Positions 1-53,950 of a DNA stretch of 53,950 nt are shown piece by piece; position 1 is the stretch's first letter, and every line of letters starts with the position of its first letter. The position numbers were made by a program, and so were the translations under genes. The notes under the pieces were generated by a model. That model was given only the letters and a program-made list of their open reading frames with translations, ran no database searches and was not told the DNA's origin. Source of the DNA: Bacteroidales bacterium (GTDB taxonomy: Bacteria; Bacteroidota; Bacteroidia; Bacteroidales; WCHB1-69); NCBI GenBank assembly GCA_016281255.1, contig JAEEIG010000170.1, forward strand, positions 1 to 53,950. Direction: 5' to 3'.

Positions 1-222
1 AAGCCCCGGTTTATTTGGTCTTTCAACCCATAAGGTTTACCCCCGCCGGCATCACTGACGGCGGCGTGAGCTCTTACCTCACGTTTTCACCCTTACCCGA
101 CAAGCGGGCGGTATCCTTTCTGTTGCACTGTCTGTCACGCTCGCGCGCGCCTTCCCGTTAGGAAGTATGGTGCTCTGCGTTGCCCGGACTTTCCTCAGCC
201 TCGCGGCCGCGACAACTCGGTT
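1..222 (-). ncRNA. rnpB: RNase P RNA, bacterial class A, 3' end may run past the window edge
   Basis: Reverse complement reads GAGGAAAGTCCGGGC, CAGAGCACCATACTTCCTAACGGGAAG, GATACCGCCCGC, GGTAAGGGTGAAAACGTGAGGTAAGAGCTCACG and ends AAACCGGGGCTT: conserved RNase P core motifs in order. Confidence 0.93.
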
Positions 223-262
223 TTCCTTTTTTTTGCTGTTGGACGTTAGCTCAAAGCCGAGG

Positions 263-1390
263 TTAATTCAACATCACCGGCATAATCAGCATCAACACAT
301 CCTCGTTCTCGTCATGCTGGACCGTGGGAGATATCAAAGCGGCGCGCTGCGGCTTTGAGAACGACATCTGGATGGTGTCGGCGTCAATATTCTCGATCAT
401 CTCACGCAAGAAACGGGAATTGAAGCCGATCTCCATCGGATCGCCCTGATAGTCGCACTGGATGTTCTCGGCTCCTTTGTAGGAGTAATCCATATCCTCA
501 GCCGTCAGATTCAGACCAGTCTCGCCCAAAGAGAGACGAACCTGGAAGGTGGATTGGCTGGAGTAATTCCCCAAACGACGGATGGATTTCAGGAACTCAT
601 CACGGCCGATAACCAGCACGTTCGGATTCTCTTTCGGGATAACAGACTCATAATTGGGATATTTGCCTTCTTTCAAAGAGGAAAACAACTCGAAATTGTC
701 GAAGGCAAAACGGATATGATGCGTGTTTTCGGAATACGCAACCTGAACATTCTCAGAGCAATTCGACAGAATATTCTTGAGATGAGCGATAGGCTTCTTC
801 GGCAGGATGAGGGAGGAGAACTCCTCGGTCTTCACTTCGGTGTTGCGGTAGCGAACCAACTTGTGCGCATCTGTGGCCACAAATGTGACGCCTTCAGAAG
901 AGAGCTCGCACAGAACACCCATCATGTTGGGACGGAGCTCATCATTGCCGGTGGCGAAGATCGTCTTGCTGATAGCACGTTGCAGCACTGAAGCACGAAT
1001 GGAGAAAGTCTTGGGCTCCTCGATGGGCTTCACCGTCGGATATTCATCGCTGGGGAAACAAGGTGCGCCATATTCGCCGTTCGCGGAAGAGAACTTCAGG
1101 ATGTTGTTCTCACTGTCGATGGCGAAAACCAACGGCATGTCCGGCATCAACTTCAACGTCTCAAGCAGAATCTTGGCAGGGACCGCCACGGAGCCTTCCC
1201 CTTCCACATTGTCCAATTCAATTACGGATGTCATCGTGGACTCGAGATCCGAGGCCGTGAGTTTCAACTGGTTCCCTTCAATAGAGACTAAAAAATTGTC
1301 TAAGATGGGCATGGTGCTGTTCGTTCCCATCACGCCGCTGATGGCACTTAAATTGCGATACAACAGGTCGCTTGATACGATGAATTTCAT
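263..1390 (-). CDS. dnaN: DNA polymerase III subunit beta
   Basis: 375 aa; MKFIVSSDLLYRNLSAISGVMGTNSTMPILDNFLV ... LIMPVMLN, typical sliding clamp start and end. Confidence 0.95.
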   Translation of the reverse strand: MKFIVSSDLLYRNLSAISGVMGTNSTMPILDNFLVSIEGNQLKLTASDLESTMTSVIELDNVEGEGSVAVPAKILLETLKLMPDMPLVFAIDSENNILKFSSANGEYGAPCFPSDEYPTVKPIEEPKTFSIRASVLQRAISKTIFATGNDELRPNMMGVLCELSSEGVTFVATDAHKLVRYRNTEVKTEEFSSLILPKKPIAHLKNILSNCSENVQVAYSENTHHIRFAFDNFELFSSLKEGKYPNYESVIPKENPNVLVIGRDEFLKSIRRLGNYSSQSTFQVRLSLGETGLNLTAEDMDYSYKGAENIQCDYQGDPMEIGFNSRFLREMIENIDADTIQMSFSKPQRAALISPTVQHDENEDVLMLIMPVMLN

Positions 1391-1447
1391 ATTCTATTTC
1401 TATTTTATTTCAAACTGCAAAGATACAAAAATATGGATATGGACGGA

Positions 1448-2032
1448 TCAGGAATTTTCATTCCGCAATCTGACCATCTCCTCCAATTCGGCATACCACT
1501 CCTCGCCGTACTTGTTGATAAGCGGTTCCTTCAAAAACCGATAGACCGGCAACTTCAGGCGGTTGCCATTCTCCACCGCGGTCTTGCAAATCGACCAGTG
1601 GTCGTAGTTCAACGCGTCGTAATCCCCCACCCTGCTGACCCTGACGGGATAGAGATAACAGGAGATGGGCTTCCTGAATGGGATCTCACCTCTGCGGAAA
1701 CACTTCTCAATCGCGCATTTCGCCACGCCATCTTCAAAGAAGGCATACGCACAGGCGTCATTGCTCTCCATCAAGGGAGTATCGAAAGAGTCGCCGCCAT
1801 TGAAAACGAAAGTGCCGCCGTTATCCACCACGGCGACACCTTCTTCGGTCATATATTTTTGATACTCAGGATAATATTCCTCAAGTTCAGCCACTTCGTC
1901 GGGGGCTATTGGCGCACCGCTGTCACCCTCCACACAACAAACACCCTTGCACTGTTCCAAATCACAGCAGAAGCATTTGTCGATAAGTTCCTCTGAAACG
2001 AGGACATTTCCCACAATTAACATCGTGTCCAA
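1448..2032 (-). CDS. DUF3109 family Cys-rich protein
   Basis: 194 aa; CFCCDLEQCKGVCCVEGDSGAPI and CYLYPVR motifs. Confidence 0.8.
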   Translation of the reverse strand: MDTMLIVGNVLVSEELIDKCFCCDLEQCKGVCCVEGDSGAPIAPDEVAELEEYYPEYQKYMTEEGVAVVDNGGTFVFNGGDSFDTPLMESNDACAYAFFEDGVAKCAIEKCFRRGEIPFRKPISCYLYPVRVSRVGDYDALNYDHWSICKTAVENGNRLKLPVYRFLKEPLINKYGEEWYAELEEMVRLRNENS

Positions 2033-2035
2033 CTG

Positions 2036-3412
2036 TTAGCCAAGACGTTTGAACTGACAGGTGAAGTGACGCATCAGTTCAGCTTCCCAAGTGATTTCCA
2101 AACCGCGTTTGATGGAATCGCGACGGTCATAGACATTCTTGAGGGCAGCGGCGATCACGTCCATGTGGTTGTTCGTATAGACGCGGCGCGGGATGCACAG
2201 ACGCACGAAGTCGTTGCCGCCGAAGCGGTTCTCGCGGGTCACAGGGTCGCGGTCAGCCAGCACGTAACCGATCTCGCATGCCCGGATACCGGCTTCGAGA
2301 TAGAGCTCGCATGTCAGCGTTTGAGCCGGGAACTCCTCTTTCGGGATTTGCGTCAACACCTTGTCGGCATCCACGAAGATAGCGTGACCACCGGCAGGAC
2401 GTTGGTAAGGGATGCCGTATTCGTCGAGCTTTGCAGCAAGATAGTGAACCTGTTTGATACGGGTCTCGACCATCTCAAACTCGATGTTCTCCTTCAAACC
2501 GACAGCCAAAGCGTCCATGTCACGGCCGTTCATACCGCCGTAGGTCAGGAAGCCTTCGAACGGGATGCAGAAGAGTTTCGCACCCTCATACCAATCCTTG
2601 CGGTTGGTGGCGATGAAACCTCCCATGTTGACCAAACCGTCTTTCTTGGCACTCATGGTCATGCTGTCCGCATAGCTGAACATCTCCTTGCAAATCTCGC
2701 GCAGGGTCTTGTTTTCGTAGCCTTTTTCGCGGGTCTTGATGAAGTATGCGTTTTCGATGAAGCGGGCGCTATCGACATTGACAGGCACGCCATATTTGTG
2801 GCAGAGTTCGCAGGTTTCGCGGATATTCTGCATGCTAACCGGCTGACCACCAACGGTGTTGTTTGTCACTGTGAGGACCATAAACGGAACTTTGCCCTTG
2901 TTCTCTTGCAACACCTTCTCCAGTTTTTCCAAGCTGACATTACCTTTAAACGGCACCTCCAATTGTGTGTCGTATGCCTCGGGGACCGTCACGTCGATGG
3001 CGAAAGCCTTACGGCTCTCGATATGGCCCTTCGTGGTGTCGAAATGGGCGTTGCCGGGGACGACCATGCCGGGTTTCACCAAGTAGCTGAACAGCACGTT
3101 CTCGGCCGCACGACCTTGGTGGGTAGGAATCACATAGTCGAAACCTGTGAGTTCCGTAATCGTATCCTTCATGTGGTAGAAAGAGCGGGCACCGCCGTAG
3201 CTCTCGTCACCCATCATCATCGCGCTCCACTGGCGGTCGCTCATGGCACCTGTACCGGAATCGGTCAGAAGATCGATATAGACGTAGTCGCTCTTCAGCA
3301 TGAAAATGTTATTATGGGCTTCCAAAAGCCACTTTTCGCGTTGTTCACGTGTGGATTTTTTAATGGGTTCCACCATTTTGATTTTCCACGCTTCTGCAAA
3401 TGGTAATTCCAT
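2036..3412 (-). CDS. tnaA: tryptophanase
   Basis: 458 aa; MELPFAEAWKIKMVEPIKKSTREQRE, DLLTDSGTGAMSDRQW, MTMSAKKDGLVNMGGFIAT; closer to Bacteroides tryptophanase than to tyrosine phenol-lyase as recalled. Confidence 0.9.
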   Translation of the reverse strand: MELPFAEAWKIKMVEPIKKSTREQREKWLLEAHNNIFMLKSDYVYIDLLTDSGTGAMSDRQWSAMMMGDESYGGARSFYHMKDTITELTGFDYVIPTHQGRAAENVLFSYLVKPGMVVPGNAHFDTTKGHIESRKAFAIDVTVPEAYDTQLEVPFKGNVSLEKLEKVLQENKGKVPFMVLTVTNNTVGGQPVSMQNIRETCELCHKYGVPVNVDSARFIENAYFIKTREKGYENKTLREICKEMFSYADSMTMSAKKDGLVNMGGFIATNRKDWYEGAKLFCIPFEGFLTYGGMNGRDMDALAVGLKENIEFEMVETRIKQVHYLAAKLDEYGIPYQRPAGGHAIFVDADKVLTQIPKEEFPAQTLTCELYLEAGIRACEIGYVLADRDPVTRENRFGGNDFVRLCIPRRVYTNNHMDVIAAALKNVYDRRDSIKRGLEITWEAELMRHFTCQFKRLG

Positions 3413-3473
3413 AGTATCTTTTTATTTGATTAATAATATTTATTGTTGTTATTTCTTCTTATTCGGATGTAGG

Positions 3474-4046
3474 CTAATAGGTTTCGGTCCGGGACAATGT
3501 GCCGTCTTCGTTATAGAAGCGCCACTCCCCTACCTGACGACCTTGGTCATAAACACCTGTATATCTGACGTTTCCGTTAGAGTAATAGACGGTATAACGC
3601 CCTTGCTCCTTGCCGTTTTCGTAATATCCCATCGTCTGTACCGTGCCATCCGGGTAATAGGCGTACCAGAGTCCCTCCCGGGTGGCGCCGCCGCGGTTCC
3701 CGTCAATGTACTTCTGATGGTTCTGATAGTAATGGGTCTCGTGCGCAATCTCGGAAGTCGGGTTGCCCGCACTGTCTTTTACATAATAGACCTCGATCTG
3801 CGGAGTATCATCCTCGTAACTTTTGAGCGCGACCTTCGCATAGAGCGAGTCGGCAAATTCGATCGGCGGGAAAACATGCAGGCTGTCGATAAACGACTGC
3901 TCATCAGCCACCGCCTGCCGCTTCTGGTTGCGGTTAGACACTGCAAGAAACGCGAGCGCAGCGGCCAAAGCCCCGAAAGCAAGGCAAAGCAGCACCACAT
4001 GTTTTGTGCCAAAAGACCGGTCCTTTTTCATCTCCTGTTCTGACAT
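3474..4046 (-). CDS. membrane-anchored MORN-variant repeat protein
   Basis: 190 aa; N-terminal TM; repeats EGLWYAYYPDGTVQTMGYYENGKEQGRYTVYYSNGNVRYTGVYDQGRQVGEWRFYNEDG. Confidence 0.75.
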   Translation of the reverse strand: MSEQEMKKDRSFGTKHVVLLCLAFGALAAALAFLAVSNRNQKRQAVADEQSFIDSLHVFPPIEFADSLYAKVALKSYEDDTPQIEVYYVKDSAGNPTSEIAHETHYYQNHQKYIDGNRGGATREGLWYAYYPDGTVQTMGYYENGKEQGRYTVYYSNGNVRYTGVYDQGRQVGEWRFYNEDGTLSRTETY

Positions 4047-4060
4047 CGCTTCTATGGTTA

Positions 4061-4804
4061 TTATTTCTTCTTTTTGAAAGATTTGTTCAACTCGTCGAGC
4101 ACCTCCTGGGTGATGTCATGTGCGGGATCCGCATACAACAGTTGCCCTCCTGTCTGGTAGGTGAAGATGTAGGAGGCGTTGTAAGAAGCATTCACCCGGT
4201 CGGCGGCGGCCATCAAGGAGTCCGCGATCTGCGACAAAGCAGCCTGGTAGCGGGCCTCCAACGACTCCACTGCCTGCGAATAGTCGTTCTGCAGCCGAAG
4301 ACTCTCTTCCTGCAGACTCTGCTGCGCATACTGCGCTTGCTGCGCGTTCAGAGAACCGGAGCTGTAGTTTTTCTCGAAATTGGAGGCTTTCTGTTCCAAC
4401 GCTTTCTGGCGGTTCTGGAACACCACGGCCTGTTTCTGTTTCTCGGCATCGATACTGTCGGTCAAGATCTTAACCAACTCATAATTGGCATTAATCGAGT
4501 CTATATTGATATAAACGACCTCGCCGTTGCCTTTTTCCGCCGGTTTCTGAACCACGGCAGCCGGCTTTTTGCCGCCCGCGAAATGCAGGATAAACAGCGC
4601 TATCACAGCAGCTGCCAGCAAACCTTCGACTATCCAGTGCACCCTTCCGCACTTATTCTCGCACGCCGGCTTGACTTCCTCTTTCTGCGGTGAATCCATC
4701 GTGTCGTGTTCCACCACAAAACCTTTCTCGTCCACCACGGTTGCTTCGTTCTCCACAACCTCATTCTTCAACTCTTCGTTCTTCTCTTCGAAATTTTCTT
4801 CCAT
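4061..4804 (-). CDS. OmpH/Skp-like coiled-coil protein with one TM
   Basis: 247 aa; VVYINIDSINANYELVKILTDSIDAEKQKQ ... Gln-rich coiled coil. Confidence 0.7.
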   Translation of the reverse strand: MEENFEEKNEELKNEVVENEATVVDEKGFVVEHDTMDSPQKEEVKPACENKCGRVHWIVEGLLAAAVIALFILHFAGGKKPAAVVQKPAEKGNGEVVYINIDSINANYELVKILTDSIDAEKQKQAVVFQNRQKALEQKASNFEKNYSSGSLNAQQAQYAQQSLQEESLRLQNDYSQAVESLEARYQAALSQIADSLMAAADRVNASYNASYIFTYQTGGQLLYADPAHDITQEVLDELNKSFKKKK

Positions 4805-4832
4805 TACTGATTACAAATTACTAATTAAATGA

Positions 4833-7034
4833 TTAATTTCCGACGTCCGACAGGTACTTGATTCGCATGATGCGGATCTCGTCCAGCGTGTATTCGTCCT
4901 CGCCCAACACGCGCAACGCCTCCTCCGCGGAGTCGGTGTCGGCATTGGCGAAATAGTCGATAATGTCTTCCTGATGGTACGCCTCAATCTCCTCGTCGAT
5001 GTAGTAGGAGATGTCGATCTTCGCACCAGAGGCCACGATATGCTCGATTTCAGTGAGCAGCTCGTCCATGTCCAGTCCTTTCGCGATAGCTATGTCCTCG
5101 AAGCTGATCTTGTGGTCAATCCCTTGGATGATAAAGAGTTTGTTGGCGGATTTCTTCGCGACGGTCTTCAACACAAAATCTTGCGGACGATCGATTTCAT
5201 TCTCCTCCACATACTGCTTGATCAATTCGATGAAACGACGGCCGTATTTCTGCGCCTTTCCGGGACCGACCCCCACCACGCGGGTCATCTCCTCCATGGT
5301 GATCGGGTACTGGATGCACATATCCTCCAACGACGGGTCCTGGAAAATGATGAACGGCGGCAGGTTCTCCTCCTTGGAGATGGTCTTGCGCAGGTCTTTC
5401 AACAGGCTGAACAGCACGGTGTCGAAAGCCTCCTCGACATTGCCAGCGACCGCATCCACCGCATCGTCGTCGTCCTCATCCTCCTCCGTCACCGGCTTGA
5501 TGGCCATGATCGGATAGGGATTGGTCATGTACTTCTTGCCTTTGTCGGTGATTTTAAGCAAGCCGTAGTTCTCTATATCCTTGACAATCAGATTGTCGAA
5601 AATGGAGACGCGGACCACGTTGGACCAGAATTTCGCGTCATAGTCCATGCCTTCGCCGAACTGTTTCAGTTTCTCGTGATGGAACTTCAGGATGGAGGTC
5701 GTCTTGTTACCACAGATGATATCCACAATCTGATCCTCCTTGAACTGTTGCTTAACCGCCAGGATCACCTCCAAAAGCAGCTGAATCTGCTCGGAAGCGT
5801 CCATTTTGGGCTTCGGATGGTTGCAGTTGTCGCAATTGTGGCAGTTCTCCTCCGTGTAATTCTCACCGAAATAGTGGAGCAGGTGTTTTCTGCGGCAATT
5901 GGTGGACTCCGCGTAGGATGCTGTCTCTGCGAGGAGCTGTTTCACAATTTCCTGTTCCGAAACCGACTTTTTGGCGGAGAATTTCTCCAATTTGTTCAGG
6001 TCCTTCTGGTCATAGAAAGCGATACAGAGGCCCTCGCCGTCGTCGCGTCCGGCACGCCCTGTCTCCTGGTAGTATCCCTCCAGACTCTTGGGCATGTCGT
6101 AGTGGATGACAAAACGTACATCCGGTTTGTCGATACCCATACCGAACGCGATGGTCGCCACAATGATATCCGCCTTCTCCATCAGGAAGTCGTCCTGATT
6201 CTGCACGCGGGTCTTGGAGTCCAGGCCGGCGTGATACGGCAGGGCGCGGATGCCGTTCTCCTGCAGCAGCACGGCCAATTCCTCCACTTTTTTGCGGCTC
6301 AGGCAATAGATGATACCGGATTTCCCGGGGTGGTTCTTGATGAATTTCACCACTTCCTTGTCCACATCCTTGGTCTTCTCTCGGATTTCGTAATAGAGAT
6401 TCGGGCGGTTGAAGGAGGAGATGAAGACCTCCGCCTTGTCCATGCCGAGGTTCTTCTGGATATCGCTCTGCACTTTGGGCGTAGCGGTGGCCGTCAGCGC
6501 AATCACCGGCACATCTTTACCGATCTGCTGGATGATTTTGCGGATATTACGGTATTCAGGACGGAAATCGTGGCCCCATTCCGAGATACAGTGTGCCTCA
6601 TCAATGGCATAGAAGGAGATGTTGATATCCTGGAAAAAGTTCACATTCTCCTCCTTGGTCAAGGATTCGGGGGCGACATACAACAGTTTGGTCTTGCCGG
6701 AGATAAGGTCTTTCTTCACTTCGGCAATCTCAGCCTTGTTGAGGGAGGAATTCAGGAAATGCGCGATGCCGCGGTCGGTGCCGAACGTGCGGATGGCATC
6801 TACCTGGTTCTTCATCAGCGCGATCAGCGGCGAAATCACGATAGCCGTGCCGTCGCTCATCAACGCCGGAAGCTGATAGCACATGGATTTGCCGCCGCCG
6901 GTGGGCATAATCACAAAACAGTCCTTGCCTTTCAACAAAGTCTTGATGATTTTCAGCTGGTCGCCCTTGAATGTGTCGAAGCCGAAAACCGTTTTCAAAG
7001 TTTGATGGATGGCTTTATCCGTAATTCTCTTCAT
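4833..7034 (-). CDS. recQ: ATP-dependent DNA helicase RecQ
   Basis: 733 aa; [57 protein letters not shown] zinc site, HRDC-like C-terminus. Confidence 0.95.
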
Positions 7035-7217
7035 ATATAACTATATAGAAATACTCTAAATATCTGTATTTTAACCAAGTTCAAATTTAAGTACAAAGAT
7101 ATAAAATATTTGATATGGTATCACGCGGAAATAATTTTTCTTGAAATTATTTTTATCAACACATGTTAATGAAAAGCGGTTGGGCACGAAAAGGGCTTCC
7201 CGCAACTGTCCGGCATA

Positions 7218-7250
7218 AAAAAAGCGGATGTCTTCCGACACCCGCTTTAG
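7218..7250 (-). terminator. Rho-independent terminator of the por operon
   Basis: Minus strand AAAGCGGGTGTCGGAAGACATCCGCTTTTTTT: strong stem, GGAA loop, T tract, just 3' of the porN stop. Confidence 0.85.
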
Positions 7251-7276
7251 CGTAATTATGAAAAAGTCTTGTTGGA

Positions 7277-8206
7277 TTAAAACTCCCAGAGGTCGTGCTC
7301 GAAATTACGCATCTTGTCAGTAATGCGCTCGGATTCGATACGCTGGTCGCGGGAATTGGCGATGTATTCCTCAATGTCACGATCATAGACATTCGATTCC
7401 TTGTAAATCAAGCTGGAAAAATCGCGCTTCCAAGTGATGAGGTCGTCAAAGGAGAGACGGGAGGCATTGTTCTTCACATTGAACACCTCCTGCTTGGCAA
7501 GGAAAGGACGGAGTTCATTGTAATAGATGTAGCCGATACGTTTCTGGGTTTTGTTGGCGGCCACAGCCTCTTGGTCCTCCTCTTCGTCGTAAGAGTTGCT
7601 GGTAGGACGGTCGTATTCGATAATAGGTTCAATCTCAAGGATTTGAACTCTGAATGTGGAATACTGTTTGTCGAAATACCAAACCTCTTTGAGACGATAG
7701 TTGATGATCTCCTTGGGCTCGAATTGGAGGATGAGTTCCTTCGTGCCGATTTCCTCACCGTCCTCGTCGATTTCGGGGATAGTCATCACCTGGGAGACCA
7801 GGGTTTGCAACTCGTCACGTGAATAAGGGAAGGTGCACATCTCGTCGGAATAGACCGGCAAAACGCCCTCGGACTTTTCAGGGTTGCTGATGTCGATAGC
7901 ATCGAAGATTGTCTGTCCAAGGCTTCTCCACGTGCCGCGGGTCTCCGTCGGGAAATAGAGCGGATGGTTGACCTTCTCGCGCAAATCGATGATACGCCAA
8001 ATCGTCCAATAGTAGGCCACATCGGCCTGGCGGACCGGCGGATATGCGATAGGATCGTTAAAGTCACCGATATTCACCTGTTCCCAGGGCATCTCGACGG
8101 GCTTGCGAACAGGCTGCTCCATTGTGCTGCCGTCAATTTCGTCGTCCTGCGCGAACGCGAAAGAGGCGGCCAGTAACATCATTGCGAATAATGCGAACTT
8201 TTTCAT
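7277..8206 (-). CDS. porN: T9SS ring protein PorN/GldN
   Basis: 309 aa with signal peptide; WRIIDLREKVNHPLYFP, PYSRDELQTLV; last gene of a P-K-L-M-N operon. Confidence 0.9.
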   Translation of the reverse strand: MKKFALFAMMLLAASFAFAQDDEIDGSTMEQPVRKPVEMPWEQVNIGDFNDPIAYPPVRQADVAYYWTIWRIIDLREKVNHPLYFPTETRGTWRSLGQTIFDAIDISNPEKSEGVLPVYSDEMCTFPYSRDELQTLVSQVMTIPEIDEDGEEIGTKELILQFEPKEIINYRLKEVWYFDKQYSTFRVQILEIEPIIEYDRPTSNSYDEEEDQEAVAANKTQKRIGYIYYNELRPFLAKQEVFNVKNNASRLSFDDLITWKRDFSSLIYKESNVYDRDIEEYIANSRDQRIESERITDKMRNFEHDLWEF

Positions 8207-8227
8207 AATTGTATGTTTTTATTTTTG

Positions 8228-9859
8228 TTATCTGATACGGACAGAGAATTCATCCAACGTACGGGAGCCGGCTTCGGAGCTGACCTTGATGTCGCTGAAG
8301 TAGATAACCGTGTTGGAAGAAGCCTTCTGAATGGCGGACTTGGCCTTATCGCTCAAAGAGCCACCCTGACAAACGATGGCAGGTTCCTCCATACCCTTGC
8401 TCACGATAATCACGCGGAAAGAGTTGACGGACCACTTGAGGTCATAGACAAAGTCGTCGCCCATGGTGGCACGAATGACCGGGTTGGCCAGCAACTCGGC
8501 TTTCGCACGCTTGCCACCGCGGATGTTGGCACCCAAGACTGCCTTCGGGTCCGGAACACGTTTCACACGGAACGTAGTGGTACCCAAAGTCTTGGTACTC
8601 TCACCCACTTTGGCGGCAACCGTTGCCTGAACGGTCTTGCCAATCAAAGAGGTGGGAACGTTCACGTTGAACTTGCCGGCACCTTGTGAAGAAGCGTTAC
8701 AACCGGGGAAGGAGACGCTCAGCTTGTCGGGAGCCACAGGACCTGACACAGAGACGGGGTTGGCGATACCGGCATACAGCACGTTCATCTTGTCGGCTGC
8801 AATCGTCGCGGAAGGTGTCAGCACCGTGTACTTGTCGCTGAATCCGTAGTATTTGGGTTGACCACTCGGGTCCATGATCTTGATCAAGCCTGCATATTTC
8901 TGCTCACCCGTACCGCTGGTACCGATTTTCAGTTTCACAAGGCCGTTCTCGCCTTCCAGTTTGGTGGCACCGCCGAGACCTTCAACGGTCAGGGTGTCGG
9001 CACCCATCTTGTACCAAACCTCGGGGGTTGACTTGCTGTCGAAAGCAGCCACGATAATGTCAGCCTCGTAAGCGTCTCCGGCGAACACCATCTGTGATTT
9101 CGGGATGGAACGACCCGTGACCTGGTCGAACTTGAAGTCTTCAGCACTGATAGAGGCCTTCAGGTAGGCAAGCATCATGGACTCGGCATTGCGGACCTCG
9201 CCGATCTCCTTGTTCAAAAGGGTGATGGCAGCGGCAGCGATGATATGGTCGAAGTTGTGTTCGGCCCAAGACTGCACCGCACCTTCCTTGGTGAACTTCT
9301 GATCGACATCCAGACCGATACCGGCGGAGAGACGCTCACGGTCGGAGGCCTTGGCCAATTTCAGGATGTTCTTCTTGTAGTCTCTGATCTTATCGGCAAG
9401 CTCGAAAGCGTGCTTTTTGTTAATCATATAGTCGGTGGGCTTGTCGAAGTTCTCCTTGGCCTTCATGTTGGCCACCGTCGTGGTGACCTTCTCCTTCTTG
9501 CCTTTGTCGTTCTTCACCTCAACCAGTGTGTCACCGTCAACGTAGAATATCAGATCCTGACGCATGTTCTCAATGTATTTCACCATTTGGTTGGTCTCCT
9601 TGCGGAGTGTCTGTGCATTGACGTATGCATCGTGAATCTTCGCCTCGCCCAGAATGGTCTTCTGCTGCTCGAACCAGTTGTAGTCCGAGTAGTTCTGTTG
9701 CGTGGCGTTGCGCGTAGATATAGCAAGCGTGTCATCCACAACGATGAAGGCGTTCAAAATTTCCGCAGAAACGTTCAATGCCAACATTGCGGTGTACACC
9801 AAGTACATCATCTGAATCATTTTCTGTCTCGGGGTTTCCGGACAATTTGTTGCACCCAT
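8228..9859 (-). CDS. porM: T9SS motor protein PorM/GldM
   Basis: 543 aa; MGATNCPETPRQKMIQMMYLVYTAMLALNVSAEILNAF. Confidence 0.94.
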   Translation of the reverse strand: MGATNCPETPRQKMIQMMYLVYTAMLALNVSAEILNAFIVVDDTLAISTRNATQQNYSDYNWFEQQKTILGEAKIHDAYVNAQTLRKETNQMVKYIENMRQDLIFYVDGDTLVEVKNDKGKKEKVTTTVANMKAKENFDKPTDYMINKKHAFELADKIRDYKKNILKLAKASDRERLSAGIGLDVDQKFTKEGAVQSWAEHNFDHIIAAAAITLLNKEIGEVRNAESMMLAYLKASISAEDFKFDQVTGRSIPKSQMVFAGDAYEADIIVAAFDSKSTPEVWYKMGADTLTVEGLGGATKLEGENGLVKLKIGTSGTGEQKYAGLIKIMDPSGQPKYYGFSDKYTVLTPSATIAADKMNVLYAGIANPVSVSGPVAPDKLSVSFPGCNASSQGAGKFNVNVPTSLIGKTVQATVAAKVGESTKTLGTTTFRVKRVPDPKAVLGANIRGGKRAKAELLANPVIRATMGDDFVYDLKWSVNSFRVIIVSKGMEEPAIVCQGGSLSDKAKSAIQKASSNTVIYFSDIKVSSEAGSRTLDEFSVRIR

Positions 9860-9905
9860 ATCTCAATTAAATTTAGTTAGTGATTTTGGTAATGAACTAA
9901 ACGAA

Positions 9906-10652
9906 TTACTTCATAGCGGCAAGCATATTGCCGTAAACGTTACTTAATTTGGAGATATTGGTGGTTAATTTATCCAATTCGGCTTTGAAACTGTCGGTTT
10001 GAGCTAAGGACTTAGCTGTTTGTTCGTAAGCGGTAGCCAGTTGTGTGACAGCGGTGGTGGCGCGTTTCACACTCTCGTTGTAGGCTGCGGAGACACCGCC
10101 GTCCACCTCGAGGCTCTGGGCGACCTTATCATATTTCAGAGTGAGGTTACGCACAGACTCGGAAGCCTTCTGCAAATTGCTGGTGTAGTTGTCGGTAGAG
10201 ACAACAGCGTCGGAAACGCCAGCCAGTTTGTGGGCGTTGTCGCTCAAGTTGCGCATACCGGACGCAAGGCTTTCCATCAGTTCGGGACCAATCTTCGCCT
10301 CTTCCAGCATCTTGTCCAGAGCCTGGGTCGTGGAGAGCGTGTCAGTCTTCACCTGCTGTTTCTTCTCGCGACGGGACTTCTTTTCGCCCTCCTCAATCTC
10401 GATGTCGGAACCAGTGGCCAACTCGGGGTAAACCAAAGCCCAGTTGTACTCCACGTGAAGCGGCTCGAAAGCGGAGAAGAAGAAGATGACGGACTCCGTG
10501 AACATACCTGCCATAAGCATGATGTTAGCGCCCGGCCAGTGCAGAATTTTGAACAACGCACCTAAAATGACGACTGCAGCGCCCCAGCCATACAGCTTGG
10601 CCATGAAGTTCTTGTAACCTTTCGATCTGACTAATTGATCAATTTTACTCAT
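9906..10652 (-). CDS. porL: T9SS motor protein PorL/GldL
   Basis: 248 aa; two TM segments, YGWGAAVVILGALFKILHWPGANIMLMAGMFTESVIFFFSAFEP. Confidence 0.94.
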   Translation of the reverse strand: MSKIDQLVRSKGYKNFMAKLYGWGAAVVILGALFKILHWPGANIMLMAGMFTESVIFFFSAFEPLHVEYNWALVYPELATGSDIEIEEGEKKSRREKKQQVKTDTLSTTQALDKMLEEAKIGPELMESLASGMRNLSDNAHKLAGVSDAVVSTDNYTSNLQKASESVRNLTLKYDKVAQSLEVDGGVSAAYNESVKRATTAVTQLATAYEQTAKSLAQTDSFKAELDKLTTNISKLSNVYGNMLAAMK

Positions 10653-10705
10653 TTTGTTTAATTTTTTAAGTTAATGATTTATTTTTATTGATTTTGATTT
10701 ATTGT

Positions 10706-12160
10706 CTAGTAAACGTGGGAAGCGCTCTTGCTGTTGTTGTCGCCTCTCTGACGGCCCATGTAGGACTGCACGTTACGGAAACCGACGTAGGACTTACAGG
10801 TATCCTGATACTCGTATGTGCGTGCATACACGGTGGTGTAGTAGCTGACATCCTTCCAGGAACCGCCGCGAATCACTTTTCTCTTCTTCACAGGGGAATC
10901 GTCCTTGGTGGCATAATAGACATACGTCGGGTTCATGTCGTGAGTGAAGTTGGTGGCAGCCTCGTCGTAGGCATCCTCACACCACTCAGCCACGTTGCCG
11001 CTCATGTCGAACAAACCCCAGTCGTTGGGATGGTAGTGGGCCACAATGCCGGGATAGAAGTTGTCATCGGCGATATAGTTACCGCGTTGCGGTTTGAAGT
11101 TGCTCAGGAAACAGCCGTTGCGGTTGGTGGTGTAAGGACCGCCCCAAGGATAGGAGACCAGCGCGTTACCGCCGCGTGCACCCCATTCCCATTCCGCCTC
11201 GGTGGGCAAACGGAACTCGTGTTCGAAAGCGTATTCCTTGCCAGACAGCCAGGACATGCGCAGTTGGGTTCTCCAGAACGAGAAAGCCTTAGCCTGACGC
11301 CAGCTCACACCGACAACCGGGTAATTGTCGTATTGCGGGTTGTTGAAGTAATTCAGGATCATGGGCTCGTTGTAGGAATAGACAAAATCGTGCGCCCAGC
11401 AGAGCGTGTCAGGGTAGATGTTCACCACCTCATGCTTGATGAAGCGCTGATAACCATTGCCCATGCTGCTCGGACGGTTGGCGTAGATACCGCCCAAGTC
11501 GTTGCCCTCCTTGTCGAACTCTTTGGTTGCAGCTCCGAAATTGTCAGGATTCTTGGGATCCCGGTAATTGCGGTAGTCGAACCACCAATACTCATAATTG
11601 AGCATGGAGACGTTCATGCGTTTCGAGCTGTAGTGGTAGAAGCGGGTGTTCAGTTTGCTGAACAAGGGTGACAAGGCGGCCTGCACCTCCTCATTTTCAG
11701 AGTCCCACGGAATCTTCTCCTTCCAGTTGATCAATTTGGGCTCGATGATTTCGCCCTCGTTCTCGCCCTTCTGATACTTCTGATAGTGGCCGTACTTCTC
11801 CTCGTCCGTGATTTCGGCGTCACCGAGAAGCGTGTGGGCGATGGAGTCACGCACCCAATACACAAACTGACGGTATTCGTTGTTGGTGATCTCCGTCTCA
11901 TCCATCCAAATGGCCGCAACCGTCACATTCTTGGACTGTTGGGTCAGGGCGAACGGAACGTCCTGGTCACCGCCACCCATGACGTAGTGGCCGGTGGGGA
12001 TATAGACCATACCGTAAGGCTCCATGTCGGAGAATTCCGGACGGTCCTTTACGCCGACGAGCTGTCCGTCGCCGCCGTTCTTACACGACACCATTAACAA
12101 GAATGCCGCTGCTACAAAAATGATTACCCGTTTCATATTGTTCAATTTTATTAATTTCAA
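10706..12160 (-). CDS. porK: T9SS lipoprotein PorK/GldK (formylglycine-generating-enzyme fold)
   Basis: 484 aa (alternative start at 12136, MKRVIIFVAAAFLLMVSC lipobox); RLPTEAEWEWGARGG, FDMSGNVAEWCEDAYD, VIRGGSWKD. Confidence 0.93.
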   Translation of the reverse strand: MKLIKLNNMKRVIIFVAAAFLLMVSCKNGGDGQLVGVKDRPEFSDMEPYGMVYIPTGHYVMGGGDQDVPFALTQQSKNVTVAAIWMDETEITNNEYRQFVYWVRDSIAHTLLGDAEITDEEKYGHYQKYQKGENEGEIIEPKLINWKEKIPWDSENEEVQAALSPLFSKLNTRFYHYSSKRMNVSMLNYEYWWFDYRNYRDPKNPDNFGAATKEFDKEGNDLGGIYANRPSSMGNGYQRFIKHEVVNIYPDTLCWAHDFVYSYNEPMILNYFNNPQYDNYPVVGVSWRQAKAFSFWRTQLRMSWLSGKEYAFEHEFRLPTEAEWEWGARGGNALVSYPWGGPYTTNRNGCFLSNFKPQRGNYIADDNFYPGIVAHYHPNDWGLFDMSGNVAEWCEDAYDEAATNFTHDMNPTYVYYATKDDSPVKKRKVIRGGSWKDVSYYTTVYARTYEYQDTCKSYVGFRNVQSYMGRQRGDNNSKSASHVY

Positions 12161-12189
12161 ATATGGTTATTAACGTTACTTTGTTAATT

Positions 12190-13245
12190 TTAGTATCTGT
12201 TCTTGTAAATATATCTGGAGTTGCCGTATCCAGAGAAGACCTCAGGCTTGTAAATGTCGAAGCAATAGCGCACCACCACCTCCACGTCACCGAAGCTGCG
12301 GTGAGGCTTGTAAGCCAAACTGTTGGCGGTGAACCCGTATGAGACACCCACATCCAAACCTTTCAGGTAGATGTTGGAGGAGTTGTGGAACGGACGCGCA
12401 CCGAAGGCCAACGTGACAGCATCTTGGAAACGGTAGCCGACACCGCCCCAGAAGACCCCGTTATAACGAGCCAATGCCAATATCTCCCATTGGAATGAAT
12501 GGAGATCCGTCTTCACCAAGGCCTGCGGCATAATCTCCCAATTCGGGTTGAACGGCACCACCCACGTGTAGCCGCCATGCAGGTAGAGCTGGGAAGAACG
12601 GTGCGTCCCTCTGTCGCCCGACAGTCTGATAATCGATTGGGTTGTGTCAAACATGGCCAACATCTGCGTCCATCCCAAACCCACATACCATTGGTCAGTC
12701 TTGTATAACACACCTAAGTTGAAATCCAAATCCAGCGTTGATTCAGACAAAGCGGCCAAAGTCGGGTCATTCGGGTCTGTCGGGTTAAGACCACTGGCAT
12801 CAATGGCCTGATTATACAACGAAACCTGCGCGCCGATGCCCAAATTCCCGCCTCCGACACGCAGTTTATAGGCGTAACCAATCTTTACGCCTGTGTTCTT
12901 ATAATAACCTATCTGGTCGTGCACCAAAGTCACACCGATGGAACCATGCAATTTCTTCAAATAGGATTCGATACTGAAAAGGAAGTCCTGCGGCGCTGTC
13001 TTCGCAGCAGTATCATTGTTGATGGCCGTCGTGGAAAGGTCTCCCCAGCCCAGATACTTGTTGCTGTAATCAGCCGTGAAGCACAATGTGTTACTTTGCT
13101 CCCCTATTCCGCCGGCGTTGTAATAGGACGTCACCCACGGAAAAAAGGTGAATTGTGCATCGTCTTGGGCAAAACCTGACATCGTCACAGTGATTGCCAA
13201 GAGCACTAACAGACCAACTTTTTGTATACCTTTACTCATATTCAA
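12190..13245 (-). CDS. porP: PorP/SprF family T9SS membrane protein
   Basis: 351 aa; signal peptide, beta-strand-rich, first gene of the por operon. Confidence 0.85.
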   Translation of the reverse strand: MNMSKGIQKVGLLVLLAITVTMSGFAQDDAQFTFFPWVTSYYNAGGIGEQSNTLCFTADYSNKYLGWGDLSTTAINNDTAAKTAPQDFLFSIESYLKKLHGSIGVTLVHDQIGYYKNTGVKIGYAYKLRVGGGNLGIGAQVSLYNQAIDASGLNPTDPNDPTLAALSESTLDLDFNLGVLYKTDQWYVGLGWTQMLAMFDTTQSIIRLSGDRGTHRSSQLYLHGGYTWVVPFNPNWEIMPQALVKTDLHSFQWEILALARYNGVFWGGVGYRFQDAVTLAFGARPFHNSSNIYLKGLDVGVSYGFTANSLAYKPHRSFGDVEVVVRYCFDIYKPEVFSGYGNSRYIYKNRY

Positions 13246-13391
13246 TTATGAATTGTTTTATACATTAACTAATTAACTATTAATGTATTACGCAATCTTA
13301 TTGACCTTTGAAAAATCGTTTTTCCTTTCATATACGATACTTCATTTCAAAAAGTTACACAATACATTTACAGTCTAATTTTTTGAAGTGA

Positions 13392-13426
13392 CAAAAATAG
13401 CATATTTTTTGATTTGTTTAACCAAA
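13392..13426 (-). promoter_or_regulatory. predicted promoter of the por operon
   Basis: Minus strand TATTTTTG at 13392-13399 with TTTG at 13423-13426; Bacteroidetes -7/-33 pattern. Confidence 0.45.
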
Positions 13427-13530
13427 ACCATCAATTTTGAAAAAAAAGAACTCAACTTATAAACAATACTCTATGAATCAGTTATTTACACCGAACTATC
13501 TTTATAATTCACTAAAACAGAATATTTTAA

Positions 13531-16500
13531 CTAAAACAAAGCATTCAATGTAATGTTCCCCGTATGGATGACGGCATGGTTCTGCATTGCCCGCCCCTGG
13601 TATTGCACTGCGATCTGAAGGAACTGTGTGACAGAGATTTGCCCCGACAACGTCCAAAGCAGGTTGCGGCCGAGCTGGAGACCGTCCAGCATGAAATACG
13701 AAACCGAGGAATTCTGCCCTATATTGCCTTTCAAATAGACATATTCCGCTGATAACGAAACAGTTCCTCTATTCAACATCCGATAAAGGAACGAGAACTC
13801 GGCGTTATACCGTTGAACATATTCATCCCCTTCCGTATTGTCTTTATAGGAATACAACCCCTTCAGGGAGGCGGTAAACCGATTGACGAACTGCAACCGG
13901 AACTCCTGTTCCACGGAACAGTCGCTCACCCGGTATTGGCGGGATGCAAAAGAGCTGGAGCTGTTGCGGGTCATCTTTCTCCGAAACGCGGTCTGGATGT
14001 AAAGGGGGGCTACCGGGGTGCTTTTCAGTATAAGTTCCATCAAATCAACCTTGTTTGTCTCAAGTCCGTAGTACAAACACTGTGTGTTGGCGTTGGTTTG
14101 CGTGATGAAATCGAAGGCGAAATACGAGCTGCTGTTGTTGAAGGAGAAGGTATTGGTGAGATTCAGACGGTTGGCCACAAGATTCGAATCCTCCCCCGCC
14201 TTCGGGAACGGATTGAACATGCGGGTCTTATGCTTCAGCATGGTATTCAGTGTCAACACATTGGAAAACCTGGACAGGAATTTCCGGAAGCCCTTGCTGT
14301 TGGACCAAACCGCCGCGGGACGCAACTGCACACTTTGTGTCCACTGACTCTGCCACACGTTGACGTAGTCGGTGCCGGCAATCCACACCTTCACATACTC
14401 CGCCTCGTCGGGGAACGCCGCCACCTCGAACTCGTCCAACTCCTCAATGCCATTACCGTTGTAGTCATTCCAGACATGGGTTCCCTGCCCTTTCGCCACT
14501 TTGATATAGGTGAAGGTTTTCTTGAGTTCCATCCCGCTTCCTGTTTCATAGTAAGTATTGACTACCAATGCGTTCCGGAAGAAACGGCCGGTATATTGAA
14601 GATTGCCGACGAAGTAATGCTCCGCATGGGAATGCTTCAACGAATCAAAGACCGATTGGTGGCGATAGGTGGCGTTCAAGGAGAAACTCTGGTTGCGGAT
14701 CTGCGAAAAACGGTACTGCGCCCGCACTTCGTGAATCATCAGATGGTGACGGAGCCGCATTGAATCGGGGGTGAATTCGATGCGGTTCTTATATCCTGCC
14801 AAGAACTGATGTTTCATCTCTTCCGTACTCTGGAGCATGGCATTCAACTCGTTGAAGGCAAAGCTGTTGGCGCGCAACGAGTCGGTCGAAACTCCTTTGA
14901 AGACATTATGTTCCAGCAAGTTGTCTATCCCTAAAGAGAGGGTCCGGAACTTTTTGGCCACCCGCATCCGCGAAACAAGATATCGGCTTCGCTGCACAGA
15001 ATCGCGGGTGAGCAGATAGCTTGTACCCGTCTGCAAATGCCAAGTCAGCCAACGGTCGTCGCTGCGGAACTCGTTACGGAGCGCATTCACCTCGCCCGTG
15101 CGGTTGAAATAGTTGAAATCATACATCAGCAGGTGGTCCTTCGGCTTGGAAAGCACGAATTCCGCCTGTGCCATCCACTCATGCCGGTTCGTTGCATAAT
15201 CCGTCTTCAGATTGTACTGGCGGGCGAACTCCACCTCCCTGAAGGACTCGAAGGGGGTGAAATTCTTATGGAGAAACTGCAGTTGAACTTGACTCTTGAA
15301 GAGCCACGGTACCGTGTCCTTGCGAGAAGAGAACCGTTCCAAATCGCTGATATTCAAAAAATAAGCAAAACCGACATCGTCATTCCTGTCTTTTTTGGAG
15401 AAGGTGTTCTTGTCATAATGCGAAAGAGCCACCTCCGTTTTGACACGGGTGTTCTCGCGCAGGTCCATATCCATACCGAATGTCGCCATTTGCTGGGAAA
15501 TGGGGGCGGTGAGCACCTGTACCGGTTCATATTCCCCCTGCGGAACCCCCTCTTCAGGAGCCACCCAGGCGAAGACCCGTCCATTGGCTGTACTACTGGT
15601 CAACTTGTAGTTTCCCGCATTCGCGCCCATATAGGTGAAATCCGGGGCATACATTTCCGCATTGGGATCGGTGGAATATTTATAAATAGTATATATATCA
15701 TTTTTGTATAACGTATCTGTTTTTTCGTATTGAATGCGGTCTGGAGAGTATGCGACGGTATCGAAATAGGGAAAATAGGCGGTTCCGCCCGCATCCCCGA
15801 GCGCGGCAAGGAAGCGCATATTCTCCATTGTCAGCTCAGGCTGGATAGACTGGTTTTTCAAATCCTGCTCATGGAAAACATTCAGGTAAAGCTTGACAGG
15901 GAGCTTCCGGGAAAGTTGAAACTCATTACGGGAAAACAAGTTATATCTCGAATAGTGCCGATTGGTGTATTCGAATTCCACGATCACCCTCTTTTCTGCA
16001 GAGACCAGCATTTTAGGGGTGAACGTGATTTCAGCCGTGTTGTAGTCCACCGTGTAATCATTATCCGACCCGCGTGTAATCTGCTGACCGTCAACATATA
16101 CGCGTTCCGATCCCGACACGATGGTGATGGAGACCTCGCCATCGGCGCCGTAGAGTTTGTACGGACCTTGCACTCCGTTCCAGACGGCAATGCTCTGGCG
16201 GACGAACTTGCCTTTGGCCACACCGCCGCCCGCCTCGTTCATCATCTTCGTCTTCTCCGCCGGGGCATACCTCACCGCGGCATCCAGTCCCAACACATTG
16301 CGGGAGACGCGCAAGAAACAATCTTCCGATTCTCTCCAGGTCACGTCACCGGCACGGACGGTCGCCACCTCTTTGATTTTCAACGCGATGAAGATACTGC
16401 TGATATCTTGCAGCACTTGGGTGTTGCCTTCAGGCTGTATAGGGATGTTCTTGTCGGAAACAGAAGCCATAATCTCCACATCCTCCGAAAGTTTTCCGGA

Positions 16501-16980
16501 GATCTGCAGATTCAGGGAGGAGTTGAGGACCAAATCCTGATTATTACCGACAGAAACGCCACGCGAGATGGCACCGTTAGTATATAACTCACTGCTATTC
16601 AATATATTCTGAATCGGAGTAATGGAATAATCCGCCATGGCGTGCTGAGAGCGTCCGGGCTCGATGGAGGAGAGCGACTTGTGTGACACGGGGCGAGACA
16701 GATCGGACGGGAAGACTTCATATTGAAGAAAAATCCTTTGTCCAAGCAGTGCGGAGTCGAGGATGGTGAGGGTTGCCGTCAAAGGATCGAGGCGATATTG
16801 GCCATTATTAACCCCTTGTATTTGAAACGTTTGCGGGACAATCGAGCAACTATCCAGCCGGAGTGCGATTGAATCAACCCGCCGGTGTTTCACACGCCAC
16901 GTGCCATCGCTCTGGGCGGACATGCGGGCGGTCCAAAGCGAGAGAAGCAGCGGCAGCAGAAGGAGTCGTTTTTTTCTCAT
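13531..16980 (-). CDS. large uncharacterised outer-membrane beta-barrel-like protein
   Basis: Start placed at MRKKRLLLLPLLLSLWTARMSAQ (signal peptide); RGVSVGNNQDLVLNSSLNLQISGKLSEDVEIMASVSDKNIPIQPEGNTQ, aromatic beta-rich tail ending F. The listed ORF extends further upstream only as antisense of the next gene. Confidence 0.8.
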   Translation of the reverse strand: MRKKRLLLLPLLLSLWTARMSAQSDGTWRVKHRRVDSIALRLDSCSIVPQTFQIQGVNNGQYRLDPLTATLTILDSALLGQRIFLQYEVFPSDLSRPVSHKSLSSIEPGRSQHAMADYSITPIQNILNSSELYTNGAISRGVSVGNNQDLVLNSSLNLQISGKLSEDVEIMASVSDKNIPIQPEGNTQVLQDISSIFIALKIKEVATVRAGDVTWRESEDCFLRVSRNVLGLDAAVRYAPAEKTKMMNEAGGGVAKGKFVRQSIAVWNGVQGPYKLYGADGEVSITIVSGSERVYVDGQQITRGSDNDYTVDYNTAEITFTPKMLVSAEKRVIVEFEYTNRHYSRYNLFSRNEFQLSRKLPVKLYLNVFHEQDLKNQSIQPELTMENMRFLAALGDAGGTAYFPYFDTVAYSPDRIQYEKTDTLYKNDIYTIYKYSTDPNAEMYAPDFTYMGANAGNYKLTSSTANGRVFAWVAPEEGVPQGEYEPVQVLTAPISQQMATFGMDMDLRENTRVKTEVALSHYDKNTFSKKDRNDDVGFAYFLNISDLERFSSRKDTVPWLFKSQVQLQFLHKNFTPFESFREVEFARQYNLKTDYATNRHEWMAQAEFVLSKPKDHLLMYDFNYFNRTGEVNALRNEFRSDDRWLTWHLQTGTSYLLTRDSVQRSRYLVSRMRVAKKFRTLSLGIDNLLEHNVFKGVSTDSLRANSFAFNELNAMLQSTEEMKHQFLAGYKNRIEFTPDSMRLRHHLMIHEVRAQYRFSQIRNQSFSLNATYRHQSVFDSLKHSHAEHYFVGNLQYTGRFFRNALVVNTYYETGSGMELKKTFTYIKVAKGQGTHVWNDYNGNGIEELDEFEVAAFPDEAEYVKVWIAGTDYVNVWQSQWTQSVQLRPAAVWSNSKGFRKFLSRFSNVLTLNTMLKHKTRMFNPFPKAGEDSNLVANRLNLTNTFSFNNSSSYFAFDFITQTNANTQCLYYGLETNKVDLMELILKSTPVAPLYIQTAFRRKMTRNSSSSFASRQYRVSDCSVEQEFRLQFVNRFTASLKGLYSYKDNTEGDEYVQRYNAEFSFLYRMLNRGTVSLSAEYVYLKGNIGQNSSVSYFMLDGLQLGRNLLWTLSGQISVTQFLQIAVQYQGRAMQNHAVIHTGNITLNALF

Positions 16981-17005
16981 TAAAAATATCCGCAAAATTT
17001 GGTGG

Positions 17006-17042
17006 CAAAGATAACTCTCTTTTGGCAAATTTCGTATTTTTG
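17006..17042. promoter_or_regulatory. predicted divergent promoter pair
   Basis: CAAAGATA at 17006-17013 (minus TATCTTTG) and TATTTTTG at 17035-17042 (plus). Confidence 0.55.
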
Positions 17043-17067
17043 CCGGAAATTTTTTGACAATAGGAAA

Positions 17068-18012
17068 ATGGAGAATTACACAATGAAAGACACCCGTTCC
17101 GGGTTTGGCGCCGGGCTGATGGAAGCCGCGCAGAACAATGAAAAAATCTTCGCACTGACCGCCGATGTCACGGGAAGCGTGAAAATGGGCGACTTCAAGG
17201 CCGCATATCCCGACCGTTTCATCCAATGCGGCATTGCGGAGGCCAACATGATCGGCATTTCCGCGGGGTTGGCATTGAGCGGCAAGATCCCGTTCGCCAG
17301 TGCATTCGCGGGCTTCATCTCGGGTCGCGTTTACGACCAGATCCGCATGACAGTGGCCTACTCCAACCTGAACGTCAAGATCGGCGCGTCCCACTCCGGC
17401 ATCACCGTGGGCGAAGACGGTGCCACCCATCAGATGATGGAGGACCTCGGGTTGATGCGCATGCTCCCTAACATGGTGGTACTCAACCCCTGCGACTACA
17501 ACCAGACTAAAATGGCGACCATCGCGGCAGCGGAGCACAACGGTCCCGTCTATCTTCGTTTCGGTCGTCCGGCCGTCCCCAACTTCACCGAAGAGAACAA
17601 GCCGTTTGTCATCGGGAAGGCCGACGTGATGCGCGAAGGCGCCGACGTCACCATCATCGCCACCGGCCATTTAGTCTTCCCCGCCCTGGAAGCTGCCGAG
17701 ATGCTCGACGAGCAGGGAATCCATGCCGAAGTCATCAACATGGCCACCATCAAGCCGTTGGACGAGGAAGCCATCCTGAACAGCGTTCGCAAGACCGGTT
17801 GTGCCGTCACTGCGGAGGAGCATTTCCTGAACGGCGGACTCTGCGACGCTGTCTGCCAATGTTTGAGCCGCAACCTGCCAGCGCCCGTGGAGACCATCGG
17901 CGTGAACGACCATTTCGGCGAGAGCGGCACCCCCGAAGAACTGATGGCGCATTTCGGGCTTGACAAAGAGCACATTGTGGAGGCCTGCAAGAAAGCAATC
18001 AGTCGCAAGTAA
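17068..18012 (+). CDS. transketolase C-terminal subunit
   Basis: MENYTMKDTRSGFGAGLMEAAQ, QCGIAEANMIGISAGLALSGKIPFASAFAGF, VYLRFGRP; only the pyrimidine-binding and C-terminal domains. Confidence 0.88.
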   Translation: MENYTMKDTRSGFGAGLMEAAQNNEKIFALTADVTGSVKMGDFKAAYPDRFIQCGIAEANMIGISAGLALSGKIPFASAFAGFISGRVYDQIRMTVAYSNLNVKIGASHSGITVGEDGATHQMMEDLGLMRMLPNMVVLNPCDYNQTKMATIAAAEHNGPVYLRFGRPAVPNFTEENKPFVIGKADVMREGADVTIIATGHLVFPALEAAEMLDEQGIHAEVINMATIKPLDEEAILNSVRKTGCAVTAEEHFLNGGLCDAVCQCLSRNLPAPVETIGVNDHFGESGTPEELMAHFGLDKEHIVEACKKAISRK

Positions 18013-18027
18013 CCAATAATCAATAGA

Positions 18028-18585
18028 ATGCCTGAAATCACAGACGAATTCATCCTGTCGCTTTTCAGCAACGAGAAGACCAAGGAGAAGGCTTTTGAGA
18101 TGCTGCTGAAGAAGTATCAGAAGCACATCTACTACAGCGCCCGCAGAATCACCACGATTCATGAGGATGCGGATGACGTGACGCAGAACGTGTGCATCAA
18201 AATCTGGAAAAATCTCGACAAATTCAGAAGTGAATCCAGCTTGAAAACCTGGATCACAAGAATTTGCGTAAACGAAGCACTCACCTACATCGAAAAAAAG
18301 AAACGGCTTCTGAATCTGGACGACGACAATTACACGGACTTCCTGCTGGTCAGTCAAGCGGACACCAGCACCGTCACAGCAAGTCAGATCGAGCAGTTCC
18401 TGCAGGAGGAGATCGTCAAGCTGCCGCCGAAACAGCGCGCGGTGTTCACCATGCGCTATTACGACGAGACGCCCTACGCGGAGATGTCGAAGATTTTCGA
18501 CACCTCGGAAAGTGCATTGAAGGCTTCTTACCATTTCGCCGCTGAAAAAATCAAAAAAAATATTTCAGAGCGTTTAACCTTTTAG
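18028..18585 (+). CDS. ECF-type sigma-70 family RNA polymerase sigma factor
   Basis: 185 aa; HEDADDVTQNVCIKIWKNLDKFRSESSLKTWITRICVNEAL, LPPKQRAVFTMRYYDETPYAEMSKIFDTSESALKASYHFAAEKI. Confidence 0.92.
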   Translation: MPEITDEFILSLFSNEKTKEKAFEMLLKKYQKHIYYSARRITTIHEDADDVTQNVCIKIWKNLDKFRSESSLKTWITRICVNEALTYIEKKKRLLNLDDDNYTDFLLVSQADTSTVTASQIEQFLQEEIVKLPPKQRAVFTMRYYDETPYAEMSKIFDTSESALKASYHFAAEKIKKNISERLTF

Positions 18586-18622
18586 AATATCCAAAGTCAT
18601 TATATCGTAATTTCATTTAGTT

Positions 18623-18943
18623 ATGTTTGATTTAGACAATATAGAAAAGACAGAGCATTATCAGATTCCTGAGAACTATTTCGAGGAGCTGCCCGGCAGG
18701 GTCATGCAGAAGATTCAGTCTGAGCAAGTCAGGCGCAAACGGTTTATCATGTCGGCCGTGGCGGCCGTCGCCTTGTTAGTCGTGGCGGTCGGGCTGTTCT
18801 TCACCTACAACACCCCTGACGAGGGTGCGGCCATCACGCAAGCCCCGCAGATCACCGAAGAGGAGGTCCTGGAATCTGTCGCCTCCGATTACTACAGCGA
18901 AGAGCTGGCCATGATGGATTATTACGATTATTTGCAATATTAA
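18623..18943 (+). CDS. single-TM small protein, candidate anti-sigma factor
   Basis: 106 aa; IPENYFEELPGRVMQKIQ, TM FIMSAVAAVALLVVAVGLFFTY, directly after the sigma factor. Confidence 0.65.
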   Translation: MFDLDNIEKTEHYQIPENYFEELPGRVMQKIQSEQVRRKRFIMSAVAAVALLVVAVGLFFTYNTPDEGAAITQAPQITEEEVLESVASDYYSEELAMMDYYDYLQY

Positions 18944-18960
18944 CCTAAAATGTGGATATT

Positions 18961-19476
18961 ATGAAAAGACTTTGGATTTTATTGATTATCGCCGTTTTTT
19001 GCACCTCGGGCAACCTCTTCGCACAGGAAAAGGGCCCGAAGCAGAAAATCATGGATCGCCTTACCTATATGAAGGAGCATTTGACGGTCAGCGAGAAAGC
19101 AAGTGCGAATTTCTGGAAGTCCTACGAGCAATACCTGAAAGACGAGAGGGCCATCATGGACAATTACCGCAAAAACCTGGAAAAGCAGGGCATCAAGCTC
19201 GGCGCCCCGGGAACCAACAAGGAGATGATAGAAAAACTGAGCGACAAGCAACTCACCTATCTGCAAGACCAGAAATTCGACATGCGCAAGAAAATGCTCG
19301 ACTTGGAATACAGTTATTACAAAAAATTCAAAACGATGTTGCCACCTCAGACGCTGCAGAAACTCTACAACCTGGAATATAAATACAAGAGGACGATGAC
19401 GGCCAAAATGAAAGATGAGAAAAAGAAAAAGAATGACGAGATCGGGCCTGTCAACACGGGTAAGAAAAAACGTTAA
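18961..19476 (+). CDS. periplasmic Spy/LTXXQ-like helical protein
   Basis: 171 aa; signal peptide MKRLWILLIIAVFCTSGNLFAQ, charged helical body. Confidence 0.6.
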   Translation: MKRLWILLIIAVFCTSGNLFAQEKGPKQKIMDRLTYMKEHLTVSEKASANFWKSYEQYLKDERAIMDNYRKNLEKQGIKLGAPGTNKEMIEKLSDKQLTYLQDQKFDMRKKMLDLEYSYYKKFKTMLPPQTLQKLYNLEYKYKRTMTAKMKDEKKKKNDEIGPVNTGKKKR

Positions 19477-19482
19477 AAAAAG

Positions 19483-19505
19483 AGTGCCAAACGGCACTTT
19501 TTTTT
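19483..19505 (+). terminator. Rho-independent terminator of the sigma module
   Basis: AGTGCC AAAC GGCACT followed by a long T run. Confidence 0.8.
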
Positions 19506-19506
19506 G

Positions 19507-19514
19507 TATCTTTG
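19507..19514 (+). promoter_or_regulatory. predicted -7 box for the crotonase gene
   Basis: TATCTTTG, 21 nt before the likely start codon. Confidence 0.55.
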
Positions 19515-19535
19515 CCCCTCGAAAAAATCAAAAAT

Positions 19536-20315
19536 ATGAAGGAATACCAATACCTGAAAATAGAGAACTCCGAGTCGGTTTGCACACTGACCATTTCCGC
19601 GCCCAAGTCGCTTAACGCATTAAATTCCAATCTTTTGAAAGAAATGGACGATTTCCTTTCCAACCTCGACAGCCACATCCGCGTGCTGATCATCACCGGT
19701 GACGGCGAGAAGTCGTTTGTGGCGGGCGCCGACATCTCCGAAATGCAGTCGCTCAATGCGGAGGAGGGCGAACGTTTCGGCGCCTGCGGTGCGAAAGTGT
19801 TCCGCAAGATCGAGACGCTGCCGATACCCGTCATCGCGGCGGTGAACGGCTTTGCCCTCGGCGGCGGTTGCGAGTTAGCGCTGGCCTGCGACATCCGATT
19901 GGCAGCCAACACCGCGAAGTTCGGACAACCCGAGGTCGGTCTGGGCATCATCCCCGGCTTCTCCGGCACCTACCGCCTCACCAAGATCGTCGGCATGGGC
20001 ATGGCCAAGGAACTGATCTTCTCCGCCCGCGCCATCAAGGCGGACGAAGCCCTGCGCATCGGACTGGTCAACGCCGTTCACGAACCCCAGGATCTGATGA
20101 AAGAGGCGATGAGACTTGCCCACAGAATCGTGAAAAACGCACCCATCGCCGTGAGATACGCCAAAGAGTGCATCAACGAGGAGTACGACCTCCCCGCTGA
20201 CGAGGCCATCGCTTTCGAGAGCCGCATGTTCGGCAAATGCTTCGCCACCAAGGACCAAAAGGAGGGCATGACCGCGTTCCTCACCAAACAGGACGCCCAC
20301 TTCACCAACGAATAA
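19536..20315 (+). CDS. enoyl-CoA hydratase/crotonase family protein
   Basis: MKEYQYLKIENSESVCTLTISAPKSLNALN, GEKSFVAGADISEM, AVNGFALGGGCELALACDIRLA. Confidence 0.92.
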   Translation: MKEYQYLKIENSESVCTLTISAPKSLNALNSNLLKEMDDFLSNLDSHIRVLIITGDGEKSFVAGADISEMQSLNAEEGERFGACGAKVFRKIETLPIPVIAAVNGFALGGGCELALACDIRLAANTAKFGQPEVGLGIIPGFSGTYRLTKIVGMGMAKELIFSARAIKADEALRIGLVNAVHEPQDLMKEAMRLAHRIVKNAPIAVRYAKECINEEYDLPADEAIAFESRMFGKCFATKDQKEGMTAFLTKQDAHFTNE

Positions 20316-20345
20316 ACATTTTTAATCCTAAAAAAATACATTGTT

Positions 20346-21182
20346 ATGAAAATTTGCGTTATCGGTACAGGTACCATGGCCAAAGGTATTGTAAAGGCTT
20401 TCGCCGCCAAGATGCCCGTGGTCATGAAGAGCAGAACCCAAGCCAGCCTCGACAAGGCAATGGGTTCTATTTCAAAAGGTTATAGCAAACTGGTGGAAAA
20501 AGGCAAGATGACCCAAGAGGCTGTCGATGCTTTGTTGAAGAATATCACCACCACCACGGACTACGCCACATTTGCAGATGCAGACCTCGTGATTGAAGCC
20601 GCTGTAGAGGAAATGCAGCTCAAAAAGGACGTCTTCATGGAATTAGACAAAATCTGCAAACCGGAGACGATTTTCGCCACCAACTCCTCTTCTTTGTCCA
20701 TCACGGAGATTGCCGCCTGCACGAGCCGTCCCACGAAATTCATTGGCTGCCACTTCTTTAACCCCGCCGACAGAATGGCATTGGTGGAGGTCATCAAGGG
20801 TCAGCTCACCTCGGACGAGACGGCCAAATGCATCGTGGATCTGACCACCGAGATTGGCAAGACCCCCGTTCCCGTGAACGAAGCACCCGGTTTCGTGGTG
20901 AACCGCATCCTCATCCCGATGATCAACGAGGCTGTGGGCATTCTGGCCGACGGCATCGCAAGCGCCGAGGACATCGACAAGTGCATGATGTTGGGTGCCA
21001 ACCACCCCATGGGCCCGCTCGCTTTGGCCGACCTCATCGGCAACGACGTGAACCTGGCCATCATGGAGGTGCTCTACAAAGAGTTCGGTGACCCGAAGTA
21101 TCGTCCTCACCCGCTGTTGCGCAAGATGGTCCGCGCCGGACTGCTTGGCCGCAAGACTGGCGAAGGATTCTACAAATACTAA
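20346..21182 (+). CDS. hbd: 3-hydroxybutyryl-CoA dehydrogenase
   Basis: 278 aa; [61 protein letters not shown]. Confidence 0.93.
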
Positions 21183-21199
21183 AATCGAACGAAAACAAA

Positions 21200-21229
21200 A
21201 ACACCCTCGGAGTTATCCGGGGGTGTTTT
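21200..21229 (+). terminator. Rho-independent terminator after hbd
   Basis: 12-bp stem AACACCCTCGGA-GTTA-TCCGGGGGTGTT then TT. Confidence 0.85.
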
Positions 21230-21532
21230 CTTTTGGGTTTACAGGCTTACTTGTCGTTTTTTGGTTTCCACCTACTCGCTTCAGCATTATTTGAACTTAC
21301 TTCGATGGTGATAGAATCTCCAACTTGACGGTCACCATAGAATGATGCTATTCCTTGTATCGTTTGATTTTTGGGCGACTGCCTTTTTATGTTTCTTTTT
21401 ATGTTTATGTTTCTTTTTCATATGATATTATTATGGTGCAGAGGCGAGTCGTGATGTGCAATGTAGTGTCGTACTTGTTCGATGTTCATTTATATGCTCC
21501 TACGCCTGCGAAAACTCGCATTTTGCCGGTTA

Positions 21533-22444
21533 TCACCAGCGAAGCCAATCCTTGCGGCCACGCAATTTGTCTATCAGGGTCGGTTTGGTCACGGGCTTTT
21601 GGAATTCGAAGTTGCCGGAGTAATTGATGTAGCCATGCGTGTCACCGATTCTGGCGTAAGCAAGCCCTTCGGAAAATATGTTCAGATTGTCGAACTTTGC
21701 ATCTACCAACAAGTTACCCTCTTTGTCGATGATTCCATATTTCCCGTCCATCTCCACTCTAGAGTATCCCTCGTAGAGCGGCATGACATAATCGAATCGG
21801 TCGCCAAGCCGAGTCACTTCAGCCCCATTTTTGTCAATAAAACTCCAAACGCCATCTTTATTGACTGGAGCCACCCCTTCGGAAAAGGACTCCGCTTCAT
21901 CGAATTGAGGTTGGATGACAAAACGCCCTGTGGTGTCGATGAAGCCGCTTTTGCCATCCTCGGTCAAAGTCACCAATGCCAATCCATCGATAAACGGAAA
22001 CGCCATGAAGAATTTCGGTTCAATCACCATCTTTCCCGAACGATCAATAAAGCCGTTGTTGTTGAAACCAACTTCGGCAGTAGCCAGTCCGCAAGAAAAC
22101 AGTCCCACATCCGTGTATTCCTCACCGAAATCAACGACCACGTTTCCAGCCTTGTCGATGATTTGGAGTTGGTTTTCGATTTGAACCGTCGCAAGCCCCT
22201 CGGAAAAAGCAAGGGCAAAGTCATATTTCGGCTCCAACACCATCGTACCGTATCGGTCGATGAATCCGTATTTATTCTTAACGGCCACTGCGGCCAAACC
22301 TTCTGAGAAACCGTCTGCTCCCGTAAACTTCGGCTCAATTTCAACATTTCCATTACGATTGATAAACCCCATGTGGTTTTTGATAACCACGGCAGCCATT
22401 CCTTCGGAGAAAACCCACGGACTGCCAATAATAGCACTATTCAT
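21533..22444 (-). CDS. WG-repeat protein
   Basis: 303 aa; repeated YGFIDRYGTMVLEPKYDFALAFSEGLA units. Confidence 0.88.
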   Translation of the reverse strand: MNSAIIGSPWVFSEGMAAVVIKNHMGFINRNGNVEIEPKFTGADGFSEGLAAVAVKNKYGFIDRYGTMVLEPKYDFALAFSEGLATVQIENQLQIIDKAGNVVVDFGEEYTDVGLFSCGLATAEVGFNNNGFIDRSGKMVIEPKFFMAFPFIDGLALVTLTEDGKSGFIDTTGRFVIQPQFDEAESFSEGVAPVNKDGVWSFIDKNGAEVTRLGDRFDYVMPLYEGYSRVEMDGKYGIIDKEGNLLVDAKFDNLNIFSEGLAYARIGDTHGYINYSGNFEFQKPVTKPTLIDKLRGRKDWLRW

Positions 22445-22520
22445 GATACAAAATTTTGAAATTTCTGTTTTTTTATTTCCTCAAAAGCGTTCATCACATT
22501 TGTTCACCCACCTTGGGTCG

Positions 22521-22537
22521 CAAAGATACTATCTTTG
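22521..22537. promoter_or_regulatory. palindromic bidirectional -7 element
   Basis: CAAAGATA C TATCTTTG: perfect 17-bp palindrome giving a TATCTTTG box on each strand. Confidence 0.6.
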
Positions 22538-22637
22538 TTTATTGGTATGGATACAAAAAAGTCAAAAGGTTGCAGTTTGTTGAAAAATATTTATTTCGAG
22601 AACTCCGCAAGCGGAATGCTAATGTTGACCGGGGATT

Positions 22638-22742
22638 CCCTTTAACCTTCTAACCTTTTAACCCTTTAACCGCCTAACCGTGTAAACCTGTAAACCCGTA
22701 AACCTGTAAGCCTGTAAACCTGTAAACCCCTAAGCCTGTAAA
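22638..22742. repeat. degenerate octamer tandem array, 13 units
   Basis: CCCTTTAA CCTTCTAA CCTTTTAA CCCTTTAA CCGCCTAA CCGTGTAAA CCTGTAAA CCCGTAAA CCTGTAAG CCTGTAAA CCTGTAAA CCCCTAAG CCTGTAAA. Confidence 0.9.
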
Positions 22743-22748
22743 CCCAAG

Positions 22749-22785
22749 ACGCCCTCGGAGAATTTTCCGAAGGCGTTTTGTTTTT
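22749..22785 (+). terminator. hairpin plus T-rich tail
   Basis: ACGCCCTCGGA-GAATTT-TCCGAAGGCGT followed by TTTGTTTTT; one internal mismatch. Confidence 0.65.
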
Positions 22786-22797
22786 CCACCAGCATCT

Positions 22798-22818
22798 GGT
22801 ATCCGGTATCCGGTCTCC
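22798..22818. repeat. heptamer array GGTATCC GGTATCC GGTCTCC
   Basis: Read directly. Confidence 0.8.
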
Positions 22819-22913
22819 TGCAAATGTTTTGCGATTTTTGGGGTTAGTCTGCGGAAATCTGCGAGGTCTGTGAGCAATATGGTCGGTGGTGGGTCATTGG
22901 CAGAGGCAAACTG

Positions 22914-23999
22914 TTATCGTTTCACCACTCGCTTGGTGACAGTGCCTTGTTCGGTGATCACACGTACGAAGTAGATGCCGGAAGCACGGGAAGATAAGTT
23001 GATATCTATTTGATAATCATCTACTTGAATAATGTCCAGTTCTTTTCCGAAAACATCAAACACCTCTACTTGATCAATGAGAAATTCTTCGCTGCGGATG
23101 GTGCATTTGCCAGTTGTGGGGTTGGGGAGAACATTGATCGACATGTCAAGCTGATGTGGCGCAATACCAACAGAATCAGTGTCGGAAGGATGTATATACG
23201 ATATTACTATATTGTCCATCCACATGAACCAATTGTAGTTTTGTGGGTAATACCGGAATGCGATGTGATTTCCCGTTCCGGAAATATTTGTTAAGTCGAA
23301 ATCTACCACTTCGTCAGTCCAGCTTCCAGTGATTTCTCCTGCTTCAATGGTACGAACAAGTTCGAAACTGTTTTCATCGGCAGTACTATTCAGCACACCT
23401 ACTTCAAGACGGCCTGAATTTCCCGATTCAGCAAGCATTTGGAAAGAGGCCCGTACATCATGCAGTTCCACATCTAATCGGGGCATCACGGCCATCAGCA
23501 TATCCCCTGCATTATCTGTCCTGAGCCAGAGTGAATGCGAGCCGCCCACATAGTTATGAGTTACTTGGATGCTAGCATTTTCAGGGAAGAAAATATCCGG
23601 GTAAGCCCATGAGGTATACGGGAAAGACCAGCAACGGGGACGAGCGAATTCGTTGTAATACCAAGGTTGGAAGTAGTTTTCGAAGTCTTCCACGTAAGGC
23701 AGGTGAGTTATTGTGGTACATGTTGTAGTAAAAGCTACGGGCACGCTCCACCCACTTGTTTCACCATTGTCACAGTTGGCTTTGACATACACATCGTACC
23801 ATTTCCCAAACTCTAGATTGTTTATATGATACGGTTTTGATGTTACGGTGGTAATCATGGCTTGGGACATAGGTGCTTCATGTAACTTCACTGCGACTTG
23901 CCAAGAGGTTACCTCGCTTTCGGAGATCCAGTCTATATCGGCTGATTGATCCGTGATATTGGTGACGCTAATGTCGTGTGGCAGTGGGCATGTTGAGTG
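22914..23999 (-). pseudogene. C-terminal part of the adjacent giant adhesin, carrying the T9SS type A sorting domain, separated by in-frame TAG
   Basis: Frame stays open directly after TAG: HSTCPLPHDISVTNITDQSADIDWISESEVTSWQVAVKLHEAPM...; ends INVLPNPTTGKCTIRSEEFLIDQVEVFDVFGKELDII...GIYFVRVITEQGTVTKRVVKR. Confidence 0.75.
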
Positions 24000-26900
24000 C
24001 TAAAGCAGCACATTGTCAAGGTACCCATAACCACGTAGTGCTATGTAATGACCGTTGCCAGTGTAGTTGTGCAGATGCACTTTTTTTTCTGCCCAATGCT
24101 CCACTTGGTGGTACTCTAATTGCATGGTGTCCACTGGAGTGAAAGTGGTTGCATCTTCTGGATCATCCATTACACCTACGATAAGCATGGCTGCGGGGTC
24201 GTAGGTTTTGTATTGGAAGGAAATTTGTAGTTCGTTGATAGGTGTTGCTGGATCTATTTCAGGCAGGATTGCAAAGCTGTTGTATCCGGATGGGAAGACC
24301 ATCATGCCAGGAGTACTGTAGGTGTGGTCGTAATGACCTGGAGTGTACAGATCAATATAAGGGTAATTGCTTGATGTGGTACTTAATCGTTGCCAGCACC
24401 GTGGGAAACTTGCAGTTTCATACGTATCAAAATTGTCAGAATAGGGGAATGATGAAATGTAACCGCAGTCGGTTCGCTGAGAAATGGGTTGAGACCAATA
24501 ACTGTACTCGCTATTGTTGCACAAAGCGCGAATATAAAGGTCGTATGAGTAATCATTTATCAGATTTTGGAATGTGAATATCGTATCCGTCAGGGTGATC
24601 AATTGTGATGGATTAATGGCGGACCCAGTAGGGACGAGAGCCGCTTCCCAAACACTGTCTAAAGGTGAAGATGGGGTAAAGTGAATTGTGATGGTGTGTG
24701 CAGTCACGGAATCCACCGTGATGTGCGTTGGAACGCCACAAAGACAACCTTGTATGGACACGTTGTCCACTGCGGCAGGTGGGTTGGAAACGTTGTATTC
24801 AGTATTGGTCCACAAGAAGTAGAGGCGCTTCACCCCTTGGAACGTGGTGTCAGCTGTAAAGGTGAAATGACTCCAGCTGGGTTGTCCGTAGAAATCGTTT
24901 CCAATTTGCACCGCGCCCGTGGGAACAGCATAAGATATTGAGCCTCCGGGACCTGCATAATCCACAGGGGTCACGGGTGGCCCTATGAACACCTTCATCC
25001 ATGCAAAATCGGCATTCCCTTGCACCCGATAATCAAAAGAAATCTCATATCCTGAATACGAAGGATCAAAATAAAAATCCCGAAATGCCCAGCATCGATA
25101 GATGTTAGTAGTGAAACAGGCATTGGAAACACCATTGTCGTTGGAAATGTATAAAGCTGAATCCCCTGACTGATAAGCAGCATGACCAATGAACCAGCCA
25201 GTGGGCCAGGTGGAATTGGTATAGGTCAACGATGTCCAGTGACTATTTTCTTCTGCATCTTCGAAACCATGAGCGTATGGAATCCTGCCCAATATCGAAT
25301 GTGTCTGATAAGTTTCCTGATTGCTCCAAAAACTTGTCTCACCATCAGAGCAGAGGGATTTCACTTTCCAAGTATAGAAAGAGGAAGGCTCAAGATTCGT
25401 CATTTGATAGGATGTCTCTGTAGTGAGCACTTCTGTAAAAGCACTGTCTGTCAATGCTTTGAATGCTACGATAAATGTATCCGCGTCAGAATGCCATGTT
25501 AGAGTGGCAGCATCATCAAGAATGTTGACTGTGGCTAACTGCATGGGAATGGGGCAACTAGAGGTGCTGATTTGGATATTGTCCACGGCGCCTGGCGGAT
25601 TCGTACCTTCAACATAATCGTTTTTCCACAAGAAGAAAAGGCGTTGTATGCCTGCATGAGTGGAGTCTACGGTGAAAGTAACAGTGTTCCATATAGAATC
25701 GTTTACATAATCACCACCTAATTGCGTGGAGCCTTGAGGTGCTATATTAAAGTAAGAATTACTTTGATAAGCGGGAGGCGTAACAGGCGGTCCAAGATAA
25801 ACATTGAGTCTATCGTAAGGCAAATTACTAAATACCTCCCCAAAACTGCGAACATCAAACGTAATATGATACTCAGGATGTCCTGGGGTGAAATAAAAAT
25901 CTCGGTAAGCCCATACATGGGAAGTAGAATTGACACTGTAGGCATTGGTGGCACCATTATCGTTGGAAACATACAGCGAGTTGCTGCCTCCATTATTCGT
26001 TGCATTGCCTATGTGCCAAATATTCGTGTAGGTTCCGTTTACAAATGTCCATTGATTGTTCTCAACAGTGTCCTCAAAATCGCAAATATAGGGTAATCGT
26101 GCGGTGTTTTCAGATGTTTGGAAGGAGGATTCTGCAGACCAGAAGCTATGGTCAGTGGCAGTGCAGTTGGTCCGCACTTTCCAAACGTATGTGGTCAGTG
26201 GGGCGAGATTGCCAACGGTGACATACTGATCAGGAACTGTTAGATAAGTATATGCTGAATCGTTTGGAAGTTTATAAGCAACAGTATAGGAATCGGCACT
26301 CCCGTTAGCCAACGTCCACGACAAATTAGCAAGTGTGTCCATTACTTGTGCGGTCAATGCAGTAGGAACATGGGCACAATAGAATCCAGTAATAGAGATG
26401 TTGTCAATATAAGCAGGAGAAGAAACGTTGTTGTTGTAACCATAATATTGAAAATATAATCGTTGTAATCCTTTGTGGGTAGAGTCAATCACCATTGTTT
26501 TTGTTTGCCAAATGCAAGTGTCTTGGAATATTGTTGTAAGTTCGGTAGCTCCTGAGACAGTTGTGCCACCAGGAATCGTAGGTGTTCCGATGAAAACTCG
26601 TACATATTCATTGTTTGCAGCATTGCTCAAGCCATAGAAATCAAAAGTTAGGGCGTAGCCGTTATATGTGGAATCAAAGAAAATGTCGCGATAAGCCCAA
26701 TAGACGTGGCTGACCGGATTGTTGTCGTTAACGTAAAGAGCATGTTCACCGTCTCCGCTGATAGAATTTCCTATTTGCCAATTCACGTAACCAGTAGAGA
26801 TTGTGCTGGTGCGAAATGTCCAAGCTGCATTTTCTGTTGCATCCTCAAAATCACAGAAATAGGGCGTTTGAGTGGGAGTCTCGAATGTCTGCTCAGTACT

Positions 26901-29900
26901 CCACTCGCTCTGTCCATCCTCGCCGCATGAGCTTCGTACCTTCCATACGTACTTGGTAAACGGGGTGAGAGTGTTGAGGGTGCAAAATGTGTCAGCAACC
27001 GTGATTTCTTGATATTCCTGAACGTCATAGGGACGGTAGGCCACAATGTAGGAAGTGGCATCACCGGTCCAGGACAAAGTTTGCGCGTTGCCGCTGACCA
27101 TTGATGAAGTTAAATTTTGAGGCAAGGAACAATGAGAACCCACAATCGAGAGGTTATCCAAAGCGGCGGGCGGCTGAATGCCATTGGAGTTGTTGTTAAC
27201 CCACAAGAAATAGATGCGTTGCACGCCAGCGTAGGTGGAATCCAGCTCGTAAGCGTAATGTGCCCAATCGTTCACCTCCGAGAGTTTGCTAACCAACGGC
27301 ACCGCACCTTCCGGCGTAGCAGTGCCAGATGGAGCAGATGGTGTACCCACAAACACTTTCATGTAGTCAGCCGTATTTTGTCCCATGCCCTTGTAATCGA
27401 AAGATAATTGATAAACTAAATGGTTTTCGTCGAAATAGACATCGCGGTACGCCCACACGGACGAGGTTGAGGTGATGGTATAGGCATTGGTCGTACCACT
27501 GTCGTTGGAGATATAGAGGGCGTTGTTATCACCGTAGCCAGTGGCATTGCCTATCACCCATTGGTTCACGGCATTGCCGTTCGCTAATGTCCAATGGCTG
27601 TTTTCGGTCGGGCTGTCGAAGGGACAGAGGTATGGTAAGTGTGTCGGCGTTTGCGTAGTGGTGAAGAATGCATCGCTGCTCCATTCGCTGGTGTCAGAAG
27701 TGCTGCAAATAGAACGTACATGCCATATATAATCGCTACTCGGAATAAGTCCTGGAACCGTGATGGTCGTGTCCTGTGTGGTTAATTCCGTATAAACCGA
27801 ATCGCTCAACACCTTGTAAGCCAATATGAAAGAAGATACGATACCGGCACTTCCAGACGACCAAGCAAACGTGGAAGTAGTGTCTTGCGGATTAGAGGTC
27901 AAGTTGCTGGGCACTCCGCAAGTCACCCCATTGATGGAGATATTGTCAATAGCAGCAGGAGGGTTGGCACCCGTCCACAGGTTGTTGGTCCATAAAATAT
28001 AAAGACGTTGCGCACCCGCATGGGTGGAGTCTATTGTGAAACTTTTATGCGTCCATTGGCTTATAAGATTAAGATCTTCCCCTATTTGAACTAAAGGAAC
28101 AGGAAGATCGCTTTGTAGAGGAGGAAACAAAGGAGTGTCTAAGAACAGTCTCACATAATCATTTCCTTCCTCACCCATTCCTTTGAAGTCTAACGAAAGC
28201 TGATATTCAGGATATCCAGGGTCAAAATAAATGTCACGATATGCCCAGACGTATGCGGGGGGACCATACTCGTAACTATTGGTAACCCCGTTGTCGGATG
28301 ATATGTACAGCATTTTATTGTTGTCGACGATTTCGGAAGGGGTTCCAATATACCACTTGTTGGTATGGTTTGAGTAGTATCCGGAGCTACCATTACTATA
28401 GTCTCCGATGCGGATGGTCCAGTGCTGATTTTCTAGTTCATTATCAAAATCACAGAAATAGGGAAGCTGCGCCAATGTCTTGAAAGCCATCTCGCCACTC
28501 CAGTCGCTCCATTCGTTGTCTGAATATAATGCTTGTACTTTCCAAACATACCATGAAGAGGTTCCTAAGTTGGCGAGAGTGTATGTTGTGTCGGAGGCAG
28601 ACAAAAGTACCTCTGTATAAGTTGAATCAGACTGGGAGCGCCATGCCAGACGATAGGAAAGCGGAGTCTCGGAAGAGTCGGATGTCCAGGATAACTGCGC
28701 AGAATGATAGGTGATATCGGTAGTTGTCAAATCAACAGGGGGCTCGTGAAAAATACCTTTGATGGAAATATTGTCAAAAGCGCCAGCGGGATTCCAAGTG
28801 GTGTTGTATTCAAACCGAAGACGCAATTGATGGTAACCAGAAATGGATGAATCTACGATGATGCTTTGACGAGTCCAGAACCCGGCATTACTTAGATGAT
28901 TACTCAAGAGTGTTTCATCCAGGAATATCTGCATAACTCCCGTTTCGTCGCCTCCTCCTTTACAGTCAAAGGAGATTAGGTATTTCGGATACTCAGGAGT
29001 GAAACAAATGTTGCGTAAGGCCTCAGGATTAGTCGAATTCGGTGTGTAACTATTGGTAACACCGTTGTCTTTTGAGATATACAATGAGTGCCCCTCGTTA
29101 TACGCAACTGCATTGCCGATATATGTTTTATTACTACCACTATTGGGAGTGAGCTGCCAGATAGCGTTCTCCACCGAATCTTCAAAATCACAGAAATAGG
29201 GTAGAATAGCTATCGGAAGTTTAGTCGTGAATGATAGGGGATCACTCCAATAACTACCGGTCGAATCTGAACAATGCGAACGCACACTCCATACGTAGGA
29301 TGTTGTAGAATTCAGACTGCCAATCCGGAGCACCGTGTCGTTGGTTTGAACTTCCGTATAGGCAGTGTCGCCAGTGGATTTGTATGCCACCGTATAGCTG
29401 TCGGCTCCAACGGGTTCCCAAGCAATGAGTGCGAAGGTGTCTTGCACGCTAATGTTTTGCAAATTGTGAACGCGCGGACAGGCGTTTCCTACAATGGAGA
29501 GATTGTCAATGGCTGATGCTGGGTTACGCGACCACATAGCGCGACAGCTGCCGAAATAGATGCGTTGAACTCCTGCAAAGGTTGAATCCACCAGGAAAGT
29601 GTAATGCTTCCAGATAGTGTCTGAATCAAAATAAGTGAGGAGGATGCTTCCAGGTGGTGTCTCTGTATCGACGGTTAGCGATTCGTAAGGCGGTCCGATC
29701 ATTACCTTTGGAGTTGTCCACGTATCCACAATTCCCTTGTAATCAAAGGAGATTTGATAATCAGCATAGCCAGGAGGAAGTTGGATGTCGCGATAAGCCC
29801 AAATGGTCTTTAGACTATTACTATAACTTACCCCGCTTATCGCATTTGTGATGCCTCCATCATTGGAAACGTACAGCGCTTGGTCTCCAGATTGTGCGGT

Positions 29901-31664
29901 AGCAGAACCAATGTACCATCCGTTTATCTCCATGTTTACCATCCGCCAATAGTGGTTCTCTAACGAGTCTTCAAAATCGCAGAAGTACGGGAACTCGGCG
30001 ATGGGGGGCTCGGTCTTGAACTGTATCGTCTCACTCCAGTCGCTTTGGTCGGTGGATGAGCAGTGGGCTCTTACTTTCCATTCGTACTGGGTGTAAATAT
30101 CTAATCCCGTTAATGTGAATGATGTGTCTGTCAACGTGATTGTTGTGAAATCGGAATCGTCTAAGGTTCTATATGCCAGTGTGTAATAGCTTGCGGCTCC
30201 GATTAAGGGCGTATGCCAAGTGAGAACAGCCGAACCCGTGTCAATGTTTGTGGTGGTCAGTTGTTCAGGCATGGCACAGGTGAAACTCTCAATGGTGATG
30301 TCGTCAATGGCACCTGGTGGGTTAGAAATATGAGTGTTGTTATTACTCCAGCAGAAATAGAGCCGATAGACTCCCTGATAAGTTGAATCCAGCAGGAAAG
30401 AATAGGTTTTCCAATTGCTTTGATTGAAAATGTCGCTGCCTAACTTCACTGCTCCGGTGGGCGCATTAGTGGTGTTATTTCCGGGGGTGGCAGGCGGACC
30501 GAGATAGACTTTCATCAATCCGTGATTCATGTTGTTGTAATAACTGTGGTTTTTGGCCACAAAAGATAACCTATGACCGGCATATATGGAGTCGAAGTCA
30601 ATATCTCGGTAAGCCCAAATGTAGGTCACCCCAGATGTGTAACCATAGGAAACACCTTGGTTGTAAGAAACATACATTGAATGGGTTCCGCTGTATTGGG
30701 TCGCCGTACCTACCCACCATTTGTTCGGACCATTGCCGTTGAGGAAAGTCCATTGAGAAGATTCCTCTGCATCTTCAAAGTTACAAACATAAGGTACATG
30801 AGCGATAAATGGAGGTAAGGATACCGATACACCGCTTTTCCAATTGCTGGTATCACCATCATTACAGACGGAACAAACTCTCCATTGTAGAGTGGAATTG
30901 TACGCTATATTATTGACAGTAAAGAAAGTGTCGGTCAATGTGACGTTCGTAAAAATAGTATCAGTAGCAGTTTTGTATTCCAAAACATAATGCTGAGAAG
31001 TAATGTAAGGGCTTGGAGACCAAGTCAGGAGTGCTGAAGTGCCGTTTAATTCAGCATGAGTATTTATGGGTCTAAAACAACCATTGCTGACGTAGTTGAA
31101 AGTCAATATCGGGAGAGAGGACGAAGCGTAGTTAAGACCCGAAGAGAGGTAAGTAAGGTAGGACACCTGTTGAGGTTGACTCATTCCTTTGATCGTTGCC
31201 TCTTTCCAATTAGCCGCAACTGGATTCTCGAACTCTATCAGTAAGTTGCCGCCCATATAGAGGAAGGGATCGTCTAACGTAATGTGCATCTGATTGTTAG
31301 AGATGTTCGATGAGAGTGTGCCAGTCCATACTAACGCGGAGGGTGAGTCAAGGAGACCATTCTGCAAGTCAGTGGCGTTGGTGGTACCGATTCTCACGAG
31401 TTGCGTGCCTCCCCACGAACCATTTGGGGGTGTCTCGAAATAGTAAGTGAGCTCCGTGATATAGTTCCCAATCATGTCTGTCAACAGTGAATCTGGATAG
31501 ATACTTTGCGAACGCTGAACGAAATTCATACGAATTCCATAGACAGGGAAATGACTTTCGGCAATATCCGAACTGTCTGGGCTACAGGGAACAGTAAGGG
31601 TCTGTGCATTCAATCCTGCCATCAGGATCATCGCAATTGCTAATGTCGTAATATGTTTTTTCAT
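24000..31664 (-). CDS. giant secreted adhesin-like protein with about eight FN3 plus jelly-roll/MAM-like modules, truncated before its sorting domain
   Basis: 2554 aa; signal peptide MKKHITTLAIAMILMAGLNAQ; recurring FED..EN..W, LY(I/V)SNDNG..N, VWAYRD.YFD, PPAAIDNISI, Y.WKVRS.C modules. Confidence 0.85.
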   Translation of the reverse strand: MKKHITTLAIAMILMAGLNAQTLTVPCSPDSSDIAESHFPVYGIRMNFVQRSQSIYPDSLLTDMIGNYITELTYYFETPPNGSWGGTQLVRIGTTNATDLQNGLLDSPSALVWTGTLSSNISNNQMHITLDDPFLYMGGNLLIEFENPVAANWKEATIKGMSQPQQVSYLTYLSSGLNYASSSLPILTFNYVSNGCFRPINTHAELNGTSALLTWSPSPYITSQHYVLEYKTATDTIFTNVTLTDTFFTVNNIAYNSTLQWRVCSVCNDGDTSNWKSGVSVSLPPFIAHVPYVCNFEDAEESSQWTFLNGNGPNKWWVGTATQYSGTHSMYVSYNQGVSYGYTSGVTYIWAYRDIDFDSIYAGHRLSFVAKNHSYYNNMNHGLMKVYLGPPATPGNNTTNAPTGAVKLGSDIFNQSNWKTYSFLLDSTYQGVYRLYFCWSNNNTHISNPPGAIDDITIESFTCAMPEQLTTTNIDTGSAVLTWHTPLIGAASYYTLAYRTLDDSDFTTITLTDTSFTLTGLDIYTQYEWKVRAHCSSTDQSDWSETIQFKTEPPIAEFPYFCDFEDSLENHYWRMVNMEINGWYIGSATAQSGDQALYVSNDGGITNAISGVSYSNSLKTIWAYRDIQLPPGYADYQISFDYKGIVDTWTTPKVMIGPPYESLTVDTETPPGSILLTYFDSDTIWKHYTFLVDSTFAGVQRIYFGSCRAMWSRNPASAIDNLSIVGNACPRVHNLQNISVQDTFALIAWEPVGADSYTVAYKSTGDTAYTEVQTNDTVLRIGSLNSTTSYVWSVRSHCSDSTGSYWSDPLSFTTKLPIAILPYFCDFEDSVENAIWQLTPNSGSNKTYIGNAVAYNEGHSLYISKDNGVTNSYTPNSTNPEALRNICFTPEYPKYLISFDCKGGGDETGVMQIFLDETLLSNHLSNAGFWTRQSIIVDSSISGYHQLRLRFEYNTTWNPAGAFDNISIKGIFHEPPVDLTTTDITYHSAQLSWTSDSSETPLSYRLAWRSQSDSTYTEVLLSASDTTYTLANLGTSSWYVWKVQALYSDNEWSDWSGEMAFKTLAQLPYFCDFDNELENQHWTIRIGDYSNGSSGYYSNHTNKWYIGTPSEIVDNNKMLYISSDNGVTNSYEYGPPAYVWAYRDIYFDPGYPEYQLSLDFKGMGEEGNDYVRLFLDTPLFPPLQSDLPVPLVQIGEDLNLISQWTHKSFTIDSTHAGAQRLYILWTNNLWTGANPPAAIDNISINGVTCGVPSNLTSNPQDTTSTFAWSSGSAGIVSSFILAYKVLSDSVYTELTTQDTTITVPGLIPSSDYIWHVRSICSTSDTSEWSSDAFFTTTQTPTHLPYLCPFDSPTENSHWTLANGNAVNQWVIGNATGYGDNNALYISNDSGTTNAYTITSTSSVWAYRDVYFDENHLVYQLSFDYKGMGQNTADYMKVFVGTPSAPSGTATPEGAVPLVSKLSEVNDWAHYAYELDSTYAGVQRIYFLWVNNNSNGIQPPAALDNLSIVGSHCSLPQNLTSSMVSGNAQTLSWTGDATSYIVAYRPYDVQEYQEITVADTFCTLNTLTPFTKYVWKVRSSCGEDGQSEWSTEQTFETPTQTPYFCDFEDATENAAWTFRTSTISTGYVNWQIGNSISGDGEHALYVNDNNPVSHVYWAYRDIFFDSTYNGYALTFDFYGLSNAANNEYVRVFIGTPTIPGGTTVSGATELTTIFQDTCIWQTKTMVIDSTHKGLQRLYFQYYGYNNNVSSPAYIDNISITGFYCAHVPTALTAQVMDTLANLSWTLANGSADSYTVAYKLPNDSAYTYLTVPDQYVTVGNLAPLTTYVWKVRTNCTATDHSFWSAESSFQTSENTARLPYICDFEDTVENNQWTFVNGTYTNIWHIGNATNNGGSNSLYVSNDNGATNAYSVNSTSHVWAYRDFYFTPGHPEYHITFDVRSFGEVFSNLPYDRLNVYLGPPVTPPAYQSNSYFNIAPQGSTQLGGDYVNDSIWNTVTFTVDSTHAGIQRLFFLWKNDYVEGTNPPGAVDNIQISTSSCPIPMQLATVNILDDAATLTWHSDADTFIVAFKALTDSAFTEVLTTETSYQMTNLEPSSFYTWKVKSLCSDGETSFWSNQETYQTHSILGRIPYAHGFEDAEENSHWTSLTYTNSTWPTGWFIGHAAYQSGDSALYISNDNGVSNACFTTNIYRCWAFRDFYFDPSYSGYEISFDYRVQGNADFAWMKVFIGPPVTPVDYAGPGGSISYAVPTGAVQIGNDFYGQPSWSHFTFTADTTFQGVKRLYFLWTNTEYNVSNPPAAVDNVSIQGCLCGVPTHITVDSVTAHTITIHFTPSSPLDSVWEAALVPTGSAINPSQLITLTDTIFTFQNLINDYSYDLYIRALCNNSEYSYWSQPISQRTDCGYISSFPYSDNFDTYETASFPRCWQRLSTTSSNYPYIDLYTPGHYDHTYSTPGMMVFPSGYNSFAILPEIDPATPINELQISFQYKTYDPAAMLIVGVMDDPEDATTFTPVDTMQLEYHQVEHWAEKKVHLHNYTGNGHYIALRGYGYLDNVLL

Positions 31665-31778
31665 AACTATATAAATTTCTCTATGTTTTTCCTAACCAAC
31701 CTTTTAAGGCGTTATTGCTCTGTTTTCTCTCGGCAAAAATACATTATTTTTCGAGAATTATGAATTTTGAATCACTAC

Positions 31779-32345
31779 TGTCCCGTTAAAGTGGACTAAT
31801 CGTTATTTGAAATCGCTGAAATAAAGTCTTTTACGAGTGGTTTTAAGAGCGCGACGATTTGAATTTGTAATTTTGCAGTCAAACAGATTGACTGCAAAAT
31901 GAATAAAGACAAATATGTATTCGCCCAATTGATAGAGTTTCTGAACAATGACAAGTTCCGTCGCCTTGTTGACAAGTATGATGGGAACCGTTATGTCAAG
32001 CATCTCACCTGCTGGAACCAGCTTCTTGCACTGATGTTCGGGCAACTCAGCAACCAGACTTGATAGTGGCCTTCGAAGCCCATCAGTCAAAGTGTTTCCA
32101 CCTCGGTTTAGGTAGTTAGTGCAGCCATCACTGCCTACTGCCTCGTGGCGATTGTACAGCATGATATGCAGTTGAAGCGCTCGACCTATGAAGTCTTGCA
32201 AATCCTCAGCATATCACTCACGGACAAGACACCGCTTAGAGAACTGTTCGATAAGACTTATTCCAATGATGTCAAAGAGCAATTAGATCCCCTTATTCCG
32301 GGGTTGTTTGATTAATAATTAACTCGTCCCGATTTTAACGGGACA
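31779..32345 (+). mobile_element. IS4-family-like element, internally deleted remnant with both terminal inverted repeats
   Basis: TGTCCCGTTAAA at 31779-31790 and its exact reverse complement TTTAACGGGACA at 32334-32345 bracket transposase fragments. Confidence 0.8.
31899..32315 (+). pseudogene. degenerate DUF4372/IS4 transposase
   Basis: N-terminal MNKDKYVFAQLIEFLNNDKFRRLVDKYDGNRYVKHLTCWNQLLALMFGQLSN, then stops and frameshifts, then C-terminal TAYCLVAIVQHDMQLKRSTYEVLQILSISLTDKTPLRELFDKTYSNDVKEQLDPLIPGLFD. Confidence 0.8.
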
Positions 32346-32688
32346 CTAATGATGTACACACAATCATAAAACTTAATAAAACCTTTTTCGTCATAAATAT
32401 TTTTTTTTGTTAGGCAAATATAATCACGAAAACACTTATCTTTCACAAAAAAAACGCGATTTCGTCCCTTGGGACGTAATTGTGACAAAAAAACAATTAT
32501 TAAATAATGAGAATATAGGAAATATTTGATTGTCAATCCCTTATTCACTTTGAGCTCTTGTTTATATATTCGTTTTTGAATCTATATTTATTACACTATT
32601 TTTCAAAAATCATACAATAACAGCATCGAAAAGAGGCAGTATACACTCCAAAATGACAATATAACTTTCCTTGTTTTGCAAATTTTAG

Positions 32689-32696
32689 TAATTTTG
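32689..32696 (+). promoter_or_regulatory. predicted -7 box of the LytTR gene
   Basis: TAATTTTG, 27 nt before the start codon. Confidence 0.4.
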
Positions 32697-32723
32697 CCGC
32701 AGAACGGTAAAAATCAATAAACT

Positions 32724-33806
32724 ATGCAATCTTTCAAAAAAACAATTCCCTTGATCACAGGACAGGTAGTGTTCTTTGCGCTCTTCTTTTGGTATTTTCT
32801 TCAGTATAATTTTTTACGTCCATATACAGGTACTTGGGTGGAATGCCTCATAGCCTCAATATTGATAGTGATAATGACCACCAATTTTTGGATTGTATAT
32901 CCCTACATCATTAAGAAGCACACTTACTTCGTTTATTTGTTCGTTTCGCTTTTTGAATCCTTAGTCATCAACGTCATAGAGTATTTGGTAACATATCAAT
33001 CTTCCTTGGCAATTTATGGAGATATTATCCAGCAGGTGGAACATTCAACGATGTTCTTGTTGCCTATGTATTTCAACACCTTTTTGCGAGATTTTGCACT
33101 TTTGGTTTTTGTAGGATTGGTCGCTGACAACATACAACTCTCTGAGAGACAAATCGAAAATGACCAAGAACTGCTTCGTTCTAAAAACCAACTCATGGTC
33201 AGGGATGAAGGGAAGACATGCGTGATTGACATGGCCCCCATATATCTATGCCGTCAGGAAAAAAACTATGCAATACTCTATTCTATTAACGGTCGGAGAT
33301 ATAAAAAAAGAATTTCGCTTAAAAATTTGGAGGATTTATTGAAAGCTCAACAGTTCATCAGAATATCCAAAAGCGATATCATACGTCTTTCATCCATCAA
33401 AAAATGCGAAAACAATTTGCTGATACTCAAAGACACGGTGGTTACCAACACAAAAGCTATTGCTATCAGCAAGTCATTCGTGGAAAATGTTGTTCCTACC
33501 ATTCTGCAATTCCTTCAAAACGAGTTAGAATCGGAGCCAGTTCGGGATAGTCCATTGGAGGAAGAACAGCAGCAGGCAGCCGTTGCCGAACCAGATAGCC
33601 CAATGCTTAATCCAAAGGCCACAAAAATCAAAAGGTACGTTTCGTCCCACCGAGACTGCAAACTGGATGATATCGTTTCTGCTACCAAAATCCCGAAAAG
33701 CACTGTAACCCGCTACCTGAAGGAGCTACAGCAGGACGGCCTCATCGAGTACGTCGGCAGCAAGAAGACAGGCGGCTACAGGGCGGTAGAGAAAAGGGAA
33801 ATGTAA
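32724..33806 (+). CDS. membrane-bound LytTR-type regulator with C-terminal winged-helix domain
   Basis: 360 aa; about four N-terminal TM segments; LytTR-like IYLCRQEKNYAILYSINGRRYKKRISLKNLEDLLKAQQFIRISKSDIIRLSSIKKCENN; C-terminal KIKRYVSSHRDCKLDDIVSATKIPKSTVTRYLKELQQDGLIEYVGSKKTGGY. Confidence 0.8.
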   Translation: MQSFKKTIPLITGQVVFFALFFWYFLQYNFLRPYTGTWVECLIASILIVIMTTNFWIVYPYIIKKHTYFVYLFVSLFESLVINVIEYLVTYQSSLAIYGDIIQQVEHSTMFLLPMYFNTFLRDFALLVFVGLVADNIQLSERQIENDQELLRSKNQLMVRDEGKTCVIDMAPIYLCRQEKNYAILYSINGRRYKKRISLKNLEDLLKAQQFIRISKSDIIRLSSIKKCENNLLILKDTVVTNTKAIAISKSFVENVVPTILQFLQNELESEPVRDSPLEEEQQQAAVAEPDSPMLNPKATKIKRYVSSHRDCKLDDIVSATKIPKSTVTRYLKELQQDGLIEYVGSKKTGGYRAVEKREM

Positions 33807-33808
33807 CC

Positions 33809-36301
33809 TCACGCATCAACATTCACCACGCAGCGGACTTGCTTGAACTGCGGGTTCTGCTTGAACTGGCGCAACACCTCACGAAGCTGCTGTTTCTTGG
33901 TGGCCAGCGTGTTGTCACGGGACATCTTGATCCAGAAATCCTGCAAGAAGTAGTTCTGGATGCGGGAGACCAACGGGGCGGCAGGCCCCATGACATTGCC
34001 GGCGAACACTTCGCGCAACATGCCCTGCAGCTGCTGGGCAGCCGCCATAACGGTCTGCTCCTCAGTGTGTTTCAACGTGATTTTCACCATGCGGGTGATG
34101 GGCGGCAAACGGAACTGCTGGCGTTCGGCAATCTGACTGGTGTACATCGCCATAAAGTCGTTGGACTCCACATAGCGCAACGCCGGATGGTGCGGCTGGA
34201 AGGTCTGGATGACCACCTTTCCCGGCACCTCCTTGCGCCCCGCGCGACCACTCACCTGCGACAACAGCTGGAACGCCCGCTCGAAAGCCCGGAAGTCGGG
34301 GAAGGAGATCAGCGCGTCGGCATTGAGGATGCCGACCACACTCACGCGGTCGAAATCCAACCCCTTGGTCACCATCTGCGTACCGACCAAAATATCCGTT
34401 TTGTGTTGCTCGAAATCGGTGATAATCTGCTGGTAGGCGTTCTTCGAGCGCGTGGTGTCCGTGTCCATGCGGGCAATGCGGGCCTCAGGGAATATCGCAG
34501 CCAATGTGTCTTCAACCTGTTCTGTACCAAACCCTTTCATCTCAATATCCGTACTGTGGCATGTGGGGCACTCGTGCGGCACCTCAATGGCATAACCACA
34601 ATAGTGGCACTTCAGCAGGTTGGTCTTCTTATGGTAGGTCAGCGTCACGTCGCAATACTGGCACTTGGGCATCGACTCGCAGGTGTGGCAGATCATGCGC
34701 ACCGCGTATCCGCGCCTGTTCTGGAAGAGGATAATCTGCTCCTGGCGTTCCAACGCCTGCGCCATCTGCTCAATCAGGAAGTGGGAGAACAGCCCCTGCA
34801 CCTCATGGCGCTTGGTGGCCAAACTCATGTTAACGGTGTAGATATCAGGAAGATGACTGTCGGCATAGCGCTGCATCAGCTCCACCAAACCGAACTTGCG
34901 GAGCTGTACGTTGTAATAGCTCTCCAACGACGGGGTGGCCGTACCCAAAAGCGTTTTCGCCCCATGAATCTGCGCCAACATCACGGCGGCATCGCGGGCG
35001 TGGTAACGAGGAGCGGGATCCATCTGCTTGTAAGATCCGTCATGTTCCTCGTCCACGATCACCAGTCCCAACTCTTTGTAAGGCAGCAACAAAGCCGACC
35101 TTGCTCCGAGAATCAACTGGTATTTGGAGGTGTCGTCCTGCTCGCCGCCGCTCAGCACGCGGTTCCAGATTTCCACCCGTTCGTATTCGTTGAAGCGGGA
35201 GTGATACACCCCTACCCTATCCCCGAAATATTTCCGCAACCGATTGACTATCTGAGAAGTGAGCGCGATTTCGGGCAACAAGTACAACACCTGTCTCCCC
35301 TGTTTCAGCACCTCGTCAATCAGCTTGATATAGATTTCCGTCTTGCCGCTGCCGGTAACGCCATGCAGCAACGTAACGGGATAATGTTCGAAACTCTGCT
35401 TGATTTGCCGGAAGGCAGTCTCTTGCGGAGCCGAAAGCGCCACTTCCGCCGTCTGGTCCGTGGCAAATTCGGCCAATCGGGAAATCACCCGTTCTTCCGA
35501 CTGCAAAACACCCTTTTTGAGCAACGTCTGCAGACTGCTCTGGCTGGCATGCTCCCCTTTCAACAGTTCCGCTTTGGGGACAGCGGCATCGAAATGGTAG
35601 CGGTTGTTTTGGCGGGTCTGCATCATAAAGCCCAGCAGTGTGTCGGCCTGCGAGGAGGTTTGGGGCTTCGCATTGAGCCGGTCGAGCAGCGCCATGAACT
35701 CGGCTTCCTGATCATAGGGCGGTGCCAACTTTACAACCGTCTCCTTCTTGGGTTTATAAGGATTCCGAATCTCCTCATCGGTGATAATCGCCCGTTTGTC
35801 CACCAGCGACTTGATGATGGGCATCACCTTGGCCACCTGCAGGTTCTTCGCGACATCGGCCACGGTCATGGTCTCGCGATGGATCAGCAACTCCACAACG
35901 TTGAGTTCGTAGGGAGTGAGCACGGAGACGTCGCCGTCGAATTCGGGATGGATTTTGACCTTGGTTTCGCTGGCGAGCCGCAAGGCGGAGGGCAGCGCGG
36001 CGGCCATCACCTCGCCTATGGTACACATGTAGTAGTCGGCAATCCACTGCCAGAGGCGGTATTGTGCCTCGGAGACCACGGGGCGGTCGTCGATGACATC
36101 CAGCACATACTTGACGGTGAACTGTTTGGGCGCGTTTTCATGCACTTTCTCCACAATGGCAGCATAAAGCTTGTTGTTGCCGAAGGGGACGATGACTCTC
36201 ATGCCAAATGCCAATTTGCCATTCAGCACCTGCGGCACGCGGTAGGTGAAACGCGCCTCGATGGGCAACGGCAAAATCACATCCACAAAGAAAGTCTGCA
36301 T
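33809..36301 (-). CDS. priA: primosomal protein N' (replication restart helicase)
   Basis: 830 aa; LLHGVTGSGKTEIYIKLI, DEEHDGSYKQ, Cys zinc motifs, VGTQMVTKGLDFDRVSVVGILNADALISFPDFRAFERAFQLLSQVSGRAGR. Confidence 0.95.
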   Translation of the reverse strand: MQTFFVDVILPLPIEARFTYRVPQVLNGKLAFGMRVIVPFGNNKLYAAIVEKVHENAPKQFTVKYVLDVIDDRPVVSEAQYRLWQWIADYYMCTIGEVMAAALPSALRLASETKVKIHPEFDGDVSVLTPYELNVVELLIHRETMTVADVAKNLQVAKVMPIIKSLVDKRAIITDEEIRNPYKPKKETVVKLAPPYDQEAEFMALLDRLNAKPQTSSQADTLLGFMMQTRQNNRYHFDAAVPKAELLKGEHASQSSLQTLLKKGVLQSEERVISRLAEFATDQTAEVALSAPQETAFRQIKQSFEHYPVTLLHGVTGSGKTEIYIKLIDEVLKQGRQVLYLLPEIALTSQIVNRLRKYFGDRVGVYHSRFNEYERVEIWNRVLSGGEQDDTSKYQLILGARSALLLPYKELGLVIVDEEHDGSYKQMDPAPRYHARDAAVMLAQIHGAKTLLGTATPSLESYYNVQLRKFGLVELMQRYADSHLPDIYTVNMSLATKRHEVQGLFSHFLIEQMAQALERQEQIILFQNRRGYAVRMICHTCESMPKCQYCDVTLTYHKKTNLLKCHYCGYAIEVPHECPTCHSTDIEMKGFGTEQVEDTLAAIFPEARIARMDTDTTRSKNAYQQIITDFEQHKTDILVGTQMVTKGLDFDRVSVVGILNADALISFPDFRAFERAFQLLSQVSGRAGRKEVPGKVVIQTFQPHHPALRYVESNDFMAMYTSQIAERQQFRLPPITRMVKITLKHTEEQTVMAAAQQLQGMLREVFAGNVMGPAAPLVSRIQNYFLQDFWIKMSRDNTLATKKQQLREVLRQFKQNPQFKQVRCVVNVDA

Positions 36302-36309
36302 GGGAGCGG

Positions 36310-37422
36310 TTAATATTGGCTTGGGACTATCTCATTGTCTTTTACTTCCAGGAACTGCACATTCACATTCTCGAAGCCGCCGTCAGGGGATTTGTCGAAG
36401 GAGAGCGGACAGGCAATCGCCTCGGTCTTCACGAGATCGATATCCTTGCCATGGCGCAGGAATTCCACGAAAAAGCGGGTGATGTCGTACCCCTGGAATG
36501 CGAAATTCTTCAACGAGGGGGGAGTTCCGAAGCGTTGGATATAGTCATAGACGAACGTTTTGACCTTTTCGCCTTCGAAATCAATGTAATAATCCGAGAA
36601 AAAGTGCAGATTAAGCTTCGAATAGTACTCTATATCGTAGGTTTTGGACTCCAGCCAAGTTTCGGGCACCACGAAGGTGAGGTTATCCGTCTTATCGCTC
36701 ATCACCAACGTCCTGGAAATAATCAGGTTTTGGGCGGGATTGTCGTAAAAGGTGACCACAAACCGAGGCTTCGTCTTCTGAAGGCGGTCCACCACCGTGG
36801 AGGCGTTGGGCGTGATCATGTAGGGGATGCTGTTCTTGCGGAAATAGGCGCAGTAGGCGTTCATCTCCTTGTCAGAGAGGGTGGAATCACCGTAGATGAT
36901 GATCGGGAAGGCATTGGTTTGTTGCGCCAGAAAAGCAAGCATGGCAGGACGCGCCTCCAACGAAGGGATCAGTTTGTACACATACTCGTTCGACTCTATG
37001 AAATCCCGGCGGCGGCTAAAAGGATTCACTATCGGGATCCCATACTGTTTGGCATATTGCGCCGCAATGGCGAACAATTTGCCGAAAAAGGGGCCGACAA
37101 TAAGGTCAACCTCCCCCATCAACCCCTGATCCTCCATCAAACGGCGCAATTTGGATTCGTCATTCGTGATATCGCGCACAATGACATTCAGCGGGACACC
37201 CTGGGCGTCATATTCGTCCAATGCCATCTGCGCCCCGTTCCAAAAGCCCATCAGCTGATAGGAGCGAACCGCTTCCACATCCTCGCACTCTTTAATGTTC
37301 GGTGTCTCATAACTCCCTGATTCAAAAGGAATCAAGTACAAAATGGTAAACGACTCCACCTCAGCAAACGCGGAGGAGAGCCCCATCATAACAACCATTG
37401 CGACAAATAACAATTTCTTCAT
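36310..37422 (-). CDS. periplasmic binding-protein-like (type 1 fold) protein
   Basis: 370 aa; signal peptide; GAQMALDEYDAQGVPLNVIVRDI, VDLIVGPFFGKLFAIAAQYAKQYGIPIVNPFSRR. Confidence 0.7.
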   Translation of the reverse strand: MKKLLFVAMVVMMGLSSAFAEVESFTILYLIPFESGSYETPNIKECEDVEAVRSYQLMGFWNGAQMALDEYDAQGVPLNVIVRDITNDESKLRRLMEDQGLMGEVDLIVGPFFGKLFAIAAQYAKQYGIPIVNPFSRRRDFIESNEYVYKLIPSLEARPAMLAFLAQQTNAFPIIIYGDSTLSDKEMNAYCAYFRKNSIPYMITPNASTVVDRLQKTKPRFVVTFYDNPAQNLIISRTLVMSDKTDNLTFVVPETWLESKTYDIEYYSKLNLHFFSDYYIDFEGEKVKTFVYDYIQRFGTPPSLKNFAFQGYDITRFFVEFLRHGKDIDLVKTEAIACPLSFDKSPDGGFENVNVQFLEVKDNEIVPSQY

Positions 37423-37474
37423 CGTTTTATCTTATTTTATTAGAGATGGCTAACACCAATCCCTCAAAGTGGCA

Positions 37475-37506
37475 CATCATCGCATCATCCCATCATCCCA
37501 TCATCG
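37475..37506. repeat. octamer tandem array, 4 units
   Basis: CATCATCG CATCATCC CATCATCC CATCATCG, abutting the udp stop codon. Confidence 0.9.
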
Positions 37507-38400
37507 TCATATCCGTTCCAGCACCGTATGGCACAACTGCTCCATACGGTCGTGGTAATCATCGCAAAACTCGCCTGTCACGCGGTTGGCGATAATCAGG
37601 CAGACGGTCAGCGGATGGTGTCCCAGCAGGGCGCCCAGACCATAGACAGCCGAGCATTCCATCTCCATATTGGTAACAAAGTTCCCCTGATACTCGAAAG
37701 TTTGAATACGGCTATTGAGTCCTGGATATTTCAGTTTGGCACGCACTTTTCGTCCTTGCGGTCCGAAAAAGCCGGGCGCACTGATGGTGATCCCCCGCGT
37801 CATGTCGTGGGCGATGCGTTCCATCAGAAGCGGCGAGCACGGGGTGCAATAGGGGTACGGCAGCGCATTGTCCCAGCCCGTATGGCGGACAAAGGCCTCC
37901 ACCAAGTCTTCCCGGACCAGGTCGCAGGTGTCGTAGTAGCGCAACATGCCGTCAATGCCGAGCCCGAAAGCCGACGCGAGAAAGGTACCGCACTCGATAT
38001 CGGGGTTGAGGGCGCCGGAAGTGCCAATGCGCACGAGATTGAGGGAACGGTGGTTCTCCTTGACGACTCGCGTTGTCAAATCGACGTTGAGCAATGCGTC
38101 CAGTTCGGTAAGCACAATATCGACATTGTCGGTTCCCATTCCCGTGGAAATCACGGAGATACGTTTTCCGTTAATAGTTCCGGTATGGGTAATCATCTCG
38201 CGGTTCTGTTTTCGCACCTCCACCGTGTCCAACATGGCGGAAATCACCGGCACACGACCGGGATCGCCCACCAGGATGACGTTGTCGGCCAGTTCCTCCG
38301 GATGCAGATTGAGGTGATAGACGGCACCGTCGGAACGAAGGGGCAGTTCGGATGCGGGTATCTGTTTGTACATATTGTTCGGATTTTTATGAAAAGGCAA
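37507..38400 (-). CDS. udp: uridine/nucleoside phosphorylase
   Basis: LRSDGAVYHLNLHPEELADNVILVGDPGRVPVISAMLD, VRIGTSGALNPDIECGTFLAS, NMEMECSAVYGLGALLGH; likely start at 38373. Confidence 0.87.
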   Translation of the reverse strand: MPFHKNPNNMYKQIPASELPLRSDGAVYHLNLHPEELADNVILVGDPGRVPVISAMLDTVEVRKQNREMITHTGTINGKRISVISTGMGTDNVDIVLTELDALLNVDLTTRVVKENHRSLNLVRIGTSGALNPDIECGTFLASAFGLGIDGMLRYYDTCDLVREDLVEAFVRHTGWDNALPYPYCTPCSPLLMERIAHDMTRGITISAPGFFGPQGRKVRAKLKYPGLNSRIQTFEYQGNFVTNMEMECSAVYGLGALLGHHPLTVCLIIANRVTGEFCDDYHDRMEQLCHTVLERI

Positions 38401-38529
38401 AAATACAAAATAATTGAAAATGGATCATGGCTGAATCATTATTATTTCACCATGGCTTTTTTTAATAAAAAATATTATTTTTGTAGCTTGATTTTTTCAA
38501 CGGATTTATTCACGAAAAGCATAGGTACT

Positions 38530-41500
38530 ATGAGAAAACATTTGACAATCATCACACTGATATTATGGGCATTCTGCGGATTCGCGCAGAATTTCTCCCC
38601 GCTTTCCGAATCTTTCGAGGGGATTTTCCCACCTCAGGGGTGGACCAACCTGCATGTTTCAGGCACTCCGCAGTGGTCCCAAACCAACACCTTGGAGTAC
38701 TGTGCCGGCGCCCAGGAGGGGGCGAATTACGTCATGGTGGGCTTCGGCCAGAACGACAACTACCTGATCACGCCGAAGTTATACCCGCAGATCGGCGACT
38801 CCATCGTCTTTTACATGGGCATCGAAAGTCCCAACTACAACATCGACAACTTCACCACTGTGGAGGTTTCCACCACAGGCACCGCGCCGGCGGACTTCAC
38901 CACCGTCAGGAATCTCACGGTCGCGGATTTCACCATGGGGGACAACTGGTACCGTTTTGCCGTGAATCTTGGCGGCTACGCGGGTCAAGGCATCTACGTG
39001 GCCTTCCACAACAAAGTCACGGCCTCGGGGATGCTCGCCGGCGGCAACGTCTATCTCGACAATGTGAGCGGGCCTGACATGGCGGTGGCGGGCTGCACGA
39101 CGCCGTTGAATTTAGCGGCCACGAACATCAGCACCTCATCGGCCGATTTGACCTGGCAATCGGACGCCAACGAATACATCGTCTATATCCGCGCATTCGG
39201 GGAGACGGAATACAGCGAGCAGACCAACGCCACGCTGAACCCCTACGACAGCACATTCCAAGTCAACGGGCTGGTTCCCGGCACCACCTACCAGTGGTAT
39301 GTCGCAGCCATCTGCAACGACACGTTCAACAGTCCGGTGGCCGCCTTCACCACCTCGTGCGTGCCCTACGAAGCCGACATTCTCCCCTACTCCACCACCT
39401 TCGCCGAGTGCACGTCGTTCGGCGATTTGCCGAACTGCTGGATCCGCGTAGAGGGCAGCGAATTCAACAACTCCGGGATCTACTTCCCCGGGGCCCACTC
39501 CAACTCGTTCTACGGTTACGACTGGTACACTGGCGACACCATCCTCCGGTTCACCCCCGAGGACTCCATACGTCACTGGGTGGCCATGCCGGCGGTGAAC
39601 ACCGACATCCACCTGCTGCGGGTGCGGTTCCTAGCGACGCCTTACGAGAACATCGCCTCTTACGGCCGAATGGAAATCGGGCTGCTCCCGGACATCAACG
39701 ACACCGCGAACTTCGAGATTGTGAGCACGATAGAGGCGGTCAACCTGCCGTCAACAGACTACGTCCAATACACTGTGCCCTTCCTCAACACCACCCTTTC
39801 GGGCAACAACCGGCTGGTCTGTTTCCGCTGCATCGGGCAATCCGGCAGCGTTTGGTACCTGGACAATGTCACTTTGGAATACATCCCCCTTTGCGAGGAG
39901 CCGTATGATTTACAAGCCTACAGTACTTCCGCCACCACCGCGGACCTCTCCTGGGTTCCCGGCGACAGCACGCAAGTCCACTTCACCATCCACTACAAAC
40001 CGCAAAACACTCCCGTTTGGATGACCGAGACCGTCACCATCACCGACTCCGCCCACCACCAGCTGACCGATCTGCAACACAGCACCCTTTACGAAGCCTA
40101 CGTGACGGCGCCGTGCGCCCCCGACCAGCAGAGCAATCTCGTGACCTTCACCACCGACTGCATGCCCTTCGAGGCCGACAGCCTGCCTTACTATATGGAT
40201 TTCGAAAACGTGGCCGAATATGAGCTGCCCCTTTGCTGGACACGGCTGGCGGGACACACGGAATACAGCCACAGCTATCCTTGCGCCATCGAAGGATCGT
40301 CGGCGCATGAAGGCGGCATTTGCATCCGCTTCAGCGGGAACCAGTCCGACCCCAACTTGCTGGCCTTACCCGCGATGGAGGAGAACATCCAGCAACTCCG
40401 AATCCGGTTCTGGATGAAGCCCGGCGGCAACATGACCCCCTACGGCAGTATGGAGATCGGGGTGATGCCGGATCTCAACGACACCTCCGCTTTCGAGGCC
40501 GTGAGCATCATAACCGCCTCTCAGTTAAGCAATAGCGACTATCAACTTTACAAAGTGTCCTTCCAGAACACCACACTCCCCGGCAGTGGCAACCATATCG
40601 TGTTCCGTTATGCCAACCCGATGAACACCGCCTCGGGGTACGCTTGGTATATCGACGACGTGACGGTGGAGTACATCCCCGACTGTTACGAACCTGAGGG
40701 GCTGGCCATCACGGGGGTGACGGCGACCACCGCCACGCTCACATGGAGTTCGGAGGACAACGTACCGGTAGCCAGCACTGTCCATTACGCCGTTGCAGGC
40801 GACACCGCGTGGGTTCACCAAGCCGTCCCCGCCACCGCCAACTTCAGCGCGGCACTCGCCGGTCTGACCCCAAACACGACCTACACGGCCTACGTCACCG
40901 CCGATTGCGCCGCCGACATGCCCTCTCTGCCGGTCACCTTCACCACCGAATGTGCCGGTATCACCATGTCATCCATCCCGACGACCTGGGATTTCGAGAA
41001 TGAAAATCCCTCCGGCACCCTCTCGCACCCGCTGCCCGCCTGCTGGAAACGATTCGCCACCACCAGCGCCGAGGCTCCCTACGTGTACTCCAACGCCCTG
41101 TATGCCCACCAAGGGGTCAAAATGCTGAACTTCAACAGCACAGAGGGTTACGCCATTCTTCCTCCGCTGGACGACAGTGTGCCCGTCAACGCTTTGCAGC
41201 TCTCCTTCTTTGCCCGCAGCAGCACCGACGAAAACGGCACCCCATTCACCTCCCAGTTCCAGGCGGGTGTGATGACCGACCCCTATGACACCGCCACATT
41301 CACAAACGTACAGTCGTTTTCGGTGACCGGCGGGACCTACTTCCCGGTGGAGATTTCCTTCGCCGGCTATGCGGGACAAGGCCGTTATCTGGCTCTCCGT
41401 CAACTGGACAACGGAAACGTGAACGGCTATGGCTTCATCGACCAAGTGACCTTGGAATACATCTCCGATTGCGAGCGCCCGTATGATTTGTATGCGGACG

Positions 41501-43551
41501 ACCTCTCGGTCTCATCCGCCCGGCTGCACTGGAGTTCAAACGCCCCGCAATTCTCCGTCTATTTCAAAGAAGAAGGCACGGACAATTACACCCTTTCCGG
41601 CACCACAACGGACACCTTCATGGTGATATCCGCCAATTCGGGGAGCTCCTACGACTGGTATGTCTCCGCGAACTGTGCCGACACCATCCTGGCCTCCATC
41701 CCTTCGGGGTTCAGCACCTTGTGCGCCCCGGTATCCGTCTCGTCCCTGTCTCCCTGGACAGAGAACTTTGACGCTCCCGGCACAGCCCACCAAGTCCCTT
41801 ACTGCTGGATACGGCTTTCCTCTTTCGTATGGAATGCGACGGAGACTTATCCTGCCATTGATGATTATTATGAGGAGAACTCCCAGAACCTGTTGATGGC
41901 CGGCGCCAATGCCACGAATCTCATTGCGTTGCCTCTATTCGCGCAAGACCTCAACACTTTGAGGCTCTATTTCAGCGCGAAAGCCGCCACTGTCACCTCC
42001 AACAATCTGGAAGTCGGCGTGCTAAGTTCCCTTTCCGACACTTCCGGTTTCCAGGTCATTTCCACCCTGCACCCTCAAGACTATCTTGCGGAATTGGACC
42101 CCCTCACGCCTTACATCCCCTTTGTCATGGACCTCGACACGGTTCCGGATCTCACGGGATGGATTGCCCTCCGCCTGCGTTGCAACGACACCGTCATGAG
42201 CCAATGGCACTTGGACGACTTCAAAGTGAAGCCCATCCCCGAATGTTCCGAGCCGCTGAATCTGACCGTCAGCGACATCACCTCCTCCAGCGTGGATTTG
42301 TCCTGGGAAAGCGATGCTGACACGTTCGACGTCTATTACCAAAGCGTCAACGAAGCCACCCCTCATCTTCTCCCTGGCGTCACGCTGACCAACGGTGTGT
42401 TCACGCTCTCCGGGCTCAACACGGGGACTCATTATATTTGGTATGTGGTCGCTCATTGTCCCGGCAATGACAACAGCGATGCGTCGCATACGGGAGGGTT
42501 CTTCACCGCCTGTGGCGATATCGCGACATTCCCCCATCTTGAGGATTTCGAGTACGGCATGGAATGTTGGACCACGGAGTCCGTCACCGGCGACAACGGC
42601 TGGATGGTCGTCAGCGACCCCCAATACGCCGCAGGCGGCAACAGTTGTGCGGTGTTTCTCTATTATTCCGGAAACTCCGCGCGCCTGACTTCCCCTGTTT
42701 TCGATTTCTCCGGTTACGAAAACATCACCTTGGATTACGATTTATACATACGTCCTTACAACAACGTTTACGATTCCGTAGGGGTCTATTATCGCACCTC
42801 TTCCGATGCCCCGTGGACCTATCTGCGCTCCCACACGGACAACATGGGGACCAACACCTACATCTCCTACAGCACTCCTTTGCCCAACACCGGCAACGAA
42901 TACCAAGTGATGTTCCTTGGCGAAGGTCTTGACGGGAACTCCATCTTCCTCGACAACATTTCGGTGTCGGGGGATAGCATCCACGACACACCGGACACCT
43001 GTCCCGTCCCGACAAATCTGGAGCAACAGATTGCATTACGGGATGCGGCCAACATCACGGTCTGTTGGGTCGATCATGCCGGCGTTTCGCAATGGAACCT
43101 GCAATATCGCAGAGAGAACAGCGGTGAGGAGTGGACCACGGTAACCGTGACAGGGACGCCATGTCACGAAATCGTCGGGTTAATCAACGGCACCGTGTAT
43201 GAGATTCGGGTGCAGGCGATCTGCGACGAGGAGAGGCTCAGCGAATGGTCGGTGATTCTTTCGGCCATTGCGAGCGACAACGGCATTGAGAATCATCCGG
43301 ACGGTCACATCCTTCTCTTCCCGAATCCGGCCAGCGATTATGTGGAAATCCGCGCGAACGGGAACGAGCTCGACATCACAGGAATAGAGGTTTATGATGT
43401 GTACGGGAAATTAATCCGCACCGTTGTCGTGGCAGACAATAACAATTCCCGACAGACCCGGATCAACGTGGCCGGTTTGGCGGCCGGCACCTATTTCGCA
43501 CGTCTCCACACCCACCAAGGGGTGGTCACGAAGCCATTCGTAAAACGGTAA
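38530..43551 (+). CDS. secreted multidomain cleaved-adhesin/FN3 protein with T9SS type A sorting domain
   Basis: Start at MRKHLTIITLILWAFCGFAQN; repeated DFEN...PLCWTRL and YLDNVTLEYI modules; C-terminus LLFPNPASDYVEIRANGNELDITGIEVYDVYGKLIRTV...AGTYFARLHTHQGVVTKPFVKR. Confidence 0.87.
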   Translation: MRKHLTIITLILWAFCGFAQNFSPLSESFEGIFPPQGWTNLHVSGTPQWSQTNTLEYCAGAQEGANYVMVGFGQNDNYLITPKLYPQIGDSIVFYMGIESPNYNIDNFTTVEVSTTGTAPADFTTVRNLTVADFTMGDNWYRFAVNLGGYAGQGIYVAFHNKVTASGMLAGGNVYLDNVSGPDMAVAGCTTPLNLAATNISTSSADLTWQSDANEYIVYIRAFGETEYSEQTNATLNPYDSTFQVNGLVPGTTYQWYVAAICNDTFNSPVAAFTTSCVPYEADILPYSTTFAECTSFGDLPNCWIRVEGSEFNNSGIYFPGAHSNSFYGYDWYTGDTILRFTPEDSIRHWVAMPAVNTDIHLLRVRFLATPYENIASYGRMEIGLLPDINDTANFEIVSTIEAVNLPSTDYVQYTVPFLNTTLSGNNRLVCFRCIGQSGSVWYLDNVTLEYIPLCEEPYDLQAYSTSATTADLSWVPGDSTQVHFTIHYKPQNTPVWMTETVTITDSAHHQLTDLQHSTLYEAYVTAPCAPDQQSNLVTFTTDCMPFEADSLPYYMDFENVAEYELPLCWTRLAGHTEYSHSYPCAIEGSSAHEGGICIRFSGNQSDPNLLALPAMEENIQQLRIRFWMKPGGNMTPYGSMEIGVMPDLNDTSAFEAVSIITASQLSNSDYQLYKVSFQNTTLPGSGNHIVFRYANPMNTASGYAWYIDDVTVEYIPDCYEPEGLAITGVTATTATLTWSSEDNVPVASTVHYAVAGDTAWVHQAVPATANFSAALAGLTPNTTYTAYVTADCAADMPSLPVTFTTECAGITMSSIPTTWDFENENPSGTLSHPLPACWKRFATTSAEAPYVYSNALYAHQGVKMLNFNSTEGYAILPPLDDSVPVNALQLSFFARSSTDENGTPFTSQFQAGVMTDPYDTATFTNVQSFSVTGGTYFPVEISFAGYAGQGRYLALRQLDNGNVNGYGFIDQVTLEYISDCERPYDLYADDLSVSSARLHWSSNAPQFSVYFKEEGTDNYTLSGTTTDTFMVISANSGSSYDWYVSANCADTILASIPSGFSTLCAPVSVSSLSPWTENFDAPGTAHQVPYCWIRLSSFVWNATETYPAIDDYYEENSQNLLMAGANATNLIALPLFAQDLNTLRLYFSAKAATVTSNNLEVGVLSSLSDTSGFQVISTLHPQDYLAELDPLTPYIPFVMDLDTVPDLTGWIALRLRCNDTVMSQWHLDDFKVKPIPECSEPLNLTVSDITSSSVDLSWESDADTFDVYYQSVNEATPHLLPGVTLTNGVFTLSGLNTGTHYIWYVVAHCPGNDNSDASHTGGFFTACGDIATFPHLEDFEYGMECWTTESVTGDNGWMVVSDPQYAAGGNSCAVFLYYSGNSARLTSPVFDFSGYENITLDYDLYIRPYNNVYDSVGVYYRTSSDAPWTYLRSHTDNMGTNTYISYSTPLPNTGNEYQVMFLGEGLDGNSIFLDNISVSGDSIHDTPDTCPVPTNLEQQIALRDAANITVCWVDHAGVSQWNLQYRRENSGEEWTTVTVTGTPCHEIVGLINGTVYEIRVQAICDEERLSEWSVILSAIASDNGIENHPDGHILLFPNPASDYVEIRANGNELDITGIEVYDVYGKLIRTVVVADNNNSRQTRINVAGLAAGTYFARLHTHQGVVTKPFVKR

Positions 43552-43558
43552 AACGGCA

Positions 43559-44368
43559 CTATAAATCGACAGAGCGCAAACTCACCTCGTAGTAATGCTT
43601 CGGCGTCGCGTGCGGGGTGAGTTTTCCGGTCTGGAAGGATTCGGGGATATAAACGGCGCACATGGTGTTGGCCACTTGGTAGAGATATTGGCGTTTCGCC
43701 CCGGGCGTGCCCTCCCAGATGGCATTCAGCACGCTCCAGCGGATGGTCTCGGGATCGTAGCCGTAGTCGTGCCACACAATCACCGACTTTTCGTCACGTA
43801 ACAGCCTGAAAGCGGTCTGCGTGTCCTTTTTCACCGCCTCCGAATGATGGTCGCCATCGATGAAGACCATGTCGTACCGACGCAGATGGGGCGTGAAGTC
43901 GAAGGTTTGAGAGTTGCCCTGCAGATGGGTCACATTGTGCAAAGACTTGGAAAAACGGGCATGGGCATCGGCGTAGGTTTCATCGCCGGTGAGGGCGACA
44001 ATCTCTTCCCGGGAGAGGTTCAGGGTGACGCAATCAGGCACCACAGCGGCCACATTCGCGACGCTCTCGCCGCGCCATGTGCCGATTTCGAAGTAACTTC
44101 GGGCGTTCTGCCGACGGGCCAGCGACTTCAGCAAAGCGATGTCGATGGGCATGGTGGCACCCGAGAGGTAGGCATAGGGAGAAACCGTTTCCTGAAAACC
44201 GGGGAAGAGCGTCTCCAAGTGCAACAGCGGCAACCCGTCCTCGAGCCCGTAATTCTCCGACACTTTCTGTTTATAGACATCCTCGCTTTCCAGCACCAAA
44301 TTGAGCAGATACGGACGCTTGAAGATGAGTTTCAAAGCACGACAAGCTTTTTCGATTTTATTATTCAT
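43559..44368 (-). CDS. class I SAM-dependent methyltransferase
   Basis: 269 aa; RSYFEIGTWRGESVANVAAVVPDCVTLNLS, YDMVFIDGDHHSEAVKKD. Confidence 0.82.
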   Translation of the reverse strand: MNNKIEKACRALKLIFKRPYLLNLVLESEDVYKQKVSENYGLEDGLPLLHLETLFPGFQETVSPYAYLSGATMPIDIALLKSLARRQNARSYFEIGTWRGESVANVAAVVPDCVTLNLSREEIVALTGDETYADAHARFSKSLHNVTHLQGNSQTFDFTPHLRRYDMVFIDGDHHSEAVKKDTQTAFRLLRDEKSVIVWHDYGYDPETIRWSVLNAIWEGTPGAKRQYLYQVANTMCAVYIPESFQTGKLTPHATPKHYYEVSLRSVDL

Positions 44369-44376
44369 TGCGCAAT

Positions 44377-45654
44377 TTATTTCAGGTAATGATTCTTGAT
44401 CTCAGCAATATATTCCTTTAATTCAGAAGGCGTCAAGACCAGATCCCGGATCCGGAAACGCGATTCCCGGAGGAAACAGGCCAGCAGGAAAGCGGCGTTG
44501 AGGGCGTAGGCCACCGATGCCGTGACGGCGGCGCCGTTGGTGGCGAAACGCGGCACCAGGAGGAAACCTCCCGCCAGCGTGGCCGCCAAGCCGCACAGGG
44601 CGGCCAAAGTGTTCATGAAGTAGCGGCCGGAACCGGAATAATAGTGCCCGAGAATCAGGAAGATGCTGTAGCAGAGCACTCCGGGAGACAAAATGCGGAT
44701 TATTCGCGACATTTCCCCGAATTCCGGACCGAAGATGAACTGATAGAGCGACGAAGGCAGCAATGCCAGCACCACCACCGCACCCAAAGAGACCACAAAG
44801 CAGATTTTCCCCAAGTTCAGGGTCAGCGTCTGGTTGTAAGTCTTGTCGGTGCTGTTCGATATGCGGGCGTACTGCACCAGCGCGATGCTGTTGGAAATGA
44901 TCCAGATTGACTCGGCCAAAGACACCGCGTTGGAATAGACCCCCACGTGTCCGGTATCGACATAGGCGTTCAGCAGATAGTAGCTCAACCGCAGATTGAA
45001 AAACTGCACAAAATGGCCGGTCTGGTTCAGGAATCCGTATTTGAAGAGATCCGTCAACGCCTCTTTGTACTCGCCAAGTGGGTAGCAGCGCAGCGTTTTA
45101 TACTCCTCGCGCAGCTGAAAGACGCCTAACACCGAGGAGCTCAGATAGGCGACATAGAGCGCGATGATGTATCCGTAGATGTCGCTCTTGCCCAACATCA
45201 GGTAATAGACCACCAGCGTCAGCAGCAGCATGGCGGGCTGCAGCAACGTGTTGACATTCGCCTTCTTCACCTCCTCTTTCCCGATCAAGACACGGAAATG
45301 GATGTTGGCGAATGAGGAGACAAACGAAAGGATGGCGGTATGTATCGCCAAGCCTCGGTCAAGGCCAGGGGTGAAGAGACTGATCGCCATGCCCATCACC
45401 GCACCCATGAGCAACGACCACAGCAACGATGGTGCCCACAGTTTGGAAAACTCGTGGCGGGAGGTGAGATAGACCAGGCTGGCGCCGCAGACGATTTCGG
45501 AGAAGATGAGGATGAAGCTGATGTTCGTCAGCACCAGCGACTGCACGCCTTTGCCGCTGTCGCCCAACACCTGTGAAATGACGATGGCAATCGTCAGGTT
45601 GAGGAGAGCCACCAGGATTTTCGTGCCAAAAGTGTTTAGAATCTTCCCGAACAT
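44377..45654 (-). CDS. oligosaccharide flippase (Wzx-like)
   Basis: Start placed at MFGKILNTFGTKILVALLNLTIAIVISQVLGDSGKG; many TM segments. Confidence 0.85.
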   Translation of the reverse strand: MFGKILNTFGTKILVALLNLTIAIVISQVLGDSGKGVQSLVLTNISFILIFSEIVCGASLVYLTSRHEFSKLWAPSLLWSLLMGAVMGMAISLFTPGLDRGLAIHTAILSFVSSFANIHFRVLIGKEEVKKANVNTLLQPAMLLLTLVVYYLMLGKSDIYGYIIALYVAYLSSSVLGVFQLREEYKTLRCYPLGEYKEALTDLFKYGFLNQTGHFVQFFNLRLSYYLLNAYVDTGHVGVYSNAVSLAESIWIISNSIALVQYARISNSTDKTYNQTLTLNLGKICFVVSLGAVVVLALLPSSLYQFIFGPEFGEMSRIIRILSPGVLCYSIFLILGHYYSGSGRYFMNTLAALCGLAATLAGGFLLVPRFATNGAAVTASVAYALNAAFLLACFLRESRFRIRDLVLTPSELKEYIAEIKNHYLK

Positions 45655-45742
45655 ATTTGCAAATTCGGCGGCAAAGGTACACAAATTACAGACATGCTTC
45701 CAATGAGAAAAAAAACTATCTTTGCCGTTCAAATAAGAAAAC

Positions 45743-46861
45743 ATGCTGGTTGTACATATACCCTCTTGGTTCCCCATTCCTGAAAAGCCGCTGAACGGCA
45801 ATTTCATCTCGCGCCACATTGAATCGCTGGGCGAAAAGGTCCAGTCGGTCATCCTGCATCATGTACGCGAGAATTTCACTCCCGTGTTGCCCAAAAACGC
45901 CACGCTTTTCCCCTTGCACGTCATCCATGCCAACAAATTGGGACTTTTCCACGCATACATCACCGCTTTCGAGCAGCTGATCAAGACATACGGGCATCCC
46001 GACCTCATCCACCTTCACGTGGCGATTCCCATGGGGATCATGGCGGCCAAGCTGAGCCGGAAATTCCGAGTCCCGATGATTGTCAGCGAGCACTGGACCG
46101 GCTACCTGCCCATGAACCGGCCGAAGCTCACCCTCCCCGAGCGTCTGATCCTGCGCCGCACCTTCCGGCACGCCGACTACATCACCGCTGTGTCGCAGAA
46201 CCTTCTCGACAACATCTGCGCCACTGTTCCCGCCGCTGTCGGGAAACCGCAGTCGGTGGTCGGCAATGTGGTTGACACGGAACTCTTCTCCCTCAAGACG
46301 GGCCCTGTTTCCGAAGGGAAACGGAAGATCCTGCACGTCTCCACCATCGACAACAACGCGAAAAACATCATGGGGATTCTGCGGGCGGTAAGGGCGCTTT
46401 CCACGCGGCGCACAGATTTCGAGTTGAACATCGTCCACGATTTCCGGAACGAAGAGGCCGAAACCTTTGTCAAGGGCAACGGATTGTCCGAGGCCGTGCA
46501 TTTCCTCGGCCGGAAAACCTCCGCTGAAATCGCCGGTTTGCTGCACCAGTCGGACTTCTTCCTGCTCTTCTCCAACTATGAGAACCAGCCATGCGTGCTG
46601 TTGGAGTCCTTCTGCACCGGCACACCCGTGGTCACCACCCCGGTGGGCGGCATCCTTGAAATCGCCAATGCCGACAACGCGGTCATCGTCGCGCCCGAAG
46701 ACGAGACGCAACTCATTGAAAAACTGAACGAAATGTTAGACAACAAACACCCATTCGACCCGGCATCCATTCGGAAACAGGCGTTGGAGATTTGCTCTGC
46801 CGACATCATCGGACAAAAATGGCTGGAAATTTATGAGATCTGCACCAGCTCCACCTTTTGA
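45743..46861 (+). CDS. glycosyltransferase family 4
   Basis: 372 aa; HIPSWFPIPEKPLNGNFISRHIESL, SEHWTGYLP, PCVLLESFCTGTPVVTTPVGGILEI. Confidence 0.92.
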   Translation: MLVVHIPSWFPIPEKPLNGNFISRHIESLGEKVQSVILHHVRENFTPVLPKNATLFPLHVIHANKLGLFHAYITAFEQLIKTYGHPDLIHLHVAIPMGIMAAKLSRKFRVPMIVSEHWTGYLPMNRPKLTLPERLILRRTFRHADYITAVSQNLLDNICATVPAAVGKPQSVVGNVVDTELFSLKTGPVSEGKRKILHVSTIDNNAKNIMGILRAVRALSTRRTDFELNIVHDFRNEEAETFVKGNGLSEAVHFLGRKTSAEIAGLLHQSDFFLLFSNYENQPCVLLESFCTGTPVVTTPVGGILEIANADNAVIVAPEDETQLIEKLNEMLDNKHPFDPASIRKQALEICSADIIGQKWLEIYEICTSSTF

Positions 46862-47493
46862 AAGTTGCGGAGGATAGAGGCTATCGACTTGATATTATCA
46901 TAACGTTGCATCCGGACTTCCAGGGAGACCAACATTTTCCCGTTGTTTTCCTCTGCATCCTTGTGCATTTCATAGTTCAGGACGGTGATTTTCTCGCGGC
47001 GAAGGTTTTCCATGACCTCGGTCAGCACCATATAATCCTCCACCAGAAAGGTAATCCGGCGATCGCATTGGGAGACGTAAGGCAGGAAGACGTTGATCAG
47101 CCCGAGGGAGGCGATGACAATCACGGTGGCGACGGCTGCGATCAGATACATCCCGATACCGCAAGCCAGACCGATGGCGGCCGTAACCCACACGCCTGCA
47201 GCGGTAGTCAGTCCGCGCACCACCTGTTTTTGCAGAATGATGGTACCCGCACCGAGAAAACCGATACCCGTAACCACCTGAGCGGCAATACGCGAAGGGT
47301 CGAAGCTGACATGATCCTGATCCAAGAAAGCGTCGAAGCCGTAAGCGGAAAGAATCATGAAGAGGCACGAGCCCACCGCCACCAACAGATGGGTACGCAC
47401 GCCCGCCTCTTTCGCGTGATATTCGCGTTCAACGCCGATCAGAGCGCCCAGAGCCGTGGCCATCAAGAGCCGTATGACCATCGTCCAGATCAT
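46831..47493 (-). CDS. MgtC/SapB family membrane protein
   Basis: 220 aa; LLMATALGALIGVEREYHAKEAGVRTHLLVAVGSCLFMILS, RIAAQVVTGIGFLGAGTII. Confidence 0.92.
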   Translation of the reverse strand: MIWTMVIRLLMATALGALIGVEREYHAKEAGVRTHLLVAVGSCLFMILSAYGFDAFLDQDHVSFDPSRIAAQVVTGIGFLGAGTIILQKQVVRGLTTAAGVWVTAAIGLACGIGMYLIAAVATVIVIASLGLINVFLPYVSQCDRRITFLVEDYMVLTEVMENLRREKITVLNYEMHKDAEENNGKMLVSLEVRMQRYDNIKSIASILRNFQKVELVQIS

Positions 47494-48554
47494 TGATCCA
47501 CTTCAACGAATTCGGGTGAATTGCGATAATAGTCAAAATTCAGGCGACGGGTGCGCGCGCTCTTCACCAACGTGTCCTCGTTGTGCCCGAAGGTGTAATC
47601 CATCATCAAATCGACGTAGGAATAGTTTCTCGAAGCCATCAAGCCGTAGGCCGACTCGTTCTCGGAGACAAAGTTGGTGTATTCCTGGTTGTTTTGCACT
47701 ATGCTGCTGTTCGGCGTGGCCACCTCTCTGTAAGTCAAATAGTTTTTATCACCAGCCCAAACCGTCAGGCGCATGCAGTAATAAGGCTGGTTGTCCACGG
47801 CATCGATATAGCGCGTCACGGCGGGATTGGTCTCGATACGCTGGACGAAAGTATTGAAAAACGACTCGGGCGTAAACCCTGAATAGACGACATCGCTGCC
47901 GGATGAAGCCCGGATATAGTCGCCATTAAGCTTGCGGGTCAGCTGCTTGTGTTCGATCTCTCCGGTGCTGTTGTTCACCTCTATGTAATAGAAAGTGAGG
48001 AAGACATCATACATGGCGGCATTCTCCGCAGAATAAAACTGGATTTTGTAAGGCTGGTTGAGGTTCATGTTCCATGAAACTTTCGGACGGGTGATGGTGA
48101 AGTTATGCACCATCAGGGTTTCGGCATACACCTCCTCGCCCGTGCTGTTCCGGCGGATCACCAGACGATAGGTACAGTCGTCAAAGAGCTGCCATTGGGA
48201 ATAATAAAGCAGCTGCTTGGGGCTGGGGAAATAGCCCTCATCCTTCAGCACGGCAGTGGTGGTGTCGAGCACCGCACTGCGCGTGAGCTGTCCGTTGCGA
48301 TACTCTTCCAGCCGCACCTCGATGGAATCCACAGGATAATAGACATTATCCCACTCGCCAGCGGCCTCAAGGGAATTCCCGTCAGTCAGAAAGCCGTGAT
48401 AGACCTTGAAATAATGGATCTGGTCTTGGATATTCACTATGCCGTAAGAGACGGTGATATCCTTGTAATCGGCAGTCAAATCCAAAGGTTTGCACTGATG
48501 GAACAAGATGGCCGCGACCGCTGCCAGGAGAACGGGGATCAATGTTTTTTTCAT
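47490..48554 (-). CDS. uncharacterised lipoprotein
   Basis: 354 aa; MKKTLIPVLLAAVAAILFHQC lipobox. Confidence 0.65.
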   Translation of the reverse strand: MKKTLIPVLLAAVAAILFHQCKPLDLTADYKDITVSYGIVNIQDQIHYFKVYHGFLTDGNSLEAAGEWDNVYYPVDSIEVRLEEYRNGQLTRSAVLDTTTAVLKDEGYFPSPKQLLYYSQWQLFDDCTYRLVIRRNSTGEEVYAETLMVHNFTITRPKVSWNMNLNQPYKIQFYSAENAAMYDVFLTFYYIEVNNSTGEIEHKQLTRKLNGDYIRASSGSDVVYSGFTPESFFNTFVQRIETNPAVTRYIDAVDNQPYYCMRLTVWAGDKNYLTYREVATPNSSIVQNNQEYTNFVSENESAYGLMASRNYSYVDLMMDYTFGHNEDTLVKSARTRRLNFDYYRNSPEFVEVDQ

Positions 48555-48556
48555 AA

Positions 48557-49357
48557 TCAGTTGTTATAATCGGGGATTTCACGCAACCATTTCGTGCCCA
48601 TTCTCTGGCCGTATTTGTTGACGCGGGTGTTCAAGTAAAATTTTTCGTTGATAAAGTAAACCAACCGGGCGGAAATCATGTGGTTGTAGTACTTGTGGGT
48701 TTCGATGAGGGAGGAGCCGTCGTTACGCAGGTACTCGAACTGCGTAACGCGGATGGGAACGAGCGAGTATTCATAGCGGAAATTGAGATTCAAGTTCTTA
48801 TAGAGACGGATATTGACATCGGCGATAATCGACCAGTCGTTTTTCTTGTATGTGCCGCTCCTGACATTGGTGGTGCGCAGGTAGCCGTTGTAGATTTCCT
48901 TGGCGCGGACGAGCCGGCTCCATGCGAAGCCCAACGCGAAAGAGCATCCGGAATAGGGCTCCTCATAGCGCATCATCACCGGAATCTGCACATAGTCGAG
49001 GGAGATGTTGCATTTGACGGTGGAGTCGATCGGCACAGACCAATCCACATCCTGGAACATCGACTCGCCGTAGTTACTGGTAAGGAAATAACCAGGCTGG
49101 CAAGTTTTTTTGGCGCCCTTCATTGAATAGAGCAATTCAACAGAGACCTGCCACGTCTGCTTCGGGTTGACGGGGAGCGTCAGTCCCAAACCGCCGTTGA
49201 AGCCGACTTTATAGAAACCGTGCACGTCATCGCCTTCTATCTGGGCGAAGTTACAGCCTGCGACGACCGAGCCGATAAACCGCTGGGCATCAACATGCTG
49301 CACAGCAAAGATGCAGACTGCCACTCCTAAGAGAATCCGTAAAACAATATTTTTCAT
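48557..49357 (-). CDS. PorT-like outer-membrane beta-barrel protein
   Basis: Start at MKNIVLRILLGVAVCIFAVQHVDAQ; GSVVAGCNFAQIEGDDVHGFYKVGFNGGLGLTLPV. Confidence 0.65.
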   Translation of the reverse strand: MKNIVLRILLGVAVCIFAVQHVDAQRFIGSVVAGCNFAQIEGDDVHGFYKVGFNGGLGLTLPVNPKQTWQVSVELLYSMKGAKKTCQPGYFLTSNYGESMFQDVDWSVPIDSTVKCNISLDYVQIPVMMRYEEPYSGCSFALGFAWSRLVRAKEIYNGYLRTTNVRSGTYKKNDWSIIADVNIRLYKNLNLNFRYEYSLVPIRVTQFEYLRNDGSSLIETHKYYNHMISARLVYFINEKFYLNTRVNKYGQRMGTKWLREIPDYNN

Positions 49358-49411
49358 CGTTCCAATTATTTTTGCGCCGCGAAGATACAAAAATGTTTCA
49401 AAACGCAACGG

Positions 49412-50752
49412 TTATCTTCTTCCACGAGCTTTCATCGCGCGAATCATGCCTTTGGTTTTGCCGGACCCGTTGTTCACGGCCTTCATCACCTTGCGGATGT
49501 CGTCGAACTGTTTGATGAGGCGGTTCACATCCTGGATGTCACGGCCGGAGCCGCGCGCGATGCGTTTGCGGCGAGAGCCGTTGATAATGTCGGGATTGGC
49601 ACGCTCTTCGGGGGTCATCGACTGGATCATCACCTCCACACTCTTGAAAACGTCGTCGTCGATGTCCATATTGCGCACGAGTTTGCCCATACCGGGAATC
49701 ATGCCCATCAGATCCTTCACGTTGCCCATCTTTTTGATTTGCTGGATCTGCTGGTTGAAATCGTTGAAGTCGAACTGGTTCTTCGCCAGCTTCTTGGAGA
49801 GTTTGGCGGCCTCCTCGTCGTCGAACTGCTCTTGCGCACGCTCCACGAAGGAACGGATGTCGCCCATGCCGAGAATACGCTCCGCCATGCGGTCGGGATG
49901 GAACACGTCGAGAGCTTCCATCTTCTCGCCCATACCGACGAACTTGATCGGCTTCTCGGTGACCTTGCGGATGGTGAGCGCGGCACCGCCACGGGTGTCG
50001 CCATCCAACTTGGTGAGGATCACACCGTCGAAGTTGAGCTTGTCGTTGAACGCTTTGGCGGTATTCACGGCATCCTGACCGGTCATGGCATCCACCACGA
50101 AGAGGATTTCCTGCGGGTTGACCGCCTCCTTGATGTTGCCGATCTCGTTCATCATCTCCTCATCGACGGCCAGACGGCCGGCGGTATCGATAATGACCAC
50201 GTCATAGCCGTAGTCCTTGGCATGGCGCACCGCGTTCTTGGCGATCTCCACCGGTTTCTTGTTCTCGGGTTCGGAATAGACCTCCACGCCGATTTGCTGG
50301 CCGAGCACCTGCAACTGGTCGATAGCAGCAGGACGATAAACGTCGCAGGCCGCCAACAACGGTTTTTTGCCGCGCTTGGTTTTCAGGAGGTTGGCGAGTT
50401 TCGCACTGTGGGTGGTCTTACCGGAGCCCTGCAGACCGGCCATCAGGATGATGGCGGGAGAACCCTTGATGTTGATGTCCACCGCTTGGCTGCCCATGAG
50501 GGCGATCAACTCGTCGTAGGTGATCTTCACCATCAACTGGTTGGGCGACACGGCGTTGATGACATTCATGCCGATGGCCTTCTCCTTCACGCTGTTGGTA
50601 AACTCCTTGGCGATATTATAGCTCACGTCGGCGTCAATCAACGCCTTGCGGATCTCTTTGGTGGTTTCGGCCACGTTGATCTCGGTGATCTTGCCCTGGC
50701 CTTTCAGTATCTTAAACGAACGTTCTAACCTATCTGATAAGCTTTCAAACAT
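49412..50752 (-). CDS. ffh: signal recognition particle protein
   Basis: 446 aa; GLQGSGKTTHSAKLANLL, DTAGRLAVDEEMM, TKLDGDTRGGAAL, GSGRDIQDVNRLIKQF. Confidence 0.96.
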   Translation of the reverse strand: MFESLSDRLERSFKILKGQGKITEINVAETTKEIRKALIDADVSYNIAKEFTNSVKEKAIGMNVINAVSPNQLMVKITYDELIALMGSQAVDINIKGSPAIILMAGLQGSGKTTHSAKLANLLKTKRGKKPLLAACDVYRPAAIDQLQVLGQQIGVEVYSEPENKKPVEIAKNAVRHAKDYGYDVVIIDTAGRLAVDEEMMNEIGNIKEAVNPQEILFVVDAMTGQDAVNTAKAFNDKLNFDGVILTKLDGDTRGGAALTIRKVTEKPIKFVGMGEKMEALDVFHPDRMAERILGMGDIRSFVERAQEQFDDEEAAKLSKKLAKNQFDFNDFNQQIQQIKKMGNVKDLMGMIPGMGKLVRNMDIDDDVFKSVEVMIQSMTPEERANPDIINGSRRKRIARGSGRDIQDVNRLIKQFDDIRKVMKAVNNGSGKTKGMIRAMKARGRR

Positions 50753-50828
50753 ATTTCAAAATTTCAAATTTCTAAGAAAAAGTAACTGCGCACAATTGCG
50801 GCCGCGAAAATACAATTTTTTTAGTTAG

Positions 50829-50849
50829 AAGTCGGTCGTCAATCGTCAG
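50829..50849. repeat. degenerate heptamer array AAGTCGG TCGTCAA TCGTCAG
   Basis: Read directly; upstream of predicted ffh -7 box (minus TATTTTCG, 50805-50812). Confidence 0.45.
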
Positions 50850-50914
50850 AAGTTTTAGAAACTCCATACCTATCGACCCTATAATGCCCTACTCCCCTCA
50901 TTATCAACCATCCA

Positions 50915-51712
50915 TTACCAGACCGATTCCCAATCTTCCGCCTCCCTCACGGACTTATCCCGCTGGAACTCCAACAGTTTCGCATATTTCAGAAAGCTGT
51001 TGTGGGCGACAGCACGGGAGAGCACATAGCCGTCGAGACCGCCGAGAATGCCGCCCCGGAAGAAGTAGTTGCTGACGAACGCCGCCAGTCCGTGCAGGAA
51101 TGGCGAGAAGGCGTTGGCCTTTTTCCCTTGCAGATAGAGGATTTTCGCGCCGCGGGAACTGTAGTTGCGCTCGGGCTTCGCAAACAGACTGTCGTAGTTC
51201 TTGTAACGGTAATGGATAATGTCGGCCTTGAGCCGTTGCGTGTTCTTCTCGGGCACGAACGCGTGCTGCTTTCGGTCGAGGAAGCGCAGCTTGTCCTTGC
51301 GATAGAGCCGCACGAGCCAGTCGGGGTACCAGTTGCAGGCCTTCACCCACCGGTCTCCGATGTAGTTGCGCCGACGGATAGCAAAACCGTCGTATGGAGT
51401 ATGCTCCAAATCAAGCTGTTGGATGGCCGCCACGAGCTCGTCAGTGAGCCGCTCGTCGGCATCGAGACTGAGCACCCAATCGTTCTTGGCGTGCTCCAAT
51501 GGCAGGTTCTTCTGCGGGCCGTCGCCGATGTAAGGGTGCACGAAGACGCGCGCGCCGGCTTTTTCCGCTAACGCCACGGTGTCATCCTTGCTGCAGGAGT
51601 CGGTGACGATGACCTCGTCGCACACGCGCTGCAACGAGCGGATGCAGGCTTCGATGTTTTTCGATTCGTTAAGGGTGGTGATGATGCCGGTGATCTCCAT
51701 TTCAAACTGCAC
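50915..51712 (-). CDS. glycosyltransferase family 2 (LPS core type)
   Basis: MEITGIITTLNESKNIEACIRSLQRVCDEVIVTDSCSKDDTV, VLSLDADERLTDEL. Confidence 0.93.
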   Translation of the reverse strand: MQFEMEITGIITTLNESKNIEACIRSLQRVCDEVIVTDSCSKDDTVALAEKAGARVFVHPYIGDGPQKNLPLEHAKNDWVLSLDADERLTDELVAAIQQLDLEHTPYDGFAIRRRNYIGDRWVKACNWYPDWLVRLYRKDKLRFLDRKQHAFVPEKNTQRLKADIIHYRYKNYDSLFAKPERNYSSRGAKILYLQGKKANAFSPFLHGLAAFVSNYFFRGGILGGLDGYVLSRAVAHNSFLKYAKLLEFQRDKSVREAEDWESVW

Positions 51713-51726
51713 TTGGGTTTCCGCGG

Positions 51727-51734
51727 CAAAAATA
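51727..51734 (-). promoter_or_regulatory. predicted -7 box of the GT2 gene
   Basis: Minus TATTTTTG. Confidence 0.5.
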
Positions 51735-51746
51735 CAAAAAATTAGT

Positions 51747-51781
51747 TTCAGGATTCAGGATTCAAGATTCAGGATTCAGGA
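51747..51781. repeat. heptamer tandem array, 5 units
   Basis: TTCAGGA TTCAGGA TTCAAGA TTCAGGA TTCAGGA. Confidence 0.95.
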
Positions 51782-51901
51782 CAGGGCTTTCGCATCCATG
51801 TTTTTATTTGGGCGAGCCGGCGCGGCGGGAGCCGATGCGATGTGGCCGAAACCGCGTCTCTCAGGTGTTTGGGCAAGTTGGTACGCAAGCCCTATAACTC
51901 C

Positions 51902-51936
51902 ATTCACTATTCACTATTCACTATTCACTATTCACT
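51902..51936. repeat. heptamer tandem array, 5 perfect units
   Basis: ATTCACT x5. Confidence 0.97.
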
Positions 51937-51944
51937 AAAAATCG

Positions 51945-51952
51945 TATTTTTG
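51945..51952 (+). promoter_or_regulatory. predicted -7 box of the small lipoprotein gene
   Basis: TATTTTTG, 24 nt before the start codon. Confidence 0.5.
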
Positions 51953-51976
51953 CCGCTTGATAAAATCATCCTAAAT

Positions 51977-52291
51977 ATGAAAAAAATCATTGCCTCCGCC
52001 TTTGTCGTGACCATTCTCGCCCTCTTTGCGGCGGGCTGCACCAACTATGTAAATTGTACCTGCGCCTACGATCTCGAGAACGAAGTGGTAGATTCCGTGC
52101 TGTGGAACGCGGCTGGACAACCCATCTACCTCAAGTCTGACCCCATTCTCCCACAGGAGAAAACCTATATCCGTGACACAGTCTCCGCCACAGGAGACTG
52201 CTCTTCATTAAACTATTACGATCCTATCGGCACCGAATATCCGAATGTCGGTCTCCGGCTTCACGCCATCGTGAACTGCTGGGAGAAGTAA
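51977..52291 (+). CDS. small lipoprotein
   Basis: MKKIIASAFVVTILALFAAGCTNYVNCTCAYDLENEVVDSV; lipobox AAGC; 104 aa. Confidence 0.7.
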   Translation: MKKIIASAFVVTILALFAAGCTNYVNCTCAYDLENEVVDSVLWNAAGQPIYLKSDPILPQEKTYIRDTVSATGDCSSLNYYDPIGTEYPNVGLRLHAIVNCWEK

Positions 52292-52472
52292 CGCCAATCC
52301 CGCCACTTCGATCTGGTGACTGGTTCGCGTTACTGTTTGTCGATTTTCTGCGAAATTTATTAAATTATTTTAATTAATTTCAAATCAATTAGTTAAAATA
52401 ATTTTATAACACATTGTTATTCAAGACAAAACAAAAAATTTCAAAACCCTTGACAAAGCTGTTTTTTCATTG

Positions 52473-52480
52473 TATATTTG
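52473..52480 (+). promoter_or_regulatory. predicted -7 box of the next gene
   Basis: TATATTTG. Confidence 0.45.
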
Positions 52481-52506
52481 CCGTACAATTTTTAACCTTT
52501 GAAAGT

Positions 52507-53397
52507 ATGGAAAATATTACACAAACAGCCGTCCCGGAATGGGACACCTTGATTAAAACCGCACAAGACACCAACCTGGTGGTCAAGGAGACGAATCAAT
52601 TAACCCGAATGCTCCGCGAAGAGCAACGCAAAGAATTCACTGCGATGAAAGAGGACCAGCGACAGCAGAAGGATGACTTCCGGAAAGAGATGAATGACAT
52701 AACAGAAGCGCAGGAGAGTAGAATCCAGAGACTTCGCGATTATGACCAATTCCTTACTCGTTGGAGGGAAGATTCCCGCCGTGACATGGCAGAACATCGA
52801 GAACGGATGAAAGAGATAGACAAGCGGTTGGACAGAATCAGCAAGATGCAGGTAGAGGATAGAATGCAACAACAGGAGAATGGCAGATTGCAAAAGGAAA
52901 CGGAAAGGCTGCAAAAGGAAACTTTCGCCCAGATGAAGGAGACCGACAAGAAAATCAAAGAATTGGCCACACGGTTTTCAACCACTACTGGCAACATTAT
53001 TGAGGGGCTGATGAGTTCTTCAGCCACCGAAATGTTCCAAAGAGCCGGCTACGACATGCACAGCAAAGCCAAAAACGTGTCCCGGAAGTCCAAGAACCCC
53101 AACGAAGGCATGGAGGTTGACGTGATCCTGCACAATGACACCTCCGCAATCGCCATTGAGGTCAAAGCAAGTTGCGGGAAAGGCGACATCGACCGTTTCC
53201 TGCACCAGATGGAAAAGTTTAAAAGATTATTCCCTCTTTATGCGGACAAAGAGGTATTGGTGGCCATCGCCGCCATCAACTATGAAAACGATGCTGACAA
53301 CTACGCACACAGGTGCGGCCTCATTGTGGTACGCACCGACAGTTACAACTTTTTCAGCGTTGACCCTTGCGAAAAGGGGAAATTACTGAGATTCTGA
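52507..53397 (+). CDS. coiled-coil protein with C-terminal PD-(D/E)XK nuclease-like domain (DUF3782-like)
   Basis: Start MENITQTAVPEWDTLIKT; long charged helix; C-terminal GMEVDVILHNDTSAIAIEVKASCGKGDIDRFLHQMEKF. Confidence 0.72.
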   Translation: MENITQTAVPEWDTLIKTAQDTNLVVKETNQLTRMLREEQRKEFTAMKEDQRQQKDDFRKEMNDITEAQESRIQRLRDYDQFLTRWREDSRRDMAEHRERMKEIDKRLDRISKMQVEDRMQQQENGRLQKETERLQKETFAQMKETDKKIKELATRFSTTTGNIIEGLMSSSATEMFQRAGYDMHSKAKNVSRKSKNPNEGMEVDVILHNDTSAIAIEVKASCGKGDIDRFLHQMEKFKRLFPLYADKEVLVAIAAINYENDADNYAHRCGLIVVRTDSYNFFSVDPCEKGKLLRF

Positions 53398-53400
53398 GCC

Positions 53401-53950
53401 TTAGAAGAACTGGGCAATCTCCTCCAATGGACGGTGTGTGGGCTGTCTCGGCTCGCCGGCCCTGTAACCTAAGGAGATGACTGCCATGACGGCTTCGTTT
53501 TCGGGGATATTGAAAAGTTCCCGCAGCTTTTCGGAGTCACGCATGCCCATGATGAGAGTGTCGAAACCCTTGGCTCGAGCCACAAGGATGAAATAAGCAT
53601 TGCTCAGACCGTTGTCGTAGGCGCCCCAGCCATCACCCACCTCGTTGGTCTGGTTGCCGTTGAAGAAGCCCGACTTGCCCTTCTCGTAGGTGGAGACGAT
53701 CAATACGGGGGCTCCGGCGATGTTCTGCTTGTTGCGCTCGCCTACCAATTCCTGCACGGCCGCCACCTTTTCAGGGCTCATGGCCACATAGTATTTCGAG
53801 GGTTGTTGGTTTGCCCAATAGGGTGCCTCTTGCGTGGCGATGAGTAGCTCGCGCACCTCAGCCTCGCTGATGGTCTTGGTGGAGTCGTAGTGACGCACAC
53901 TCCTGCGGTTTTTCAGCACCTCCTCGAAAGAAACAGCAGCGCAGGTCTCT
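53401..53950 (-). CDS. nitroreductase family protein, 5' end outside the window
   Basis: Open to the window edge (ETCAAVSFEEVLKNRRSVRHYDSTKTISEAEVRELL); WANQQPSKYYVAM, AVISLGYRAGEPRQPTHRPLEEI. Confidence 0.9.
   Translation of the reverse strand, partial: ETCAAVSFEEVLKNRRSVRHYDSTKTISEAEVRELLIATQEAPYWANQQPSKYYVAMSPEKVAAVQELVGERNKQNIAGAPVLIVSTYEKGKSGFFNGNQTNEVGDGWGAYDNGLSNAYFILVARAKGFDTLIMGMRDSEKLRELFNIPENEAVMAVISLGYRAGEPRQPTHRPLEEIAQFF

Follow-up and report, generated by a model that had tools for sequence, protein, structure and literature searches.

TTCAGGA heptamers beside a glycosyltransferase gene belong to a genome-wide set of intergenic repeat arrays in a Bacteroidales lineage

Contingency loci with simple sequence repeats, such as the tetranucleotides of Haemophilus, carry short tandem repeats near a promoter or a gene. 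Dispersed heptamers have been described in Xanthomonas (GGGAATC) and Nostoc (GGGGA(T/C)T), with one G-rich, quadruplex-forming unit per genome; 83% of the sites are common to two species, and the G-rich strand reads away from the adjoining gene end (Rehm et al. 2015, PMC4692102). Direct repeats of TAACTGA are found in Beggiatoaceae, Cyanobacteria, and a few Bacteroidetes (MacGregor 2015, PMC4679880). The latter paper cites Mrazek et al. 2007 for an excess of heptamers among repeats of 5 to 11 nt and for polymerase slippage as the proposed origin; judging by this citation, the bacterial heptamer excess has been on record since at least 2007 with no demonstrated cause. In Xanthomonas, 7-bp loci used for VNTR typing consist of mixed units and differ by whole units, one of them having 6 to 18 copies (PMC8002079).

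We analyzed a stretch of 53,950 nucleotides (the window; contig JAEEIG010000170.1 of assembly GCA_016281255.1) in which two heptamer arrays lie between divergent genes. On the minus strand, a glycosyltransferase family 2 (GT2) gene of 261 aa occupies positions 50915 to 51700, with its ATG start at 51700 (PF00535, E value of 3.7e-16); its best matches in NCBIfam fall far under the cutoff and give no substrate. On the plus strand, a small ORF of 104 aa with a lipoprotein-like N terminus (51977 to 52291) had no match in a family search. Pattern matching places a candidate Bacteroidota −7 box, TATTTTTG, upstream of each, at 51727 to 51734 on the minus strand for GT2 and at 51945 to 51952 on the plus strand for the small ORF, where the candidate box has the same sequence, TATTTTTG. 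The GT2 candidate box, together with its flanking sequence, is also present in the corresponding spacers of L061, L066, and L068. Direct reading and TRF place the TTCAGGA array at 51747 to 51781 on the plus strand, with units in the order TTCAGGA, TTCAGGA, TTCAAGA, TTCAGGA, TTCAGGA; in the sense of GT2, the unit is TCCTGAA. The same methods place the ATTCACT array, of 5.1 copies, at 51902 to 51937 on the plus strand; on its outward (minus) strand, the unit is TAGTGAA. The initial annotation had reported both five-copy arrays, 120 bp apart, and a 12-nt interval between TTCAGGA and the predicted minus-strand −7 box of GT2; we can confirm each of these by direct reading, the box being TAnnTTTG-like. 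The period-7 scores of 22 (TTCAGGA) and 29 (ATTCACT) are far beyond chance, as order-2 shuffling of the window reached no more than 10 in 100 trials. The two units had also been called unrelated. They agree at 5 of 7 bases in the best register, a level of at least 5/7 being reached by about 24% of random heptamer pairs; thus, kinship was rejected as within chance, and "not detectably related" is the fairer wording.

Between the two arrays lies an incomplete copy, about 48 bp long (51782 to 51829, plus strand), of a dispersed element of REP-like type; of 41 genomes in the genus, 23 have matches to it. The element (GGGCTTACGCATC...TTTATTTGGGCGAGCCGGCGCGGC...GCCGCGCCGTCGGGCTTTCCG; loci L162 to L190) has many copies in the genus, often close to contig ends. 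Most copies have no strong heptamer array alongside, and we rejected the idea that the arrays are a component of it. An Rfam search of 51300 to 52500 returned no match. The spacer looks mosaic (51600 to 52150): the small-ORF side is closest to genome G039 (98%), and the side with the promoter of GT2 is similar to G033, G003, and G020.

The pair had been presented as a special case, which does not hold, and the unit length and copy number common to both arrays are no local coincidence. From the same genome we sampled 449 kb, the window plus 48 contigs picked by number, and counted maximal runs of each period; genes were predicted with a simple hexamer model, and gene ends were those of our own caller. 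Period 7 accounted for 42 arrays, 32 of them intergenic and 10 in sequence called coding. Period 8 followed with 12, each remaining period from 3 to 13 had at most 5, coding and intergenic together, and period 14 only recovered the period-7 arrays; shuffled sequence yielded none. Both window units have dispersed copies in this genome, where the ATTCACT unit family is also present elsewhere. Among 140 distinct arrays from the genus, we found 88 distinct units, with a median copy number of 5.4. TAACTGA was not found among the arrays listed; the units differ. The TTCAGGA array is one of hundreds of intergenic arrays, mostly of 7-bp units and of dozens of sequences, in this rumen bacterium and its relatives. 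The assemblies are metagenomic, so copy number may be misjudged, and the source assembly is in 225 contigs and 82% complete.

The window itself has other arrays, all plus strand: octamers of the TAACCTTC and AACCTGTA types in another spacer (22643 to 22728, within the interval 22638 to 22744), a weak ATCCGGT heptamer array of 3.6 copies (22794 to 22818), and an octamer array of 3.9 copies of CATCATCC in a divergent spacer (37475 to 37505). At five loci, inverted array pairs (AGACTTA ... AAGTCTC) could fold as long intergenic hairpins (L092, 5381 to 5523; L099, 2506 to 2618; L114, 6388 to 6622; L129, 2848 to 2938; L200, 13314 to 13510). One long ORF (L130, 770 to 4090) contains four heptamer arrays, which may therefore be translated as 7-residue repeats.

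Period-7 arrays are concentrated in this lineage. With 20 stretches sampled per rank, there were 58 arrays in the genus, 16 in the family, and 2 in the order, and the genomes carrying them numbered 17, 6, and 2 of 20, respectively. Frequency thus falls from the genus to the family, and the order has almost none. Named relatives place the lineage among rumen Bacteroidales metagenome assemblies.

Orthologous spacers support the generation and replacement of arrays in place, as judged by sequence comparison. Before the GT2 orthologue, several sister species (L060, L062, and L063) have no array; L061, L066, and L068 have TTGAAC-type repeats where the window has TTCAGGA, and others carry different heptamers (CTTAACC, AACCATA, GCAAATC, and CTAAACT) beside the GT2 start codon. 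In G039, 12 bp stand in place of the whole block from 51738 to 51933; seeds for both arrays in this empty site reach 6/8 each, a match that random spacer segments make unconvincing. Elsewhere, orthologous arrays differ in length between species by 7, 14, 21, or 28 bp (29/36/57 bp, 26/33/40 bp, and 46/67 bp), and at one orthologous spacer (L207, 7612) at least four unit families are found across species. The initial suggestion, that some mechanism produces heptamer arrays and that they are not copies of a single repeat, is therefore well supported: 88 units make up 140 arrays, period 7 dominates, and sister species carry other units in the same spacer.

Arrays are unevenly placed, with 1.45 per kb in tandem spacers, 1.07 in convergent spacers, and 0.39 in divergent spacers. 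Because divergent spacers are depleted, the window pair is the less common arrangement; two or more arrays occur in 21 of 114 array-bearing spacers. Of the 73 arrays in tandem spacers, 35 start no more than 20 nt from the stop codon of the upstream gene (20 ± 3.5 expected), many of them overlapping it. Neighboring genes include those for phosphofructokinase, the Obg GTPase, an EPSP-synthase-family enzyme, biotin ligase, and peptidase M3. In a plain tally of a small sample, the 18 neighbors of other arrays with a Pfam match were mostly housekeeping genes, with one TonB receptor and one OMP barrel, and thus showed no enrichment of surface genes.

At starts as well as stops, arrays that touch a gene end are G-rich and C-poor on the strand that reads outward. 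For arrays no more than 25 nt from a gene end, this strand had G>C in 58 and G<C in 6, counted on the same arrays in which the polarity was first noticed. A further set, only partly independent since it combined own-genome contigs picked for ATTCACT/TTCAGGA arrays with loci of related genomes, gave 27 versus 7 (P = 8e-4, indicative because samples from sister genomes are partly dependent). When arrays up to 30 nt away were pooled, they divided 37:4 at starts and 49:12 at stops. Beyond 60 nt, polarity was absent (10:9), and non-array spacer bases had no comparable skew. Leader arrays were polar (59:20) when no −7 box lay between array and start and not when one did (16:15), a contrast confounded by distance from the start and dependent on boxes that are pattern matches. 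Start-side arrays free of ATG, GTG, and TTG on either strand kept the polarity (7:0), so avoidance of start codons cannot be its sole cause. Where a spacer had two or more arrays, 13 of 21 had a G-type array on the left and a C-type array on the right; G-G and C-G orders never occurred. Most exceptions to the polarity come from a TGAAACC/GTTTCAG family (L046, L048, and L050) that is close to TTCAGGA and has an identical sense orientation at starts and stops.

The TTCAGGA array marks a genome-wide repeat-making process and is probably no dedicated switch of the GT2 gene. As to the process, we lean toward arrays, of heptamers and less often octamers, that are formed in place by slippage and then sifted by selection acting on transcripts. 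Slipped-strand DNA synthesis, favoring a step of 7 to 8 nt, would form arrays and turn them over; they would survive in spacers, often directly after stop codons, and selection would keep leaders poor in G and trailers poor in C. An array separated from its gene by a −7 box is probably not transcribed with that gene, and the loss of polarity in such cases fits a transcript filter. The TTCAGGA array, just upstream of the candidate GT2 box, may passively alter promoter strength. The proposal has gaps: ordinary slippage does not account for the lack of periods 5, 6, 9, and 10, and the transcript filter requires two separate reasons, one at starts and one at stops.

The initial annotation pointed to phase variation, in which array slippage would change promoter geometry and switch the GT2 gene and hence surface glycans. 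The array does adjoin a candidate −7 box, whole-unit differences between species are seen in such arrays, and 7-bp arrays vary among Xanthomonas strains (PMC8002079). However, arrays are spread over the genome beside mostly housekeeping genes and are depleted in divergent spacers, and the GT2 gene of some sister species has no array before it; GT2 phase variation is thus not supported. Rehm et al. considered it unlikely for the Xanthomonas and Nostoc arrays on similar grounds (PMC4692102), and we give it little chance here. Regulatory binding sites, at which a protein would recognize the array in DNA or RNA and control how the neighbor is transcribed or translated, seem similarly improbable. 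The C-type arrays that in some cases adjoin a start codon would suit such sites, and translational control has been suggested for TAACTGA arrays (MacGregor 2015, PMC4679880), but the variety of units within one genus speaks against a sequence-specific binder, and orthologous spacers exchange units or drop arrays. An assembly or sequencing artifact might be suspected in so fragmented and incomplete an assembly. We give this practically no credence, as the same arrays recur in many independently assembled relatives and orthologous arrays are identical or off by whole units.

A slightly less remote alternative, though still an unlikely one, is a generator directed to gene boundaries: an enzyme that would extend 3′ ends at spacer breaks with short G/T/A-rich repeats, in the manner of telomeres, before joining. 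It would explain in one stroke why polarity is outward at either end of a gene, a single rule covering starts, stops, and all spacer types, and the G-left, C-right order of multiarray spacers agrees with it. Yet 88 units are impossible from a fixed template, arrays with a −7 box between them and the start lack the polarity, and the array-rich genomes G027, G005, G020, G029, and G013 have no match to PF00078 (reverse transcriptase), for which reason a reverse-transcriptase origin of the arrays was rejected.

Slippage in place followed by transcript selection remains our preferred reading. More broadly, and as a tentative idea that we consider rather doubtful, the step of about 7 nt may be set by machinery and not by sequence in at least three distant bacterial groups, with arrays gaining a fixed polarity at gene ends. 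If a machinery-set step were true, this genus, in which units are many and species differ through fast turnover, would be the lineage in which to study the process. Because orthologous spacers of sister species have different arrays or none, the 7-nt step can be tested directly, and so can the polarity.

In the open-access literature, the closest counterparts include the Xanthomonas and Nostoc repeats. Like the arrays described here, they are dispersed, mostly intergenic heptamers with no tie to surface genes, with many period-7 arrays per genome and a G-rich strand that reads outward. Since Rehm et al. report the same arrangement (PMC4692102), the polarity rule itself is not new. The single quadruplex-capable unit of those genomes is not found here: neither TTCAGGA nor ATTCACT has a run of three G, most units of this genus are predicted from their sequences to be incapable of forming quadruplexes, and the 88 units of the genus sample are replaced between species. 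The TAACTGA repeats are likewise few-copy intergenic heptamers, often just before start codons (PMC4679880), but that system has one dominant unit, with related heptamers rarely repeated, whereas here units vary and the stop-codon side is favored. The survey of Mrazek et al. covered many genomes; this lineage and the outward strand rule are absent from the text that cites it (PMC4679880). At the Xanthomonas VNTR loci, variation was measured among strains (PMC8002079); here it is seen between species. Contingency loci share the short tandem repeats near a promoter or gene; unlike them, the arrays here showed no enrichment at surface genes in the small sample tallied and are depleted in divergent spacers. 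In this one genus, many units share a common period and a common outward strand rule. Because so many units obey it, neither a single sequence nor quadruplexes can underlie the rule, and this independence of unit sequence is what the lineage adds.
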